64,000 nt of DNA from Alphaproteobacteria bacterium. Lineage in GTDB: Bacteria; Pseudomonadota; Alphaproteobacteria; DSM-16000; Inquilinaceae. The stretch spans positions 1 through 64,000 of the forward strand of contig JAAAOG010000127.1 in assembly GCA_009909005.1 (NCBI GenBank). Reading direction: 5' to 3'. The translations under genes were made by a program, and so were the position numbers. The notes beneath the pieces were generated by a model. That model saw only the letters and a list, made by a program, of their open reading frames with translations. It was not told the DNA's origin and ran no database searches. Shown here piece after piece: positions 1 to 64,000 of this stretch (the stretch's first letter is position 1; each line of letters begins with the position of its first letter).

Positions 1-104
1 TCTCGCCGCCGGACATCCCGTCAATCGCCTCGACGACCTGCTACCCTGGGCCCACACGCCCGCCCCTGCCGCTCCCACCACCGTGGCCTGAAAACAACGC
101 TTAC
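1..104 (+). mobile_element. 3' end of an IS66-family insertion sequence
   Basis: The window opens inside an IS66-type element. A transposase reading frame ends at 91, and thirteen bases later CGCTTAC (98-104) is the inverse of the GTAAGCG that starts IS66-family terminal repeats, so the right end is placed at 104. The next eight bases (105-112) would be one copy of the 8-bp target duplication typical of the family. The other copy lies outside the window. The element end is inferred from the short motif and family knowledge. Confidence 0.6.
2..91 (+). CDS. tnpC: IS66-family transposase TnpC, C-terminal end (partial)
   Basis: Only the last 29 residues are in the window. They contain HPVNRLDDLLPW, which matches the well-conserved C-terminal signature of IS66 TnpC proteins (HPINRIDELLPW type). 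After this come a short Ala/Pro/Thr tail and TGA. The protein is the DDE transposase of the element. Completeness upstream cannot be judged. The frame is open from the first base and there is no competing reading. Confidence 0.65.
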   Translation, partial: LAAGHPVNRLDDLLPWAHTPAPAAPTTVA

Positions 105-413
105 GTCATTTCCGGGGAGCAGTACATTGAGGTAGAGAGCTTTATGGGGATTCGGCTCAGATTCCAGCAGCTGTCGCCTTGACCATTTGCCCCCGGGCGC
201 CGCAACAACAGCCAAGAGAACGTCCAGACGAAGATTTGGCGGCCCGGCGACGATCACCGGAATAAAGCTTATCCCGGCCGCTAAGCTGTTCAACCAACCA
301 GGACCAGCATCATGTTTCCTTTATCGAGCAGTAAGGCAAATAACCGGAACAGATGCTCCCCGTCCTGGGGTCTGGGTCAAGACATCCACCCAGACCCTTT
401 TATTGACCGCTGC
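105..413. other. Intergenic stretch after the IS66 end
   Basis: No supported gene is seen in these roughly 310 bases. Short open frames on both strands have no recognisable motif and poor start sites. The only clear structure is the hairpin at 368-401. The stretch separates the IS66 end from the minus-strand PAS gene. Confidence 0.5.
368..401 (+). terminator. Intrinsic terminator-like hairpin
   Basis: GGGTCTGGGT (368-377) pairs perfectly with ACCCAGACCC (388-397) around a ten-base loop, and the stem is followed by TTTT. The polarity fits termination of plus-strand transcripts, for example read-through from the IS66 element. It also lies just past the stop of the minus-strand PAS gene. Confidence 0.6.
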
Positions 414-812
414 TTAAATAACTGTTCCCGCCCGCTGGATCGAAACCCAGCCGGTAATCTCTTCGCCCACTTTTATCGGCAGTACCCGCCAGTGCATGAT
501 GAATGGCGTACCATCCTTCTTGTAATTGATCGCTTTGCCTTCGAACGTCCCGCCCGACTTGAGCGCGACGGAAAGCCTGGAAATGACCTTGGCGTCGGTG
601 CCCGGACCTTGCAGTATCCGGGGGGTTTTGCCAATGACCGAACAAGGATCATGGCCGGTAAGCTGTTCGAATGCCTCGTTCGCGTAGATGATCTTTTCCT
701 CCTGCGAAGAGTCGGTAATCAAGACCGAGTCAAAACTATTATCTGTCAAGACCCTAAGCAACGCCATGCCGGCATCAGCTCGGTTCAGCAGCTCTTTGTA
801 TGTGGTGACCAT
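414..812 (-). CDS. Single-domain PAS/LOV-like protein
   Basis: This is a 132-residue protein that is essentially one PAS domain, likely a small sensor or signalling module. Visible PAS features are IIYANEAFEQLTGH and GKTPRILQGPGTD, then a beta-strand region ending GWVSIQRA. The second motif corresponds to the NCRFLQG segment of LOV photosensors, but the flavin-binding Cys is replaced by Pro, so LOV photochemistry is not expected. The start at 812 is chosen because AGAGGAAGG lies just upstream; the open frame extends further but without PAS character. No output domain is present, so it may act in trans. A small membrane-protein gene lies upstream on the same strand. Confidence 0.75.
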   Translation of the reverse strand: MVTTYKELLNRADAGMALLRVLTDNSFDSVLITDSSQEEKIIYANEAFEQLTGHDPCSVIGKTPRILQGPGTDAKVISRLSVALKSGGTFEGKAINYKKDGTPFIMHWRVLPIKVGEEITGWVSIQRAGTVI

Positions 813-906
813 TGTGCCTTCCTCTCCGAAGATTTTGCGTGGCCGGCGGCCATTCCGGCCGTAAGCTGGCCATCGGCGTGTGTGTGTGTGAAGTCCCACG
901 TCGGAA

Positions 907-1203
907 CTATTTTGTCCGCCGGTAAGCACCACGGACGAACAGGTCCGGTTTTGCGGCAGCTGTTGTCCAAGTTGCGACCGTGATTGCTGCGGCCGCTATG
1001 GGAACAGTATGGCCGAGGACGCTATAGGCCAGGAACGTGTAACTCCCGGTCGCCACCGCAAAGGCTACCGCCCACATTAACCCCAAGGCCTGCAAAACAT
1101 AATGCCGGATAGCGACATCAGGTATGTGACGGAGAGGGCTGACTTCGTGGTTGAACAAGAAATTCCAACACTGGACAACAAACGTCCTCATGGGCGTAAA
1201 CAT
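907..1203 (-). CDS. Small membrane protein of unknown function
   Basis: This 98-residue protein is not recognised. It has a basic/aromatic N-terminal part followed by two predicted membrane segments, around residues 37-58 and 62-82, and a short positively charged tail. The start at 1203 is supported by GGAGG seven bases upstream. It precedes the PAS gene on the same strand with about 95 bases between them, so co-transcription is possible. Its size and topology give no specific role. Confidence 0.5.
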   Translation of the reverse strand: MFTPMRTFVVQCWNFLFNHEVSPLRHIPDVAIRHYVLQALGLMWAVAFAVATGSYTFLAYSVLGHTVPIAAAAITVATWTTAAAKPDLFVRGAYRRTK

Positions 1204-1357
1204 GGGGCATCCTCCGGTCATCATTTGCCTTTCTTACGTCCATATCAGCCGCGCGGATCACGTCATCTGGCGATCGCGTCTCCGGCTATGTCCGGGACCG
1301 GGCCAACCACGGCAAGCAGCGCATCGATATAGAGGGTTTCCCGTTCAAAAAGTCGGT

Positions 1358-1423
1358 CACCGCCGCGCCGAGGACCGTGTAGTCCATCCGTTCGGTGCTG
1401 CCCATGGCGCCCATGGTGACCTC
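1358..1423 (-). pseudogene. Fragment resembling a class III adenylate/guanylate cyclase
   Basis: Read on the minus strand, this stretch gives MGAMGSTERMDYTVLG, very like the GxxGSxxRMDYTVxGDxVNLAARL region of class III nucleotide cyclases. The resemblance stops abruptly on both sides, and the frame then runs into unrelated residues. It abuts the point where the surface-protein remnant on the other strand begins. It is interpreted as a recombination scrap. The call rests on one motif recognised from memory. Confidence 0.4.
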
Positions 1424-4145
1424 AACCAGACGTCATTCGGCGGCACCTACACCATTCAGGAAGGCGAGACCGACAGCGCCGACCTCACCGTCACCGCCGT
1501 CAGCCTGACCGGCGGCGCCACGCTGGCGGCCAACGACGACGGCGTGCCGGCCGACCTTTCCCTGCCCGCCGGGCAGAACCTGGGCGACAACCAGAACATC
1601 GTGGTCGACGCCAGCACGCCGGCCGCCCTGCTGCCGGACCTGAACGCCGCGTCCGACACCGGCAGCAGCGACACCGACAACCTGACCAATATCGCCACGC
1701 CGACCGTATCCGGCACCACCGAGGCCGGGGCGACGGTCAACGTGCGGGTCGGCGGCGCCAGCGTCGGCACCACCACGGCGGACGGCACCGGGGCCTGGAC
1801 CTTCACTTTCGACCCGGGCGACCTGAGCGAGGGCGCCAACACCATCGACATCATCGCCAGCGACGTCGTCAACACCAGCGCCGACTCCCCCGACCTGACT
1901 GTCACCCTCGACACAACCGTCCCGACGGCCGTCGACGACACGACGGCGAGCGTCGGAGAGGGTGACGGCGACACGGCCCTGACCGGGGTCAACGGCTCAG
2001 GCGACAACCTCGCGGACAATGACATCGACGCCGACGGGACCACCCTCGTCGCAGCGGTCGCCGGCATGGCCGGCACTGTCGGCCTCCCGACAGCGGGGGA
2101 CAATGGCGGGCTGTTCACGGTGAATGCCGGCGGCACGGCCAGCTTCGACCCGAGCGGCGCGTTCGAGGCTCTGGCGGGCGCTGCCATGGATACGAGCTCG
2201 GTGACCGTCACGATTCAGGACAGCGCAGGCAATACCGCGGACTCCACCCTCACCGTTACGGTCAACGGCGCCAACGACGCGCCCTCAGGGGCGGACAATA
2301 CGGTCTCGACGGGCCGACCGGATCCTCACCATCAACGAGGCGGATTTCGGCTTCACCGACCCGGATGCCGGCGACATGCTGGCCCAGGTCACGATCAACA
2401 CGCTGCCGGCCGGCGGCACGCTGTTCCTCGATACCGGCACCGACAACGGAGCGCTGGATACCGGTGAAGAAGTGTCGGCAAGTGATATGGTCGGCATTGC
2501 CGATATTCAGAACGGCGATCTGCTCTACGACCCGGGAGCCGCCGGGACCGAGACCCTGACCTTCACCGTCAATGACGGGACCGTCGACGCGGCCGCTGCC
2601 AACACTCTGACCATCCCGGCCCGGCCGCAGTCGGTGCCGGACGACGAGCCCGTCCAATTCACCATCACCCTCGGCGACGGCGATGCCGACGGCGACGGCA
2701 TGGACGATGACGGCCGCGAGACGGTCACCATTATCGACGTGACCAATCTGCTCGGCCCCGACGGCGAGCTCACCGGGCCGGTCACCATCACGGTCAACGG
2801 CGACGGCCCGGTCTTCATCCGCGGCGCCGGCACTTTCTCCGGCGGCAGCGAGGAGCTCAGCGACGACGATGTCCCGGACGTCGACATCATCCAGGGCGAC
2901 GGCAGCCCGCAGGTGCTGTTCTTCGGCCCCGGCGACGATTTCGTCAACGGCGCCGGCGGCAATGACCGGGTCTCCTCGGCCGGCGGCAGCGATTTCCTGG
3001 ACGGCTCCAGCGGCAACGACACCGTCGACGGCGGCGCCGATAACGACACGCTGATCGGCGGCGGCGGCAACGACCTGATCCATGGCGGGACCGGCGCGGA
3101 CATCGCACGGTTCGACGGGGCGGCGACCGGCTTCGAGGTGACCACGTCGGTGTTCGGCTACCGGGTGAGCGACCAGCGGGACACCGGCACCCTCGGCCGC
3201 GACACGCTGGTGTCGGTCGAAAGCCTTGAGTTCACCGACGGCAGCGAGGCCGTGGCGGCGCGCGCCGCCAACGGCTTCACCCTGTTCGCCGTGGCCGGCA
3301 GCGGCCTGGCGCAGCAGAGCCTGCTGCCCGGCAGCGAAGTCCGGCTGGTCGATGCACCCGGCGCCCAGACCTACGACGTGCCGCTGGGTGCGACGCTGGG
3401 GCTGATCGGGGTCTCGGGGACCAACACCATCAATCTCGAAGGCGAGACGGCGGACTATGTGGTGCTGGCTGAGGGCACCCGCTTCGTGCTGGTCGGGCCG
3501 GAGGGCGGGGGCCTCGCCCTGGTGCCGGACACCGCGCCGCAGACCCTGGTCTTCGCCGACGGCGCGCTGGCTCTGTCGATCGAGACCGGCAGCATGCTGC
3601 CGGGTGGCGAGCTGGTGCCCGACGCCCTGTCGCCGATCGCCGCGACGCCGGATGGCGGCACGACCTCGGCGGCGGTTTTCGACGGGTCGGTCGCGGGCGA
3701 TGCCGGGCCGGCGGGGTCGGCGAATTTCTTCGCAGCCCTGGTCGCCGGCGCCCCGGCGCAGCTGCTCAGGGCCGGCACCCAGGCGAAGCTGATCGATGCG
3801 CCAGGCCCCGACGACTTCCACATTGCCGAAGGGGCGGGGCTGTCGCTCAGCGGCGTGGCCGGGGCGAACGTCTTCCGCTTCCAGCAGGTCTCGACCGAAT
3901 TCACCGCGGCGCTCAACGGCGGCACGCTGGTGCTTACCGCTGCTGACGGCGCAGTGACGCGGCTGCCCGCCGACAGCGATCCGCAGACCCTGGTCTTCGC
4001 CGACGGCGCCGCGGCACTCACGATCAGCGGCGACCAACTTTTGCTTGGAGAGACACCGGTCGACGCCACGCCGGCTGAGATCGCCGCGACGTTGGATGCC
4101 GGCATCACCTCCGAAGCCGCCTTCGGCCCAGACTGGCTACTGTAA
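1424..4145 (+). pseudogene. RTX/cadherin-like surface or secreted protein, 5'-truncated and frameshifted
   Basis: This is the remnant of a large repetitive secreted protein. The first part (to about 2315) encodes Ig-like/cadherin-like repeats ending in a VNGANDAP motif. The reading frame then shifts near 2312-2322 and continues with a further tandem-repeat domain to TGA-less readthrough at 4145. RTX-type calcium-binding nonapeptides (GGxGNDxLxGG pattern) occupy about 2925-3105. The C-terminal third contains two related copies of a roughly 130-residue unit, starting near 3274 and 3727. There is no credible start codon or signal upstream of 1424, where cyclase-like scraps abut. Such proteins are normally exported by type I secretion, and no secretion genes are present here. 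It is probably non-functional as it stands. Confidence 0.75.
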
Positions 4146-4805
4146 GTGAGGACCCTCGTCGATCTATCAAGGAGATGATGGGGCCACGAAAGCAACGATG
4201 TGATCAAAGTTTGCCTAGCGGAGATCCGCGACCATGCCGTACGGTTAGCTAGTAAAGGCTGAGAGCAACAAGCCGAGCACAGGCCGAGGTGGGAAGCGGT
4301 TTTTTTACTCAATGCGAAGCAGCGATGCCCTTGGGTGTTGTTCATGGCTGTAGAAGCAGCGAGGGTATTTACCAGATCCTCGCTGCTGTTGTTGCCATTC
4401 TTTAAGCCAGGAGCCAGAGAACGTTGGATTCCGGGTCCGCCCCCTCCGCCAGGTCTCTTGCGGGCCATCCCGAACTTGGCTTTGCGGTGTGCACTGTCAA
4501 GCGATGCCCGCCCTTTATCGATTCCATGTCCGCCGGCTTCCTGATGCCGCTGCCCGCGGACATCCGGGTGTGCGATGGGACCTTCGCCTGGGACTTGGCC
4601 CCCGGTCGGCGGCACAGGCACGGACAGCCGCGCGCCGCCCGGCCTCCACACCAACAGCCAGGCGGCCGGCACGCCTTCGAACTCTCCGTCGAAACGCTGA
4701 CCGGCGAGACCGCCGCCCGCTTCGCCGAGACCGAGCGCGCCGTGGCGCGCGAGCCCGGCGCCGACAAGGACCGGTTCGACGCGCCGAATGGCTGTCGGGC
4801 GATTG
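4146..4805. other. Gene-poor stretch between surface-protein remnant and glycosyltransferase
   Basis: No intact gene is supported. The stretch includes the short coding-like fragment at 4478-4603. An open frame continues past it to 4849 but shows no further recognisable motif. The lower-GC part (4200-4400) holds nothing I can identify. Confidence 0.5.
4478..4603 (+). pseudogene. Fragment of a conserved hypothetical protein
   Basis: Forty-two residues read GFAVCTVKRCPPF, then IDSMSAGFLMPLPADIRV, then CDGTFAWDLAP. This CPPFxDxMsxGFLMPLPxDxRVxxGxFxWD pattern is, as far as I recall, the core of a widespread hypothetical family (DUF6065-like). No start, flanking domain or conserved continuation is present, so it is a remnant. 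The family assignment is from memory and not certain. Confidence 0.35.
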
Positions 4806-6029
4806 TCATCCGACCGACGGCGGAATCCGGCCGGCTGCCATGTCGGTGATCAACCGGATGGCTTTCGGCCCGCTCACTGCACGATCGAAGGCCTCGGCGG
4901 CAGCGAGGGCGGCCCGGCTGGCCTCTTCATAGAAAATATCGTCGTCGAGGAGCCTGGCGAGCGTCTCCAGCCAGGGCCGGGCCTCGGCCGGCTCGGCAAG
5001 GGCATAGGTCTCGGCCGAACAGGAAGCCGGCGGGTCGAAGAGAAAGCCGCCGCCGTTCAGCTGCTCGGGCAGCCCGCCCCGGCGGGTGGCCAGAACGGGG
5101 ATGCCGCTCAGCTGCGCCTCCGCTGCGACACGCCCCGCCGCCTCAAACCAGAGGGACGGCATCAGGATGGCAGCCGTGCGAGCATAGATGCGCCGCATGT
5201 CCGCCTGATTGCGCAGCCACCACACATTCGCGAACCGGGACAAATCATAACCGGCCGCAGCCAGTTCGGCAGGCGAACCCCGTCCCTCGGTGATGACGAA
5301 CGTCATGTCGGGTCGCTCACGGTAAGCCATGACGATCAGGCGCGCCACCAGCCCGACGCCTTTGGGCGGTGTCGGGTTGAAAAAGCCGATCAGCCCCGTC
5401 CGCCGGCCGGCCACCCGGGCCGGGATATCGTCGGGCCGCGTGGGCACATGGAAATCCGGTCCGATCAGCGTTCGCAGGACATAGGCAGAGAATCGGAAAC
5501 GGTCGCGATACAACGCCGCCAGAGCCGCGCTCGGGCAAATGACATAGTCGCCGGGTTTGAAATGGCCCGGATCACGGTACGTCGCATTGGCGATGTACTG
5601 GCAAAAGCGGCGGCCGGCGCCGCGCACCAGCGCCTGCAGCTGCCGGGAAAAGGCTGACGAGCCGTAGGAAAGAACCAGGTCCGGGTCCCAGTCGGCCAGT
5701 TCGTCGGCGGCCAGCTGCAGGAACGCCGCGGCCTCGCCTTCCGTCATCCGTTGCGGAGCCTGTGTCCAGCGTGTGCGCAGGATTCGGTGCCGGACACCCT
5801 GCAGCTCCACGGCCAGCACCCTGCCGATGGCATCGGCATCATTGGCGCGCGGGCCAAGCACGGTTTTCAGGGGAAAGGGCTCGGGCGTATCGAAGAGGGT
5901 GGCACAAACGCTGGCGCCATGCAGGCCGGCGGCCGCCAGGCATTCCAGCAGCGCCTTGATTTCGATCGCCGCGCCGCTCGACCGGTCGAGGACGCACATC
6001 GGCGACAGGAACATCACCCGCAGGCTCAC
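4806..6029 (-). CDS. Glycosyltransferase, GT4/GT-B fold
   Basis: This 407-residue protein is predicted to transfer a sugar from a nucleotide donor, probably in surface polysaccharide or glycoconjugate synthesis. The C-terminal Rossmann half shows GLIGFFNPTPPKGV, a phosphate-binding-type turn, and then MPSLWFEAAGRVAAEAQLSGIPVLAT, the E-x7-E region of GT4 enzymes, followed by GGLPEQLNGGGFLFDPP. The N-terminal half begins at MFLSPMCV and holds the SGAAIEIKALLECLAA acceptor-side helix. The GTG start at 6029 has GGAG eight bases upstream; an ATG 15 bases further in is the alternative. It stands alone among degraded surface-protein genes, so its acceptor is unknown. Confidence 0.75.
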   Translation of the reverse strand: MSLRVMFLSPMCVLDRSSGAAIEIKALLECLAAAGLHGASVCATLFDTPEPFPLKTVLGPRANDADAIGRVLAVELQGVRHRILRTRWTQAPQRMTEGEAAAFLQLAADELADWDPDLVLSYGSSAFSRQLQALVRGAGRRFCQYIANATYRDPGHFKPGDYVICPSAALAALYRDRFRFSAYVLRTLIGPDFHVPTRPDDIPARVAGRRTGLIGFFNPTPPKGVGLVARLIVMAYRERPDMTFVITEGRGSPAELAAAGYDLSRFANVWWLRNQADMRRIYARTAAILMPSLWFEAAGRVAAEAQLSGIPVLATRRGGLPEQLNGGGFLFDPPASCSAETYALAEPAEARPWLETLARLLDDDIFYEEASRAALAAAEAFDRAVSGPKAIRLITDMAAGRIPPSVG

Positions 6030-6420
6030 CTGGTCACTCCGTCCCGTCCTCGTGCAGGGGCGCAACAGCCGCAGGGGGCATGGCGCCAATCCCGCTTGGC
6101 AATATCCTGCGACAAAATACCGCATGCCTTTCTGTCTCAATCACGACGGCACAAAAAAGCATGTTCTTCAATAATTTCGCGTCAATGCCTAAGCCGCTGT
6201 CTAAAATGCGGCGCAGTTCGCTGTTCACGTGACTATAGACCGCGACACTCGGAGTCTGTTGTATTTCAAGACTGGAAAAGCGAGTAAGGCCGCTGCGAAA
6301 CATTCGCACGCGCGAAATTCGACTACGAGTTCCGGGAAAAACCGACTGCCAGGATTTTTCTACTGTTGCGACGCAGCTGCTACTGTCAAACGAAAAAACA
6401 AAAATCGGGAGGATTATTTC
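6030..6420. other. Intergenic region upstream of the second surface-protein locus
   Basis: This is AT-richer than its surroundings. It separates the divergent glycosyltransferase and surface-protein genes and must hold their promoters, but I see no convincing -35/-10 pair. The strong GGGAGG at about 6408-6413 is the ribosome-binding site of the 6421 reading frame. Confidence 0.4.
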
Positions 6421-6717
6421 ATGGCGCAGTATGAAGTCACAATCCTGACCGACACCATCGACATCGATGCCAATGCCGATGAGGACGGAGAACCCGCAAC
6501 CTGGATTGAAGCCCTGGTAGATATTCTCGGACTCTGGCGAGTCTTCGAAATTTCGAGTGGTGCCGATGTCGTCACGTTCGCCGGACTCATCATCACCGGC
6601 AGGGCGACTCAGGACGGCAGTCGAGGCGGCGGGGTTTCCGGTGATGCAACACTGGTCGATTCAATCGTGCTGGATAACGAGGCTGGCCGCGGCAGAGACG
6701 TCGCCCAAGTGGCCTGA
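6421..6717 (+). pseudogene. N-terminal fragment of a beta-helix (CSLREA-type) surface protein
   Basis: The 98-residue frame has a strong GGGAGG ribosome-binding site. It starts MAQYEVTILTDTID, as proteins with a right-handed beta-helix often do. It then jumps straight to DANADEDGEPATW, and to RVFEISSGADVVTFAGLIITG, which parallel the helix region of the downstream gene (about 9049-9190: IDANADGDDDPTTW and RVFEIAEDLTVTL). The LREAL segment that normally lies between is missing, and the frame ends early. It therefore looks like a partial duplicate with an internal deletion. Confidence 0.6.
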
Positions 6718-6762
6718 TAATCTCCGTATGGAAGCAGTTAAGATCGCTTGGGAGGCGATACG

Positions 6763-9669
6763 ATGGGCAGGTTCCAATCATACATAGAGTTATATAGCTT
6801 GCTTCCCGCTGAAGGTGGCGACGGCAGCCTGGGTTTCATCGCAAAAAGAATCATTGATGGCGATTATACCGGGTACTCGGCAGCCAGCGCGGGTGATTTC
6901 AATGGCGACGGCTTCGACGATCTGATCATTGGCGCGAAAGGCGCCGAACCAAACGGCGTCAAATCGGGTCAGAGCCATATTGTGTTTGGGTCAAGCAGCG
7001 GCTTGCCCGCCCTCCTCGAACTGTCGGCTCTCAATGGGACAAACGATTTTTTACTAACTGGTAACAACAACGATTTGGTTGGACATTCGGTGAGCGGGGC
7101 GGGGGACATCAACGGAGATGGTTTGGATGACGTGATTATCGGGGCTCCTGAGGGCTCTGACTTTGCCGGTCGGAGCTACGTGGTTTTCGGCAAAGAAAGC
7201 AATATCGATGCGGCTTTGGAATTGTCTAGTCTTGACGGCATCAATGGCTTCATTCTCACGGGCATTCATAAGCATGATGCTGCAGGATGGTCAGTGAATG
7301 GCGGTGGCGATGTAAATGGTGATGGCATTGACGACCTGATCATCGGCGCAAAATACGCAGATCCGAACGGTAATAATTTGTCAGGCCAAGCGTATGTTGT
7401 CTTCGGTTCCAAAAATAGTTTTCCTGCTAGTCTGAATCTGTCAAGTCTGAACGGAACAAACGGATTTACTCTCAACGGAATCACAACTCATGATCGAGCC
7501 GGTTCCTCCGTAGATCTGGGAGGGGATTTGAACGCAGACGGCTTCGACGACATCGTCATCGGGGCACCCTTCGCCATCCGGGACGGAACTCATTTCCAAG
7601 GTCAGACCTATGTTGTCTTCGGCAACAGCAGCTTTGATTCGACTCCGACTTTCGAACTATCCGCCTTGGACGGCAGTAACGGCTTCATTATCAACGGCGC
7701 GGTCCCCTGGGGTTGGTCCGGCTATCGTGTGAATACCGGAGGAGATTTCAACGGCGACACGATCGACGACCTGATCATTGATGCGCGGTTCGTCGAAGAG
7801 GCTTACGTCGTTTTTGGGTCAAATGATTTTCCTGAAAATCAGACATTTGAGTTGTCGAGTCTCGATGGAAAAAATGGTTTCGTCCTAGAAGGAAATCTTG
7901 AAGACCCAGACTGGGCGGGTGATGTGAACGGTGATGGCTTCGATGACATCGTCAGCGGAACCAATTTCGTAAATGGATACGTGGTCTTTGGAAGCAGCGA
8001 TGTTCCCGCAACCCTGGATGCGTCCGGTCGCGACGGAAGCAACGGTTTCCACGTCTTTGGGCCACACATCAATGACGTTTCAGGTGGGGGTGATATCAAC
8101 GGAGACGGCGTTGATGATTTGATCTTCGGCGCACCTTTTAATAGCTACCTTAACCGTAATTATGGAGTTACTTTTGTCCTGTTCGGGCGCCGCGCGCCGG
8201 ATGCGGTCGACAACAGCTTCACGACCAATGAAGACACTGCGGCGGTTATCAACCCGGTGGCCAATGATGAAGACAAAGATGGCGATCCCCTCAGCATTCA
8301 CAGCTTCGATTCATCTGGCCTGCAAGGCACTCTCGTCGAGAATAGCGACGGCACCTTCAGATACGACCCGAACGGCCGATTCGAGACCCTGAATACCGGT
8401 GACAGCGCCACCGACACCTTCACCTACGAAGTTTCCGACGGCCGGGCCGGTTTCGACACCGCGACGGTGGTGGTCGCCATCACCGGCGTCAATGATGCGC
8501 CCGAGGCCATGGCTGACATGGCCTCGACGGACGAGGACACGGAAATTACCACCGGCAACGTGCTCCTCAACGACACCGACGTCGATAATCCGCGGAGCGA
8601 TCTGTCGGTCATCAGCCTCGACACCACCGGGACCCGCGGGCTGGTGGTCTACAATGGCGACGGCACCTTCACCTACGACCCGAACGGCCAGTTCGAGGGT
8701 CTTGATGAAGGCGGAAGCGATACAGACAGCTTCAGCTATACCGTATCGGATGGCAATGCCGACGACACGGCGACCGTGACCGTAACGATCACCGGTGCGG
8801 ATGAGGGGCCGGACGAAGGGCTTCTCGTCACCATCCTCGACGACAACACGGACCCCGACGGCCAGGTGACTTTGCGGGAGGCGCTGGCCTATGCGAAGAC
8901 GCTGCCGGACGCGCCCGACACGCCCATTATCACCTTCGCCGACAATCTTACCGGGGGCACCATCACACTGGGGAGCCAGCTCGATGTCTCCAGCAGCGTC
9001 ACCATCGACGGCCATATCGATAATGACGGCATACCCGACATTACAATAGACGCCAATGCCGACGGAGACGACGACCCCACCACATGGGTCGACGATAGCA
9101 GCAATATTGTCGCCCCACGACGGGTTTTCGAAATTGCCGAAGACCTCACGGTGACGTTGGATGGACTGAGGATCACGGGCGGCGCGACAGATGGCGATTT
9201 CGAGAGCGGTGGTGGGGTGCGCGTCGGCTCCAATGCCGTCGTGACCATCATGAACAGCACGATATACGGCAATAGCGCGAGCGGTCATGGCGGCGGCATT
9301 TCAGCCAAAGGAAACCTTGCCATAACGAACAGTGCTGTCGAGAATAACTCTGCAAATTTCGACGGTGGAGGGATCTTTGTTGATAGCCTAGGCGATATCA
9401 ACATCGACTCAAGCACGATAAGCGGCAATTACAGTGGCCAGGGCATCGGGGGCATTCACATTTCCGCATTGCTTGGATATCCAGACGACGTTATAAATGT
9501 AAAAATCACAAACAGTCAGATATTTAAGAATAATGGCGGCACTCACCATCCATCAGTTTTTGTGCTCCATAGGGGCGGCAGCGGCAGGGCGTTGAGTATG
9601 AGGCGGGCGATGCGTCGGAGTCCTCTGGTGAAGAACGACGTTCTGGACCGTGCGACCTTCTTTGGTTGA
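6763..9669 (+). CDS. FG-GAP/cadherin-like/beta-helix surface protein, 3' end truncated by an insertion sequence
   Basis: The predicted protein has 968 residues; about the last 42 come from the inserted element. Seven FG-GAP repeats (GDxNGDGxDDLIIGA pattern) fill roughly residues 35-475 and should form an integrin-alpha-like propeller. Two cadherin-like repeats follow, about 480-680, with DxNGRFExLxxGxSxTDTFTYxVSDG motifs. A CSLREA-type segment (DPDGQVTLREALAYA) then leads into a right-handed beta-helix. The start at 6763 has GGGAGG seven bases upstream. No classical signal peptide is visible, so type I-like export is possible. Homology stops at about 9541, where the IS4 element begins; the native C-terminus is lost. 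The propeller part has lower GC than neighbouring genes. Confidence 0.7.
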   Translation: MGRFQSYIELYSLLPAEGGDGSLGFIAKRIIDGDYTGYSAASAGDFNGDGFDDLIIGAKGAEPNGVKSGQSHIVFGSSSGLPALLELSALNGTNDFLLTGNNNDLVGHSVSGAGDINGDGLDDVIIGAPEGSDFAGRSYVVFGKESNIDAALELSSLDGINGFILTGIHKHDAAGWSVNGGGDVNGDGIDDLIIGAKYADPNGNNLSGQAYVVFGSKNSFPASLNLSSLNGTNGFTLNGITTHDRAGSSVDLGGDLNADGFDDIVIGAPFAIRDGTHFQGQTYVVFGNSSFDSTPTFELSALDGSNGFIINGAVPWGWSGYRVNTGGDFNGDTIDDLIIDARFVEEAYVVFGSNDFPENQTFELSSLDGKNGFVLEGNLEDPDWAGDVNGDGFDDIVSGTNFVNGYVVFGSSDVPATLDASGRDGSNGFHVFGPHINDVSGGGDINGDGVDDLIFGAPFNSYLNRNYGVTFVLFGRRAPDAVDNSFTTNEDTAAVINPVANDEDKDGDPLSIHSFDSSGLQGTLVENSDGTFRYDPNGRFETLNTGDSATDTFTYEVSDGRAGFDTATVVVAITGVNDAPEAMADMASTDEDTEITTGNVLLNDTDVDNPRSDLSVISLDTTGTRGLVVYNGDGTFTYDPNGQFEGLDEGGSDTDSFSYTVSDGNADDTATVTVTITGADEGPDEGLLVTILDDNTDPDGQVTLREALAYAKTLPDAPDTPIITFADNLTGGTITLGSQLDVSSSVTIDGHIDNDGIPDITIDANADGDDDPTTWVDDSSNIVAPRRVFEIAEDLTVTLDGLRITGGATDGDFESGGGVRVGSNAVVTIMNSTIYGNSASGHGGGISAKGNLAITNSAVENNSANFDGGGIFVDSLGDINIDSSTISGNYSGQGIGGIHISALLGYPDDVINVKITNSQIFKNNGGTHHPSVFVLHRGGSGRALSMRRAMRRSPLVKNDVLDRATFFG
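9542..9562. repeat. Left terminal inverted repeat of the IS4-family element
   Basis: It pairs with 10713-10733, with single mismatches in the outer part. It lies inside the surface-protein reading frame and marks where that protein's homology ends. Confidence 0.75.
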
Positions 9670-9673
9670 ATCT

Positions 9674-10639
9674 TCAGGTCTTTTTTTCGGCGGGAGTTGG
9701 GTTTGTCTCAGCGTCCCACTGGCCGGTGGAGACGGCGGTGTAGATGGCCAGGGCCATGATCAGCAGGAGGCGGGAGAGACGGTCCGGGTGCTGGATCTGC
9801 GTATCTTCGACACCGAAACCGCGGGACTTGAAGTCCGAGAACATCGGTTCGATGGCCCAGCGGGCAGAATAATCCAGCGTTTTCAGATAGCCCGGCTTGG
9901 CGGACATGGCGATGATCCATGGCTCCGCATGGTCGGGATCGTGGATGACGCCGATATTGGTGGTCGCCTTCTTTGTCGTCAGCTCGACGTCCTCCAGGGT
10001 AAAGATTTGGTCCTTGGCCAACTGGCCGGTCGTCATCCGCTCCTCGGCGTCCCGAAGGACCAGGTTGCCTTTCAGCCGCAGGCGATAGTCCCACTGCCTG
10101 TCCTGGCACCAGGTGATCAAGTCTGCCGTCCCATAGAAGCGGTCGGCCATGAGGCAGACCTCAGCGCCCTCCGGCAATAAGGGAACCACGGCATCCAGCA
10201 ACGCCTTCTGGATGGCAAAGCCGATTGCCCCCTCGGTCGCCTCGACGCGCCACAGCAGCGGCAAGGCGCGGTCGCCGGATCGCACCGCCAGCATCAGCAC
10301 TTGGTGGCGATCGTTCAGCTTGGACTGGTCCATGATCAGGATCAGGGGCTGATCGGCGACCGCCAACCGAGACAAAATCTCACGCGCGAAAGGGGCGATG
10401 ACGGCATCCGGGTCGATCAAAGGGTTCATCAGCACCCGGGAAATCCATTGATACCGCATGTCGATGCGGTCGACATCACGGGGCAGACCGGCGGCCAAGT
10501 CCATGAGATTGGCACTGCGCACGTCCAGCATGGTCGCCACCAGCAAAGCAAGGTTATTCCGCTGGGTCTTGCGTTGCTTCGGCAAGAGCCGCTGCATCTC
10601 CGCGGCTATTCCATCAGCCACAATCCTGATACCGTCCAT
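9674..10639 (-). CDS. IS4-family DDE transposase
   Basis: This 321-residue transposase appears full length. The DDE triad is visible: the first Asp in ILIMDQSKLND, the second in VCLMADRFYG, and the Glu in the IS4 signature YSARWAIEPMFSDFKSRGF (Y-x2-R-x3-E-x6-K). The N-terminal LLPKQRKTQRNNLALLVATM segment is typical of this subgroup. Start 10639 is the first ATG giving this N-terminus; an upstream GTG at 10681 is in frame but adds no recognisable sequence. No frameshift is seen, so the enzyme may be active. Confidence 0.9.
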   Translation of the reverse strand: MDGIRIVADGIAAEMQRLLPKQRKTQRNNLALLVATMLDVRSANLMDLAAGLPRDVDRIDMRYQWISRVLMNPLIDPDAVIAPFAREILSRLAVADQPLILIMDQSKLNDRHQVLMLAVRSGDRALPLLWRVEATEGAIGFAIQKALLDAVVPLLPEGAEVCLMADRFYGTADLITWCQDRQWDYRLRLKGNLVLRDAEERMTTGQLAKDQIFTLEDVELTTKKATTNIGVIHDPDHAEPWIIAMSAKPGYLKTLDYSARWAIEPMFSDFKSRGFGVEDTQIQHPDRLSRLLLIMALAIYTAVSTGQWDAETNPTPAEKKT

Positions 10640-10712
10640 GCGCCGAGTCCGCTCAAAATTTGGGCGGACTCCTTGAATCACACGCCGATTCCGACCGTCA
10701 ATAACCTTTCGT

Positions 10713-10733
10713 CAGAAACTGATGGATGCTGAG
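10713..10733. repeat. Right terminal inverted repeat of the IS4-family element
   Basis: This is the complement of the left repeat at 9542-9562. The apparent ATG of the downstream fragment (10726) lies inside this repeat. Confidence 0.75.
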
Positions 10734-11088
10734 CCCCCAACCCATCTTAGATAAATTAGCTAAGTTGCTCCCAAATTTATTTATTTATAGCCTTTTCTTT
10801 ACCGCATGGACCTGGGCGATACGAAACTATCGGCGCCATTGGCATAATTTTGTCGTTCATGAAAACAAGTCCCGTTCCTTGTTGGCATTTAAGGAGATCG
10901 TCGATAATTCCGGCGATCCGATGCCCGAGGCTTTTCGGGAGAGAGCGATGGAATTGGCGTGCCTGATCGTTCTCTCGCCGAATACCAGCGGTTATGTGCC
11001 GGAGGAGCATGAGGAGCAGACCGGGGCCGAGCGGCTGGTGAAGATGGAGGAGATGGTGCGCGATCTGATTACGCGGCGGTCCAAATAG
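10726..11088 (+). pseudogene. C-terminal fragment of a membrane-anchored hypothetical protein
   Basis: The 120-residue frame has a membrane segment (LFIYSLFFTAWTWAI) followed by a soluble tail containing NYRRHWHNFVVHENKSRSLLAF and ending DLITRRSK. The NYRxHxHNxVVNxxRxxALxxF pattern is recalled from C-terminal parts of longer hypothetical proteins. The start codon falls in the IS4 terminal repeat and there is no ribosome-binding site. The gene was therefore most likely truncated by the insertion. Function is unknown. Confidence 0.55.
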
Positions 11089-11494
11089 CGGCGTGTCGCG
11101 CCGATAAGGCGAATGGCGGCGGACCCGCGACCCGCGGGGCCGCCGCCGGCATCCGGAGAGACCATTCGTGTTGCCGTGCCGGCCCCGTTCGGACCGGCCC
11201 GGCCATGTCTTCAAACCCCGATCACCATAGCTGCGCCCGTCAGCGGCGGCCGGCGAGGCGGGCGGCGGTCTCACGCCGACCCGGCTCTGCTGCTACGAAG
11301 CGATAGGCTTTCATGATGCCGCTCTGCGGCCAGCTCGACGAGTGACCGGCCCCTTGTCCGATCGTCACGCTTTACCATGCCACACCGCCAGGCGGCCTCC
11401 GGCTCGGGCGACATGCCTGCTGGACGGCATCCTTTATGCCGCGGCGCTCACCCTTGAAACCGCCCGCGGCGGGACGGTCGACATGGGCGACCAG
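11089..11494. other. Gene-poor, rearranged stretch
   Basis: No supported coding sequence. It contains copy A of a 91-bp direct repeat (11177-11267) whose partner covers the 3' end of cbpM. The remaining sequence has no recognisable motif in any frame. Confidence 0.5.
11177..11267. repeat. 91-bp direct repeat, copy A
   Basis: It matches 12741-12831 at 90 of 91 positions; the single difference is at about 11249. The matched stretch includes the last codons of cbpM as found in copy B. The two copies bracket the vapBC-like module. Confidence 0.9.
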
Positions 11495-11677
11495 TTATGT
11501 GGGCCATTGCCTCGCAATTGCGCTTAGTTTTTCCTTCGCGGTTGAAAGAGCTGCCGCTTTCGCCTCCGGGCCTTCGAATTGCATGGGTTGTGCTTCGACG
11601 AAGATCGGATCATCCACACCTAAAAAGGCAGCTATCGTTGTCAGGTGGGGAGTAAGGCAATCCCGTCCTTCCATCAT
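11495..11677 (-). pseudogene. C-terminal fragment of an FMN-dependent NADH-azoreductase
   Basis: About 50 residues read PHLTTIAAFLGVDDPIFVEA, then QPMQFEGPEAKAAALSTAKEKL. They resemble the end of AzoR-type flavodoxin-fold reductases (YLRTFLGFIGITDV...EAREAAL pattern). The flavin-binding N-terminal two thirds are absent and the frame opens without a ribosome-binding site. This is a gene remnant in the rearranged zone. Confidence 0.5.
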
Positions 11678-11859
11678 GCCGCCGGGGCCATAGTTTCCCC
11701 CCCAGGATCGAGTTCGATTGGTGGGCCGGTTGGCGGTTGGCGCAGCGAACCCCGAAACAAAGGCGGCGCCGGTCGGGTGCCGAGGCCGATGACGTCTTGG
11801 CCTTCCCGGCGCCGTCCCTCACCGTGTAACAATGGAAGCGGCAAAGAGGGAGCCGGCGC

Positions 11860-12141
11860 ATGCTGAAAACCGTGTCCGAAAACGAGTTCATGTCCCGCTG
11901 CCGGACGTTGATGGACGAGGTCGCGGTCACAGGCGACACCCTGCTTGTCACGCGGGACGGCCAGCCCATGGTCGAAATTCACCCCGCGACGGGCGGAACG
12001 GCGGTGGAGGCAACCGGGTCCGTCAACAACCCCTTTGCCGATGTCAAGGGCGCCGTGGAGATCGTCACCGACCTCGACCGACCCGACACCGACGATCACT
12101 GGGAAGAGGACGCGCTCCACGACTGGACGCCGACGCAGTGA
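11860..12141 (+). CDS. vapB: Phd/YefM-type antitoxin
   Basis: This 93-residue protein is predicted to neutralise the PIN-domain toxin encoded immediately downstream and to autoregulate the operon. It shows the Phd/YefM fold pattern: an N-terminal SENEFMSRCRTLMDEV helix region, the strand turn GDTLLVTRDGQPMVEIHP, and an acidic, probably disordered toxin-binding C-terminus (DLDRPDTDDHWEED). Its stop overlaps the toxin start by four bases, indicating translational coupling. The pair sits between the two copies of the 91-bp repeat. Confidence 0.85.
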   Translation: MLKTVSENEFMSRCRTLMDEVAVTGDTLLVTRDGQPMVEIHPATGGTAVEATGSVNNPFADVKGAVEIVTDLDRPDTDDHWEEDALHDWTPTQ

Positions 12142-12545
12142 TCCCGGTTCTTCTCGATACACAGGCCCTCATTTGGCTGGCCAATGAAGATCCGCAATTG
12201 CGGCCAATTTCGTATCAATTGTCAGTGCTGGCCTGGCGAAATTCTGGTCTGTATGTTTCGGCTATCTCTTTCTGGGAATGCGCTTTGGCAGCCCGCCGGG
12301 GGCGTGTTCGTCTTCATTGCCCCGTTCACGACTGGCGTGACGCGCTCCTGAGCCGCGGCCTCAAAGAAATACCGGTCGATGGCAGGATCGGCATTTCGGC
12401 AGACGGGCTCACCAATCTCCATCGCGACCCCGCCGATCGGATCATTGTCGCGACATCGCTGATCCTCGGGGCATGTCTGATCACCTCCGACGCTGAGATC
12501 CTGAAGTGGTCCGGACAGCTGTCCCGCCAGAACGCTCGCCTGTAA
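12138..12545 (+). CDS. vapC: VapC-like PIN-domain toxin
   Basis: This 135-residue predicted Mg-dependent ribonuclease is the toxin of the type II pair. The PIN acidic residues are visible: Asp in VLLDTQALIWLA, Glu in ISFWECALAARRGR, and the Asp pair in RDPADRIIVATS, then ITSDAEI. The GTG start at 12138 is chosen from the overlap with the antitoxin stop and the normal PIN N-terminus; longer open frames upstream are shadows of the antitoxin gene. No promoter of its own is expected. Confidence 0.85.
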   Translation: MIPVLLDTQALIWLANEDPQLRPISYQLSVLAWRNSGLYVSAISFWECALAARRGRVRLHCPVHDWRDALLSRGLKEIPVDGRIGISADGLTNLHRDPADRIIVATSLILGACLITSDAEILKWSGQLSRQNARL

Positions 12546-12803
12546 GACTGGCTGGGGCTTTATCAGGGCAGTGCCGGGCGGCGCGCGCGCTTCTGGGATG
12601 GGCACAAAGGGGCCTTAAGGCGGCCTCGATGGTCGGCAAGGAGGGTGGCGGCTATCCCTGGGACTCGCCGATCGCGGCAAGGATGGCTTCGACGGCGGTG
12701 AAGGGGGGCATGGGGACGACCATGCCGACCTGGTCGGGGATGCCGGCCCCGTTCGGACCGGCCCGGCCATGTCTTCAAACCCCGATCACCATAGCTGCGC
12801 CCG
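12546..12803. other. Spacer between vapC and cbpM with a coding-like scrap
   Basis: Most of copy B of the 91-bp repeat lies here. On the minus strand, 12652-12774 reads GIPDQVGMVVPMPPFTAVEA with high third-position GC and a stop at 12652. It may be the 3' end of a lost gene, but there is no start and I do not recognise the family. Confidence 0.3.
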
Positions 12804-12831
12804 TCAGCGGCGACCGGCGAGGCGGGCGGCG
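12741..12831. repeat. 91-bp direct repeat, copy B
   Basis: It matches copy A (11177-11267) at 90 of 91 positions. It covers the last nine codons of cbpM and the downstream flank, so this copy is probably the original site. Confidence 0.9.
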
Positions 12832-13127
12832 ATGTCGCGGCGGACCGCCTCCGGCTGGGCGTCGACCGCCTCGCAGAGCTGCCGCAGGTCGCGCCGGAGT
12901 GCGTAGACCTGGTCGAGCAGCGACAGCATGACCGGCACCGCCTCCTCGTCGATGGCGAGGTCGTGCCGCATCTCGCGGATCAGCCGCACCCGCGCCAGGT
13001 CGATTTCGGCAAAGACATAGTGGCCGCCGCGGCGCCCCGGGACGATCCAGCGGTTCTCGACCCAGTGGTCCAGCTCCTCCATCGAGACGCCGCCGACGCG
13101 CCGCACCACTTCGACTGCCGTGAGCAT
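12804..13127 (-). CDS. cbpM: CbpM-type chaperone modulator
   Basis: This 107-residue MerR-like protein is expected to bind the J-domain of CbpA and modulate its co-chaperone activity. It begins MLTAVEVVRRVGGVSMEEL, followed by HWVENRWIVPGRRGG and a helical region (LARVRLIREMRHDLAIDEEA) ending in a coiled segment, all typical of CbpM. The start at 13127 has AGGAG upstream and lies 13 bases after the cbpA stop, so the two genes form an operon. Its 3' end lies within a duplicated 91-bp segment. Confidence 0.85.
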   Translation of the reverse strand: MLTAVEVVRRVGGVSMEELDHWVENRWIVPGRRGGHYVFAEIDLARVRLIREMRHDLAIDEEAVPVMLSLLDQVYALRRDLRQLCEAVDAQPEAVRRDIAARLAGRR

Positions 13128-13140
13128 GAGAGGCTCCTGT

Positions 13141-14136
13141 CTAACCGGATCGCGGGTCATAGCGGTGCCGCTCGGCCCAGCCGCGCATGAAATCCTCCAG
13201 TTCCGCATCGGGAGGATCGGGCAGCACCACCCGCAGCCGGACATAGGCGTCGCCGCGCCCGCCGCCGCCCTTCGGCACCCCCATGCCCTTCAGCCGCAGC
13301 GTCCGGCCGCTGCTGGAGCCCTTGGGGACGGTGACATTGACGGCGCCCGTGACGGTCGGCGCCCGCACCTTGCCGCCGAGCACCGCCTCCGGCAGCGAGA
13401 TCGGCAGGTCGACATAAATGTCGTCGTCCTTGCGCTCGAACTGCGGATGCACGGCGACGGAAATCTCGACATAGGCGTCGCCGGCCGGCCCGCCTCCCAC
13501 GCCCGGCCGGCCCTGGCCGCGGAGGCGCAGCACCTGGCCGTCGCGGGTGCCGGGCGGTACCTGGATGTCGAGAGTCTTGCCGTCCGGCATGGAGACGCGC
13601 TTGCGCGCGCCGTTGATCGCCTCCAGGAAATCGACGTCGAGGCTGTAGCGGACATCGCCGCCGGCCATGTGCAGGCCTTCGGTGCCGAAGCCGCCAAACC
13701 CTGCGCCGGTCTCGAAGCCGGCAAAGCCGCCGCCCGGGCCGCCGCGCGGTCCGGCCTGCGCCCCCGCTGCCCCGGCCCGCGCGCCGCCGCCGAACATGCG
13801 GGCGATGATGTCCTCGAAATTCGCCGCATCGCCGAAATCGGCGTGCGTATAGTATTTGCGCCCGGCCTCGCCCTCGGCGAAATCGCGGTAGAAGCCGCGC
13901 TCGGCCTTTGGCGTGCCGCTGGCGTCGATTTCGCCGCGGTCATAGGCGGCGCGCCGGTCGGGATCGGTCAGGAACTCCTCGGCGGCGCTGATCTCCTTGA
14001 AGCGCGCCTCGGCCTCCTTGTCGCCCGGATTGAGGTCGGGATGGTACTGCTTGGCCAGCTTCCGGAACGCCTTGCGGATATCCTCCTCGCCGGCGGTCCT
14101 GCTCACCCCGAGAACCTCATAGGGATCCCTGCTCAC
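13141..14136 (-). CDS. cbpA: CbpA-type DnaJ co-chaperone
   Basis: This 331-residue J-protein stimulates DnaK ATPase. The J-domain (residues 1-70) carries the HPD motif in [12 protein letters not shown]. It is followed by a Gly/Phe-rich linker (about 110-150) and two C-terminal beta domains with [18 protein letters not shown] and [17 protein letters not shown]. There is no zinc-finger CxxCxGxG module, which separates it from DnaJ proper. The GTG start is supported by GAGGA upstream. It is followed directly by cbpM. Confidence 0.92.
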
Positions 14137-14246
14137 CCCATGTCCTCATGCTGTTCCGATCGTCTTCGGGCACAACACGTGGGAGCGGCAAGGCGTTGCG
14201 CCAAGCCGCCGCCGATCCGGCGCGCCGGCCCCGGTTATCGGACCGG

Positions 14247-14426
14247 TCAGAAGATCAGCAGCCGGTTCAGATCATCCTCGGCCAGCGCCTCGATCTCGGC
14301 GAGGGCGGCACCGGTATCCGGGTCATAGAGGAGGGAGAGCAGCAGGTCGTCGTCGAGAGTCTCATCGGCCGGCCGGATGTCGCCGGTCGGCTGCGGTCGG
14401 ATTCCAAGCGGGGTGCGAGTCGTCAT
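14247..14426 (-). CDS. Small acidic conserved-looking protein
   Basis: This 59-residue frame is too short for most gene finders but has strong codon bias: ATG, then TTRTPLGIRPQPTGDIRP and an acidic Leu-rich second half (ETLDDDLLLSLLYDPD, EIEALAEDDLNRLLIF). Nothing else occupies this interval. I do not recognise the family. No strong ribosome-binding site is visible. It lies between cbpA and rpmG on the same strand. Confidence 0.5.
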   Translation of the reverse strand: MTTRTPLGIRPQPTGDIRPADETLDDDLLLSLLYDPDTGAALAEIEALAEDDLNRLLIF

Positions 14427-14680
14427 ACGTTATGCAGTCTTTCGAAAGCTTCTCACTCGAAACCGTATCACGCATCGCCCGGCGGTACATGGTAAAAATC
14501 CAGCGCCGCGGTCGGGTTTTCAAAACAGGCATCCGACACTATTGGGGTGCGCGGAATATCAGTATCGGCGGCGATGCAAGGAATTCAGTCAGATACAGGT
14601 CCGAAAACCAAGCCGACCCACGAACAAGCGCCGCTCAAGAATAAAAGCAGCGCTTCATCCGAGCAAAAGCTACATGACGA

Positions 14681-14848
14681 CTATTTGATTTTTGCTTCCT
14701 TGAATTCGACATGCCGACGGGCCACGGGATCGTATTTCCGCATCGTCATTTTCTCGGTCATGTTCTTGGTATTCTTCTTCGTCACGTAGAAATAGCCGGT
14801 GTCGGCCGTGCTGACGAGACGAACCTTCAGGGTTGCCGGTTTGGCCAT
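14681..14848 (-). CDS. rpmG: 50S ribosomal protein L33
   Basis: The 55-residue product begins [21 protein letters not shown], continues [20 protein letters not shown], and ends [14 protein letters not shown]. This is the normal length and sequence of the alphaproteobacterial L33. It lacks the zinc-binding Cys pairs of the C+ form, so it is the zinc-independent type. It acts in the large subunit near the E site. It is transcribed alone on the minus strand. Confidence 0.97.
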
Positions 14849-14951
14849 GGCTTGCGCCCTCTTGCCAGAATTCCTGCCATCAATGTGCGGACCCTGCGGG
14901 CCCGCTCAGCCGCTCACACTTAAGCCGCAGGCCGGCGGTGTCAAGCAGGCT

Positions 14952-16577
14952 TTAGGGTGCCGCCTGCGCCACGGTCGGGACGGCGGACAGCGACAGCGCC
15001 CGGTCGAACAGCCCGGCATCGCGGAGCAGCCGCTCGGCCACCTCGACGTCGAGCTCCTCGTCGTGCACCCGCCAGGGGCAGAACTCCCGCACCCGGCGCA
15101 ACGCCGTCTCATCCTCCGCCGCCGCCCGCCGCAGGCCGATGACGCTGCGCGGGATCGCGAGCTCGCCCGAGCGGAACAGCGCCAGCGCCTCCTCGACCGT
15201 GTCGGCGTCGCGGCTGGTGCACAGGGTCGGGGTGACGCCCTGACGGTGGATGGTGATCCCGGCCGGCGAAAAGATGCGGCTCCAGGTCAGGAACAGCTCG
15301 CCGCCGTTCGGCAGCCGGGTGACGGTCTGGACGCTGCCCTTGCCGAAGGAGGAGGCGCCGACCACCACCGCCCGGCCGGCATCCTGCAGCGCCGCCGCCA
15401 CCACTTCGGCTCCGGACGCCGAGCGGCCGTCGACCAGCACCACCAGCGGCAGGCCGTCGGTGCGGTCCTCCCGCCGCGCGTAGTATTGCTGCATGCTGTC
15501 GGGATGGCGGCCGCGGGTCGAAATGATCTCGCCGCGCGGCATGAACAGGTCGGCGACTGCGACCGACTGGCCCAGCAGGCCGCCGGGATTGCCGCGCAGA
15601 TCGAGGATGATGCCGCGCGCCCGGCTGCCCAGCTGCGCCAGGGCGCGGTCGAGCGCCGCCGTCAGGTGATCGGCCGTGGCGGCGTTGAAGCGGCCGACCC
15701 GCAGGATGGCGATATCGCCGTCGAGCCGTGCCGTCACCGCGTTGACGATGACGTGCTCGCGCCGCAACTCCAGGGTGCGCTCACGCCCATCCGTGGGGCG
15801 GCGGAGGGTGACGGACACGACGCTGTTCGACGGACCCCGGAGATTCTCGGCCAGAGTCTCCAGGTCCCAGCCTTCCGCCCGCACGCCGTCGACCGCGACG
15901 AAGATCTCCCGGGCTTCGACGCCGCCGCGCGCCGCCGGGGTCCCCGGAAAGACCTCCTCGACAAAGCCATGACCGGCCTCCTCGTCGAAGCCGAGCAGAA
16001 TGCCGATGCCCCCATAGCCGTCGCGCGACGCCCGCTCCTGCTGCGCGCGGGCCGCGTCGACATAGCGGGAATAGCCGTCGAGATCGTCGAGCACCGCATC
16101 GAATACCGCGGTGTAGAGCCGCTCCGCCGCCGAGTCCTGCAGGGCCGGCGAGGCCCGGCGCATCAGCGTGATGGCCTCGACCGTCAGCCGCGCCCAGCCC
16201 TCCGGATTGTCGAGCGGCGGCTCGTCGATGCCGCCCAGGCGCCGGGCGCCGGCAAAGAGCCAGACCGCCCCGCCGGAGCGCCGCACCGCCAGCGTCTCGT
16301 CGATCGCCGACAGGCCTTCCAGCCCCTCCAGTACCAGGGCGCCGAGATCGATCGGTTCCAGGTAGACGTCGGCGATGCGCTCATAGCCGACGTCGAAGAC
16401 GCCGGGCGAGACCGTACGCGTGTCGCTGACCGCGGCCTCGGTCAGGGCCGGCCCGCCGCCGCCGCAGCTGGCCAGCACGATGACCGCCATGAGCGCCGGC
16501 AGCCAGCGCCGGCGCCGCGGCCCCGGCCGCCCGGCCGGGAAACGTCGAAGAGGGATGGAGCGGAACAGGGGCATCAT
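14952..16577 (-). CDS. S41-family (CtpA-like) peptidase, lipoprotein
   Basis: This 541-residue periplasmic carboxyl-terminal-type processing protease has a basic N-terminus and lipobox LASC (about residues 35-38). The PDZ domain spans roughly 190-270 (GGIGILLGFDEEAGHGFVEE, GTPAARGGVEAREIFVAVDG). The catalytic region contains RGIILDLRGNPGG, the Ser in VDGRSASGAEVVAAAL, and the Lys in GASSFGKGSVQT. Ser and Lys are both present, so it should be active. The start at 16577 places the signal peptide correctly; a second ATG follows immediately. A role in envelope protein turnover is inferred. Confidence 0.88.
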   Translation of the reverse strand: MMPLFRSIPLRRFPAGRPGPRRRRWLPALMAVIVLASCGGGGPALTEAAVSDTRTVSPGVFDVGYERIADVYLEPIDLGALVLEGLEGLSAIDETLAVRRSGGAVWLFAGARRLGGIDEPPLDNPEGWARLTVEAITLMRRASPALQDSAAERLYTAVFDAVLDDLDGYSRYVDAARAQQERASRDGYGGIGILLGFDEEAGHGFVEEVFPGTPAARGGVEAREIFVAVDGVRAEGWDLETLAENLRGPSNSVVSVTLRRPTDGRERTLELRREHVIVNAVTARLDGDIAILRVGRFNAATADHLTAALDRALAQLGSRARGIILDLRGNPGGLLGQSVAVADLFMPRGEIISTRGRHPDSMQQYYARREDRTDGLPLVVLVDGRSASGAEVVAAALQDAGRAVVVGASSFGKGSVQTVTRLPNGGELFLTWSRIFSPAGITIHRQGVTPTLCTSRDADTVEEALALFRSGELAIPRSVIGLRRAAAEDETALRRVREFCPWRVHDEELDVEVAERLLRDAGLFDRALSLSAVPTVAQAAP

Positions 16578-16758
16578 GGCGGTCGGTTCGGCAGTGCGGG
16601 GCGAAAGTTCCGGGACCCGATTATCGGCCCACAAGGTAGAGAGAGTATTGACACGGCCGCCGGGCGCAAGAGGGCACATGAGGCCGCGGCCCCGATACGG
16701 CGTGCCGGACCGGCGGCCGGTTATCGACCCGGCTTCGCTTTGGCGCTAGGTTGGCGCC

Positions 16759-17487
16759 ATGTCGGTCGCCGTCACGCTGAACCAGGCGACGCTGGCCCTG
16801 GACCCTTCCGGCGCGCTGTGGTGGCCGGCGCGCCAGGTGCTGGCGGTCGCCGACCTGCACCTGGAAAAGGGCTCGGGCTTTGCCGCGCGCGGACGGCTGC
16901 TGCCGCCCTATGACACGGCGGCGACCCTGGCGCGCCTGGCCGCCCTGGTCGCCCGCTACCGGCCGGCGACGGTCGTCTGCGTCGGCGACTCGTTCCACGA
17001 CGGCCGGGCCGCCGGCCGTCTGGCGCCCGCCGACGGCGCCCGGCTGCAGGCGCTGACGGCCTCCTGCACCTGGGTCTGGGTGGTCGGCAATCACGATCCA
17101 GCCCCGCCGACCGCCTGGGGCGGCAGGGTGGAGACGGAGCTGACCCTGGGGCCGCTCGTCTTCCGCCATCAGGCACGCCCCGGCGGAGCCGGCGAGGTCT
17201 CCGGCCATTTCCACCCGCGGGCGGCCGTGCATGTGCGCGACCGGCGGCTGACGGCGCCATGCTATGCCGGCGACGGCCGCCGGCTGATCCTGCCGGCCTT
17301 CGGGGCCTATACGGGCGGGCTCGACGTGCTCGACCCGGCGATCGCCGGCCTGCTCGCCCGGCCCTTCACCGTCCACATGCTGGGGCGCGACCGGCTCTAT
17401 CCCCTGTCCAGCGCCCGGCTGGCGGCGCCGCGGCGCCGCAGCGTTGCAGCCGCCCGCCGGCCGGACGCCGCGCGCGATCGCCCTTAA
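16759..17487 (+). CDS. pdeM: PdeM-like metallophosphoesterase
   Basis: This 242-residue calcineurin-like phosphoesterase matches the ligase-associated DNA-damage-response endonuclease family. The metal-binding motifs are in order: ADLHLEKG, GDSFHD, VVGNHDP and EVSGHFHPRA. The family is usually encoded near a Lhr-like helicase and an ATP-dependent ligase, but neither is adjacent here, so the DNA-repair role is inferred from family membership. Its last four bases overlap the convergent small membrane-protein gene. Confidence 0.8.
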   Translation: MSVAVTLNQATLALDPSGALWWPARQVLAVADLHLEKGSGFAARGRLLPPYDTAATLARLAALVARYRPATVVCVGDSFHDGRAAGRLAPADGARLQALTASCTWVWVVGNHDPAPPTAWGGRVETELTLGPLVFRHQARPGGAGEVSGHFHPRAAVHVRDRRLTAPCYAGDGRRLILPAFGAYTGGLDVLDPAIAGLLARPFTVHMLGRDRLYPLSSARLAAPRRRSVAAARRPDAARDRP

Positions 17488-17723
17488 TCCGACCCATTCT
17501 GGCCACGAAACAGCCGCTCGTTGGGAATCACTTTCTCGATTGTTTCCCGAGGCGGGTCAATGTCCCAGAATCCGAGGAAAACGACCCCGCCTACAGCCAA
17601 GACGAGAAGAACAATGACCAGCAGCTGCATGAACCGGCCGCCCACGCCGCCGGATCCGCCCGAGGAAAAGCGGCCGCGGGACTGCGAAAAGACGGAACGG
17701 GAACGGCGCCGGGGCAACGTCAT
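17484..17723 (-). CDS. Small single-pass membrane protein
   Basis: The open frame is 79 residues. A hydrophobic segment FMQLLVIVLLVLAVGGVVFLGF is followed by WDIDPPRETIEKVIPNERLF, a pattern recalled from short proteins divergently placed beside aroK in related bacteria. The true start may be the ATG at residue 32, which would leave a 48-residue protein beginning with the membrane segment. Function is unknown. It is convergent with pdeM and divergent from aroK. Confidence 0.55.
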   Translation of the reverse strand: MTLPRRRSRSVFSQSRGRFSSGGSGGVGGRFMQLLVIVLLVLAVGGVVFLGFWDIDPPRETIEKVIPNERLFRGQNGSD

Positions 17724-17867
17724 TCTCCCTTGCCGGCTGGAGGAACGGATCGGGCTTTGGGAACCCGCCCGCCTTTGTGCTATCGCTCACGGGCGCCGCG
17801 TGCAAGCCGCCGCCGCGATGCCGATGCGCATGATGCTGTTTCTATCCCCAGACGGCGGGGTGCCGCA

Positions 17868-18437
17868 ATGACCCCCTCGGCCCTGTTCATGCCGCCGCAG
17901 ACCCTGGTCCTGGTCGGGCTGATGGGCGCCGGCAAGACCGCGGTCGGCCGCCGGCTGGCCGCGCGTCTCGGCCTGCCCTTCGTCGATGCCGACCACGAGA
18001 TCGAGGCGGCCGCCGGCTGCAGCATCGAGGACATCTTCGAGCGCTATGGCGAACCGGCCTTCCGCGATGTCGAGCGGCGGGTGATCGAAAGGCTGCTGCA
18101 GGAGCCGGTGCACGTGATGAGCGCCGGCGGCGGCGCCTTCATCGAGCCGGAAACGCGCGCCCTGATCCGCGCCCAGGCCCTGTCGCTCTGGCTGCGGGCG
18201 CCGGTCGAGCTGCTGCTGGCCCGCACCGCCCGGCGCTCCAACCGGCCGCTGCTGAAGCGCGGCGACCCGCGCGAGATCCTGACCCGCCTGAAGGCCGAAC
18301 GCGACCCGCTCTACGCCGAGGCCGACATGGCTATCGACAGCGAGGACGGCCCGATCGACGCCACGGTCGACCGGGCGCTCGAGGTCCTGACGGATTTCCT
18401 CGATCGCGGCGCCGGACCGTTTCGGGGCGGGCGCTGA
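17868..18437 (+). CDS. aroK: Shikimate kinase
   Basis: This 189-residue enzyme phosphorylates shikimate in aromatic amino-acid synthesis. The P-loop is GLMGAGKTAVGRRLA. Substrate-binding residues are in FVDADHEIE and the FRDVE region, followed by SAGGGAF and the lid segment RRSNRPLL. The start at 17868 gives the usual short N-terminal extension. The customary partner aroB does not follow; phhB is convergent instead. Confidence 0.95.
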   Translation: MTPSALFMPPQTLVLVGLMGAGKTAVGRRLAARLGLPFVDADHEIEAAAGCSIEDIFERYGEPAFRDVERRVIERLLQEPVHVMSAGGGAFIEPETRALIRAQALSLWLRAPVELLLARTARRSNRPLLKRGDPREILTRLKAERDPLYAEADMAIDSEDGPIDATVDRALEVLTDFLDRGAGPFRGGR

Positions 18438-18458
18438 CGGCCGGCGCCGGTTCGACGG

Positions 18459-18800
18459 TCAGAGCGGCTCGCCGGCCAGCTGGTTGATCTTGGCCGCCAT
18501 GATGAAGTCGTTCTCGTGCAGGCCCCGGATCTTCATGGTCATCAGCGAAACCGTCGCATAGCCCCAGCCGAAGGTGATGTCGGCATGGTGGCCCTCCGCC
18601 TCGCAGAGTTCGGCGACCGAGTTGACGAAGTCCCAGGCCTGTTTGAAGTTGCCGAAGGAATAGGTGCGTTCGATGCGCCGCGCCTCGTCCAGCAGGTCCC
18701 AGTCGCGGGCGTCCTCCAGGAAGCCCTCCGCCTCCTCGCGGGTCAGCGGCGGGATGCCGCCCTGGCACGGCGTGCAGGTCTTCTCGGTCAGGGCCGTCAT
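18459..18800 (-). CDS. phhB: Pterin-4a-carbinolamine dehydratase
   Basis: This 113-residue enzyme regenerates tetrahydrobiopterin-type cofactor by dehydrating the carbinolamine. The active-site signature is EGHHADITFGWGYATVSL, with the His pair and a downstream GLHENDFIMAAKI. A Cys-containing N-terminal part (CTPCQGGIPPL) is typical of bacterial forms. The start at 18800 has GAGG six bases upstream. No phenylalanine hydroxylase gene is in the window. A tandem repeat array lies just upstream of its 5' end. Confidence 0.93.
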   Translation of the reverse strand: MTALTEKTCTPCQGGIPPLTREEAEGFLEDARDWDLLDEARRIERTYSFGNFKQAWDFVNSVAELCEAEGHHADITFGWGYATVSLMTMKIRGLHENDFIMAAKINQLAGEPL

Positions 18801-18927
18801 GGCGATCCTCATGTCGTGCAATCGCAATCCGCCACCGATATGGCCACGAAGGCGGGCGTGTCCACAGGCGGCGGCGTTCGAGGATTGTCTTGTCGCCCCA
18901 GGAACACCCAACCCTGACGCCTTTCGC

Positions 18928-19395
18928 ACCCCCATGGAGCGTCGGCCTCCGGCCGACGGCCGGCGGCGGGACGCCGCCGCTCCCGGGGGTCGGGAGGCTG
19001 TGCTCCCATGCGTGTCCCGCCGGACCGCCTTTCGCAACCCCATGGAGCGTCGGCCTCCGGCCGACGGCCGGCGCCGGGACGCCGCCGCTCCCGGAGGTCG
19101 GGAGGCTGTGCGCCGATGCGTGTCCCGCCGGACCGCCTTTCGCACGCCCATGGAGCGTCGGCCTCCGGTCGACGGCCGGCGGCGGGACGCCGCCGCTCCG
19201 GGGGTCGGGAGGCTGTGCGCCGATGCGTGTCCCGCCGGACCGCCTTTCGCAACCCCATGGAGCGTCGGCCTCCGGCCGACGGCCGGCGGCGGGACGCCGC
19301 CGCTCCCGGGGGTCGGGAGGCTCTGCGCCGATGCGTGTCCCGCCGGACCGCCTTTCGCACCCCCATGGAGCGTCGGCCTCCGGCCGACGGCCGGC
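18928..19395. repeat. Tandem array of two-hairpin repeats, period about 108 bp
   Basis: Four full units and one partial begin at about 18934, 19042, 19150, 19257 and 19365 (the ATGGAGCG landmark). Each contains a 48-nt core. It begins GGAG, then stem CGTCGGCC with loop TCC, then stem GGCGGCG with loop GGA, and ends GCTCC. A less structured spacer of about 60 nt follows. Open frames across the array are artefacts. The same core occurs in inverted orientation in the array at 41267-42002. Confidence 0.95.
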
Positions 19396-19443
19396 CACGG
19401 TATGCCGGGGACGAGCCCTCAACATACGAAGGGCTTGTCCCCG

Positions 19444-20463
19444 TCAATCAGTTTTGGATCGTGGCCCGGATTCCTTTGCATAGGTCAAAAAGGCTGCCAG
19501 CAAGTCTTCCGCAGATGGAAGCTTTCTTCTAAGCCTTTGTTCAGAATAATAGTAAAATAATCCAAGAACAACGCTTGCAATAGTAAATATTGCTCCCAAT
19601 GCTCCAAAGAATTTTAGAACAATATCATAGACTTCGCCAGATGTCATATATTGTGCTCTGAAGTTTTCATTTTGCGCTGCAATCTGTTCGTCCAGCCTTG
19701 CCAGCTCTCGTCGGCTTTCGTCGTGATTGGAGAATAGCATATTCTGGAAGTTGACCATGATCTGCTCAATCAAATCACGATTCTGGTTAATCAATTGTTG
19801 AGCCTGATAGCCGAATTGCCCTTGGTAAAAAGCCGTTTCATGGTCAGAATAATAATCCGTCATCACTTCAAGAACGAGAGTTTCTATCTTGTCGTCGCTG
19901 GGTATACGATCGCTTATTGCATTCAAATGCTGCAGTATTTGCTGGGTTTCTGGGTCAAGCGACTGCAAGGGACCAAAATCAGCTTCCCCGTCGGCTCCAG
20001 TCCCCAGAATATTTTGGAGCACCTGCATTATATCTTCCATCCGCGAGACAGAATCGTCGAATGCTTCCTGCTCCGCGTCTGCATCGCTTATTCCCTGCCG
20101 AAGGCGTGCCAATAGATCGTTGACCTCATATTCCATTTCTTCCAGATCACCAGCGTATGCGCTTGCTCTTCTTTCGTAGATTGAGTCTATCTGTTCGCCT
20201 GCCGATGTGGCCAGTTGCCTTCCAATATAACCCTCCACCAGAAAATACATTAGCACCATAAACATCAGAAAGAAAAATAGAAAGAACAAGGAGGTTGAAA
20301 TAAATGTCTTTTTTATGATCTGTGACTCAAAATTTTGCTGATCTTTGTCCCATCCGATTCTTGATTTCTCAGCTGCAGAACCCAATCCGGCCTGATGTGG
20401 CTTGCTCATAATATCTTGAAAAACTCTTTCATAGGCTTGTTCAAGACTTGCTTTTTGATCCAT
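19444..20463 (-). CDS. Coiled-coil membrane protein of unknown function, atypically low GC
   Basis: The protein has 339 residues. A first membrane segment (SLFFLFFFLMFMVLMYFLVEG) lies near residue 60. A long acidic, Gln-rich helical region follows (about 85-280), with likely coiled coils around EEMEYEVNDLLARLRQ and RRELARLDEQIAAQNENF. A second membrane segment (GALGAIFTIASVVLGLFYYY) is near residue 295, before a short basic tail. The start at 20463 follows GGGGAAAAG. Base composition is clearly lower in GC than all neighbours, which suggests transfer. The long periplasmic or cytoplasmic helical domain between two membrane spans is the only functional hint. Confidence 0.7.
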   Translation of the reverse strand: MDQKASLEQAYERVFQDIMSKPHQAGLGSAAEKSRIGWDKDQQNFESQIIKKTFISTSLFFLFFFLMFMVLMYFLVEGYIGRQLATSAGEQIDSIYERRASAYAGDLEEMEYEVNDLLARLRQGISDADAEQEAFDDSVSRMEDIMQVLQNILGTGADGEADFGPLQSLDPETQQILQHLNAISDRIPSDDKIETLVLEVMTDYYSDHETAFYQGQFGYQAQQLINQNRDLIEQIMVNFQNMLFSNHDESRRELARLDEQIAAQNENFRAQYMTSGEVYDIVLKFFGALGAIFTIASVVLGLFYYYSEQRLRRKLPSAEDLLAAFLTYAKESGPRSKTD

Positions 20464-20656
20464 GATCTTTTCCCCGCGACAGCCTGCACGCAGGTTGCGA
20501 CAATCAGCATGAGATTTGTATCTCACGATCCTATCAATATTCCGATCAAAATTAAATCAATACAGGAATTTTTTTGGTTAGATTGAAATCTAAGCAAGTC
20601 CTGCTGAGATTTTTGTTGGTCTTGCTGCCTCAATCGGGTTTGGCTCACGCAGGCCA

Positions 20657-21247
20657 TCAACCGACAAGTTTCTGATAGGCGGCGAGCAGTTCTTTGGTGG
20701 TGACGCGGAACCATTCGGCGCCGGCGCCGGCGACGCGCCGGCCTTGCAGCCTGAGCAGGCCGTGCAGGGCCTGTTCCAGCGCGCGGCAGTCATGCGTGCG
20801 GAAGAGCAGGTAGAGAACCGGCCGGTCCGGCGTGCCGGTGCCGATCTGCGCCACCACCCGCGCCACCGCGTCGCCGGTGGTGCTGCCGACCTTCAGCCGG
20901 TCGGGGGCGCACCGATAGCCATAGGCATAGACGCATTCGCCACCCCGGCCGATCTCCTGCAAATCCGCCATGTCGAGCGCTTCGTTGAGCTCGGCGACCA
21001 GATGCGCCTCGTTCTCCTCGCTCGGCTGCGCAGTCGCCAGCATCGAGCGGGCGAGTTCGCGCGCCCGCTGCGGCACGTCTTCGCCCTGCGTGACATCGTC
21101 TTCGGAGAAACCATTGACGGGGGCCTCGGCCAGCACCTCGGCCATCAGCCGGGCGGCATGCTGGCGCCGGTCGTCGTCGCCGGCGGTGTAGAACACCGCC
21201 CGCGCCTTGCTGAACTTCATTCGCTGGCCGGCAAGCTTATTGGCCAT
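20657..21247 (-). CDS. GIY-YIG nuclease-fold protein (T5orf172/Mug113-like)
   Basis: In this 196-residue protein the C-terminal half has the GIY-YIG arrangement. VYAYGYRC replaces the GIY strand, RLKVGSTTGDAVARVVAQ holds the YIG-side helix, RALEQALHGLLR carries the conserved Glu region, and GAEWFRVT closes the fold. The N-terminal 90 residues are helical and not recognised. It probably acts on nucleic acid, but several catalytic positions are divergent. Stand-alone versions occur in mobile regions. It lies between the low-GC gene and the DUF29 gene, all on the minus strand. Confidence 0.65.
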   Translation of the reverse strand: MANKLAGQRMKFSKARAVFYTAGDDDRRQHAARLMAEVLAEAPVNGFSEDDVTQGEDVPQRARELARSMLATAQPSEENEAHLVAELNEALDMADLQEIGRGGECVYAYGYRCAPDRLKVGSTTGDAVARVVAQIGTGTPDRPVLYLLFRTHDCRALEQALHGLLRLQGRRVAGAGAEWFRVTTKELLAAYQKLVG

Positions 21248-21268
21248 GGCCGACCTGTCCCGAACCGG

Positions 21269-21718
21269 TCACGGCCACCAGCTGCGGTCAAGCAGCTGAG
21301 TCAAGGTGAACGGGCAGCTGTCCGGGAAATCGAGCGGGTCCAGGCCGGTTTCGGTGATGGCGGCCAGCCGGCCGTCCTTCCAGGCCGAGGCCATAGCCTT
21401 GTCGAGAATCGCCGGGTTCTTCAGGCCGGGATTGTCCGCAAGGTGGACGGCCAGCTGGTCGCGCTGGGTGTCGACCGTCGTCCGCCAGCTCCGCTCGTTC
21501 TTCGGCGTCCGGTCCGTCTGGACCTGCAGCTTGAGCAGATGCGCGATGATGAGGGCGAGACGCGAGCCGAACTCCCGGATTTCCGACTTGCCCATATCCG
21601 CCACTTCGTCCGCCAGATGCTCCCGGTCGAGCAGGTCGAAGCGGCCCGCCTTCAGGAAGGCCGCCTGCTCCTGGGTCCAGCTGTAGAAGTCGTCCTCATA
21701 GCGGACCGGCATCGGCAT
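21269..21718 (-). CDS. DUF29-family protein
   Basis: The 149-residue protein shows YEDDFYSWTQEQAAFLKAG, then DREHLADEVADMGKSE, and RLALIIAHLLKLQVQ near the middle, the DUF29 signature. Its biochemical function is unknown. The start at 21718 lies nine bases after the ilvE stop, and no independent ribosome-binding site is evident, so it is probably translated by coupling. DUF29 genes are often mobile and multi-copy in cyanobacteria and alphaproteobacteria. Confidence 0.8.
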   Translation of the reverse strand: MPMPVRYEDDFYSWTQEQAAFLKAGRFDLLDREHLADEVADMGKSEIREFGSRLALIIAHLLKLQVQTDRTPKNERSWRTTVDTQRDQLAVHLADNPGLKNPAILDKAMASAWKDGRLAAITETGLDPLDFPDSCPFTLTQLLDRSWWP

Positions 21719-21726
21719 GGCCCGCG

Positions 21727-22644
21727 CTATTCCGCCGCGGCGGTCTTGCGGCCGCCGGCCTCGGTCTCCAGGGCGTTGCGGACCAGCGCGCTGTAGGCCT
21801 CGCGCAATTGCGCGGTGATGCGGCCGGGGGTGAAATGGTGGCTGTCGATCTGGCCGACCGGCGTCACCTCCGCCGCCGTGCCCGTGAGGAAGACTTCCGA
21901 GGCGCGGACCAGTTCCTCCGGCCAGATCGGTCGCTCGATCACCGCGATGCCGTGCCGCTTGGCGAGGTCGATGACCGTGCGGCGGGTGATGCCGTCGAGG
22001 AAGCAATCGGGCACCGGCGTGTGCAGGGCGCCGTCGATGACCAGGAAGATGTTGGCGCCGGTCGATTCGGCGATCTGCCCCCGCCAGTCGAGCATCAGCG
22101 CGTCGTGATAGCCGAGGTTTTCGGCCTCGTGCTTGCTCATGGTGCAGATCATATACAGGCCGGCGGCCTTGGACTGGGTCGGCGCGGTGTTCGGCGCCGG
22201 CCGCCGCCAGGGCGCGGTGCGCAGGCGGATGCCGGTCTTCAGCGCCTCCGGGTCGAAATAGCTGGGCCAGGTCCAGGTTGCGATGGCGACATGGATTTTG
22301 GTCTGCTGGGCCGAGACGCCCATCATCTCCGAGCCGCGCCAGGCCACCGGCCGGACATAGCCGTCGACAATGCCGTTGGCCGCCACCACCTCGCGCGTCG
22401 CCCGGTCGATCTCGGCGACGCTGTAAGGCAGGGAAAAGCCCAGCACCCGGGCCGAATAGTCCAGCCGTTCGGAATGTTCGGTCAGCTTGAAGACGGTGCC
22501 GTTATAGACGCGTTCGCCTTCGAACACGCTGCTGGCATAATGCAGCGCGTGGGTCAGGACGTGGACGTGCGCCTCGCGCCAGGGCACCATCGCGCCGTCG
22601 AACCAGATCACGCCGTCGCGGTCGTCGAATGGAATAATTGTCAT
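21727..22644 (-). CDS. ilvE: Branched-chain amino-acid aminotransferase
   Basis: This 305-residue fold-type IV PLP enzyme does the last step of Val, Leu and Ile synthesis. Visible motifs are HALHYASSVFEGERVYNG, the PLP lysine in TQSKAAGLYM, and the conserved ESTGANIFLV and DGITRRTVIDLA segments. Start 22644 (MTIIPFDDRDG) is chosen over a GTG 12 bases upstream because GGTGG then sits at a normal distance. It is divergent from the marR gene. ilvC lies elsewhere in the window (42007-43026). Confidence 0.93.
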   Translation of the reverse strand: MTIIPFDDRDGVIWFDGAMVPWREAHVHVLTHALHYASSVFEGERVYNGTVFKLTEHSERLDYSARVLGFSLPYSVAEIDRATREVVAANGIVDGYVRPVAWRGSEMMGVSAQQTKIHVAIATWTWPSYFDPEALKTGIRLRTAPWRRPAPNTAPTQSKAAGLYMICTMSKHEAENLGYHDALMLDWRGQIAESTGANIFLVIDGALHTPVPDCFLDGITRRTVIDLAKRHGIAVIERPIWPEELVRASEVFLTGTAAEVTPVGQIDSHHFTPGRITAQLREAYSALVRNALETEAGGRKTAAAE

Positions 22645-22722
22645 GGTACAAGCCACCGTTTTATTAGATTATATCCAGTTGACCTGCCGATTAGGTATCA
22701 CCGGCTCTTCTCGGCTGTCAAC

Positions 22723-23250
22723 ATGAGCGATGTCAAGGCCGGCCCCAATCCCCTCTTCCTGACCGAGGAGGAGCTGCGCCAAGCCCTGGAGCTGGTCTTT
22801 CTCGCCCAGCGCCATGTCAGCGCCGATGTCGACGCGCTTCTGGGCAAGCGCGGGCTGGGACGGGCGCATCACCGGGCGCTGTATTTCATCGGCCGCTATC
22901 CGCGGATCTCCGTCGGCGGCCTGCTCGACCTGCTCGGCATCACCAAGCAGAGCCTGAGCCGGGTGCTGACCGAGCTGATCGACCGCGGCTATGTCGCCAG
23001 CCGGGCCGGGGCGACCGACCGCCGGCAGAAGCAGCTGGTGCTGACCGAGGCGGGAGCGGAACTGGAGCGCCTGCTCTACGAGGCGCAGCGCCGCCGCATC
23101 GCCCGCGCCTATCGCCAGGCCGGGGCGGAGGCGGTGGAAGGCTTCCGCACCGTGCTGGAGGGGATGATCGAGGCGGGTGGTGCGGGGTCGGCACCGCGCA
23201 AGAGTCCCGAAGCGGCCCGCACCACCCCATCTAAGCGGCAGGGCCGGTAG
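22723..23250 (+). CDS. MarR-family transcriptional regulator
   Basis: This 175-residue winged-helix protein has HTH region SVGGLLDLLGITKQSLSRVLTELIDRGYV and wing ATDRRQKQLVLTEAGAELE, diagnostic of MarR. N- and C-terminal helices form the dimer interface. It is divergent from ilvE and followed closely by a response-regulator and kinase pair, an order seen in other alphaproteobacteria. Ligand and targets are unknown; the shared 78-base ilvE-marR intergenic region is a natural operator. Confidence 0.9.
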   Translation: MSDVKAGPNPLFLTEEELRQALELVFLAQRHVSADVDALLGKRGLGRAHHRALYFIGRYPRISVGGLLDLLGITKQSLSRVLTELIDRGYVASRAGATDRRQKQLVLTEAGAELERLLYEAQRRRIARAYRQAGAEAVEGFRTVLEGMIEAGGAGSAPRKSPEAARTTPSKRQGR

Positions 23251-23272
23251 GATCGGCTCGGTGGGACAGCCC

Positions 23273-23959
23273 ATGCAGAACGCGCAAGCCCATCTTCTGG
23301 TTGTCGAGGACGATGCGCGGCTGCGCGACCGCCTGCGGAAGTACCTCGTCGAGACCGGTTTTCTGGTCAGCACCGCCGGCGATGCCGAAGAGGCGCGCGG
23401 CCAGCTGGCGGCGATCAGCTTCGACCTCGTCATCATGGATATCATGCTGCCGGGCGAGAGCGGGCTGGAGCTGACCCGCGCCCTGCGCGGCTCTCTGCCG
23501 ACGCCGGTGCTGCTGTTGACCGCCCGCGGCGAGCCGGAGGACCGCATCGCCGGGCTGGAGAGCGGGGCGGAGGACTATCTGCCCAAGCCCTTCGAGCCGC
23601 GCGAGCTGGTGCTGCGCATCCACAATATTCTGCGCCGGGTGCCGCCGCCGGCCGACCCGGCCGTGCCGGTGCGCTTCGGCCGGCTGGAGTTCGACGGGAC
23701 GCGGGAGGAGCTGCGGGACGGCGAGGCCCGCATCAAGCTGACCAGCGCCGAGGCCGGGCTGCTGCGCATCCTGGCCGCCCATGCCGGCGAGGTGCTGTCG
23801 CGCGAGGCCCTCACCGAAAAGAGCCGCATCCAGGGCAATGCCCGCACCGTCGACGTGCAGGTGACCCGCCTGCGCCGCAAGATCGAGCCCGACCCGCGCA
23901 TGCCGCGCTATCTGCTGACGGTGCGCGGGGAGGGCTATGTCCTCCACCCCGACCCCTGA
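23273..23959 (+). CDS. OmpR-family response regulator
   Basis: The protein has 228 residues. The receiver domain (1-120) has LLVVEDDARLR, phospho-acceptor Asp in LVIMDIMLPGESGLE, the Thr position in PVLLLTARGEPEDR, and Lys in YLPKPFEPRELVLR. A winged-helix DNA-binding domain follows (KLTSAEAGLLRILAAHAGEVLSRE, ARTVDVQVTRLRRKIE). The ATG at 23273 is used; a GTG twelve bases earlier has a slightly better AGGA spacing and is possible. It lies 22 bases after marR and 21 bases before its kinase. Confidence 0.93.
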   Translation: MQNAQAHLLVVEDDARLRDRLRKYLVETGFLVSTAGDAEEARGQLAAISFDLVIMDIMLPGESGLELTRALRGSLPTPVLLLTARGEPEDRIAGLESGAEDYLPKPFEPRELVLRIHNILRRVPPPADPAVPVRFGRLEFDGTREELRDGEARIKLTSAEAGLLRILAAHAGEVLSREALTEKSRIQGNARTVDVQVTRLRRKIEPDPRMPRYLLTVRGEGYVLHPDP

Positions 23960-23980
23960 CCCTGAGGGCGGAGGCGCTGC

Positions 23981-25387
23981 ATGGCCCTGACCGACCGTCT
24001 CACCGACCGCCTGTCCGACCGTCTCGGCGCGGCCGCCGGCGCCCGCGACCAGGTGCTGCGGCGCATGCGCCGGCGCTTCGGCATCAAGCGCTACCTGCCG
24101 CGCACATTGTTCGGGCGCTCGCTGCTGATCATCGTGACGCCCTTGCTGCTGATGCAGCTGATCGCCGTGACCTATTTCTACCGCCAGCACTGGGAGCACA
24201 TGACCAGCCGCCTGGCCTTCGCGGTCGCCGGCGACATCGCCATGCTGATCGAGGAGTTGGCGCTGACCGGCGGACCGGAGGCGCAGCGCGACCTGTTCGA
24301 CCGGGCGGGGCGGACCATGCAGCTGACCGTCACCTTCGAGCCCGGCCAGACCCTGAGCGAGCGCCCGCCGGCACCCGGCCACTGGATCCTGCAGAGCGAA
24401 CTGACCTGGGCGCTCAACGAGCGGGTCGGCCGGCCCTTCACGATCGTCCCCGAAATCATGGATCGCTGGGCCGAAATCCAGGTGCAGCTGGCAGACGGCG
24501 TGCTGGTGGTGCTGGTGCCGCGCTGGCGGCTGTTCAGCCAGACCAGCCAGGTGTTCATCATCTGGATGGTCGGCTCGGCCATCGTGCTGTTCGCCGTCGC
24601 CCTGATCTTCATGCGCAACCAGATCCGGCCGATCCGCCGGCTGGCGATCGCCGCCGACAGTTTCGGCAAGGGCCGCGATTCCCCCGACTTCAAGCCGGAG
24701 GGTGCGGCCGAGGTGCGCCGCGCCGCCCGCGCCTTCCTGGTGATGCGCGACCGCATCCAGCGCCAGATCGCCCAGCGCACCGAGATGCTGGCCGGCGTCA
24801 GCCATGATCTGCGCACGCCGCTCACCCGCATGAAGCTGACCCTGGCAATGCTGCCGCAGGGTCCGGATGTCGAGGAGCTGCGCGCCGACGTCGCCGACAT
24901 GGAGAGCATGATCGAAGGCTATCTCGCCTTCGCCCGCGGCCAAAGCTCGGAGGAGCCGGTGCCGACCGACCTGGCGCCGCTCCTGGAAGAGCTGGTGGCC
25001 GGGGCCCGGCGCGAGGGCGCGGCGATCACCCTGGATGCCGAACCGGAGCTGGTGGTGGCGCTCAGGCCCAGCGCCTTCAAGCGCTGCGTCGGCAATCTCC
25101 TCTCCAACGCCCGGCGCCACGGCACGGCGGTGCGGGTGCAGGCCTTCTGGTCCGGCGATCTGGTCGAGGTGGTGGTCGACGATGACGGCCCCGGCATCCC
25201 GGAGGAGCAGCGCGAAGCGGTCTTCCGGCCGTTCTACCGTCTCGACGAGTCGCGGACGCCGGACAAGGGCGGCTCCGGCCTCGGCCTGACCATCGCCCGC
25301 GACATCGCCCGCAATCATGGCGGCGACCTCATCCTCGCCCGCTCGCCGCAGAACGGCCTGCGCTGCGTCGTCCGCCTGCCGGCCTGA
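23981..25387 (+). CDS. EnvZ-like sensor histidine kinase
   Basis: This 468-residue membrane kinase has two membrane segments (LLIIVTPLLLMQLIAVTYFY near 50 and VFIIWMVGSAIVLFAVALIFM near 195) flanking a periplasmic sensor of about 120 residues. A HAMP-like region follows. The H-box is LAGVSHDLRTPLTRMKLTLAM. The N-box is NLLSNARRHG, G1 is DDDGPGIP, the F-box is VFRPFYR and G2 is GGSGLGLTIA. It is the partner of the preceding response regulator. The stimulus is not indicated by the sequence. Confidence 0.94.
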   Translation: MALTDRLTDRLSDRLGAAAGARDQVLRRMRRRFGIKRYLPRTLFGRSLLIIVTPLLLMQLIAVTYFYRQHWEHMTSRLAFAVAGDIAMLIEELALTGGPEAQRDLFDRAGRTMQLTVTFEPGQTLSERPPAPGHWILQSELTWALNERVGRPFTIVPEIMDRWAEIQVQLADGVLVVLVPRWRLFSQTSQVFIIWMVGSAIVLFAVALIFMRNQIRPIRRLAIAADSFGKGRDSPDFKPEGAAEVRRAARAFLVMRDRIQRQIAQRTEMLAGVSHDLRTPLTRMKLTLAMLPQGPDVEELRADVADMESMIEGYLAFARGQSSEEPVPTDLAPLLEELVAGARREGAAITLDAEPELVVALRPSAFKRCVGNLLSNARRHGTAVRVQAFWSGDLVEVVVDDDGPGIPEEQREAVFRPFYRLDESRTPDKGGSGLGLTIARDIARNHGGDLILARSPQNGLRCVVRLPA

Positions 25388-25543
25388 ACGGCCGCTTGCC
25401 CGGCGGCCGGGACTAGCGGATGATCGAAGAGGGGGCGCCAACGCCCTTTAGAAACAGGGGCGGAAAAGCCCCGATCAGCGCGGGAGGAAGACGGGATGTG
25501 CGGAAATCGGCCGGGCTCTTTTATTGCGACGCTTGGAGCAAAG

Positions 25544-25612
25544 GATCATGCCCGCGGAAGCGGGCATCCAGAGGCCCTGAAGACCCTGGACCCCCGCTTT
25601 CGCGGGGGTGAC
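25544..25612. repeat. GTCA-type two-hairpin dispersed repeat, copy 1
   Basis: Two palindromes, GCCCGCGGAAGCGGGC and CCCCCGCTTTCGCGGGGG, are joined by TCCAG...CTGGA arms and flanked by TCA and TGAC. This is the same plan as 36872-36939. It lies between the histidine kinase and ggt, immediately before the probable ggt start. Confidence 0.85.
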
Positions 25613-25624
25613 CATCTCAAGTCG

Positions 25625-27358
25625 TTGATAAGCCGTGCCACTGCTGCCCTGGCGGCACTGCTCCTGACCTTCGGCTCCGGGGCGATGGCCCAGGATCCGG
25701 CGGCGATCTACAGCGGCCGCGACCGCTTTCATCCGGTGCTGGCCGAAACCGGCATGGTGGCCGCGCAGGAGGCGACGGCGACCGGCGTCGGCCTGGATAT
25801 CCTGCGCGAGGGCGGCAATGCCGTGGATGCGGCGGTGGCCGTCGGCTTCGCCCTGGCGGTGACCCTGCCGCGGGCCGGCAATCTCGGCGGCGGCGGTTTC
25901 ATGATGGTCCATGACGCCGAGACCGGCGAGACCGTCGCCCTCGACTATCGCGAGGTGTCCGGCGCCGCGGCGACCCGCGACATGTATCTCGACGAGGAGG
26001 GCAATGCCGACCCTCAGCTTTCCCGCTTCTCGGCCCTGGCGACCGGCGTGCCGGGGACCGTGGCGGGGCTGGCGCTGGCGCATGAGCGCTATGGCAGCGG
26101 CCGCTTCACCCTCGCCGAGCTGATCGAGCCGGCCCGCCGGCTGGCGGCCGAAGGCATCGAAGTCACTCCCGACCTCGCCTCCTCCCTGGCCCGGGCGCGC
26201 GACCGGCTGGGTCCCCACCCGTCCAGCGCCGCCGTCTTCTACAGGGAGGATGGCAGCCTCTACGCGCCGGGAAACGTGCTCGTCCAGGCGGACCTGGCCG
26301 AGAGCCTGCGCCTGATCGCCGAGCAGGGCCCCGCCGCCGTCTATGACGGCCCGATCGGCGAGGCCATCGTCGCGACGCTGCAGGAGGGCGGCGGCATCCT
26401 CACCATGGAGGATTTTCGCACCTACCAGCCGGTGGTGCGGGAACCGGTGCGCGGGCACTATCGCGGCCATGAGATCGTCTCCATGCCGCCGCCCAGCTCC
26501 GGCGGGGTCCATATCGTCCAGATCCTGAATATCCTCGAAGGCGTGCCGCTCGGCTTCCTGGGGCATAACAGCGCCGACTCCATCCATTGGATGGCCGAGG
26601 CGATGAAGCTCGCCTATGCCGACCGCAGCCGGTATCTCGGCGATCCGGACTTCGTCGCGGTGCCGGTCGCCGGGCTGACAGCGCCGGACTATGCCGCTGA
26701 ACTCCGGACGCAGATCGATCCGCACCGGGCCCGCCCTGCCTCGGAGATCGGGCCCGGCAACCCGCTGCCCTATGAGAGCGACGAGACCACCCATTTCTCC
26801 ATCGTCGACGGCGAGGGCAATGCCGTCGCCAACACCTATACGCTCAACTTCAGCTATGGCAGCGGGCTGATGGCGGAAGGCACCGGCATTCTGCTCAACA
26901 ACGAGCTCGACGACTTTTCCGCCAAGCCCGGCGTCCCCAACGCCTATGGGCTGATCGGCGGCGAGGCCAATGCGGTCGAACCCGGCAAGCGGCCGCTCAG
27001 CTCGATGAGCCCGACCCTGGTCTTCCGCGACGGCGCGCTGCTGCTGGTCACCGGCAGCCCCGGCGGCAGCCGCATCATCACCACCACCTTGCAGCTGATC
27101 ATGAATGTCGTCGACCACGGCATGAACGTCGCCGAGGCGACCGCCGCGCCGCGCATCCACCATCAATGGCTGCCGGACGAGATGCGCGTCGAAGCCGGCC
27201 TGAGCCCCGACACCATCCGCCTGCTCAGCGCGCGCGGCCATGACGTGGTCGTCCGCGACGCCATGGGCAGCACCCAGTCGATCCTGGTCCGCCCGGACGG
27301 GGTGCTCACCGGCGCCTCCGACCCCCGCCGCCCCGGCGCCCTGACGGACGGGTATTAG
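25625..27358 (+). CDS. ggt: Gamma-glutamyltransferase (glutathione hydrolase)
   Basis: This is a periplasmic N-terminal nucleophile hydrolase that cleaves glutathione and gamma-glutamyl compounds, about 577 residues. The signal peptide is ATAALAALLLTFGSGAMAQ. The large-subunit motifs are GGNAVDAAVAVGFALAVTLP and LGGGGFMMVHD. Autoprocessing should occur before the Thr of ETTHFSIVDGEGNAVA, and the small subunit continues with NFSYGSGLM, LSSMSPTLVF and GSPGGSRI. The start is uncertain: the upstream ATG at 25496 would translate the dispersed repeat, so the TTG at 25625 just ahead of the signal peptide is preferred. Confidence 0.9.
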   Translation: MISRATAALAALLLTFGSGAMAQDPAAIYSGRDRFHPVLAETGMVAAQEATATGVGLDILREGGNAVDAAVAVGFALAVTLPRAGNLGGGGFMMVHDAETGETVALDYREVSGAAATRDMYLDEEGNADPQLSRFSALATGVPGTVAGLALAHERYGSGRFTLAELIEPARRLAAEGIEVTPDLASSLARARDRLGPHPSSAAVFYREDGSLYAPGNVLVQADLAESLRLIAEQGPAAVYDGPIGEAIVATLQEGGGILTMEDFRTYQPVVREPVRGHYRGHEIVSMPPPSSGGVHIVQILNILEGVPLGFLGHNSADSIHWMAEAMKLAYADRSRYLGDPDFVAVPVAGLTAPDYAAELRTQIDPHRARPASEIGPGNPLPYESDETTHFSIVDGEGNAVANTYTLNFSYGSGLMAEGTGILLNNELDDFSAKPGVPNAYGLIGGEANAVEPGKRPLSSMSPTLVFRDGALLLVTGSPGGSRIITTTLQLIMNVVDHGMNVAEATAAPRIHHQWLPDEMRVEAGLSPDTIRLLSARGHDVVVRDAMGSTQSILVRPDGVLTGASDPRRPGALTDGY

Positions 27359-27447
27359 GGCATGGCCGATCCAGGCACTTGCCCAAATCCGGGCCTTGGC
27401 GCACACACGGGTGTGGCGTGATGCGCGTTTTCCGGAAAGGGCCGCGG

Positions 27448-27810
27448 ATGGGGCTGACACATGTGACGACGCGGCTCTCCGCTCTGATCGGGTCGGAAGC
27501 CGCGCTCGAAGGGGAATTCCAGGTCGATACCGGCGCCATCGACTGCATGGCGCCGGCCGCGCGTCTCGACCGGGCCGGCATCCGCCCGGAAGGCAAGGCG
27601 GTCTATGAATTGGCTGACGGTTCGGTGGTCGAATACGCCTATGGCTATGCCAAGGTGTCCTTCATGGGTTCGGAAACCGTCACCCAGGTCATTTTCGGCC
27701 CCGACGATTGCGAGCCCCTGCTCGGGGCGGTGGCCCTGGAAAATGTCGGCATTGCCGTCGATCCGGCGACCCGTACGCTCCGACGCCTGGCCGCCAAACC
27801 GTTGAAATGA
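27448..27810 (+). CDS. Retropepsin-like aspartic protease family protein
   Basis: This 120-residue single-lobe protein has the clan AA active-site pattern FQVDTGAIDCMAP (D-T-G) and a later LLGAVALENVGIAVDP strand (hydrophobic-hydrophobic-G). Such short proteins dimerise to form one active site. Substrates of bacterial members are mostly unknown. The start at 27448 follows GGAAAGG at good spacing; longer frames upstream lack homology. A DUF2442-like remnant follows on the same strand. Confidence 0.7.
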   Translation: MGLTHVTTRLSALIGSEAALEGEFQVDTGAIDCMAPAARLDRAGIRPEGKAVYELADGSVVEYAYGYAKVSFMGSETVTQVIFGPDDCEPLLGAVALENVGIAVDPATRTLRRLAAKPLK

Positions 27811-27821
27811 CGGTCCAAGGA

Positions 27822-28109
27822 ATGAGTTCCACTCTATAGAACGATAATCGCCTTGCGGATATCCGGTTTACCGACCGGGACATGACCCTGGTGTTTCGTG
27901 ATCGCAGACGGATGACCGCGCCGTTATGCAAATACCCCCGGCTGCTTCACGCCACAGCGCAAGCGCGTAGCAATTGGCGGGTCATCGGTCCGGATCGCGG
28001 CATTCATTGGCCGGATCTGGACGAGGACCTGACGATCGCCGGCATTCTCGAAGGGCGGACTTCCGCCGGGGCTGTTCCGCCGGCACGCACGCTTCAATCG
28101 GTCGATTGA
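27822..28109 (+). pseudogene. DUF2442-like protein with an early in-frame stop
   Basis: From the ATG at 27822 the frame reads five codons and then TAG (27837-27839). It continues NDNRLADIRFTDRDMTLVF, then RMTAPLCKYPRLLHATAQAR and WRVIGPDRGIHWPDLDEDL. The last segments are the DUF2442 pattern (PLxxYPRLLxATxxxRxNWxxIG...GIHWPDLDEDI). An internal ATG at 27882 could give a 75-residue protein, but it has no ribosome-binding site and would lose the first strand. The gene is probably damaged; DUF2442 proteins usually pair with DUF4160, which is absent. Confidence 0.6.
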
Positions 28110-28172
28110 CGCAGGGCTGTCGGGGCAGGGCTGTCGGGATTGCGGGCGATCCGTGCGACGCGCAGGAAGGAC

Positions 28173-28196
28173 GGCGGGCTGTGGTTTGAGCCCGCC
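28173..28196. terminator. Possible terminator hairpin between convergent genes
   Basis: GGCGGGCT (28173-28180) pairs with AGCCCGCC (28189-28196) around an eight-base loop. It sits between the plus-strand DUF2442-like frame and the 3' end of the minus-strand DUF2934 gene. There is no U-run on either side, so efficiency is doubtful. Confidence 0.35.
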
Positions 28197-28217
28197 GCAC
28201 AAGGGTCGCGGTTCGGC

Positions 28218-28394
28218 TCAGAGGCTGTGCAAGGCCAGCTCGTCCTCGGCCCGGCACCAATGGTCGAGGGCGGTGCCGTCGGGCCGGCCATGCTCCAGCC
28301 ACATGTAATAGGCGCGGGTCCTGAGCGCATGGGTAATCGCCTCGACCGCGTGCCGGTCGAACCCGATGCTGTACGTGCCGTGCAGATCGTCCAT
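28218..28394 (-). CDS. DUF2934-family small protein
   Basis: This 58-residue protein has the core ITHALRTRAYYMWLEHGRPDGTALDHW, then CRAEDELAL, which matches the short DUF2934 family (RAYxLWExxGRPxGxxxxHWxxAExEL). Function is unknown. Two ATGs are close together. The second (28394) is used because GGAGG is then seven bases upstream, whereas it would touch the first. Confidence 0.75.
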   Translation of the reverse strand: MDDLHGTYSIGFDRHAVEAITHALRTRAYYMWLEHGRPDGTALDHWCRAEDELALHSL

Positions 28395-28490
28395 GTCCAT
28401 TCCTCCCTGCTGCGGCCCGCCCGGTGACCCGGGTCTTCGGCCTCTTGCCATTCATGTTTTTGTAATATCCAGTGTAAGCGATGATTTGCC

Positions 28491-28503
28491 CCCTTGACAA
28501 GGG
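28491..28503. promoter_or_regulatory. Perfect palindrome CCCTTGACAAGGG in a divergent intergenic region
   Basis: The 13-base palindrome has a central A and lies between the divergent DUF2934 and DUF1285 genes. It contains TTGACA, a -35-like hexamer on the plus strand. It may be an operator; no -10 at 17 bases is clear. Confidence 0.3.
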
Positions 28504-28646
28504 TCAGGAACAGCCGAATCGGCGGAGGCGCATCGTCTCTTTGCGACGGCGACGGCCTGTCGGGTTTCGCTGCGCTGACGGTGCCGATGGGGCTTTCCGA
28601 TCGCGTCGGGGAGTGTCACACTCGACTTGGTGAGAATGAGGGAGCC

Positions 28647-29189
28647 ATGATGGCGACCAAGGACACGGCCTCACAGCGCCCCGGAAACGGCGCGCTGCCG
28701 CTCGGCGGCCGCATGCCCTCGGCCGAAGACGAGGCCTATGACATCCGGATCGCGGCCGACGGCACCTGGTACTATCAGGGCACGCCGATCAACCGCATGG
28801 GCCTTGTCAAGCTGTTCGCCGGGGTCCTGCGCCGCGACGAGGCGGGCGATTACTGGCTGGTGACGCCGGCCGAGCGCGGCCGCATCACGGTCGAGGACGC
28901 GCCCTTTCTGGCCGTCGAGCTCGATTCGGTGGAGGAGGGCGAAGACCAGGTCCTGACCTTCCGCACCAATCTCGACCATCGCTTCGAGGCTGGCCCCGAC
29001 CATCCCATCCGGGTCTCCGTCAACCCTGGGAGCGGCGAACCCCGACCCTATATCCTGGTGGCGAATGGGCTGGAGGCGCTGATCGTCCGTTCGGTGTTCT
29101 ATGATCTGGTCGATCGGGCCGAGGAGCGGAACGGACGCATCGGGGTATGGAGCAAGGGGGTCTTCTTCGCGCTCGACGGCGACGACTGA
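28647..29189 (+). CDS. DUF1285-family protein
   Basis: This 180-residue protein shows the family's features: YDIRIAADGTWYYQGTPINR, then MGLVKLFAGVLRRDEAGDYWLVTPAE, and near the end VRSVFYDLVDRAEERNGRIGVWSKGVFF. The molecular role is unknown. It starts the plus-strand operon with a Nudix hydrolase, a DUF6111-type protein and CCA-adding enzyme, an order typical of alphaproteobacteria. Two consecutive ATGs follow GAGGGAG; the first is used. Confidence 0.88.
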   Translation: MMATKDTASQRPGNGALPLGGRMPSAEDEAYDIRIAADGTWYYQGTPINRMGLVKLFAGVLRRDEAGDYWLVTPAERGRITVEDAPFLAVELDSVEEGEDQVLTFRTNLDHRFEAGPDHPIRVSVNPGSGEPRPYILVANGLEALIVRSVFYDLVDRAEERNGRIGVWSKGVFFALDGDD

Positions 29190-29803
29190 CCGTCGATCCG
29201 GCCGCGCTGGCGCGGCGGCTCTGGCCGCTGGATCCGGGCGACGGGCCGGCGCCATGGGGGATGCGCGGGGACCACGACCTCAACCCGGCCTTCCGCCATG
29301 ACGGGGAATTGCGGCCGGCAGCGGTGCTGGTGCCGCTGGTGATCCATGCGGAGGGGACGACCATCCTGCTCACCCTGCGGACGGCGCATCTCCAGGCGCA
29401 TGCCGGGCAGATCAGCTTTCCCGGCGGCGGACGCGAGCCGGAAGACGCGGACGACGTGGCCACGGCCCTGCGCGAGGCGGAGGAGGAAATCGGCCTGGCG
29501 CCGGGGCGGGTTGAGATCATCGGCCGGCTCGATACCTATGTGACACGCACTGGATTCGAAGTGGTGCCGATCGTCGGCCTGTTGCGGCCACCTCTGGCCC
29601 TCGATCCCGACCCCTATGAGGTCGCCGACGTCTTCGAAGTGCCGCTGGAGGTCATCCTGCAACCCGGCTTCCCGCAACTGCATAGCCGCGAGCTGCTCGG
29701 CGCAACCCGCTGGTTCTACGCCTTTCCGCATGAGGACCGCTTCATATGGGGCGCCACCGCCGGCATGCTGCTCAACCTGCGAGAGGTCCTGGGCGAACCA
29801 TGA
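29147..29803 (+). CDS. Nudix hydrolase, CoA-pyrophosphatase type
   Basis: This 218-residue enzyme is predicted to hydrolyse coenzyme A or a related diphosphate. The upstream family motif HAGQISFPGG runs straight into the Nudix box GGGREPEDADDVATALREAEEEIGL (G-x5-E-x7-REUxEExGU). The start at 29147 overlaps the DUF1285 gene by 43 bases; no better start exists before the conserved region, so a shorter CTG/TTG-initiated form is possible. Its stop overlaps the next start by four bases. Confidence 0.87.
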   Translation: MEQGGLLRARRRRLTVDPAALARRLWPLDPGDGPAPWGMRGDHDLNPAFRHDGELRPAAVLVPLVIHAEGTTILLTLRTAHLQAHAGQISFPGGGREPEDADDVATALREAEEEIGLAPGRVEIIGRLDTYVTRTGFEVVPIVGLLRPPLALDPDPYEVADVFEVPLEVILQPGFPQLHSRELLGATRWFYAFPHEDRFIWGATAGMLLNLREVLGEP

Positions 29804-30120
29804 CGCTCATCAAACTGCTCCCAATCCTGCTCCCGACGGCGATTTATCTGCTGTACGTGTACGCGCTCAGGCGTCGCGCCCAGGCGGGCGGCGGCACCCT
29901 GCCCTCCTGGATCGACCGCGGTGCGGTGTATTGGTCGGTCATCGGCGGGCTGACGCTGGCAATCGCCCTGTTCGTCGGCTTCGCCTTCATCGGCGGCGCC
30001 TCGCCGGATGCGGTGTACGTCCCGGAGCGTTATGAGGACGGGGAAACCGTACCCGGCCATTTCATCGAACCCGGACAGTCGGCCCCGGCGCCGGAGGGCG
30101 GACAGCCCCCCGCAGAGTAG
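29800..30120 (+). CDS. DUF6111-type small membrane protein
   Basis: The protein has 106 residues. Two membrane segments (LLPILLPTAIYLLYVYAL and WSVIGGLTLAIALFVGFAF) are separated by a short basic loop. The hydrophilic tail YVPERYEDGETVPGHF is characteristic of the small protein encoded between the Nudix hydrolase and CCA enzyme in alphaproteobacteria. Overlap with the Nudix gene (ATGA) and a 3-base gap to cca indicate one operon. Function is unknown. Confidence 0.8.
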   Translation: MTLIKLLPILLPTAIYLLYVYALRRRAQAGGGTLPSWIDRGAVYWSVIGGLTLAIALFVGFAFIGGASPDAVYVPERYEDGETVPGHFIEPGQSAPAPEGGQPPAE

Positions 30121-30123
30121 GTC

Positions 30124-31374
30124 ATGACCGGGGCGGCCGGCGCCGACAGTCCCGATCCGCCGCGCCTGCCGCCGGCCGCCTGGCTGGACGCGGAGGCCAC
30201 GCACCGGGTGATCGCGGCGCTGGCGGCGGCCGGAGGCGCCCCGCGCTTCGTCGGCGGCTGCGTGCGCGACACGCTGCTCGGCCGGTCCGTCGGCGATGTC
30301 GATATCGCCACGCCGCTTCGGCCACAGGCGGTGCTGTCCGCCTTGCGCGAGGCCGGGATCAAGGCGCTGCCGACCGGCCTCGATCACGGCACCGTCACTG
30401 CCGTGGTCAAGGACGGCGGGACGGCAAGGACCTTCGAGATCACCACCCTGCGCGTCGATGTCGAGACCGACGGCCGGCATGCGGTCGTCGCCTTCACCGA
30501 TGATTGGCGCGCCGACGCCGCCCGCCGCGACTTTACCATGAACGCCCTGTCGGCCGAGCCCGACGGCACCCTGCACGACTATTTCGGCGGCGTGGCGGAC
30601 GCCCGGGCCGGACGGGTACGCTTTGTCGGCGACCCGGCGACGCGGCTGGAGGAGGACGTGCTGCGGCTGCTGCGCTTCTTCCGCTTCGCCGCGCATTACG
30701 CCCGCACCCCGCCCGACCCGGAGGCCCTCGCGGCCTGCCGGGCCTATGCACCGCGGCTCAAGAGCCTGTCCGGCGAGCGGATCCGGGTCGAGCTGCTGAA
30801 ACTGCTGGCCGCCCCCGATCCGGCGCCGGTCTGGCGGCTGATGGCGGAGACCGGGGCCGCCCGGGTGATACTCGGCTGGCCGGGGGCGGTCGGGCGCCTG
30901 GGGGTCCTGACCGGGCTGGAGGCCGCCGCCGACCCCATCCGCCGGCTGGCGGCACTGCTCGACGGCCGGATCGGGCCGGCCGAGGCGCTGGCCGAGCGCA
31001 TCCGCCTGTCCAATGCCGAACGCGAGCGCCTGACGGCCCTCGTCGCCCGGAGCGAGGCCGTGACGCCGGACATGGGCGGCCACGACCTCCGCCGCCTCGC
31101 CTACCGGTTCGGCCGTGCGCGGGCGGAAGACCTTGTGCTGCTGGCCTGGGCCGCGGCGCCGGCTGCGCCGGGTTTCGCGCCGCTGCTCGCCGAGGCGCGC
31201 CGCTGGCAGCCGCCGGCCTTCCCGCTCAAGGGCCACGACGTCCTGGCGCTCGGCGTGCCGCCGGGCCCGCATGTCGGCCGGCTGCTGGCCGCGGTCGAGG
31301 ACTGGTGGATCGCCGGCGATTTTTCAGCCGACCGGGAGGCCTGCCTCGCGCAGTTGCGGCGTCTGGCCGCGTGA
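30124..31374 (+). CDS. cca: CCA tRNA nucleotidyltransferase
   Basis: This 416-residue enzyme adds or repairs the 3' CCA of tRNA. The nucleotidyltransferase head has GGCVRDTLLGR and the catalytic pair in VGDVDIATPL. RRDFTMNALS, then FVGDPATRLEEDVLRLLRFFRFAA, are the neck motifs of class II enzymes. The C-terminal helical body is shorter and divergent, as usual in alphaproteobacteria. It is the last gene of the DUF1285 operon. The tRNA-Leu gene in this window already encodes CCA, so repair may be the main role for that tRNA. Confidence 0.93.
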   Translation: MTGAAGADSPDPPRLPPAAWLDAEATHRVIAALAAAGGAPRFVGGCVRDTLLGRSVGDVDIATPLRPQAVLSALREAGIKALPTGLDHGTVTAVVKDGGTARTFEITTLRVDVETDGRHAVVAFTDDWRADAARRDFTMNALSAEPDGTLHDYFGGVADARAGRVRFVGDPATRLEEDVLRLLRFFRFAAHYARTPPDPEALAACRAYAPRLKSLSGERIRVELLKLLAAPDPAPVWRLMAETGAARVILGWPGAVGRLGVLTGLEAAADPIRRLAALLDGRIGPAEALAERIRLSNAERERLTALVARSEAVTPDMGGHDLRRLAYRFGRARAEDLVLLAWAAAPAAPGFAPLLAEARRWQPPAFPLKGHDVLALGVPPGPHVGRLLAAVEDWWIAGDFSADREACLAQLRRLAA

Positions 31375-31394
31375 ATTTGCGCAGAACGGCTCAA

Positions 31395-31429
31395 AAGAAA
31401 AAGGGCCGGGAGAACGAGTCGCCCGGCCC
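31395..31429 (-). terminator. Intrinsic terminator of the metK–GSMT–SDMT operon
   Basis: Read on the minus strand, GGGCCGGG pairs with CCCGGCCC (31403-31410 with 31422-31429) around an 11-base loop and is followed by TTTTTCTTTT. It lies 24 bases past the SDMT stop. Confidence 0.8.
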
Positions 31430-31453
31430 GGAAAAGTCGATCGTCGCGCGGTC

Positions 31454-32305
31454 TTATGCCGGCTTGTTGAAAACCAGGATGCCCCAGTTGAGGTAGCCCT
31501 GGTCGGCGGCGTTGACCCAGTTCTTCAGGCCGCCCAGCATGCGGTCGACATAGTCCTTGGAGCTGACCTCGCACATCTCGTCATAGCGCGACAGCAGCTC
31601 GCGGCGAACCCGGTCATAATGGTTGCGCAGCTGTTCCGGCATGGGCGTGCTCTGCCCTTCCGTCCAGCCATGCACCCCGGCCCGGGCCCGGTAGAAGGCG
31701 AAGGAGCCGAGGCTGTCGAGGTGAATGCGGTCATAGACCGGCTGCAGCACGCCGGGCGGGCAGTCGTCGGCCTGCATCGGGTCGGTAAAAACCAGCCGCC
31801 CGCCGGGCTTCAGGACCCGGTCGATTTCCGCCATCACCTTTTCCCGGTCGCCCGAGTGCAGGAAGGCGTCCTGCGACCAGACCACCTCGACGCTGCCGTC
31901 CGGCACCGGCACGTCCTCGAAAGTTCCGTGGACAACGTCGATCTTGCTGTCCAGACCGTGCTCCCGGTTCAGCCGGCGGTTATAGTCGTTCTGGATTTCG
32001 CTGACGTTCAGGCAGGCCACCGGGCAGCCGAAGCTGGTCGTCAGAAAGCGGGCCGAGCCGCCATAGCCGGCCCCCAGGTCGAGCACGCTGGTCCGTTCCG
32101 ACAGGCCGCCCAGCAGCTCCGCCATGGTCTCGACGGTGCGCCGGCTGGCGTCGAAGATGCTCTCCTCCGGACCCTTGTAGATGCCGACATGGATATCCTC
32201 GCCGCCCCAGATGGTGCGGTAGAAATTGTCGGCATCCGAGCTGTCGTAATAGGTCTCGGCGACGTCCCGCACGCGGCGGGCCGCATCGATCGTTTGATCG
32301 CTCAT
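31454..32305 (-). CDS. Sarcosine/dimethylglycine N-methyltransferase
   Basis: This 283-residue class I SAM methyltransferase is predicted to convert sarcosine and dimethylglycine to glycine betaine. SAM-binding motif I is SVLDLGAGYGGSARFL, and the acidic motif II follows at CLNVSEIQNDYNR. SQDAFLHSGDR, then EIDRVLKPGGRLVFTDPMQ, match SDMT-type enzymes, and the N-terminal IWGGEDIHVGIYKG is shared with this subfamily. It is the last gene of the operon after metK and GSMT, which supports the pathway call. An intrinsic terminator follows. Confidence 0.85.
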   Translation of the reverse strand: MSDQTIDAARRVRDVAETYYDSSDADNFYRTIWGGEDIHVGIYKGPEESIFDASRRTVETMAELLGGLSERTSVLDLGAGYGGSARFLTTSFGCPVACLNVSEIQNDYNRRLNREHGLDSKIDVVHGTFEDVPVPDGSVEVVWSQDAFLHSGDREKVMAEIDRVLKPGGRLVFTDPMQADDCPPGVLQPVYDRIHLDSLGSFAFYRARAGVHGWTEGQSTPMPEQLRNHYDRVRRELLSRYDEMCEVSSKDYVDRMLGGLKNWVNAADQGYLNWGILVFNKPA

Positions 32306-32316
32306 CAGGCTCCCCC

Positions 32317-33189
32317 TCAGTCGAGGACGTAGGTCTTCTCCGCCACGTGGATGAAAAAGTCCGGATCGTCTTCCTGGTAGGTTTCCTTGAAGTCCCCGTA
32401 CGTGGTGACATGCTGGAATCCGGCCTCGGTGATCAGCCGGCGCATATAATTCTTCCGCAGCGGGAACATGTTGAGATTGTAGATGCTGCCATCCGGGAAC
32501 GAATACTGGAACCGCGCCAGCCCGTCGTCGACATGGGCCGGCTCGGCCACGACGCGGTCACCGCAGTAGTAGTACTTGTGCTTGGTCGAGAAACCGTGAT
32601 CCAGAATGGCATCGTAATTGCGCTGGTCGACGATCAGAATGCCATTCGGCTTCAGCGCCGAATAGAACTCGGCCAGCGCCCGGCGCCGGTCGTTCTCCTC
32701 GAACAGGTGGGTGAAGCTGTTGCCCAGGCAGATGATGGCGTCGTATTCGCCGGCCGGCACGTCCCGGGTCAGCCAGCGCCAGTCGGCAACGGCGGTGTGC
32801 AGCACGAAGCCGCGGGCCCGGGCGTTCTCGAACGCCTTGACCAGCATCGGGCCGCTGCCGTCGACACTCTTCACGTCGAAGCCGGCCTTCAGCAGCTGCA
32901 CCGAGTGGAAGCCGGTGCCGGTGGCGACATCCAGCACCTTGTGCTTTTCGCGGGCCCGGAGCATGTCGATGAAGAACCGGCCCTCGCCTTCGGCGCGGGC
33001 GTTCCAGTCGATCAGCTCGTCCCATTTGTCGACGAAGCTCTCGACATATTCCGCCTGGTAGTGATCGGTGTCGCGGACGGCGGTCGGGTCGTCGCCATAA
33101 ACCTGCTCATCAGGGATGAGGTCGAGCCGGCGCCTTTGCGCCGGGTCGACGGTCGGGGTGACGGTCGGGGTCTGCATGGGGGTCTGCAT
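32317..33189 (-). CDS. Glycine/sarcosine N-methyltransferase
   Basis: This 290-residue enzyme carries out the first methylations of glycine in betaine synthesis. Conserved features are QVYGDDPTAVRDTDHYQAEYV, then VDKWDELIDWNAR, SAM motif I KVLDVATGTGFHSVQLL, and IICLGNSFTHLFEENDRR with VDQRNYDAILDHGF, as in bacterial GSMT. The N-terminus has a Thr/Pro-rich MQTPMQTP repeat of no clear role. The start at 33189 has GGAG close upstream. It lies between metK and SDMT in one operon, so cofactor supply and use are co-expressed. Confidence 0.87.
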   Translation of the reverse strand: MQTPMQTPTVTPTVDPAQRRRLDLIPDEQVYGDDPTAVRDTDHYQAEYVESFVDKWDELIDWNARAEGEGRFFIDMLRAREKHKVLDVATGTGFHSVQLLKAGFDVKSVDGSGPMLVKAFENARARGFVLHTAVADWRWLTRDVPAGEYDAIICLGNSFTHLFEENDRRRALAEFYSALKPNGILIVDQRNYDAILDHGFSTKHKYYYCGDRVVAEPAHVDDGLARFQYSFPDGSIYNLNMFPLRKNYMRRLITEAGFQHVTTYGDFKETYQEDDPDFFIHVAEKTYVLD

Positions 33190-33245
33190 CGTCTCCGCTC
33201 TCCTGTATTGGCCGTTGATCGATTGGCCGTTGATCGCCCGGCCTG

Positions 33246-34424
<1,179 letters not shown>

Positions 34425-34711
34425 TTTTGACGATCTCCCTTGCCGTGACGCAGGGGTGGCGGAGGACCGCAACCCGGGGCGTCGGTGTTGGGTAGGCGGT
34501 GACGCGTGAGCGCCCGCAGTGATGAGCCGACGGGGCCTGCGACCGGCGGCTTCTGGTGTTGCTGTTGTTTTCTTTCCCAGTGCTCTGCCTGCACGACAGA
34601 CAGTTGCGACTCCCGCAGGGAAGGCGCAGGCCGATGGCAGGCGGACTGACGGCGTGCGTCCCTGTATGGCCAGCCGGGATAACGAAGAGACGGTACGGAT
34701 TTCGACCGGCA

Positions 34712-34745
34712 TTTAGCACCTTCAAACGGTGCGAAGTTTGTGCTA
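34712..34745 (-). promoter_or_regulatory. Compact structured leader element upstream of metK (candidate)
   Basis: Read on the minus strand, TAGCAC at the 5' side can pair with GTGCTA at the 3' side, enclosing CAAAC/GTTTG. The loop of the inner stem carries GCACC, which can instead pair with the downstream GGTGC. An H-type pseudoknot and the outer stem therefore compete for GGTGC. AAGG, six bases before an ATG at 34712, lies in the contested region. It does not match SAM-II, SAM-V or SAM/SAH consensus as I remember them. It is a candidate switch only. Confidence 0.35.
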
Positions 34746-35235
34746 TTGAGGGAGGTTGTTTCAGCCGGCAATATTGACTCCGCCCCCTCGAACCGATGGC
34801 CGCCATCCCTTCCCGCCATGGTGGCGGTTCCCGACTGCCGGCGGAGCGTCGGCAGCCCGGGCGAAGGTCCCGTAATCATGTGCTTTTTGCGCCACGCCGC
34901 GTGGCCCGCAGGCCGCGGGCGGTTTTCGTGCCGCACCGACCCTCTTTGGACGCTTAGGTTGCAGTGCAAGAGATTCGGTTTTCAGCGCAACAATCGACCC
35001 CGCGAGGAACGGTCCCGGCCGGCCCCTTCGCAGCGCAGCGAATCACTTGGCAGCGGCTTTTTCAGCCGTTGCGAAAATCCTGGCAAGCAGAGTTTGCATG
35101 GGCGGCCGGTGCCAAGTCCGATATTTTCGCCGCGCCCGGCGTCCGCCTGGACGGGTCACGACGGTGGGGATACCCTCGACGTGACGAGGCCGGACCGGCG
35201 CGTGCCGGCCGGCATCGAGCGCGGGAGGACGGGTG
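34746..35235. other. Intergenic region between metK leader and SnoaL-like gene
   Basis: About 490 bases with no supported gene. It must contain the metK promoter on the minus strand and that of the SnoaL-like gene on the plus strand, but no convincing hexamer pair stands out. GC-rich inverted repeats around 34836-34920 are of unknown meaning. Confidence 0.4.
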
Positions 35236-35646
35236 ATGGCGGACAGCGGGGATGCAGCGGTTCGGGAGGCCTCGGACCGGTTCTATGCGGCGCTCAACGC
35301 AGTGTTCGAAGGCGATGCGGCGCCGATGATCGCGCACTGGGCGCACAGCGACGAGGCGGTGCTGCTCAGCCCGACCGGCGGCATGTTCGCCGGCTGGGAC
35401 CAGGTCCGCCTCGCCTGGGAGACGGCGGCCGGCTGGAAGACCGGCAGCCATATGGCGCCCGAGCGCACCGCCGTCACCGTTGGCAGCGATGTCGCCGTCG
35501 CCTATGTCCTGACCCGCGGGTACAATTTCGCGCCGGACGGCAGCCGCAACGACCTGACGATGCGTGACACCAATGTCTTCCGCAAGATCGACGGCACCTG
35601 GAAAATGACCGGCCACCACGCCGACCTCTTCCCCTTTATGGGATGA
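35236..35646 (+). CDS. SnoaL/NTF2-like fold protein
   Basis: This 136-residue protein has the DUF4440/SnoaL-type pattern. The N-terminal helix SDRFYAALNAVFEGDAAPM precedes HSDEAVLLSPTGGMFAGWDQV, and the sheet ends DTNVFRKIDGTWKMTGHHADLFP. Such domains bind small ligands or act as hydrolases or isomerases; the substrate is unknown. The start at 35236 has GGAGG seven bases upstream. Confidence 0.82.
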   Translation: MADSGDAAVREASDRFYAALNAVFEGDAAPMIAHWAHSDEAVLLSPTGGMFAGWDQVRLAWETAAGWKTGSHMAPERTAVTVGSDVAVAYVLTRGYNFAPDGSRNDLTMRDTNVFRKIDGTWKMTGHHADLFPFMG

Positions 35647-35780
35647 GCGCGCCCATCCATGCCGGCGGTCCTGTTCGGGCTCGTGGTTCAGGAGATGCGG
35701 TATCCGGCCCGACTTCGCGGGCTCTCCAGCGCGCGGGATGAACGCATTGTCGACATGATGGACTCAAGGGGTCTGGCTCT

Positions 35781-36764
35781 TTGGCATTCCGCTTCTGCAA
35801 ATCGCCGCACGATATCGCCGGGTGGCTCCTCTTCGTGCTCCCGGGCCGGCGGTATGGCGACGTCCTCCCGGCTCTCGCCGGGCTGCTCGCGCTGCTCTTC
35901 ACCGCCGTGCCCGCCGCCGCGCAGGATGGCGCCGGCATTCCCTATGGCCAGGGCGTGCTCTGGCGGATCGAAGGGCCGGGGCCGGAACCGGAACCGAGCT
36001 ATCTCTTCGGCACCATCCATGTCACCGACGAGCGGGTGCACGACCTGCCGCCGGCGGTCAAGGCCCTGATGCAGACGGTCGACAGCCTGACCGTCGAGGT
36101 CCGGCTGGATGCCGCCGCGACGATGGCCATGGCCGGCGCGATGCTGATCGACGACGGTCCCGGGCTCGACGCGCTGCTCGGCCCGGACGACTTCGCGCGG
36201 CTGGCGGCGATCGCCGAGCCCTATGGCATTCCGGCCCCGATGCTGCCGCGACTGGCGCCCTGGGGGGCAGCGATGGCCATCGCCCTGCCGGCCGAGGAAT
36301 ACCAGCGCGTCGCCGGCGGGGCACCGGTGCTCGACAGCCGGCTGCAGGAGATGGCCGCGGCGCGCGACATTCCCATTCACGCGCTGGAGACGATCGAGGA
36401 GCAGATCGACGCCCTGTCCGGCCTGCCGCAGCACCACCAGCTGACCATGCTGCGCCAGGTCATCGCCGTGCACGGCGATCTCGACGGACTGTTCGAGGGG
36501 ATGATCGAGCTCTATCTGCAGCGCGACATCGGGGGCGTGCAGGAGCGGCTGGTCGCGCAGTCGGCCGGGCCGCACGAGGAGCTGGTGGCCGCCTTTCTCG
36601 AGCGCCTGATCCATGTCCGCAACCGCCGCATGGTCGCGCGCATGGCGCCGCGCCTGGCGGAGGGCAACGCGCTCATCGCGGTCGGCGCCCTGCACCTGCC
36701 GGACGAACAAGGCGTGCTGGCCCTGCTGGCAGCCGAGGGCTACGATGTCGAGCGGGTCTATTGA
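35781..36764 (+). CDS. TraB/GumN-family protein
   Basis: This protein of about 327 residues has an N-terminal signal (VLPALAGLLALLFTAVPAAAQ) and the TraB signature SYLFGTIHVTDERVHDLP near the start, with the partner motif NALIAVGALHLPDEQGVLALL near the end. The family is related to erythromycin-esterase and Tiki-type metalloproteases; a periplasmic hydrolase role is possible but unproven. The open frame begins with TTG at 35781. A GTG at 35835 just before the signal peptide is a reasonable alternative start. Confidence 0.85.
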   Translation: MAFRFCKSPHDIAGWLLFVLPGRRYGDVLPALAGLLALLFTAVPAAAQDGAGIPYGQGVLWRIEGPGPEPEPSYLFGTIHVTDERVHDLPPAVKALMQTVDSLTVEVRLDAAATMAMAGAMLIDDGPGLDALLGPDDFARLAAIAEPYGIPAPMLPRLAPWGAAMAIALPAEEYQRVAGGAPVLDSRLQEMAAARDIPIHALETIEEQIDALSGLPQHHQLTMLRQVIAVHGDLDGLFEGMIELYLQRDIGGVQERLVAQSAGPHEELVAAFLERLIHVRNRRMVARMAPRLAEGNALIAVGALHLPDEQGVLALLAAEGYDVERVY

Positions 36765-36871
36765 TGTCCGTGCCTGCCCTCAGGGCCTGGCTCAAGCAAA
36801 ACGGCCCATGACGGAGTCCGGAAAAGCGAGACGCTCAGACAGAGACGTGGTTCATCGGCAACGCCGGGATT

Positions 36872-36939
36872 GTCACGCCCGCGAAAGCGGGCGTCCAGGC
36901 ACCGCGCCCTGACTGGATACCCGCCTTCGCGGGTATGAC
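36872..36939. repeat. GTCA-type two-hairpin dispersed repeat, copy 2
   Basis: The arms are GTCAC and TGAC. The two stems are CGCCCGCGAAAGCGGGCG and ACCCGCCTTCGCGGGT, joined through TCCAG...CTGGA. It is the same architecture as 25544-25612, with paired changes in both stems. It lies between the TraB-like gene and tRNA-Leu. Confidence 0.85.
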
Positions 36940-37036
36940 CCCCTTACTTGCACGCGCGTATAAGTGAGGAACTTTTCCCCAAAGCACATCCTGCCCGCTT
37001 ATGCCAAGCGTTTCTATCGCAAAGAAAGAGATACAA

Positions 37037-37123
37037 TGGTGCGGTCGAGAAGACTCGAACTTCCACGGGCTTTCGCCCACAGCGACCTCAACGCTGCGCG
37101 TCTACCAATTCCGCCACGACCGC
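37037..37123 (-). tRNA. tRNA-Leu (anticodon GAG)
   Basis: Read on the minus strand, the acceptor GCGGTCG pairs with CGACCGC before the discriminator A and an encoded CCA. The anticodon stem CAGCG/CGCTG encloses loop TTGAGGT, giving GAG. The variable arm TGGGCGAAAGCCC is long, as expected for a class II tRNA-Leu. The T arm is GTTCGAGTC. Total length is 87 nt including CCA. Confidence 0.97.
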
Positions 37124-37198
37124 ATTCGTGACCCCCGGCCTCATTCAAAGCGACCGGGCCGGCTTGCCTTCGCCAGACCGCACCCCATAGCAAAAAGC

Positions 37199-37882
37199 AT
37201 GAGCGCAATCAACCCGAACCCTGCGGACCCCCGCCCCTCCGGCGGCGCTCCACAACGGCCCGACTGGCACATCGACGATCGGCTGGTCGATTATGTAGAG
37301 GCGACGGCTGCCATGGAAAAGCGGGTGGCCGACATCCGCGCCGGCACCGCGCCCGAGCTGGTCTGGCTGCTGGAGCACCCGCCGCTCTACACCGCCGGCA
37401 CCAGCGCCCGGGCCGGCGACCTGCTGGCCGGCGAGCGCTTCCCGGTCTACCGCAGCGGCCGCGGCGGCCAATACACCTATCACGGGCCCGGCCAGCGCAT
37501 CGCCTATGTCATGCTCGACCTGAAGCGCCGGCGGGCCGATATCCGCGCCTATGTCTGCGACCTGGAGGCATGGCTGATCCGCACGCTCGCCCGCTTCAAC
37601 GTCACGGGCGAGCGGCGCCCGGGCCGGGTCGGCATCTGGGTCGACCGCGGGAACGGGCGGGAGGACAAGATCGCCGCCATCGGCGTGCGCGTGCGGCATT
37701 GGGTGACCTTTCACGGCATCGCCCTGAACGTCGAGCCGGATCTGGAGCACTATGCCGGCATCGTGCCCTGCGGCGTGCGCGGGCACGGCGTCACCTCGCT
37801 GGTCGATCTCGGCCATCCAGTGGCGATGAGCGATGTCGACATGGCTCTGCGCGAAGCCTGGGACGAGGTCTTCGGGGCATGA
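37199..37882 (+). CDS. lipB: Lipoyl(octanoyl) transferase
   Basis: This 227-residue enzyme transfers octanoate from acyl carrier protein to E2 and GcvH lipoyl domains. Key regions are [35 protein letters not shown], the catalytic Lys in [17 protein letters not shown] and the catalytic Cys in [15 protein letters not shown]. All expected residues are present. The ATG at 37199 gives a normal N-terminus. A short transporter-like remnant follows the stop. Confidence 0.95.
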
Positions 37883-37910
37883 CGCGGCCGCGACCGGACG
37901 CGAACCGGCC

Positions 37911-38036
37911 GTGACCGCACTGACCGGCGAGATCGTCGCGCTCGGCCTGCGGGCGGTGATCGCGGGCAGCCTCGCCACCTTCATGACCGGCGCCATTGTC
38001 GGGCTGCTGCTGGCGCTCGGCGCCATTGTGCCCTGA
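37911..38036 (+). pseudogene. C-terminal remnant resembling a CNT-family nucleoside transporter
   Basis: Forty-one residues read TALTGEIVALGLRAVIAG, then SLATFMTGAIVGLLLALG, and stop. The EIxALGLRAxxAGxLATxMTGAIxG pattern is the last gate-domain helix of NupC-type concentrative nucleoside transporters. The rest of the transporter is absent and lipB abuts it 29 bases upstream. A genuine 41-residue membrane peptide starting at GTG cannot be excluded. Confidence 0.45.
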
Positions 38037-38093
38037 CCATCGCGCCGTCGCAGGATGGCGGCGGCGGGTCGCAGGGACGAGTGTGACGGATGG

Positions 38094-38909
38094 TCAGATC
38101 GGGCGGCCGCGGACGGTAAGCAGCCGGCGGTCTTCGCCTTCCAGCACCAGGGCGGTCAGGACGCCGGTGGCAAAGGCGCCGGTGTCGACGCCGATGCGGT
38201 TTTCTTCCATCTCCGCCCGTTCGTGCGGCGTGTGGCCGTGCACGACGACATGCGGGTGGGCGCCCTCGTAATCGAGGAAGCCCTCGCGGATCCAGATCAG
38301 ATCCTCGACCGCCTGCTCGGGCGGCTCGATCCCCGGGCGGATGCCGGCATGGACGAAGAGATAGCCATCCTCGATATGATAGGGCTTCAGCGATCTCAGG
38401 AAATCGAGATGGTGCTGGGGGATGGCCTGGCGGAACTGCGCCATCAGGTCGGGAATGCACTGATAGGCCTGCAGCCCGTGCGGCGGGTAGATGCCGTAGC
38501 TGCGCAAGGTGGCATCGCCGCCGTTGAACAGCCAGCCGGGCGCCATGCCGTCATCCTTGAAGGCGGAGAGCAGCAAATGTTCGTGATTGCCGCGAAGATA
38601 GACGCGCTCAAAGCGCGGGATCGGCCGGGCGCTCATCAGCTCCAGCACGTCGCGGGAGCGGCTGCCACGGTCGACATAGTCGCCGAGATAAACGATTTTC
38701 AGACTGTCGCCGCGGAATTTGGCGGCGTCTTCCTGAATGGCCTCGTGCATGTGCAGCAGCAGCGGCATCTGGCCGTGGATGTCGCCGATCGCATAGACCC
38801 GCATCCCCGGCGGAACAACGCCGCGCCGTTGCGACGCCTGCGGCTCCGGACCGCAATCCGGGATGGCGGCCATGACGGCCGGCGAGGCGGTCAGGGGTGC
38901 ATGGCTCAC
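38094..38909 (-). CDS. Metallophosphoesterase, Ser/Thr protein phosphatase (PPP) type
   Basis: This 271-residue phosphatase has all PPP motifs in order: VYAIGDIHGQ, YLGDYVDRGS, YLRGNHEHLL, LFVHAGIRPG and VVVHGHTPHE. It could dephosphorylate proteins or diadenosine tetraphosphate. The window also encodes a large Ser/Thr kinase (44791-47784), but they are not adjacent. The start at 38909 has GGGAGA upstream. The N-terminal 35 residues are variable. Confidence 0.92.
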   Translation of the reverse strand: MSHAPLTASPAVMAAIPDCGPEPQASQRRGVVPPGMRVYAIGDIHGQMPLLLHMHEAIQEDAAKFRGDSLKIVYLGDYVDRGSRSRDVLELMSARPIPRFERVYLRGNHEHLLLSAFKDDGMAPGWLFNGGDATLRSYGIYPPHGLQAYQCIPDLMAQFRQAIPQHHLDFLRSLKPYHIEDGYLFVHAGIRPGIEPPEQAVEDLIWIREGFLDYEGAHPHVVVHGHTPHERAEMEENRIGVDTGAFATGVLTALVLEGEDRRLLTVRGRPI

Positions 38910-39087
38910 GATCTCTCCCGCTCTTCATTTGCCCGGACGGGGATGTCCGCGCGCGACCGGCCAGGCGGTCCAAGGGCACCGGTCCGCGCCCGATCGGGCC
39001 GGGCCGGATGACCAGATATGGGCCGCGGGGGAACAGCCCAAGACATTTTCTTTCCCGGAAACCCGATTTCCGGGATTCGTCCGCCGC

Positions 39088-39750
39088 TCAGGCCTGCCGT
39101 CCGGCCAGCGTCTGCCGGATGGCCTCATAGCGGCGGGCGGCCGCCTCGCCCAGATGGGCGCGGCTGCCGGCATATTCCGTCCTCAGCTCCGGATCCTTTA
39201 TGCCCGGAAGGTTTATATCCACCGTAAACAAAACTGCCATGATAGCGCCATGCAATATCGCCCCGCCGGCGCCCACATCGCTCAGAATATTCGCCTGGGC
39301 GAGGCGGGCGGCCTGGTCGGTGAGGTCGAGCGCTTCCAGCGCCGACTGCGCGGCGTTGAGCAGGGTTTCGGTGCCGGCCTCGCCGGCCTGGGCGAGCGCC
39401 GCCTTGCGGGCCGCCTTTTCCTCCTCGCTGGCCTTGGGCAGGCGCAGGGCGGCCATATAGCCTTCGAAAGCGGCGATATCGGCATCGGCATGGGCGCTGA
39501 GCTCGGCCAGCAGCCCGTCGGCCGAGGCGACGACCGGTGTCAGCTTCTCCGGATCGCCGGCCTTGCGGGCGGTGACCCGCAGCGCCATCAGCACCAGGCC
39601 GAGCCCGATGGTGGCGCTCACCATCGCCGCCGAGCCGCCGCCCGGCGTCGGCGCATCGCTGGCGGTGCGGTCACGGAAGGTGGCAAGCGACCAGCGCCAG
39701 ACGCTGTCGAGGCCGCCCTCCCCGCCGTCGGCCGGATCGTCGGTGGTCAT
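39088..39750 (-). CDS. Cyclodeaminase/cyclohydrolase (FtcD/FchA-type) family protein
   Basis: This 220-residue, mostly helical protein has the family motif SDAPTPGGGSAAMVSATIGLGLVLMAL near the N-terminus and DVGAGGAILHGAIMAVLFTVDINLPGIKD further on. Members act on formimino- or methenyl-tetrahydrofolate. It lies 3 bases after folD on the same strand, so the two probably interconvert one-carbon tetrahydrofolate derivatives together. Which of the two reactions it performs cannot be read from the sequence. Confidence 0.85.
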   Translation of the reverse strand: MTTDDPADGGEGGLDSVWRWSLATFRDRTASDAPTPGGGSAAMVSATIGLGLVLMALRVTARKAGDPEKLTPVVASADGLLAELSAHADADIAAFEGYMAALRLPKASEEEKAARKAALAQAGEAGTETLLNAAQSALEALDLTDQAARLAQANILSDVGAGGAILHGAIMAVLFTVDINLPGIKDPELRTEYAGSRAHLGEAAARRYEAIRQTLAGRQA

Positions 39751-39753
39751 GGC

Positions 39754-40632
39754 TCAAAGGCTCCTTGCTGCCAGGGGCTCGCCGGTCTGCAGGGCGATCG
39801 CCCGCATCAGATTGGCAAAGATCAGGGTCGAAGTCAGCGGCCCGACGCCCCCCGGCACCGGTGTCAGGGCCAGGGCCGTCGCCCGAATCGCCGCGCCATC
39901 GACATCGCCGGCCATCTTGCCGTCGACCATCGAAATGCCGGCGTCCACCACCACCTGGCCGGGGCGGATATGGGCGGCGCCGATCAGATGCGGCCGGCCG
40001 ATGGCGACGAAGACGGTATCGCTGGGCGCGATGGCGGCGGCGAGGTCGGTGGTCCGGGAATGGCAGACCGTCACCGTGGCATCGCGGTTGATCAGCATCG
40101 GGATCAGGCCGCGGCCGACCGCGCGGCCCCGCCCCACCACACAGACGCGCGAGCCGGCCAGCGGCGCGACGCTCTCGGCCAGGCGGATGCAGGCCTGCGG
40201 CGTGGCCGGAGCGATCGCGGCGCTCTCCAGGCCGAGCGCGATCAGGCCGAGATTGACCGGCGTCAGGCCGTCCACGTCCTTCTTCGGGTCGATGCAGGCG
40301 ATGGCGGCTTCCGCGTCCAGACCCGACGCGACGGGCAGGGCCAGAATGATGCCGTGCACCTCCGGCGCCTGCGACAGACGCGTCACGCAGGCCTCAAGCG
40401 CCGCCTGCCCGTCGGCCGGATCGGCCGTGACGGCGGTCAGCGTGATGCCCAGCTTCGCCGCCATTTTCTCCTTGGATTGCGCATAGCTGGCGACGCCCGG
40501 GTCGTCGCTGGCGACCACGACGGCGAGGTGCGGCACAATCCCGCGCGCTTTCAGCCGGGCGGCCTCGTCGGCGATCTCCGCCCGCAGGGGTTCGGCCAGT
40601 GCGCCGCCGCGCAACAGGGTTGCCTCGCTCAT
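39754..40632 (-). CDS. folD: Bifunctional methylenetetrahydrofolate dehydrogenase/cyclohydrolase
   Basis: This 292-residue enzyme interconverts methylene-, methenyl- and formyl-tetrahydrofolate. The catalytic Lys is in SYAQSKEKMAAKLGI and folate contacts are in DPKKDVDGLTPVNLG. The nucleotide-binding region is VCVVGRGRAVGRGLIPML, where the usual GRSxxVGxP is changed to GRGRAVGRG. PVPGGVGPLTSTLIFAN closes the active site. The altered NADP loop may shift cofactor use. The start at 40632 follows GGGAGAA. It is coupled to the cyclodeaminase-family gene. Confidence 0.93.
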   Translation of the reverse strand: MSEATLLRGGALAEPLRAEIADEAARLKARGIVPHLAVVVASDDPGVASYAQSKEKMAAKLGITLTAVTADPADGQAALEACVTRLSQAPEVHGIILALPVASGLDAEAAIACIDPKKDVDGLTPVNLGLIALGLESAAIAPATPQACIRLAESVAPLAGSRVCVVGRGRAVGRGLIPMLINRDATVTVCHSRTTDLAAAIAPSDTVFVAIGRPHLIGAAHIRPGQVVVDAGISMVDGKMAGDVDGAAIRATALALTPVPGGVGPLTSTLIFANLMRAIALQTGEPLAARSL

Positions 40633-40773
40633 GCCGTTCTCCCGCCCCGGTGCTGCCATGCCGCCGGTCCTGGATACACCTCGACTTTTGCCGCGGACAA
40701 GGCCATAACCCGGCAATTCCGGCGGGGCGGCCGGCGCCCCCCATCCATGGTCCTTTTTCCGGGAGCGTCGCTC

Positions 40774-41259
40774 ATGACTCCGGTCCTGCTCGGCCTCGGC
40801 AGCAATCTCGGCGATCGCGCCGTCAACCTGCAGGCGGCGATCAACGGCCTCAAGCGGTTTCTCAATGTCACCGCCGTCTCGCCGATCTACGAATCGGACC
40901 CGATGTACGAGACGGAGCAGCCGTGCTTTCTCAATCTCGTGGCCGCCGCCGAGACCGCCATGACGCCGGCGGCGCTGCTCGATGCGCTGAAGCGGCTGGA
41001 GACGCGGCTGGGCCGGCTGCCGACCCGGGTCAACGGGCCGCGGGTAATCGACATCGACATTCTATTCTACGGCGACCGGGTGGTGCGGACCGAGGCGCTC
41101 AGCATCCCGCATCCCGGCATGGCCGAGCGCGCCTTCGTCCTCGCCCCCGCCTCCGACATCGCGCCGGACTGGCCCTGCCCGGCGACCGGCCGGCGGGTCC
41201 GCGAGATGCTGGCGGCGCTGCGGCTGGACGGGGCGGTGCGGCGCTACGCCCCGGCCTGA
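40774..41259 (+). CDS. folK: 2-amino-4-hydroxy-6-hydroxymethyldihydropteridine pyrophosphokinase
   Basis: This 161-residue enzyme pyrophosphorylates the pterin in folate synthesis. Motifs are LLGLGSNLGDRAVNLQAAI, YESDPMYETEQPCFLNLV and the Mg-binding GPRVIDIDILFYGDRVV, followed by IPHPGMAERAFVLAP. The start at 40774 has GGGAG eight bases upstream; an ATG 27 bases earlier is less likely. It is divergent from folD, and folP/folB are not adjacent. The repeat array begins eight bases after its stop. Confidence 0.95.
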   Translation: MTPVLLGLGSNLGDRAVNLQAAINGLKRFLNVTAVSPIYESDPMYETEQPCFLNLVAAAETAMTPAALLDALKRLETRLGRLPTRVNGPRVIDIDILFYGDRVVRTEALSIPHPGMAERAFVLAPASDIAPDWPCPATGRRVREMLAALRLDGAVRRYAPA

Positions 41260-41266
41260 CCACCCC

Positions 41267-42002
41267 GGAGCGGCGGCATCCTGCCGCCGCATGGTCGGCG
41301 GGACGCCGACCCTCCACACTCTCCCCAAAGGAGCGGCGGCATCCTGCCGCCGCATGGTCAGCGGGACGCCGACCCTCCACACTCTCCCCATGGGCGCGTC
41401 GGCATCCTGCCGCCGCATGGTCGGCGGGACGCCGACCCTCCACACTCTCCCCAAGGGAGCGGCGGCATCCTGCCGCCGCATGGTCGGCGGGACGCCGACC
41501 CTCCACGCTCCCCCCGGGAGCGGCGGCATCCTGCCGCCGTAGGGTCGGCGGGACGCCGACCCTCCACGCTCTCCCCAAGGGAGTGGCGGCATCCTGCCGC
41601 CGTAGGGTCGGCGGGACGCCGACCCTCCACGCTCTCCCCAAGGGAGCGGCGGCATCCTGCCGCCGAACGGTCGGCGGGACGCCGACCCTCCACACTCTCC
41701 CCAAGGGAGCGGCGGCATCCTGCCGCCGTAGGGTCGGCGGGACGCCGACCCTCCACGCTCTCCCCAAGGGAGTGGCGGCATCCTGCCGCCGCATGGTCGG
41801 CGGGACGCCGACCCTCCACGCTCTCCCCAAAGGAGCGGCGGCATCCTGCCGCCGCATGGTCGGCGGGACGCCGACCCTCCACAATCCCCCGGGAGCGGCG
41901 GCATCCTGCCGCCGAACGGTCGGCGGGACGCCGACCCTCCACGCTCTCCCCAAGGGAGCGGCGGCATCCTGCCGCCGCATGGTCGGCGGGACGCCGACCC
42001 TC
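41267..42002. repeat. Tandem array of twelve two-hairpin repeats, period 60-63 bp
   Basis: Twelve units start at about 41267, 41330, 41392, 41455, 41517, 41580, 41643, 41706, 41769, 41832, 41892 and 41955. Each has GGCGGCA-TCC-TGCCGCC followed by GGTCGGCG-GGA-CGCCGACC, with a short CTCCCCAAG-type spacer. It fills almost exactly the gap between the folK stop (41259) and the ilvC stop (42007). Long frames across it in all phases are artefacts. On the reverse strand its core aligns with the 18928-19395 array. Confidence 0.97.
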
Positions 42003-42006
42003 CGCC

Positions 42007-43041
<1,035 letters not shown>

Positions 43042-43194
43042 TTATCGGCGCTGAGCGGACTCACCGGCGCTGAGCGCGGCCATGAGCGGCGGTTTCCTCA
43101 TAGCCGGCTCACCTACCATCACGGAATGGTAACGTCCAGGGTCTGGGAATAGGCGACGATGGATACCGGCCTCCATATGCTATAAGCGAGAGCC

Positions 43195-43518
43195 ATGCAT
43201 TGGACGGTCGAGACACTGAACGAAGTTGTGGATCGGGAGATCAATGCTCTGCCCGCAGAGCAGCGGGCGCGGTTTCTGTGGATCGCCGGACTGATTGAAT
43301 CACATGGGCTGGAGTACGTTGGAGATCCCCATGTTCGCCATATTGAGGATAAGCTGTGGGAAATCCGTGTGCGCGGCCGCGATGGTATTGCGCGGGCGCT
43401 CTATGTGACAGCCTCACAGCGGCGGGTCGTGGTCGTGAGAGCTTTCGTGAAGAAGACGCAGAAGACGCCGAGGCGTGAAATTGAGATTGCCCTGAAACGG
43501 GCGAAGGAGGTCAAATGA
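43195..43518 (+). CDS. higB: HigB-like (RelE-superfamily, Gp49 type) toxin
   Basis: This 107-residue protein is a predicted ribosome-dependent mRNA interferase. The family pattern is NALPAEQRARFLWIAGLIE, then HVRHIEDKLWEIRVRGRDGIARALYV and RRVVVVRAFVKKTQKTPRREIEIALKR. It overlaps the downstream antitoxin by four bases. Toxin-first order is typical of higBA. TATGCTATAA at about 43176-43185, ten bases ahead of the start, is a possible -10 region. GC is a little lower than flanking genes. Confidence 0.87.
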   Translation: MHWTVETLNEVVDREINALPAEQRARFLWIAGLIESHGLEYVGDPHVRHIEDKLWEIRVRGRDGIARALYVTASQRRVVVVRAFVKKTQKTPRREIEIALKRAKEVK

Positions 43519-43808
43519 CCACGCTCAAGGATTTACGTGCGGCATGGATGGAGGATCCGGAGTTTCGCGCAGAATATGATGCGCTGGCGGCGGAATTCTC
43601 GATTGCAGAGGCTCTGATTGCGGCGCGGAAACGCGCACATCTCAGCCAAGACGAGGTGGCAAGGCGGATGGACGCAACGAAGGATTATGTCGTAAGGATG
43701 GAAGGTGTGCAGTCCAACCCTTCTATTGAGGCATTGCGCCGTTTTGCCGCCGCAACTGGCACAAGATTGAAGATCGTCTTCGAGCCGACTGACGAAACCG
43801 CGCCATAA
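43515..43808 (+). CDS. higA: HigA-like XRE-family antitoxin
   Basis: This 97-residue protein has a helix-turn-helix of XRE type: IAARKRAHLSQDEVARRMDATKDYVVRMEGVQSNPSIEALRRFAAATG. It should bind HigB and repress the operon promoter. Translation is coupled to higB through ATGA. The N-terminal helix (LRAAWMEDPEFRAEYDAL) is characteristic of antitoxins paired with Gp49-type toxins. Confidence 0.9.
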   Translation: MTTLKDLRAAWMEDPEFRAEYDALAAEFSIAEALIAARKRAHLSQDEVARRMDATKDYVVRMEGVQSNPSIEALRRFAAATGTRLKIVFEPTDETAP

Positions 43809-44067
43809 TTTCCGGCCAGTCGGCTCTCGCAGTGTATCCTGGCAACAAGATTTATGAAGCCATGCCGACCGATTCCGCAGACGCGATTCCGTCATGGTCA
43901 TGCACGAAGGTCTGTAAAGATACCGGCAACGAAACGGCGACCCTGCCTTCGGGCGGGTTGCCCCGGCGTTCGTCACCCGAGCGCGGCGCGACCGGCTGAC
44001 CCCGGTGCTCTGGCCAGGGTTCGGTTCCCGGCCGGGCGCGCGCCCTCGGCATCCCGGCGCGAGACGC

Positions 44068-44625
44068 CTATTTGATGTTGCGGATCATGGACATGGCCTG
44101 ATCATGGTGCGTCTTCAGAATGTTCGTCATGGTGTCGAGCAGCTGCTGCTTCCGGTTCTGGGCCTGCTGCAGCTTCAGAATCTCCTCCTGCTTGCCGGCG
44201 GTGCCGCGGCTACCCTGCAGAGCGCTCTTCCTGGCGCCCTTCATCGCATCGGTGATCGCCTTCTTGGCCTTCGTCGCGTCCGCGACCTGCTTCTTGGCCT
44301 GCATGTCTTCCAGGGCTTGTTTGCCGGCCCCTTGCAGACCCTTCGTCGCGAGGCCGGCGGGCTTGGCCATGCAGTCGCGGCCCTGCGGCTGCAGCGCTGC
44401 GGCAGCGCCGGGAATGACGCAGGTGACGGCCGCCTGCGCCTCCGGATCGCTGCGGGCCTGGGTCCGCAGGCCGCTTGCGGGTTGCGCCAGACCCCCAAGC
44501 AGATCCTGATTCAACGCCCGCCGCTGGGTGGGGCTCGCCTGGGCCGCCGCCCCGGCCTTTGATTGGAGCATCCGCGTCATCAGACCGGCGCCGCCCGGTG
44601 CCCGGACCCCGATTCCATCGGTCAT
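44068..44625 (-). CDS. Helical protein of unknown function downstream of the kinase gene
   Basis: In this 185-residue protein the N-terminal half is Ala/Gly/Gln-rich with one or two Cys (VTCVIPGAAA, RDCMAKPAG). The C-terminal half is a long amphipathic, Lys/Gln-rich helix with probable coiled coil (KQEEILKLQQAQNRKQQLLDTMTN), ending HHDQAMSMIRNIK. The start at 44625 follows GGGAGGG. I do not recognise the family. It lies downstream of the receptor kinase gene on the same strand (about 165 bases apart) and could be a substrate or partner, which is only inference. Confidence 0.55.
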   Translation of the reverse strand: MTDGIGVRAPGGAGLMTRMLQSKAGAAAQASPTQRRALNQDLLGGLAQPASGLRTQARSDPEAQAAVTCVIPGAAAALQPQGRDCMAKPAGLATKGLQGAGKQALEDMQAKKQVADATKAKKAITDAMKGARKSALQGSRGTAGKQEEILKLQQAQNRKQQLLDTMTNILKTHHDQAMSMIRNIK

Positions 44626-44790
44626 GGTTTCCGACCCTCCCCATACCGGTGCCGGCGGCCGCATGAGCCGCCGCACCGCCTTCAATGCCATAGAGATTAT
44701 ATGGGCATTTGGCTCGGAGATGTATGGCCGCGGCCCCGATGCCGCGGGAGGCTGCGGCGGTGGCGCGGGGCGGCCGGACGCCGGCCGCGG

Positions 44791-47784
44791 CTACCGGCAG
44801 GCTTCCGGGACGGCGGCGACTTCGGTGATCTCGCAGCGGAAATCCGGCTGGGTGGCCGGCTGGAAGAAGCACTCCGTCGCCGCCCAGTCGTTCATGCAGG
44901 TGCAGCTCGGCGCGCGCGGCAGAACCCGGCCGCCTTCCGACAGGCAGCGGGAGACGGCGGCATCCAACTGGCTTTGACAATCCCGGCGGGCGATGGTTCG
45001 CGGCCCGATGGACGACACATTGCCGATGGAAATGGCATAGGTCCGGGTCGTCGTGCCGCCGGCATCCTCGCAGGCGACCTGGTCTGTGCGCTCCGCCGGG
45101 TCCTCGTCTTCCTGCCGTTCGGCCGGCGCGAAAGGCGGGGCGTTCGCCTGCAGGGCGCGGGCCTGGTCGGGGGTGAGATAGCCCGTCGGCTCGGCCCCGA
45201 TGGCGCGCTGATAGGATCGAATGGCGTCGCGGGAACGCGGCCCGAGAACGCCGTCGGCGCCGCCGGGATTATGGCCGACCGCCGTCAGCCCGCGCTGCAC
45301 CTGCACCCGCTGGAAGCGCGACAGGCCGAGCCCTGCCTCGGCCTCGGCCGCGATCTGCTGCGGATCCGGGTCCTGCGCATCCGCGTCCTCCCCGGCATCG
45401 CCGGCGCCTCCGGCATCGGGCGGCGGGTCGTCCCGCGTCGCCGACACGTCGCCGCCATCCGCTCCCCGGCCGGCCACCCCCGGCGTCTCCGCCTGGCCGC
45501 CATCGTCGGTGTCCGGCACGTCCCGCGGCAGGGCGGCGAGCCGGCGCCGGGCTTCGGTCGCGTGCACACCGTCCGGAAACTCGGCAAGATAGCCTTCCAG
45601 CGCGGCGATCGAGGGATTGCCGAGAACCGCCCGCCAGGCCGTCTCGTCGGCCGAGGTCCGTTCCAGCGTCTCGATCCGCCGGTGCGCCGCCGCCGCATGG
45701 ATGCTGTCGGGGTAGTCGGCGAGGAAGCTCTCGAGCGCCCCGACGTCGCCGGCGTCCCGCGCGGCCTCCCAGGCGGCGTCCTCGGCCGCGGCCTGCGACA
45801 GGGTGTCGAGGCGGATGCGGGCCTCCCGCGCATGCAGGCCGGCGGGGAAGGCGTCGAGGTAATCGCGGATGGCGTCTTCGCTGCCGTCGTTCACGGCCCG
45901 GCGCCACGCCTCCGCATCGGCTTCCGCCTGCCGCAGCGCCTGAATTTGGCGGCGGGCCGTTTCGGCGTGCACGCTTTCGGGGTAGTCGGCGATAAAGGCT
46001 TCAAGCGCCGCGATGGTGTTGGCCTCGCGGGTGGCGTCCCAGGCGGTCCGTTCGACCGCCTGCTGCTCCAGGGCTTCCAGCTGGCGGCGCGCCTCCGCGG
46101 CGTGCAGGCCGTCGGGAAAGTCGGCGATAAAGGCTTCAAGCGCCGCGATGGTGTCGGCCTCGCGCGCGGCGTCCCAGGCGGTCCGTTCGACCGCCTGCCG
46201 CTGCAGGGCTTCCAGCTGGCGGCGCGCCTCCGCGGCGTGCAGGCCGTCGGGAAAGTCGGCGAGATAGGTCCGCAAGGCCTCCAGCGATCCCACCTGCCCG
46301 GCCCGGGCCCAGGCCGCATCATCGGCCGCCACCCGTTCCAGCGCCTGCAGGCGCCGCACGGCGGCCGTGGTGTTGGTGCCCTCGGGATAGTCCTCGATGA
46401 ACGCCTCGAAGGCCGCGATGCTGTTGGCCTCCAGAGCGGCCTCCCAGGCCTCCTGTTCGGCGGCGCGGCGCTCCAGCACGGCCAGCCGGCGGCGCGCTTC
46501 CGGCGCATAGAGACCGTCCGGATGGTCATCGAGGAAGGCCCGGAACCCGTCGATCGACGCGTCGGCGATCGCCGCCTCCCAGGCGTCCTGTTCGGCCGCC
46601 GCTTCGCCGGCCGGATCGGCTGCCGGCGGTTCTGCGCCGCCCTGGCTGGGCGCCGGCGGCTGGGGCGTGTCGCCCGGCGGTGCGGGGTCGGCGGCCGATC
46701 CGCCGCCATCCCTTGGAGTGTCGGCCTCGGCCACCACAGGCGGGCCGGCCTCTTCGCCCATCATGGCCTGCCCGGCGAAGAAGGCGCCGCCGGCGACAAC
46801 CGCCAGGCCGACCAGCCCGGCCGCCAGTTTCTGCCAGACCGGCCGCCGCTGCTCCGTCTCGGCCGGGCGGGCGCCGGAACCGGGCGGCAGGCTCCGCCGG
46901 CTGCCCGAACCGGACACGGGGTCGGCAAACAGGGCCGGGTTGTCGAGCGCCGCCGCGAACTCCGCGGCCGAGGCGAACCGCTCGGTCGGCGATTTCGCCA
47001 TGGCCCTGGCGATCACCCCGTCGAGCCATTTCGGCACCATGGCATTCAGCAGCGACGGGTACACCGGGTCGAGATTGAGGATCTTCTGGACGACCGAGGC
47101 GTCCGAGCCGGTAAAGGGCCGCTCGCCGGACAGCATTTCATAGAGGACCACGCCGACCGAAAAGACGTCGGTGCGTTCCGTGATGGCGGAGTTGTGGCCC
47201 AGCACCTGTTCCGGCGACATGTACCAGAGGGTGCCCATGGTGACGCCGCTCTGGGTCAGCGACGTCCCCTTGGTCTTGACCAGGCCGAAATCGATGACTT
47301 TGGCGTCGCCTTCGCTGTCGATGAGGATATTGGACGGCTTGATGTCGCGATGAATGATGCCCTTTTTGTGCGCATGCTCGAGCGCCGCAAGGATCTGCCG
47401 GCAGATGGCCAGAGCACGGTCCGTGTCGAGCACCTTCAGCGCATCGAGTTCCTTGCGCAGCGGCCGGCCCTCGATATAGCGGGTGACGAGATAGGGTTCC
47501 CCGTCGTGCTCGCCCGTGTCGTAGACCTCGATAATATTGGGGTGGGACAGCTGGCCGACCGCCTGGATTTCCTTGAAAAAGCGGTCATGGCTTTCCGTCG
47601 AGCCGCTGCTGCCCTCGATCGCGGCATTGCGGATTTTCTTGATTGCGACGGTACGATTGATGATCGGGTCGGAAGCGCGGTAGACGATGCCCATCGCCCC
47701 CTGGCCGATGATGCCCTCGACGGTGTAGCGCCCGATCTTGTGTGGATGGCGAAACTGATCGGAACGTATCGTCGAATCGGTCAT
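44791..47784 (-). CDS. Receptor-type Ser/Thr protein kinase with eight helical repeats and a peptidoglycan-binding-like domain
   Basis: The protein has 997 residues. The kinase domain (about 20-285) has GQGAMGIV, the Lys of VAIKKI, HRDIKPSN, DFGLVK and the GTLWYMSPEQ P+1 loop, so it should be active. One membrane span (GLVGLAVVAGGAFFAG) lies near residue 340, then a Pro-rich linker. Eight tandem 45-residue repeats follow (about 395-760), with pattern AWxxAxxxxSIxALxxFLxDYPDGxHAxEARRRLxAL. A PF01471-like unit (VGHNPGGADGVLGPRSRDAIRSYQ) comes next, then a Cys-containing C-terminal domain with five or more Cys. The extracytoplasmic half probably senses the cell wall. Start 47784 follows GGAG. 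Confidence 0.88.
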   Translation of the reverse strand: MTDSTIRSDQFRHPHKIGRYTVEGIIGQGAMGIVYRASDPIINRTVAIKKIRNAAIEGSSGSTESHDRFFKEIQAVGQLSHPNIIEVYDTGEHDGEPYLVTRYIEGRPLRKELDALKVLDTDRALAICRQILAALEHAHKKGIIHRDIKPSNILIDSEGDAKVIDFGLVKTKGTSLTQSGVTMGTLWYMSPEQVLGHNSAITERTDVFSVGVVLYEMLSGERPFTGSDASVVQKILNLDPVYPSLLNAMVPKWLDGVIARAMAKSPTERFASAAEFAAALDNPALFADPVSGSGSRRSLPPGSGARPAETEQRRPVWQKLAAGLVGLAVVAGGAFFAGQAMMGEEAGPPVVAEADTPRDGGGSAADPAPPGDTPQPPAPSQGGAEPPAADPAGEAAAEQDAWEAAIADASIDGFRAFLDDHPDGLYAPEARRRLAVLERRAAEQEAWEAALEANSIAAFEAFIEDYPEGTNTTAAVRRLQALERVAADDAAWARAGQVGSLEALRTYLADFPDGLHAAEARRQLEALQRQAVERTAWDAAREADTIAALEAFIADFPDGLHAAEARRQLEALEQQAVERTAWDATREANTIAALEAFIADYPESVHAETARRQIQALRQAEADAEAWRRAVNDGSEDAIRDYLDAFPAGLHAREARIRLDTLSQAAAEDAAWEAARDAGDVGALESFLADYPDSIHAAAAHRRIETLERTSADETAWRAVLGNPSIAALEGYLAEFPDGVHATEARRRLAALPRDVPDTDDGGQAETPGVAGRGADGGDVSATRDDPPPDAGGAGDAGEDADAQDPDPQQIAAEAEAGLGLSRFQRVQVQRGLTAVGHNPGGADGVLGPRSRDAIRSYQRAIGAEPTGYLTPDQARALQANAPPFAPAERQEDEDPAERTDQVACEDAGGTTTRTYAISIGNVSSIGPRTIARRDCQSQLDAAVSRCLSEGGRVLPRAPSCTCMNDWAATECFFQPATQPDFRCEITEVAAVPEACR

Positions 47785-48150
47785 CAATCCCGCTCCATCA
47801 CCCAAATGATCCGCCCGGTTTCCGGCCCGCCGGCAATACCGTTACCTGCCGCCAATCTAGACAGGCGTCATGGAAACGTCCATGACGGCGGCCGGATGCG
47901 ACGATCATCAGCCATGCGATGGCAATTTGGCATTTTTGCGCCGCGCCTGTGACATGGCCGCGGTTCGCGTCCCGGCACGGTGCGGCTTCCCGGGACGGGA
48001 GGGCCCTCTCCCCGGGCCTGCCGGGTGCCTGACCTTTTGACACACGAAGACCATCCGACCGGGCACTTTATTGCACTGCAGCGGAACCCTCATCTTGGCT
48101 TTGGTTTAGGGACTTATCATATCTAAGGCGGTCTTTAGGTGGAGGAGACG
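47785..48150. other. Divergent intergenic region between kinase and DUF2336 genes
   Basis: No gene is supported. It must hold the promoters of both genes. TTGACA occurs at about 48036 but has no -10 partner at a normal distance. GGTGGAGGAG just before 48151 is the ribosome-binding site of the DUF2336 gene. Confidence 0.4.
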
Positions 48151-49200
48151 ATGCCGGCCTCATGCCCGGCGCTTTCGGATCCGCCGAGAATGCAGCTTGC
48201 GCTTCTGCGGTGGACCGAGTTGACGGCCCTGCTTGACGGACTGCGGATTCTGGATATCGCCAAGGCGGCAGGCGGTCCGATCGATTACGGGGCGATGCGC
48301 CGTCACCTCGCAGAACTGGATCCCGAACTTCGCGAAACCTTGGCGGCTTGGCTGGCAGAGCGGCCGGAGCTGCCGCGGGATATCGCCCGGGACCTGGCCT
48401 TCGATCACATCGCCGTCGCCCGGCCGGTTCTGTTGAAGAGCGCGGCTTTGACCGAGGATGATCTGCTCGCGCTGGTCGATGAGACATCGCGGGAGCACCA
48501 TCTTGCGATTGCCCAGCGCCCGGCGGTCCCGCAGGACGTCGCAGAGTTCCTCGTCGAACTCGGCGATTCCGACGTTCTGCTGGCGCTGCTGGAAAACCCG
48601 GGCGTGCATTTTCACCCCAACACCATGTCCCGTCTGGTCGGCGCGGCGCTGCAGGACCCCGCACTGCGGGCTCCGGTGCTGGCGCGCCCGGAACTCGCCC
48701 GCGACCAGGCCCGGGTGCTGGGGGATTGGGGCGACGCGGCGCTTCGGGACCGGGTGGCGGACCGTTTCGGCACGGCGCAAACAGGCGAGCCGACGGCCAA
48801 GCCGGTGCGCGAGCCGGTGTCGCGGCGGGTGAAGGACCTGATCGCCGCGTTGCGGCAGGACGACGACGCGGCCGTGGAAGCGGCCTTCGCCCGGCTGGTC
48901 GACTTGCCGCCTTTTGCCATGACGCGGATTATCCACAATCCGGCGTCCGAGCCTCTGGCGGTTGTCTGCCGGGCCCTGTCTGTCAAGCGGCCGCTCTATG
49001 CCGCGCTCTATCTCCGGCTGCACGGCTCGAAACCCGATGAGATGGCCCGCCGCTCGCCGGCCTTCCGCACCGCCATGGCCTGTTTCGATCATCTGCAGAG
49101 ACCGCAGGCCGAGCGCGTGCTGGCGACGTGGCGACGGGCGCCGGTGACCGTCTGGCACGATGGCGGCGGCTGGCACGCCTATGCCCATTGGGCTTTGTGA
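48151..49200 (+). CDS. DUF2336-family protein
   Basis: This 349-residue, entirely helical protein is built from HEAT-like repeats: LDPELRETLAAWLAERPELPRDIARDLAFD, AALTEDDLLALVDE, AVPQDVAEFLVELGDSDVLLALLENPGVHF. The family is largely restricted to alphaproteobacteria and has no established biochemical activity. The start at 48151 follows GGAGG at five bases. Divergent from the receptor kinase gene, it could share regulation, but this is only positional. Confidence 0.82.
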   Translation: MPASCPALSDPPRMQLALLRWTELTALLDGLRILDIAKAAGGPIDYGAMRRHLAELDPELRETLAAWLAERPELPRDIARDLAFDHIAVARPVLLKSAALTEDDLLALVDETSREHHLAIAQRPAVPQDVAEFLVELGDSDVLLALLENPGVHFHPNTMSRLVGAALQDPALRAPVLARPELARDQARVLGDWGDAALRDRVADRFGTAQTGEPTAKPVREPVSRRVKDLIAALRQDDDAAVEAAFARLVDLPPFAMTRIIHNPASEPLAVVCRALSVKRPLYAALYLRLHGSKPDEMARRSPAFRTAMACFDHLQRPQAERVLATWRRAPVTVWHDGGGWHAYAHWAL

Positions 49201-49602
49201 GAGCGACCTGTGCCGGTCTTTTTCCGAGGTTGAAGTCGCAATTCCCATCCTGCGAATGGTTTGTCCGGTCACAAATTTAACCAGTTTGTGTGAGCAGGAT
49301 TTTTCTGCTTGGTCAATTCAATTAAGCGGGAAACTGTTGCAATCGCTTGGGAGATGTGACTATCCCTTTGTCGCAGTTGCCGGCGCGGACGCTTATGGCA
49401 GACTGCAGAACGCGCCTGCGTTTGCGGGCGCAACGCCGAGCAGCCGCCAGCTTGGCCCGTCGGGCGTGGCGCGAAGGGCAAGTCGGCGCCCGTCGCAGGG
49501 CGTCGGCTGAAAGTCTGTTGGCTGACATTCCGGGAGAGGATCGGCAGGGCAGTCTCTCTCGATCGCATCGCCCTGAAGAAACAAGAATTGCGAGGACTCC
49601 CG
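49201..49602. other. Intergenic region
   Basis: About 400 bases without a supported gene. A frame from 49347 has no recognisable content. TTGTCG (about 49370) with GCTTAT 17 bases later is a weak promoter candidate for the secreted-protein gene at 49603. GAGGA just before 49603 is its ribosome-binding site. Confidence 0.35.
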
Positions 49603-49974
49603 ATGCGATACATGATTGCTTTCCTGATTGCCGCGGCCATGGCGGCGCCGGCCTCGGCGCAGCTGGAGCAGCACTATTCCGTCGATACGGCCGCCGATCT
49701 GGTCGCTCTGTGCAGCGTCGAGCCCGGCGACGAGACCTATGTCGCTGCGATCAATTTCTGTCACGGCTACGGGCACGGGGCCGTCCAGTATCATCTGATC
49801 CAGGCCGCCGCGATGCCGGAGCTCCGGGTGTTCTGCGTGCCGGATCCGGCCCCGACGCGGGCCGAAGTGCGCCGCGGGTTTCTCAGCTGGATTGAGACCA
49901 ATCCCGATTACCTGACCGTGGAAGCGCTCGATGCGCTGTTTACCTATCTCGGTCGAACCTATCCGTGCCCCTGA
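49603..49974 (+). CDS. Rap1a/Tai-like secreted protein
   Basis: This 123-residue protein has signal peptide MRYMIAFLIAAAMAAPASAQ. The mature part contains TAADLVALCSVEPGDETYVAAINFCHGYGHGAVQYH and a later FCVPDPAPTR and YPCP, giving four Cys in the Rap1a pattern (two disulphides). Rap1a-type proteins in Serratia are immunity factors for type VI effectors, but many alphaproteobacterial members are stand-alone with no known effector. No effector gene is adjacent. Confidence 0.78.
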   Translation: MRYMIAFLIAAAMAAPASAQLEQHYSVDTAADLVALCSVEPGDETYVAAINFCHGYGHGAVQYHLIQAAAMPELRVFCVPDPAPTRAEVRRGFLSWIETNPDYLTVEALDALFTYLGRTYPCP

Positions 49975-50011
49975 GCGTCCGGGCCGCTGATGCCTTCTGG
50001 AGACTGACGAG

Positions 50012-50281
50012 ATGAAACGATCGATTGCTGCCGCTTTGTTTGGCGTGATGGTGCTCGCGGGCTGCGCCGGATTGAGCGACTCGGAACAACGGATGCTGAC
50101 CGGGACGGCCATCGGGACGGCGGGCGGCGCCGCCATCGGGGCCATGGCCGGCAATGCCGCCCTGGGTGCCGGCATTGGTGCGGCGACCGGCCTGGCCGGC
50201 GGCTATCTGTTCGACCAGCACCGGCAGGCCGAGCAACGGGCCTACAGCCAGGGTTATGCCGCCGGCCAGTCCGCCGAGTAG
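50012..50281 (+). CDS. Glycine-zipper lipoprotein
   Basis: This 89-residue protein has lipobox VLAGC (residues 14-18). A glycine-zipper stretch follows (GTAIGTAGGAAIGAMAGNAALGAGIGAATGLAGGYLF), with alternating Gly/Ala that can pack as membrane-associated helices, and then a short polar tail. It is probably an outer-membrane-anchored envelope protein. It lies 37 bases after the Rap1a-like gene, so the two may be co-transcribed. The specific role is unknown. Confidence 0.82.
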   Translation: MKRSIAAALFGVMVLAGCAGLSDSEQRMLTGTAIGTAGGAAIGAMAGNAALGAGIGAATGLAGGYLFDQHRQAEQRAYSQGYAAGQSAE

Positions 50282-50433
50282 CGCGGCGCGCGGTCCTGGG
50301 ACAGCCCGAACGAACGCCGCAGGACGTCACGGCGCTCTGCGGCGTTTGTCGGAGCGCGATCGGTGCAGGCGCTGACGGCGAACGTCGCATGGTAGCGGGC
50401 AGGCGCCGGGCAATCTGAAGGATCCGCCGCCTT

Positions 50434-51153
50434 ATGCCACACCTCTTCGTGAACCGGCCCAGGCTGCTCGCCCTGACCCGTGAGTCTCACGAACTCCGGG
50501 CGCATTTTTTCTGGGAAACCGCCAATGCGGTCCTCTACAAGATCGGCGGGCTGGTGTTTATCGCTGGCAGCGTGCTGTTCTTTCCCCGCTTCGAAGCTTA
50601 CGCGGATCTTGGGGCCTGGACCTTTTTCTTCGGCTCGCTGCTTTACCTTGTCGTAACCGGACACGACATGGCCGAAGCCCTGCGATATCGAAAGCAGTCC
50701 GAAAGGCCGCGTCTTCGCGACAGGCTCGAATCGACGGCCGCGGCGGCCTATCTGGCCGGCACCGTGCTCTTCACCGTCGGCAGTCTTTTCTTTCTGTCGA
50801 CGGTCGGCTGGCTGATCGCCGGCGCCTGGTGCTTCGTCGTCGGCAGCCTCTTGTTCGTGCTCGGTGCCTGCATCAATGTGCTGCAGATCGTCCAGGCCCG
50901 CTCGATGATCACGCTGCAGCTGATGAACCTGACGGCGGTGTCGTTCGTCGTTGGTTCGGTGCTGTTCACCGTCGCCTCGGTGCCGTATCTCTGGCCGGTC
51001 GAAACAGAGGCCGACCGGCAAATCCTCTACGGTTTTCTGGCCTTGCAATATCTCGTCGGCAGCGTCCTCTTCTTCCTGGGCGGCGTGTTCAACTATTGGC
51101 GGGCCTATATCGTCGTGAGGAACGAGCTCGCGGCGCAGCGGACGCGAACCTGA
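50434..51153 (+). CDS. YrhK-domain membrane protein
   Basis: This 239-residue protein has about six membrane segments arranged as repeated YrhK-like units: ETANAVLYKIGGLVFIAGSVLFF, TFFFGSLLYLVVTGHD, AAAYLAGTVLFTVGSLFFL, GAWCFVVGSLLFVLGACINVLQIV, SFVVGSVLFTVAS, YLVGSVLFFLGGVFNYWRAY. Internal duplication of the GSVLFxxG motif is obvious. Function is unknown. It precedes the patatin-like lipoprotein gene on the same strand with a 54-base gap. Confidence 0.78.
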   Translation: MPHLFVNRPRLLALTRESHELRAHFFWETANAVLYKIGGLVFIAGSVLFFPRFEAYADLGAWTFFFGSLLYLVVTGHDMAEALRYRKQSERPRLRDRLESTAAAAYLAGTVLFTVGSLFFLSTVGWLIAGAWCFVVGSLLFVLGACINVLQIVQARSMITLQLMNLTAVSFVVGSVLFTVASVPYLWPVETEADRQILYGFLALQYLVGSVLFFLGGVFNYWRAYIVVRNELAAQRTRT

Positions 51154-51207
51154 TCGCGGATGGCGCCGATGCGCCGAAGCCGGCGGCGGGAGAAGGAGGA
51201 GGCGTGA

Positions 51208-52629
51208 ATGACGATCCGACGGGCCTTGCCGTGTCTGATGCTGGCGATGCTGCTGGCCGGCTGTGCGGCGCTGGAGCCGGAACTCAACGAGCCGATCCCG
51301 CAAGGCGAGCGGGCGGCCGTGCCGCTGGGCCCCTTTGGCCGCGACGGCTATTATCCGACGGCGCTGGACACACATGGCGCCTCGGACGAGTTGCTGCTGG
51401 CGCTGGCCTTTTCCGGCGGCGGCAAACGGTCCTCCTCCTTTTCCTATGGCGCCCTGCAAGGCCTGCGCGATCTCACCTTTACGGTGGACGGGGTGACGCG
51501 ACGCCTGCTTGACGAGATCGACACCATCAATTCCGTGTCCGGCGGCAGCTTTACCGCTGCCTATTACGGTCTCAACCGGGACCGCATCTTCACCGATTAC
51601 GAGACCGACTTCCTGCGCCGTGACGTCGACGGCGAGATTGTCGAGGTCCTCCTGGCCCCCTGGGAATGGCAGTGGCTCGTCAACCCGTACTACGGCACGA
51701 ATGACGCCATGGCCGAACGCTATGATGCCTGGATGTTCGACGGCGCCACCTATGCCGACCTGCAGGCCAATGGCCGGCCGATGGTCAGCATCAATGCCAC
51801 CGACGTCACCAACGGCTCCGTCTTCAGCTTCAGCCAGCTGACCTTCGACCTACTCTGCTCGGACCTGAGCGAATTCCCGCTGGCCCGGGCGGTGGCTGCG
51901 TCCAATGGCTTTCCAATCCTGTTCACTCCGATCACGCTGGAGAATCATGCCGACGACTGTGCCGCGGGACGGCCGCGCTGGGTCCAGGCAGCGATGGAAG
52001 GCAGCGACCCCTTTTCGCGCCCGGCCCGCCTCGCCGCTTTGGCCGCGCGCTATTTCGATACGGAGCGGGTGCAGTACGTCCATCTGCTGGACGGCGGGAT
52101 CGCCGACAACCTGGCGATGCGCGGCGCCCTCAATACTCTCTTCCTTGTGGGCCTCGGCGACCGGCTGATCGAGGCGATGAACTTCGACAGGCTCCGCCGG
52201 ATCATCGTCATCGCCGTCGACGGGCAAACCGGCCTCGACGAGCAATGGGCGCAGCAGCGAAGCGTCAGCGGCATCGGCCAGATCCTCGGCCTGGTGTCCG
52301 GCACCCAGATCGACCAGTACAATTTCGAAACGCTGCACCTCGCCCGCCGCCAGCTGGAGGTCTTGACCGACGCCGTTCGCACCTATCGCTGTGCACGAGG
52401 GCCGATGATTTACGGGCATCCCTGCGACGACGTCGACGCGCATTTGCTGCACATCAACCTGCAACAGATCCCGGATTCCGGCGTGCGGGACTATCTGCAG
52501 CGCATCCCGACCGGCCTGACCCTGCGCGACGAGGCGATCGACTTCCTCATCCAGTACGGCCGCGCGCTGATTCTCGCACGCCCCGAGCTCCGCGAAGCCA
52601 TGGCCGCGCTGGAAGACCCGCCGCAATAG
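51208..52629 (+). CDS. Patatin-like phospholipase lipoprotein
   Basis: This 473-residue protein has lipobox LLAGC (about residues 15-19). The patatin fold shows the oxyanion motif LAFSGGGKRSSSFSYGAL, the nucleophile Ser in INSVSGGSFTAAYYG, and the catalytic Asp in LLDGGIADNLAMRG. It should be a lipase or phospholipase at the periplasmic face of an envelope membrane. GGAGG precedes the ATG. It forms a short cluster with the YrhK protein. Confidence 0.88.
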   Translation: MTIRRALPCLMLAMLLAGCAALEPELNEPIPQGERAAVPLGPFGRDGYYPTALDTHGASDELLLALAFSGGGKRSSSFSYGALQGLRDLTFTVDGVTRRLLDEIDTINSVSGGSFTAAYYGLNRDRIFTDYETDFLRRDVDGEIVEVLLAPWEWQWLVNPYYGTNDAMAERYDAWMFDGATYADLQANGRPMVSINATDVTNGSVFSFSQLTFDLLCSDLSEFPLARAVAASNGFPILFTPITLENHADDCAAGRPRWVQAAMEGSDPFSRPARLAALAARYFDTERVQYVHLLDGGIADNLAMRGALNTLFLVGLGDRLIEAMNFDRLRRIIVIAVDGQTGLDEQWAQQRSVSGIGQILGLVSGTQIDQYNFETLHLARRQLEVLTDAVRTYRCARGPMIYGHPCDDVDAHLLHINLQQIPDSGVRDYLQRIPTGLTLRDEAIDFLIQYGRALILARPELREAMAALEDPPQ

Positions 52630-52650
52630 CCACGGAGCCGGGCCTCCGGG

Positions 52651-53292
52651 TCAGCGATGGATCAGGACGGGCAGCGAGCGTGAGCGTTCCTGCCACCCGG
52701 CGCGTTCGAGTTCCGGGTCGACATGGTCTTCCACAGGCCAGCCCAGGCACAAAAGGGCGGTCAGCGACCATGCTGACGGGACCTCAAGCAGAGTCCGCAC
52801 GCTGTCGGGCTCGATAATCGACACCCAGCCGACCCCCAAACCGTGGCAGCGAGCAACCAGCCAGAGCGTATGGACTGCACCGACGGTGGAATACCGGAGG
52901 GTCTCCGGCATGGTCCGGCGGCCAAGGCCGTGACCCTGGTTCGTCGCCTCGTCGGTAAAGACTGCGAGGACGATCGGTGCCTCGGCGAGACCGGAGAGCT
53001 TCAGCCGGGCATAGTGTGCGGCGCGCTCGCCCCGGTATCCGGCCAGCGCTTCGTCATTGGCGCGGCGGAAGCTGTTCAGCAGGCCTTGCCGGCGCGAGGA
53101 CGAGTCGACCCTGACGAAACGCCAGGGCTGACTATTGCCGACCGAAGGCGCGTGCGCGACAGACGCAAGAACCGTCTCCAGAAGCGCGGATGGGACGCTG
53201 TCGGGCAGAAAGCGTCGCACGTCCCGCCGCCACCGCAGGAGTTCGCCGAACTGCTCGCGAAAGGCACTGTCGAAGTCCGGGCAATTGGCCAT
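52651..53292 (-). CDS. bluB: 5,6-dimethylbenzimidazole synthase
   Basis: This 213-residue nitroreductase-fold enzyme cleaves FMNH2 with oxygen to give the lower ligand of cobalamin. Features are RRDVRRFLPDSVPSALLETVLASVAHAPSVGNSQPWRFV, then TDEATNQGHGLGRRTMPETLRYSTVGAVHTLWLVAR, and CLGWPVEDHVDPELERAGW, which match BluB rather than general nitroreductases. It starts two bases after the stop of an exported rubredoxin gene, so the two are coupled. No other cobalamin gene is nearby. Confidence 0.9.
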   Translation of the reverse strand: MANCPDFDSAFREQFGELLRWRRDVRRFLPDSVPSALLETVLASVAHAPSVGNSQPWRFVRVDSSSRRQGLLNSFRRANDEALAGYRGERAAHYARLKLSGLAEAPIVLAVFTDEATNQGHGLGRRTMPETLRYSTVGAVHTLWLVARCHGLGVGWVSIIEPDSVRTLLEVPSAWSLTALLCLGWPVEDHVDPELERAGWQERSRSLPVLIHR

Positions 53293-53294
53293 GG

Positions 53295-53564
53295 TCAACC
53301 GAACGGAATAAAACCACTCTTGCTAACACCGCAGATCGGGCAGCGCCAGTCTTCGGGGATGTCGGCGAAGGGGGTGCCGGGAGGGATGCCGGTCCGGGGG
53401 TCGCCCTCGACCGGGTCGTCAATGTAGGACAGGCAGCCCGGCTCGGTACAGATAAAGCGCTGGCCGGGCGGAAAGGCGCTGGCCGGTGGGGCGGCAAGGC
53501 CTGATACGGCAAGGCCGGGGATGAGCGCGGCAAGACCCTGGAGGACAGAGCGGCACGTCGGCAT
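53295..53564 (-). CDS. Exported rubredoxin-like protein
   Basis: The protein has 89 residues. An N-terminal signal-like segment ([25 protein letters not shown]) precedes a rubredoxin domain with [18 protein letters not shown] and [17 protein letters not shown]. The second Cys pair is the normal CxxCG. The first is CxxxxC instead of CxxC, so the iron site may be altered. Start 53564 includes the signal. Coupling to bluB suggests electron delivery or co-regulation, but the export signal argues against direct work with cytoplasmic BluB. Confidence 0.7.
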
Positions 53565-53705
53565 CGGGCGGACCTTACAGCGCGGGCCTGGCCGGCGCGT
53601 TGATTCGGGGCATGGACTTGGGCGGTCTTCGCAGCGCAATATGGCCGATCAGCCGGGGCGGCGCGGCCCCGGGCATGGGCTTTCGCAAGCGACGGGCGCG
53701 GCTTT

Positions 53706-54752
53706 ATGGGGACGGACAGGCTGAAGATCGGGGTGATGGGGGCGAGCGGCTATACCGGGGCCGATCTGGTTCGCCTGCTGCTCTGTCATCCGCACGCCGA
53801 GATCGCGCTGCTCACCGCCGACCGCCAGGCCGGCAAGGCTTACGAGACGGTCTTCCCGCATCTCGCCGGCCACGGCCTGCCGCCGCTGGTGTCGGTGGCG
53901 GAGGCCGACTGGTCGGGGCTCGACGTCGTCTTCTGCGGGCTGCCGCACGGCACCACCCAGCCGCTGGTCGCCGGGCTGCCGGACTCGGTCAAGGTGGTCG
54001 ACCTGTCGGCCGATTTCCGCCTGCGCGACCCGGCCGTCTATGCCCAATGGTACGGCCATGGGCATCAGGCCCTGTCGCTGCAGGCGGAGGCGGTCTACGG
54101 CCTGACCGAATGGTACCGCCCGGCGATTCGCGAGGCCCGGCTGGTGGCCAATCCCGGCTGTTATCCCACCGCCGTGCTGCTGGCGCTGCTGCCGCTGGTC
54201 GCCGGTGGGCTGGTCGACCCGGACGCGTTGATCATCGACGCCAAATCGGGGGTGAGCGGCGCCGGGCGCAGCGTCAAGGAGGCCAATCTCTTCTGCGAGG
54301 TCGGTGAGGGCACCCACGCCTATGGCATCGGCACCCACCGCCATATGCCGGAAATCGAGCAGGAGGTGGCGGCGGTGGCCGGTCGTCCGGTCGCCGTGTC
54401 CTTCACCCCTCACCTCCTGCCGATGAATCGCGGCGAGCTGATCACCGCCTATGTGCGCCTGGCCGGCGGTGCCGGGCCGGACGATCTGCGCGCCGCCCTG
54501 GCCGATCGCTATGCCGCCGAACCCTTCGTCCGCGTCGTGCCGGCGGGCGTCTCGCCGGCCACCCGGCATGTCCGGGGCTCGAACTTCTGCCATATCGGCG
54601 TGTTTGCCGATCGCAGGCCGGGATGCGCCATCGTCATCGCGGCGATCGACAATCTGGTCAAGGGCTCGTCGGGGGCGGCGATCCAGAACATGAACCTGAT
54701 GTGCGGCCTGGACGAGACGATGGGGCTCGGACAGCTGGCTTTGTTCCCTTAA
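53706..54752 (+). CDS. argC: N-acetyl-gamma-glutamyl-phosphate reductase
   Basis: This 348-residue NADPH-dependent enzyme of arginine synthesis (type 1) shows the Rossmann motif GVMGASGYTGADLVRLL. FCGLPHGTTQPLV and VVDLSADFRL lead to the catalytic Cys in VANPGCYPTAVLLAL, and KSGVSGAGR and HRHMPEIEQ follow. All catalytic residues are present. A gamma-carbonic anhydrase gene follows 57 bases downstream. Confidence 0.96.
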   Translation: MGTDRLKIGVMGASGYTGADLVRLLLCHPHAEIALLTADRQAGKAYETVFPHLAGHGLPPLVSVAEADWSGLDVVFCGLPHGTTQPLVAGLPDSVKVVDLSADFRLRDPAVYAQWYGHGHQALSLQAEAVYGLTEWYRPAIREARLVANPGCYPTAVLLALLPLVAGGLVDPDALIIDAKSGVSGAGRSVKEANLFCEVGEGTHAYGIGTHRHMPEIEQEVAAVAGRPVAVSFTPHLLPMNRGELITAYVRLAGGAGPDDLRAALADRYAAEPFVRVVPAGVSPATRHVRGSNFCHIGVFADRRPGCAIVIAAIDNLVKGSSGAAIQNMNLMCGLDETMGLGQLALFP

Positions 54753-54809
54753 AGCCCCGGGAGAAACGTCCGGCGCACGCGGAAGCGGGAAACCGAGAAG
54801 AGGACAAGG

Positions 54810-55334
54810 ATGACGGGACTGATCCTGCCGCATCACGGCATTTCGCCGACCATCGACCCGGCCGCCTTCATCGCGCCGACCGCCACGATCATCGGCGACA
54901 CCGTCATCGGGCCGGATAGCGGCATCTGGTTCGGCTGCACGGTGCGCGGCGACGTCAACGAAATCCGCATCGGCGCCCGCAGCAATATCCAGGACGGCAC
55001 GGTGATCCATGTCACCACCCACGGCCACGGCACCTATATCGGCGACGAGGTCACCGTCGGCCATATGGCGCTGCTGCATGCCTGCACCATCGAGAGCAAC
55101 GCCTTTATCGGCATGAAGGCCTGCCTGATGGATGGCGTGGTGGTCGAGTCGGGCGCGATGGTCGCCGCCGGCGCCCTGGTCACCCCCGACAAGCGCATTC
55201 CCGCGGGCCAGCTCTGGGCCGGCAGCCCGGCGAAATACCGCCGCGACCTGACCGAAGAGGAGAAAGCCTTCTTCCCCGTGTCGGTCGACCGCTATGTCGG
55301 CCTCGCCCGGGACTATATTGCCCTGCAAATCTGA
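54810..55334 (+). CDS. Gamma-carbonic anhydrase family hexapeptide-repeat protein
   Basis: This 174-residue left-handed beta-helix protein forms trimers and binds metal at the subunit interface through three His, here seen in GTVIHVTTHGHGTYIGDEVTVGHMALLHACTI. The hexapeptide rungs are visible from PTATIIGDTVIGP to VVAAGALVTPD. Activity as carbonic anhydrase is likely but not certain, since many homologues are inactive. An intrinsic terminator follows at 55361. Confidence 0.9.
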   Translation: MTGLILPHHGISPTIDPAAFIAPTATIIGDTVIGPDSGIWFGCTVRGDVNEIRIGARSNIQDGTVIHVTTHGHGTYIGDEVTVGHMALLHACTIESNAFIGMKACLMDGVVVESGAMVAAGALVTPDKRIPAGQLWAGSPAKYRRDLTEEEKAFFPVSVDRYVGLARDYIALQI

Positions 55335-55360
55335 GCCCTTCGGCCGTCTCCATCGCGCGC

Positions 55361-55388
55361 GGCGCGCCCCCGTCCGGGCGCGCCGTTT
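55361..55388 (+). terminator. Intrinsic terminator after the gamma-carbonic anhydrase gene
   Basis: GGCGCGCCC (55361-55369) pairs with GGGCGCGCC (55376-55384) over a six-base loop and is followed by GTTTCC. The U-run is short but the nine-pair stem is perfect. Confidence 0.65.
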
Positions 55389-55700
55389 CCGTATCGACCG
55401 GAACACGGTCAACAGAGCGGTAACCGTTTCTGCCCACCAATGAGAAACCTGAATAAACGATAAGTAAAATCCTGACCGGAAGGCAGACAATTAACAGGAA
55501 ATGAAGAGCGATCTGAATTTTTATTCAATTTTAATTTTGATATCTATTGCAAGCGAAGCGTCTTGCCGCTATTGTCCCTCTCACCAGACAGAAGCCGGCG
55601 GGGCCCGAATGCAAGAGCCGGCAGGCGCCAGGCGCGCGGACCCCGTCAACCCGGCCCTATCGAACAGCAACCTTGACACGAAACCCGGAAAGTCACGCAC
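55389..55700. other. AT-rich intergenic region upstream of a small reading frame
   Basis: It is markedly more AT-rich (55440-55560) than its surroundings. It contains the promoter-like pair at 55547-55575. A frame starting at 55501 crosses the promoter and shows no protein-like composition, so it is not called. Confidence 0.5.
55547..55575 (+). promoter_or_regulatory. Sigma-70-like promoter
   Basis: TTGCAA (55547-55552) and TATTGT (55570-55575) are separated by exactly 17 bases within an AT-rich tract. It points towards the small frame at 55701, giving a leader of about 120 nt. Confidence 0.5.
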
Positions 55701-55910
55701 ATGTTGGAACTGCTGACCGACGCCCCGACGCCCGACACCCAGACCGCCGCTGCCGATGGCGACATCGCCCCGGCACCCCGGATGCCGGCGCTGCCGCCGG
55801 CCTTTGCCCGCGGCGCGATCCCGCGCCGCCACTCCCGCGCTGCGCCGCAGCAGCGCGTGACATGGTACCGGCACGCCCCGGCGGCCGCCGCCCACCGGCG
55901 TTGCGGCTGA
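55701..55910 (+). CDS. Small Ala/Pro-rich protein, hypothetical
   Basis: The frame has 69 residues with strong genome-like codon use: MLELLTDAPTPDTQTAAADG, then IAPAPRMPALPPAFARGAIP and a basic C-terminus (RRHSRAAPQQRVTWYRHAP). A good promoter lies about 125 bases upstream. No recognisable domain is present and the ribosome-binding site is weak (GGAAAG). It is convergent with phaC. It could instead be the remains of a longer gene. Confidence 0.4.
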   Translation: MLELLTDAPTPDTQTAAADGDIAPAPRMPALPPAFARGAIPRRHSRAAPQQRVTWYRHAPAAAAHRRCG

Positions 55911-55984
55911 CCGCCCAACGTCAAACGGGCCGGGTGTTGCCACCCGACCCGCGACGTTCCAGCCCTGCCGCAGCAGGGAACGGT

Positions 55985-56011
55985 CCGGTCGCAGGCGGCG
56001 CCTGCGACCGG
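55985..56011. terminator. Perfect 12-bp hairpin at the 3' end of phaC
   Basis: CCGGTCGCAGGC (55985-55996) pairs with GCCTGCGACCGG (56000-56011) across GGC. It lies 11 bases past the phaC stop and also downstream of the small convergent gene. No U-run follows on either strand, so it may protect the 3' end rather than terminate. Confidence 0.5.
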
Positions 56012-56021
56012 TGCAAAAGGC

Positions 56022-57839
56022 TCAGACCCGGACCTTCACATAGCTGCCGGGGGCATCTTCGATCGGCTTCAGCTTGCCGCCGCCGGGCTGGCGGGCCGGC
56101 ACCTTGCCCTCGCCGAACTTGCTCACCCATTTCTGCCATTCCGGCCACCAGGAGCCGGCATGCTGCTTGGTGCCGGCGAACCACTCATCCGGATCCTTCG
56201 GCAGCTTGTTGTTCATCCAGTAGCAGTACTTGCCGGAGGCGGCCGGATTGACGATGCCGGCGATATGGCCCGAGGCCGCCAGGCAGAAGGTCATGTCGCC
56301 CTTGGCATGCTGGGTCAGTGCATAAGTCGCCTTCCACGGGGCGATATGGTCCTCCTTGGCCGAGACCATGAAGCCCGGCGTCTTGATCTGCGTCAGGTCG
56401 ATCGGCACGCCGTCCAGCACGATGCCGCCGGGCTCGATCAGCTTGTTCTCCTGATAGAACTTGCGGAGATAATAGCTGTGCATCACCGCCGGCATGCGGG
56501 TCGAATCGCTGTTCCAGTACAGCAGGTCGAACGGGAACGGATCCTTGCCGAGCAGGTAGTTGTTGACGACGAAGGACCAGAGCAGGTCGTTGGCGCGCAG
56601 GATGTTGAAGGTCATGCCCATCTGCGAGCCGTCGAGATAGCCCTTTTCGAACATCTTCGACTCGAGGCCGGAAATCTGCGCCTCGTCGATGAAGACGCCG
56701 AGCTCGCCGGGCTCGGAGAAATCGCTCATCGTCGTGAAATAGGTGGCGCTCTTGATCCGGTCGTCGCCCTTCTTGGCCATATAGGCGAGCGTCGTGGCCA
56801 GCAGCGTGCCGCCCAGGCAATAGCCGATGGCGTTGACGTCCTTTTCGCCCGTCGCCTCCTGCACCTTGTCGAGCGCCGTTATCGGCCCCTCGAGGAGGTA
56901 GTCGGCAAAGCCCTTCTGGGCCAGCTTTTCGTCCGGGTTGACCCAGGAGGTCACGAAGACGGTGTGACCCTGGTCGACCGCCCATTTGATGAAGCTGTTC
57001 TTCTCGCGCAGGTCGAGGATATAGAATTTGTTGATCCACGGCATGACGATCAGCAGCGGCCGCTTGAACACTTCTTCCGTGGTCGGAGTGTATTGCAGCA
57101 GCTGCATCAGGTCGTTCTGGTAGACGACCTTGCCCGGGGTGACGGCGATGTTCTTGCCGACCTCGAAGGCGTCATAGTCGGTCTGGGTGAGCCGCAGCTG
57201 GCCCTTGCCGCGCTCCAGATCGTGCAGCAGGTTTTCCAGTCCCTTGACCAGGTTTTCGCCGCCGGTCGCCATGGTCTCCCGCAGCACTTCCGGGTTGGTC
57301 ATGACGAAATTGGTCGGCGCCAGCGCATCGACGAACTGCCTTGTGTAAAAATCGACCTTCTTGGCGGTCTTGTCGTCAAGGCCTTCGACATTCGCGACCG
57401 TCGACTGGACCCATCGCGCAGTCAGCAGATAGGACTGCTTGATGAAGTCGAACATCATGTTCTCGTCCCAAGCGGCGTCCTTGAACCGCTTGTCGTCCTT
57501 CTCCGGCTTGGCGACGGGGTCGGTCTCCTTGCCCATCAGCTTTTCGGTCGTCCGCTGCCAGAGCGTCAGGTAATCGTTCCACAGGCTCATCTGGGCCTGC
57601 ATCAGCTTGGCCGGATCCGCCATCATCTTCGCGGTCATCTCGAAGAAGGCGTTGCCGAGATTGAGCGGATCGATCGACCCGCCGCCTTCCGTCGCCTGGC
57701 GCTGCAGGAAGTCTGCCACCAGCTTCTGCGAGCGACGGGCGACGTCGGACATCGCCTGGCTCATCTTGACGGGATCGGGCATCTTGACGTCACCACCGAA
57801 CGGGTTCGAGCCCGCGGAGCTTCCGGTTTCCTTGGCCAT
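56022..57839 (-). CDS. phaC: Poly(3-hydroxyalkanoate) synthase, class I
   Basis: This 605-residue enzyme polymerises hydroxyacyl-CoA into storage polyester. The N-terminal domain begins MSQAMSDVARRSQKLVADF. The alpha/beta-hydrolase core has GYCLGGTLLATTLAYMA with the nucleophilic Cys, the Asp in FMVSAKEDHIAPWKATY and the His in ASGHIAGIVNPA. WPEWQKWVSKFGEGKVPARQPG is the usual class I tail. phaA/phaB are not in the window. It is divergent from a small lipoprotein gene. Confidence 0.96.
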   Translation of the reverse strand: MAKETGSSAGSNPFGGDVKMPDPVKMSQAMSDVARRSQKLVADFLQRQATEGGGSIDPLNLGNAFFEMTAKMMADPAKLMQAQMSLWNDYLTLWQRTTEKLMGKETDPVAKPEKDDKRFKDAAWDENMMFDFIKQSYLLTARWVQSTVANVEGLDDKTAKKVDFYTRQFVDALAPTNFVMTNPEVLRETMATGGENLVKGLENLLHDLERGKGQLRLTQTDYDAFEVGKNIAVTPGKVVYQNDLMQLLQYTPTTEEVFKRPLLIVMPWINKFYILDLREKNSFIKWAVDQGHTVFVTSWVNPDEKLAQKGFADYLLEGPITALDKVQEATGEKDVNAIGYCLGGTLLATTLAYMAKKGDDRIKSATYFTTMSDFSEPGELGVFIDEAQISGLESKMFEKGYLDGSQMGMTFNILRANDLLWSFVVNNYLLGKDPFPFDLLYWNSDSTRMPAVMHSYYLRKFYQENKLIEPGGIVLDGVPIDLTQIKTPGFMVSAKEDHIAPWKATYALTQHAKGDMTFCLAASGHIAGIVNPAASGKYCYWMNNKLPKDPDEWFAGTKQHAGSWWPEWQKWVSKFGEGKVPARQPGGGKLKPIEDAPGSYVKVRV

Positions 57840-58021
57840 GCCACCTTATCCTTCACCAGTGTCGGCTGAGAGTCGCTGCCGGTGTTCCGGCCGGCCCGCC
57901 GGGCGCACAGGGCCCACAATCGGCACCGGGCGCCCCTATTAGGGCCAGGGAAGGCATCGACAAGCGCGTATCGATCATTTATCCGATGTCATACACGATC
58001 CGCCACGCATTTGCCTAGTCC

Positions 58022-58339
58022 ATGTCGGAACTTTTGACGGTGCGCAAATCCCCTGCCGACGCCCGCTCCCGCGGTCGCCGCCCAACCGGCCAAGCGGCCC
58101 GGCTGGCCGCGCTTTTCGCCCTGCCGGTGCTGCTGCTGGCGGCCTGCGGCGGCGGCTGGTCCAGCGACGAGACCTATACCGGCGACATCCGGCCGACCGT
58201 GCCGCGCCCCGCCGGCGCCGGGCTCGGCGCCACCGCCGAACCGGAGCCGCCGGCCGAACCGGCCGCCCCCGCCGCCCCCGCGGCACCCTCGGCGGACGAG
58301 GAGGCGGAAGAGGCCGAGGAACCGTCGGACGCCTCCTGA
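58022..58339 (+). CDS. Small lipoprotein of unknown function
   Basis: The protein has 105 residues. The signal and lipobox are LAALFALPVLLLAACGGG (Cys near residue 42). The mature part starts WSSDETYTGDIRPTVPRPAG and ends in a Pro/Ala/Glu-rich low-complexity tail (EPPAEPAAPAAPAAPSADEE). It is probably membrane-anchored with a disordered linker. It precedes rnr on the same strand by about 155 bases. The family is not recognised. Confidence 0.65.
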   Translation: MSELLTVRKSPADARSRGRRPTGQAARLAALFALPVLLLAACGGGWSSDETYTGDIRPTVPRPAGAGLGATAEPEPPAEPAAPAAPAAPSADEEAEEAEEPSDAS

Positions 58340-58494
58340 AACGCCGGAGTCCGGCGAACCGGGGCCCGGCGAACCGGGGCCCGGCCGTCCGGGTTTGCGG
58401 GCTGAAGGGCAGGCGTTGAGACGGACGGCCACGGGCGTCATGTCAAGTCCCGATGGGGCCTTCCGAGCGGCGGCCCCCAGCGGCGGAGATGCGC

Positions 58495-60783
58495 GTGAGC
58501 GACGGCAGGCAGAAGCCCTTTCCCAGCAAGCAGGATGTCGTGGATTTCATCCGCGAGAGCCCCGGCCCCGTCGGCAAGAAGGAGATCGCCCGCGCCTTCC
58601 AGATCTCCGGCGCCGACCGCATTCCCCTCAAGACCATGCTCAAGGAGATCGAGTCCGAAGGGCTGGTGGCGCGCGGCCGCGGCCGGCGCATGCAGGCCGC
58701 CGGCGAGCTGCCGCCGGTGGCCGTGCTGATCGTCCATGAGCTCGATCCCGACGGCGAGGTGATCGCCCGGCCGCTGCGCTGGGACGAGGACGCGCCGATG
58801 CCGCGCGTCTTCATGATGCCGGAGCGCCGCGGCCATCCCGCCCTGGGCGAAGGCGACCGGGTGCTGGCCCGCATCCGCAAGCTGCCCGACGGCACCTATG
58901 AGGGCCGCACCATGCGTCGGCTGGGGGAGGCCGGCAGCCCCACCCGCGTCGTCGGCGTCTTCCGCCGCCTCGGCGACAGCGGCGGCGAGGTCCGCCCGAC
59001 CGACAAGCGCAGCCGCACCTTTTACAGTGTCGCCGAGAGCGACCGCGGCGGGGCCCGCGACGGCGAGCTGGTGGCCATCGAGCTGACCCCCGGCCCGCGC
59101 GCCGCCGGCGAGCGCCGCGCCGTGGTCGTCGAGAGGCTGGGCGAGGCCGACCACCCGAAATCGATCAGCCTGATCGCCATCCACACCGCCGGCATCCCCA
59201 CCGACTTCCCCGAAGCGGCGGTCGCCCAGGCCGCTACAGCGCAGGTGCCGCCGGTCGAGGGGCGCGAGGATTTGCGCGCCGTGCCGCTGGTCACCATCGA
59301 CGGCCCCGATGCCCGCGATTTCGACGACGCCGTCCGGGCCGAACCCGACACCGACCCGCAGAACCCCGGCGGCTGGCACCTGATCGTCGCCATCGCCGAT
59401 GTCGCGCACTATGTCGGGCCGGACTCGCCGCTCGACCGCGAAGCCTATCGCCGCGGCAATAGCTGCTATTTCCCCGACCGCGTCGTGCCGATGCTGCCCG
59501 AGGCGCTGTCGAACGGCGTCTGCTCGCTGAAGCCGGAGGAGCCGCGCGCCTGCATCGCCGCGCATCTCTGGATCGACGCCGAGGGCAAGCTGCTGCGCCA
59601 CCGCTTCGTCCGCGGGCTGATGCGCTCCGCCGCCCGGCTGACCTATGAGCAGGTGCAGGCGGCCCGCAATGGCGACCCCGACGCCACCACCGAACCGCTT
59701 CTGGACAGCGTCATCGCGCCGCTTTACGGCGCCTTCGAGGCGCTGAGCCGGTCGCGGGACAAGCGGGGCACCCTCGACCTCGACATTCCGGAGCGCACCG
59801 TCCATCTCGACGCGGACGGCCATGTCGAGGCGATCGGCGTGCGGCCGCGCTATGACAGCCACCGGCTGATCGAGGAATACATGATCGCCGCCAATGTCGC
59901 GGCAGCCCAGACGCTCGGCAAGCGCAACCAGCCCTGCCTCTACCGGGTGCACGACCAGCCGAGCCCGGCCAAGCTGGAGGCGCTACGCCAGTTCCTGGAG
60001 CCGCTCGGCTACCGGCTGGCCAAGGGCCAGGTGCCGCAGCCGCGCGCCTTCACCCAGATCCTGAGCCAGGCGGAAGGGCGGCCGGAAGCCGAGACCATCA
60101 ACCAGATGATCCTGCGCAGCCAGGCGCAGGCGATCTACAGCCCCGGCAATATCGGCCATTTCGGCCTCGCTTTGCCGCAATACGCCCATTTCACCTCGCC
60201 CATCCGCCGCTATGCCGATCTCACCGTGCATCGCGGGCTGATCCGGGCGCTGGGTCTGGGGGCCGGCGGCGCCGACGAGTCCGAGCTGGAGCGGCTGGAG
60301 GAGATCGGCGAGCACATCTCCTTTACCGAACGCCGTGCCGCGGCGGCCGAGCGCGACGCCCTCGACCGCTTTGTCGCCGGTTTTCTTGAGGACCAGGTGG
60401 GCGGGATTTTCGCCGGGACGGTCAGCGGCGTCACCCGCTTCGGCCTGTTCGTCACCCTGAAGGACAGCGGCGCCGACGGGCTGGTGCCGATCGCCTCCCT
60501 GCCCGACGACTGGTACCGCCACGACGAAAAGAGCCACCGGCTGGTCGGAGAACGCTGGGGCCGTGTCTATACGCTCGGCGAGCCGGTCACGGTGCGGCTG
60601 ATGGAGGCCGACGCGCTGACCGGCAGCACCCTGCTGCACCTGATCGAGGAGTCCGACGAGGACGCATCCGGCGGGGCCGCGCCGGGCGATTCCCGTCTTC
60701 CCGGCCCCACCCGCCGCCGCCAGAGCGGCCACCGCCAACCCGGCACCGCCAAAACCCGCCGCACCGCCCGCCGCCGGGGGTGA
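58495..60783 (+). CDS. rnr: Ribonuclease R
   Basis: This 762-residue 3'-5' exoribonuclease degrades structured RNA. An N-terminal winged-helix (VVDFIRESPGPVGKKEIARAF) and cold-shock domains precede the RNB catalytic core. That core has VTIDGPDARDFDDAV with the metal-binding Asp residues, HLIVAIADVAHYV, and FTSPIRRYADLTVHRGL. An S1 domain (GTVSGVTRFGLFVTL) and a basic Arg-rich tail close the protein. The GTG at 58495 is preferred because GGAG lies six bases upstream; in-frame ATGs at 58489 and 58453 are alternatives. Confidence 0.95.
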   Translation: MSDGRQKPFPSKQDVVDFIRESPGPVGKKEIARAFQISGADRIPLKTMLKEIESEGLVARGRGRRMQAAGELPPVAVLIVHELDPDGEVIARPLRWDEDAPMPRVFMMPERRGHPALGEGDRVLARIRKLPDGTYEGRTMRRLGEAGSPTRVVGVFRRLGDSGGEVRPTDKRSRTFYSVAESDRGGARDGELVAIELTPGPRAAGERRAVVVERLGEADHPKSISLIAIHTAGIPTDFPEAAVAQAATAQVPPVEGREDLRAVPLVTIDGPDARDFDDAVRAEPDTDPQNPGGWHLIVAIADVAHYVGPDSPLDREAYRRGNSCYFPDRVVPMLPEALSNGVCSLKPEEPRACIAAHLWIDAEGKLLRHRFVRGLMRSAARLTYEQVQAARNGDPDATTEPLLDSVIAPLYGAFEALSRSRDKRGTLDLDIPERTVHLDADGHVEAIGVRPRYDSHRLIEEYMIAANVAAAQTLGKRNQPCLYRVHDQPSPAKLEALRQFLEPLGYRLAKGQVPQPRAFTQILSQAEGRPEAETINQMILRSQAQAIYSPGNIGHFGLALPQYAHFTSPIRRYADLTVHRGLIRALGLGAGGADESELERLEEIGEHISFTERRAAAAERDALDRFVAGFLEDQVGGIFAGTVSGVTRFGLFVTLKDSGADGLVPIASLPDDWYRHDEKSHRLVGERWGRVYTLGEPVTVRLMEADALTGSTLLHLIEESDEDASGGAAPGDSRLPGPTRRRQSGHRQPGTAKTRRTARRRG

Positions 60784-60944
60784 CGCCGGTGGCCAGCCTG
60801 CGGCTTCGATTGGCCGCGCTTGGCCGTCCCGATGCGCGCGACCGCACTCTCGACCCCGGCGAGCCGGCGCCGGGGTGCGGCTGATGCTCTCCCGCCGCGA
60901 TACGACGGTTGTAGAGGCGCATTGTCGCCGATGATGCGGCCGCT

Positions 60945-62273
60945 TCACTGCCGCATGCCGATGACGCCGCGGGTGTCGGCGTCGGTCAGGTTGGCGTCAC
61001 GCAGGTCGGCGCCGGTGAAATCGACGTCGAGCAGGCTGGATTGCCGCAGATTGGCGTGACGCAGGTCGGCATTGCGCAGCGAGGCCCCGGCGAGATTCGC
61101 CTCGCTGAGGTCGGCATAGGCGAAATCGCAATGATCGAGCCGGGCGCCGACCAGGCTGGCCGGCCAGGCCTGCACCGAGCCGGCCACCAGCTGCATCGGC
61201 CCGAGCCGCGCCCGCGACAGCTTGCTGCCGGTCATGCTGGCCTCGTCGAGATTGATGCCGCGCAGATCGGCGTCGGTCAGGTTGGCGGCGATCGCCATGA
61301 CGCCGTGGAGATTGGCCATGGTCAGTCTGGCCGAGGAGAAATCCGCCTTGCTGAGCGTCGCCAGATCGAAATTCGCCGCCGACAGGTCGGTCTGGGCGAG
61401 ATCGACGCCGGCCAGATTGGCGCGGCTGAGATCGGCCTGAAAGCCCTCCGCCCCCAGCGTATCGACCCACAGGAGGTGCTCGGAGATGATCTGGCGCAGA
61501 CCGCGCTCCAGCTGCTCCAGCTTGCGCGGCAGGATGGTGCCGGTCGTCGCGCTCTTGGCCAGCTGGGCCTCCGAAAAGTGCACGGCGGTCAGGTCGGCAC
61601 CTTCGAGAATCGTCCCGTCGAGATGCGCGCCGGCGAGATTGGCGCCATGCAGGATGCAGCCGGTGAGGTTGGCGCCGGAGAGGTTGGCGCCGGTGAACAC
61701 CGCGCCGCGCAGGTCCGAGCCGGAGAAATCGGCATCGCGCAGCTGGGCATTGCCGAGCTTGGCATTGGCCATGGTGGTGCCCTTGCCGATGATTCGGCCG
61801 AGCCGCACGCCCTGCAGGTTGGCGTCGTTGAAATTCGCGTGATCAATGACGCCGGCATCGTCGCGCACCGCGACGAAATTGCCCTTGTCGTCGCGGCGCA
61901 GCAGATACCCCTCGCGGATATCGGCGTCCGACAGGTCGGCATTGGCCATGACGGCACCCTTCAGGCAGGCGCCGCGCAGGTCGGTCATCGCGAGGTCGGC
62001 GTGGGAGAGCCTGGCATTGACCAGACTGGCGCCGAAGAAGTTGCAGCGGCGGAGCTTTGCCTTTTCCAGATTGGTGCCGTCGAGCTTCGAGCCGACGAAA
62101 TCGCAATCCGACAGCTCCCAGCCGGAGAGATCCAGTCCGGAGACATCCTTGAAGAACAGACGGAATTTGCGGCCGCCGCGGATGCCGCGGGCAATGCGCC
62201 GGTGGACCTCGTAAAGGCGGTCGACATCCACCTGGCTCAGCCGCGTCAGTTCCAAATCGTCGATCACTCCCAT
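60945..62273 (-). CDS. Pentapeptide-repeat protein
   Basis: In this 442-residue protein A(D/N)LxxAxL-type pentapeptides fill nearly the whole length from FFKDVSGLDLSGWELSD to the C-terminus. They predict a right-handed quadrilateral beta-helix, broken near the centre by a helical insert (PRKLEQLERGLRQIISEHLLW). The N-terminal 45 residues (IDDLELTRLSQVDVDRLYEV) are helical. Some such proteins mimic DNA and protect gyrase, others are structural; no evidence here decides. The start at 62273 gives MGVIDDLEL. Confidence 0.85.
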   Translation of the reverse strand: MGVIDDLELTRLSQVDVDRLYEVHRRIARGIRGGRKFRLFFKDVSGLDLSGWELSDCDFVGSKLDGTNLEKAKLRRCNFFGASLVNARLSHADLAMTDLRGACLKGAVMANADLSDADIREGYLLRRDDKGNFVAVRDDAGVIDHANFNDANLQGVRLGRIIGKGTTMANAKLGNAQLRDADFSGSDLRGAVFTGANLSGANLTGCILHGANLAGAHLDGTILEGADLTAVHFSEAQLAKSATTGTILPRKLEQLERGLRQIISEHLLWVDTLGAEGFQADLSRANLAGVDLAQTDLSAANFDLATLSKADFSSARLTMANLHGVMAIAANLTDADLRGINLDEASMTGSKLSRARLGPMQLVAGSVQAWPASLVGARLDHCDFAYADLSEANLAGASLRNADLRHANLRQSSLLDVDFTGADLRDANLTDADTRGVIGMRQ

Positions 62274-62471
62274 CCCCTGTCCCTCGGCCTTTCCCGGGAA
62301 ATCCAAGCATCCTAGAAGCAGGAGCCTTAACGCCGTCCTACCGGCCGCTGCATATTCCGCGGTGCATTGCGGCAGTGCTCCGGATCATTGCCGCCGCCCG
62401 GCCATATCGTCGCCGTGATTGTGCGGTGTTTCGTCACGGCATGACCGCCGGACAATCGGGAGGACGGGGCG

Positions 62472-63041
62472 ATGGTGGCGATGACCACGGTGCTGAGCTT
62501 CATTGAAAAGGAGATGCGCAAGAACATCAACACGCAGCCGGCGAAGAAGATCCGGGATCTGCTGGGCATCGATTTCATGAACGTCGTTTCGCCGGCAACG
62601 CAAATCTACGACATCGGTCAGGCGATGCAGATCTGGAAATCGATGGTCAATTACGGCAAGCCCTGGGATCACAAGCCGATGCTGAAAAAGAAGTTCGGCG
62701 ACTGGAGCCATGACGGCGTTACCGGCAAGGACTATTTCTTCGATATCTGGTCGAACATCCATTACGGCTATGTCGGCCGCTCGGTCGGCTTTTCGATGTG
62801 GACGCTGAAGTCCGGCGCCGGCTACGCCCAGTACAAGGCCGGCACCAACCCGTCCGGCTATTGGCAGCGGCGCGCCAAGAAATGGGGCGATGCCGATTTC
62901 CTCGCCGCCTTCGACGACCCCAAGGACCAGGCCGCCATCGACCTCGGCGGCAAGCTGTGGGAAGACAAGAAGGCCACCTTCACCCACCAGGACTTCGTCG
63001 ACCGCGTCCGCGCCCGCGTCTCCGACCTCTCGACACGGTAG
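62472..63041 (+). CDS. Stand-alone polymorphic toxin type 44-like protein
   Basis: This 189-residue protein contains YGKPWDHKPMLKKKFGDW, then KDYFFDIWSNIHYGYVGRSV and GFSMWTLKSGAGYAQ. This is the conserved WDHKP...YxxDxWxNIHYGYVGRAxGFS pattern of the polymorphic-toxin-44 domain. That domain normally sits at the C-terminus of large toxins. Here it has only about 90 residues ahead of it and no signal, PAAR, VgrG or RHS part. The strong GGGAGGA ribosome-binding site supports the start. No immunity gene is evident, so a non-toxin or intracellular use is possible. Confidence 0.75.
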   Translation: MVAMTTVLSFIEKEMRKNINTQPAKKIRDLLGIDFMNVVSPATQIYDIGQAMQIWKSMVNYGKPWDHKPMLKKKFGDWSHDGVTGKDYFFDIWSNIHYGYVGRSVGFSMWTLKSGAGYAQYKAGTNPSGYWQRRAKKWGDADFLAAFDDPKDQAAIDLGGKLWEDKKATFTHQDFVDRVRARVSDLSTR

Positions 63042-63343
63042 ACCACGGTCTGCCGGGCTATTCGCCTTTCGGATGCGCCCCCATACCGACCGCGGCGGCC
63101 TCCTGCGCACCGCACCGGGGCCCCGCATCGACCCGGTCTGTCGAGCCCTCGGACTCACCCTCCCGCCCGTCTTCCAGGAGCTGCCGCCCGCTCACAGACC
63201 GTCGCCGAAGCCTGAAACCTGTGGTGCCTAAACCCACGACGCGCCCACAACGCCTTGAACCAAAAAAGACTTTCTGATGGAAACTGCGAAAGTTGGGTCT
63301 GACCGCTGATCAAATCGAGCTGTCGCAGTGTGACGACTCGCCT
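63042..63343. other. Intergenic region between toxin-44-like and TIR genes
   Basis: About 300 bases with no confident gene. A plus-strand frame at 63073-63231 (52 residues, MRPHTDRGGLLRTAPGPR at its start) has GC-rich codons and would be the only place for a tiny immunity protein, but it lacks a ribosome-binding site and any recognisable motif. Confidence 0.35.
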
Positions 63344-63931
63344 TCAGCCAGCAAGCCGCCAGTCGCGATCCCCGGTCTTCCAGCTTCTCAGAGCAATGTA
63401 TTGGCTAACAGATTTGTTCACCCATGCTGCCTGTCCTGTAGCACCACGGATCCCCGTGATATCCACATAGGGATATAATCCGAGGTATTCCTGGCCTTGA
63501 AAGGTGTCGCTGTCGGCATTCCCGATAATCGGCAGGATAGCGACATTACCGTTATGGCCGTCGAAATACCCTAGCTCCCAGGGCATCCATTTCGAGGACG
63601 GGGAATTCCGTGTGTGCAGGTACATCAGGCTAGCACAACACGTCATGCGGGCGCGCAGCAACGCGGCCGTTTCCCGATTGACCTTGCCGCGGTCAAGCTG
63701 CGGATCGTCAATCCAGTCGACATAAACGCTATGGCCGAGTTCCTCCAAGATAGTTTTGGCTCCGAGCACTAAATCGGCGTCCCGGATCGAGTGGGATAGG
63801 AAGATGTCGTAATGCCGCTTCTGTGGATCTGGCTGTGCCTTCAGGATGCGCTCAGCCGTCCTAAGCTGAGGCTGTCTTGCCTTAGCACGCTGCGCTGCGG
63901 CGTAAGCCTCGCTTTCGCGGATCAGTGCCAT
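63344..63931 (-). CDS. TIR-domain protein
   Basis: The protein has 195 residues. A helical N-terminus (RESEAYAAAQRAKARQPQLRTAERILK) is followed by a TIR domain: HYDIFLSHSIRDADLVLGAKTILEELGHSVYVDWIDDPQLDR, and SKWMPWELGYFDGHNGNVAILPI. The Glu in PWELGYF is at the position of the NAD-cleaving Glu of active TIRs. Bacterial TIRs of this kind act in anti-phage systems such as Thoeris, or as NADase effectors. GGAGG precedes the ATG. It starts one base after the stop of another minus-strand gene that leaves the window. Confidence 0.82.
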   Translation of the reverse strand: MALIRESEAYAAAQRAKARQPQLRTAERILKAQPDPQKRHYDIFLSHSIRDADLVLGAKTILEELGHSVYVDWIDDPQLDRGKVNRETAALLRARMTCCASLMYLHTRNSPSSKWMPWELGYFDGHNGNVAILPIIGNADSDTFQGQEYLGLYPYVDITGIRGATGQAAWVNKSVSQYIALRSWKTGDRDWRLAG

Positions 63932-63932
63932 G

Positions 63933-64000
63933 TCAGTAGGCCTCCTTGCCCTGTCGCCCATAGGCTTTTTCGGGAAGGCCGAGTGCGGCCAGGATCGCCG
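63933..64000 (-). CDS. C-terminal end of the gene upstream of the TIR gene (partial)
   Basis: Only about 21 residues are in the window: AILAALGLPEKAYGRQGKEA, then Tyr and TGA. The stop lies one base before the TIR start codon, showing a tightly coupled operon. The fragment is too short to identify. Confidence 0.55.
   Translation of the reverse strand, partial: AILAALGLPEKAYGRQGKEAY

Follow-up and report, generated by a model that had tools for sequence, protein, structure and literature searches.

The window analyzed here, by which we mean the whole stretch of 64,000 nucleotides from an Alphaproteobacteria bacterium (assembly GCA_009909005.1, contig JAAAOG010000127.1), carries two tandem arrays that share a core of 48-49 nt, as the first-pass annotation had proposed. 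We counted 4.5 copies in array 1 (18936-19389; four complete cores and a half core, period 107-108) and 12 in array 2 (41267-42003, period 60-63). The core consists of two 23-nt REP hairpins placed back to back and inverted, with both GGAG tags pointing outward, and each REP comprises the tag, a perfect 8-bp stem and a TCC loop. The features are as follows.

18936-18983, + strand: REPIN copy 1 of array 1, with REP-A at 18936-18958, linker GC and inverted REP-B at 18961-18983
18936-18958: REP-A of copy 1 in array 1, GGAG CGTCGGCC TCC GGCCGACG
18984-19043, no strand: array 1 spacer, 59-60 nt, recurring after copies 2, 3 and 4
19044-19091, + strand: REPIN copy 2 of array 1, B stem with one unpaired change
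19152-19199, + strand: REPIN copy 3 of array 1, A stem with one unpaired change
19259-19306, + strand: REPIN copy 4 of array 1
19367-19389, + strand: half element closing array 1, REP-A only
41267-42003, - strand: array 2, 12 REPINs, with REP-A on the - strand and REP-B on the + strand
41267-41289, + strand: example REP-B of array 2, GGAG CGGCGGCA TCC TGCCGCCG
41293-41315, - strand: example REP-A of array 2, GGAG GGTCGGCG TCC CGCCGACC

The two arrays had previously been matched by reverse-complementing one of them, and this likeness holds, with the refinement that flipping a symmetric inverted pair such as this one merely sets which REP is named first. Array 2 has 3-nt linkers and spacers of 11-14 nt, and a similarity comparison found no likeness between the spacers of the two arrays, as had been claimed; the array 1 spacer is private to that array, and BLAST matched it to neither spacers nor flanks at other loci. 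Across the window we found 29 perfect sites of the core family, in which GGAG precedes a hairpin with a TCC loop and a stem of 7-8 bp; outside the family, GGAG hairpins with at least 7 bp of stem number only 2. Folding of single-stranded DNA predicts both hairpins of the core on either strand (z-scores -3.0 to -6.4). The paired stem differences described earlier stand between the two array consensuses and break down inside the arrays, where individual copies carry unpaired changes (for example at 19152-19199, 41330-41378, 41393-41441, 41580 and 41769). Two convergent genes enclose array 2, which takes up the whole interval between them except for 8 nt after one stop and 4 nt before the other, and by eye these genes read as probable folK and ilvC. 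Several reading frames on each strand run open through both arrays (window 18331-19560 and 41062-42122), giving GRRPTLHG- and VGVPPT-like peptides, so gene callers can overextend real genes or call false ones there. A further tandem repeat of 135 bp lies at 45963-46314 (2.2-2.6 copies) and is probably coding.

A covariance model built from the 16 cores and run against the 4.23-Mb genome revealed that the family extends well beyond the two arrays, with 157 matches (best E = 5e-15; near-symmetric elements count once for each strand). Exact half-element patterns occurred genome-wide 115 times for REP-A and 119 times for REP-B versus 1 and 0 for reversed controls, and these counts, together with the E value, argue that the core family is not a product of chance. 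Collecting copies locus by locus from the window and 40 further stretches yielded 96 tight pairs at 34 loci, all with outward tags; about 30 of these loci are independent, and at least 3 of the 34 are array ends split between contigs. REP-A was paired with REP-B in 94 of the 96 and B with B in none, while the two A+A pairs look like altered B copies, the one at window position 41393 being a B with a half change. The linker between the REPs measured 1-4 nt in these pairs and varied even between loci with identical stems. Family hairpins were 23-24 nt long with an 8-bp stem and a loop of 3-4 nt, and the tag was GGAG in 255 of 272 in a scan that allowed one mismatch to GGAG.

The suggestion that the core is the mobile or conserved unit is borne out by its edges, as this dispersed unit is bounded sharply and homology stops exactly at GGAG/CTCC. 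With one element per locus aligned, per-base information was 2.0 bits across the left tag and near 2.0 across the right, dropping at once to 0.07-0.7 bits outside the tags, and the GGAG tags and TCC loops were conserved about as well as the stems. Once REPs were masked, flanks and spacers were unshared between independent loci, except for the split arrays and one 34-nt match. A few spacers of 12-14 nt look alike by eye. At four loci (L059, L060, L062 and L063) single REPs lie head to tail beside one complete doublet, for example as successive B copies spaced by 8 nt, so single REPs can multiply too. An ORF model based on codon usage, with five window genes as its training set, places 24 of the 25 clusters between ORFs (16 in co-directional gaps, 7 in convergent gaps and 1 in a divergent, promoter gap). 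Rfam searches returned over cut-off only a tRNA in the window and nothing in four other loci, with weak hits far below it.

Three Y1_Tnp matches are present in the genome, and the RAYT on contig C190 alone has family hairpins adjoining: GGAG hairpins of types A and B lie on either side of the gene. This RAYT scored 89.8 bits against NCBIfam NF047646 (cut-off 80), also matched Y1_Tnp, and has E. coli TnpAREP (4er8, E = 8e-8) as its nearest solved structure. Its HUH (NHVH), WQ and YxxxNP (YIEENP) motifs are intact, and in our reading of the alignment the E. coli guide-contact residues W94, Q95 and R104 correspond to W, Q and R, while E100 and H101 correspond to D and R (residue roles from PMC6006769). 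An IS200-type gene on contig C22 was considered as the cognate enzyme and rejected, as it has Y1_Tnp but no family hairpins adjoining. The C190 RAYT frame has no ATG or GTG start ahead of the conserved N-terminus; only TTG is available as a start in that stretch, three times, and each of the three lies directly against the GGAG of a different member of a tandem run of three REP-A copies (L002:1995-2085). Translation may begin at a REP, or the gene may have lost its start, and the RAYT might be poorly translated or decayed. Beside the gene, two REP-B copies (L002:1336-1400) are each followed by 7-8 Ts and, unlike the window copies, resemble intrinsic terminators.

Judged by its sequence structure, the system is a REPIN/BIME that fails the literal GT[AG]G definition. 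Two inverted REPs stand at a short fixed distance, copies number tens to hundreds and are dispersed and mainly extragenic, and the genome has a cognate RAYT that is flanked by the same REPs and shows the HUH, WQ and Y---NP motifs and the NF047646 match that identify a RAYT/TnpAREP. The first-pass annotation had recognized a folded repeat family, a pattern that is real, and had named neither the REP/BIME/REPIN class nor its RAYT. Of the canonical GTAG REP super-family, the palindrome of 20-40 nt with a tag at one end is present and the 5' GT[AG]G foot is absent; other accepted RAYT subclasses (2.6 and class 3) also fall outside the literal GT[AG]G (PMC6006769). Membership in the CGTC-tagged REP super-family of alphaproteobacteria was not found, the edge of homology being GGAG and CGTC occurring only inside some A stems.

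Comparison with published systems revealed both likenesses and departures. REPINs of Pseudomonas fluorescens SBW25 are likewise folded, inverted REP doublets that are dispersed, extragenic and RAYT-linked, and compensatory hairpin changes and tandem arrays have been reported for them (PMC3116915); their neighbor spacing, however, has maxima at 71 and 110 bp and the spacer between the REPs pairs in part, whereas here the linker is unpaired and minimal and the two REPs are of two subtypes. Stenotrophomonas maltophilia REPs (REPSm) share the 23-nt length, with a tag, a perfect 8-bp stem and a 3-nt loop (GTAG + 8 bp + 3-nt loop being the TnpAREP substrate, PMC8266576); BIMEs of this species have unrelated inter-REP segments, and modified REPs that preserve the palindrome were read as "selection for complementary mutations" (PMC2817692, PMC8266576). 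They differ in the tag, GT(A/G)G, and the GCT loop, and their RAYT belongs to group 3 with a DH[LF]H motif, as opposed to NHVH and YIEENP here. The nearest listed motifs (NH[IFV]H, WQ, YIxNNP) are those of TnpAREP subclass 2.4 / RAYT group 4 with "double foot" REPs (PMC6006769), which resembles our system in its spread over various phyla and its tags at both unit ends and differs in the Y motif and in the tag, GT[AG]G there; the assignment is one by motif only. In E. coli BIMEs, Y and Z REPs likewise show at least two subtypes alternating in inverted pairs with one RAYT (TnpAREP, 4er8), but E. coli REPs are longer, require a stem bulge and carry GTAG. The GGAG tag, the A/B heterodimer and the minimal linker are thus variant features of the known REP/BIME/REPIN class.

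We then evaluated whether stem changes are paired, a point that had been raised from the two arrays and that a statistical test upheld: over 28 distinct rows, 99.3% of stem cells were paired versus 92.6% after shuffling, and the covariation score was 0.161 versus 0.038, with 0 of 500 shuffles as high and the signal destroyed by sliding the pairing partner. Pair 8 of A, which closes the loop, was Watson-Crick in 32 of 34 loci and used all four pair types (shuffled mean 10.4), and pair 1, at the foot, was Watson-Crick in 33 of 34 (15.7 shuffled), while the middle pairs are invariant and hence uninformative on covariation. Between the two REPs of a doublet, the loop-closing bases of A and B differed in 33 of 34 elements, against about 29 in shuffled data (P = 0.005, uncorrected for the tree), and pair 3 differed in every element; the doublet is never a perfect long palindrome. 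Paired stem changes in REPs have been published before (PMC2817692, PMC3116915).

Prompted by an earlier proposal to compare solitary with tandem copies, we contrasted changes within arrays with those between loci, choosing the exact form of the contrast during the analysis. Relative to their own array majority, copies showed 28 one-sided and 4 two-sided changes, whereas comparison of array majorities gave 66 two-sided versus 6 one-sided cells (cells that include shared descent), in line with the claim that stem differences between loci are mainly paired. Because cells share descent, we prefer distinct events, collapsed by hand, which gave one- to two-sided ratios of 22:2 within arrays and 6:7 (minimum) between loci (Fisher P = 0.004). 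One-sided changes, then, appear freely and are retained in arrays, but the founders of other loci had intact stems. The prevalence of one-sided changes in arrays and of two-sided changes between loci argues that broken-stem elements seldom reached new loci and that the fold was filtered during dispersal, which is what one would predict for a transposase that reads the hairpin. With S. maltophilia TnpAREP, cleavage is impaired or almost lost when a mismatch is placed mid-stem, and the effects are milder when blocks of stem bases are swapped to their complements (PMC8266576). Such cleavage behavior is an enzyme property that would yield the one-sided and two-sided pattern seen here.

The same contrast bears on two other explanations, since both correction of the stems and continuous host selection would also affect copies inside arrays. 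The stems might be kept by the host for an RNA-level role, as a 3'-end stabilizer or bidirectional terminator, rather than for mobility, and the intergenic placement mostly downstream of genes, the position of array 2 exactly between convergent genes and the strong hairpins on both strands would suit such a role. We nevertheless consider it improbable, as broken stems persist inside arrays, array 2 has 0 terminator-like T runs, up to 12 copies per gap exceed what a terminator needs, tags and loops are conserved at about the level of the stems when an RNA stem alone would not require it, and a cognate RAYT is present. Near-perfect palindromes are known substrates of in-place correction, and template switching in the hairpin at replication could produce paired changes with neither selection nor transposition; the L051 array holds a series of G-C, G-T, A-T and A-C at one pair, and two loci have clean two-sided changes inside an array. 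Correction should, however, act equally within and between arrays, which the excess of one-sided changes within arrays contradicts, and it leaves both the sharp-edged dispersal and the RAYT unexplained, making it less probable still. We infer that the data fit replication through the folded form, one of the two options first suggested, better than they fit such correction.

Least credible of all, to the point of being nearly dismissible, is a satellite-like tandem repeat that spread only by slippage and recombination and whose hairpins are incidental. Many copies do sit in arrays, with periods of 107-108, 60-63, 74 nt and others, but the roughly 30 loci have unrelated flanks and private spacers, include solitary elements, and have only a 46-51-nt core in common.

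Where a transposase might cut was assessed from 42 clean outer flanks, those without a nearby REP. CC was enriched at -4 to -1 ahead of the tag, with 17 of 42 at -3/-2 where 4 were expected (P = 1.6e-7), and CT, which was sought first, was weak at the junction (5 of 42); flanks showed no extension of the palindrome, their pairing being no better than in shuffles (P = 0.41). The relative G042 has CT at this junction position in every case (30 of 30), within TACTG. The cleavage site of TnpAREP is CT or a dinucleotide that the tag dictates (PMC8266576), and the published guide rule, complement of N4 and then complement of N3 or N2, gives CT or CC when applied to GGAG; the match of the junction CC/CT to this rule is suggestive only.

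Taken with the dispersal and the flanked RAYT, we hold with high confidence that the core is a REPIN. This non-autonomous mobile element very probably depends for its movement on the C190 RAYT, an HUH/Y1 transposase acting in trans, transposition being what the sequences point to. The element would become single-stranded, for example on the lagging strand, and fold into the two predicted 8-bp hairpins, whereupon the RAYT would recognize the tag, perfect stem and TCC loop and cut immediately 5' to the tag, at a C-pyrimidine dinucleotide, a step suggested by related enzymes and the C-rich junction. The cut strand would be joined at a new site, leaving copies mainly between genes and away from promoters, and stem changes at new loci would be paired because only well-folded elements are passed on. 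Some landed copies would multiply in tandem with flanking DNA, presumably by slippage or recombination, into the arrays with private spacers that we observe; arrays would be by-products of spread, and any host function secondary. Against the reading of a copied unit, the variation of the linker over 1-4 nt is not an obvious product of a single such unit.

The element was not found in any of 40 relatives, 16 of them from the same family, and the best RAYT matches among these relatives reached 31-37% local identity. Closer homologues, 43-49% identical in alignment, came from Chloroflexi, Planctomycetota, Acidobacteria-like and other MAGs, a distribution that suggests horizontal acquisition. Most of these other-phyla genes are flanked by tagged hairpins of their own, often with TCC-like loops; one such genome carries 37 complete cognate hairpins, many of them in pairs separated by 100-119 nt, which is ordinary REPIN length, and another has only 3 copies of the hairpin pattern tried. 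A Fimbriimonas-like MAG (G044, the genome of L095) has 21 RAYT-family matches, unusually many. Pairing of the GGA of the tag with the TCC loop as a coupled unit was considered and rejected: by eye, relatives also combine TCC and TCCA loops with the tags GTAC and GTAG, so the two parts do not vary in step. More speculatively, and with the odds against it, one RAYT clade across many phyla may have diversified its tag (GGAG, GGAC, GGAA, GGAT, GTAC, GTAG) while mostly keeping a TCC-like loop, the cut or target dinucleotide shifting accordingly; here CC and some CT accompany GGAG, as the guide rule gives. If true, the tag diversity of this clade would be a natural record of guide reprogramming.

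Our observations widen the RAYT-REPIN class, adding a GGAG tag and a doublet tighter than in any of the published systems compared. As copies inside arrays are not newly transposed and each locus was founded by copying, setting array-internal changes against between-locus changes shows when the fold matters. This contrast distinguishes selection at the time of spread from two alternatives, palindrome repair and host selection, and it is applicable to any REPIN-bearing genome.
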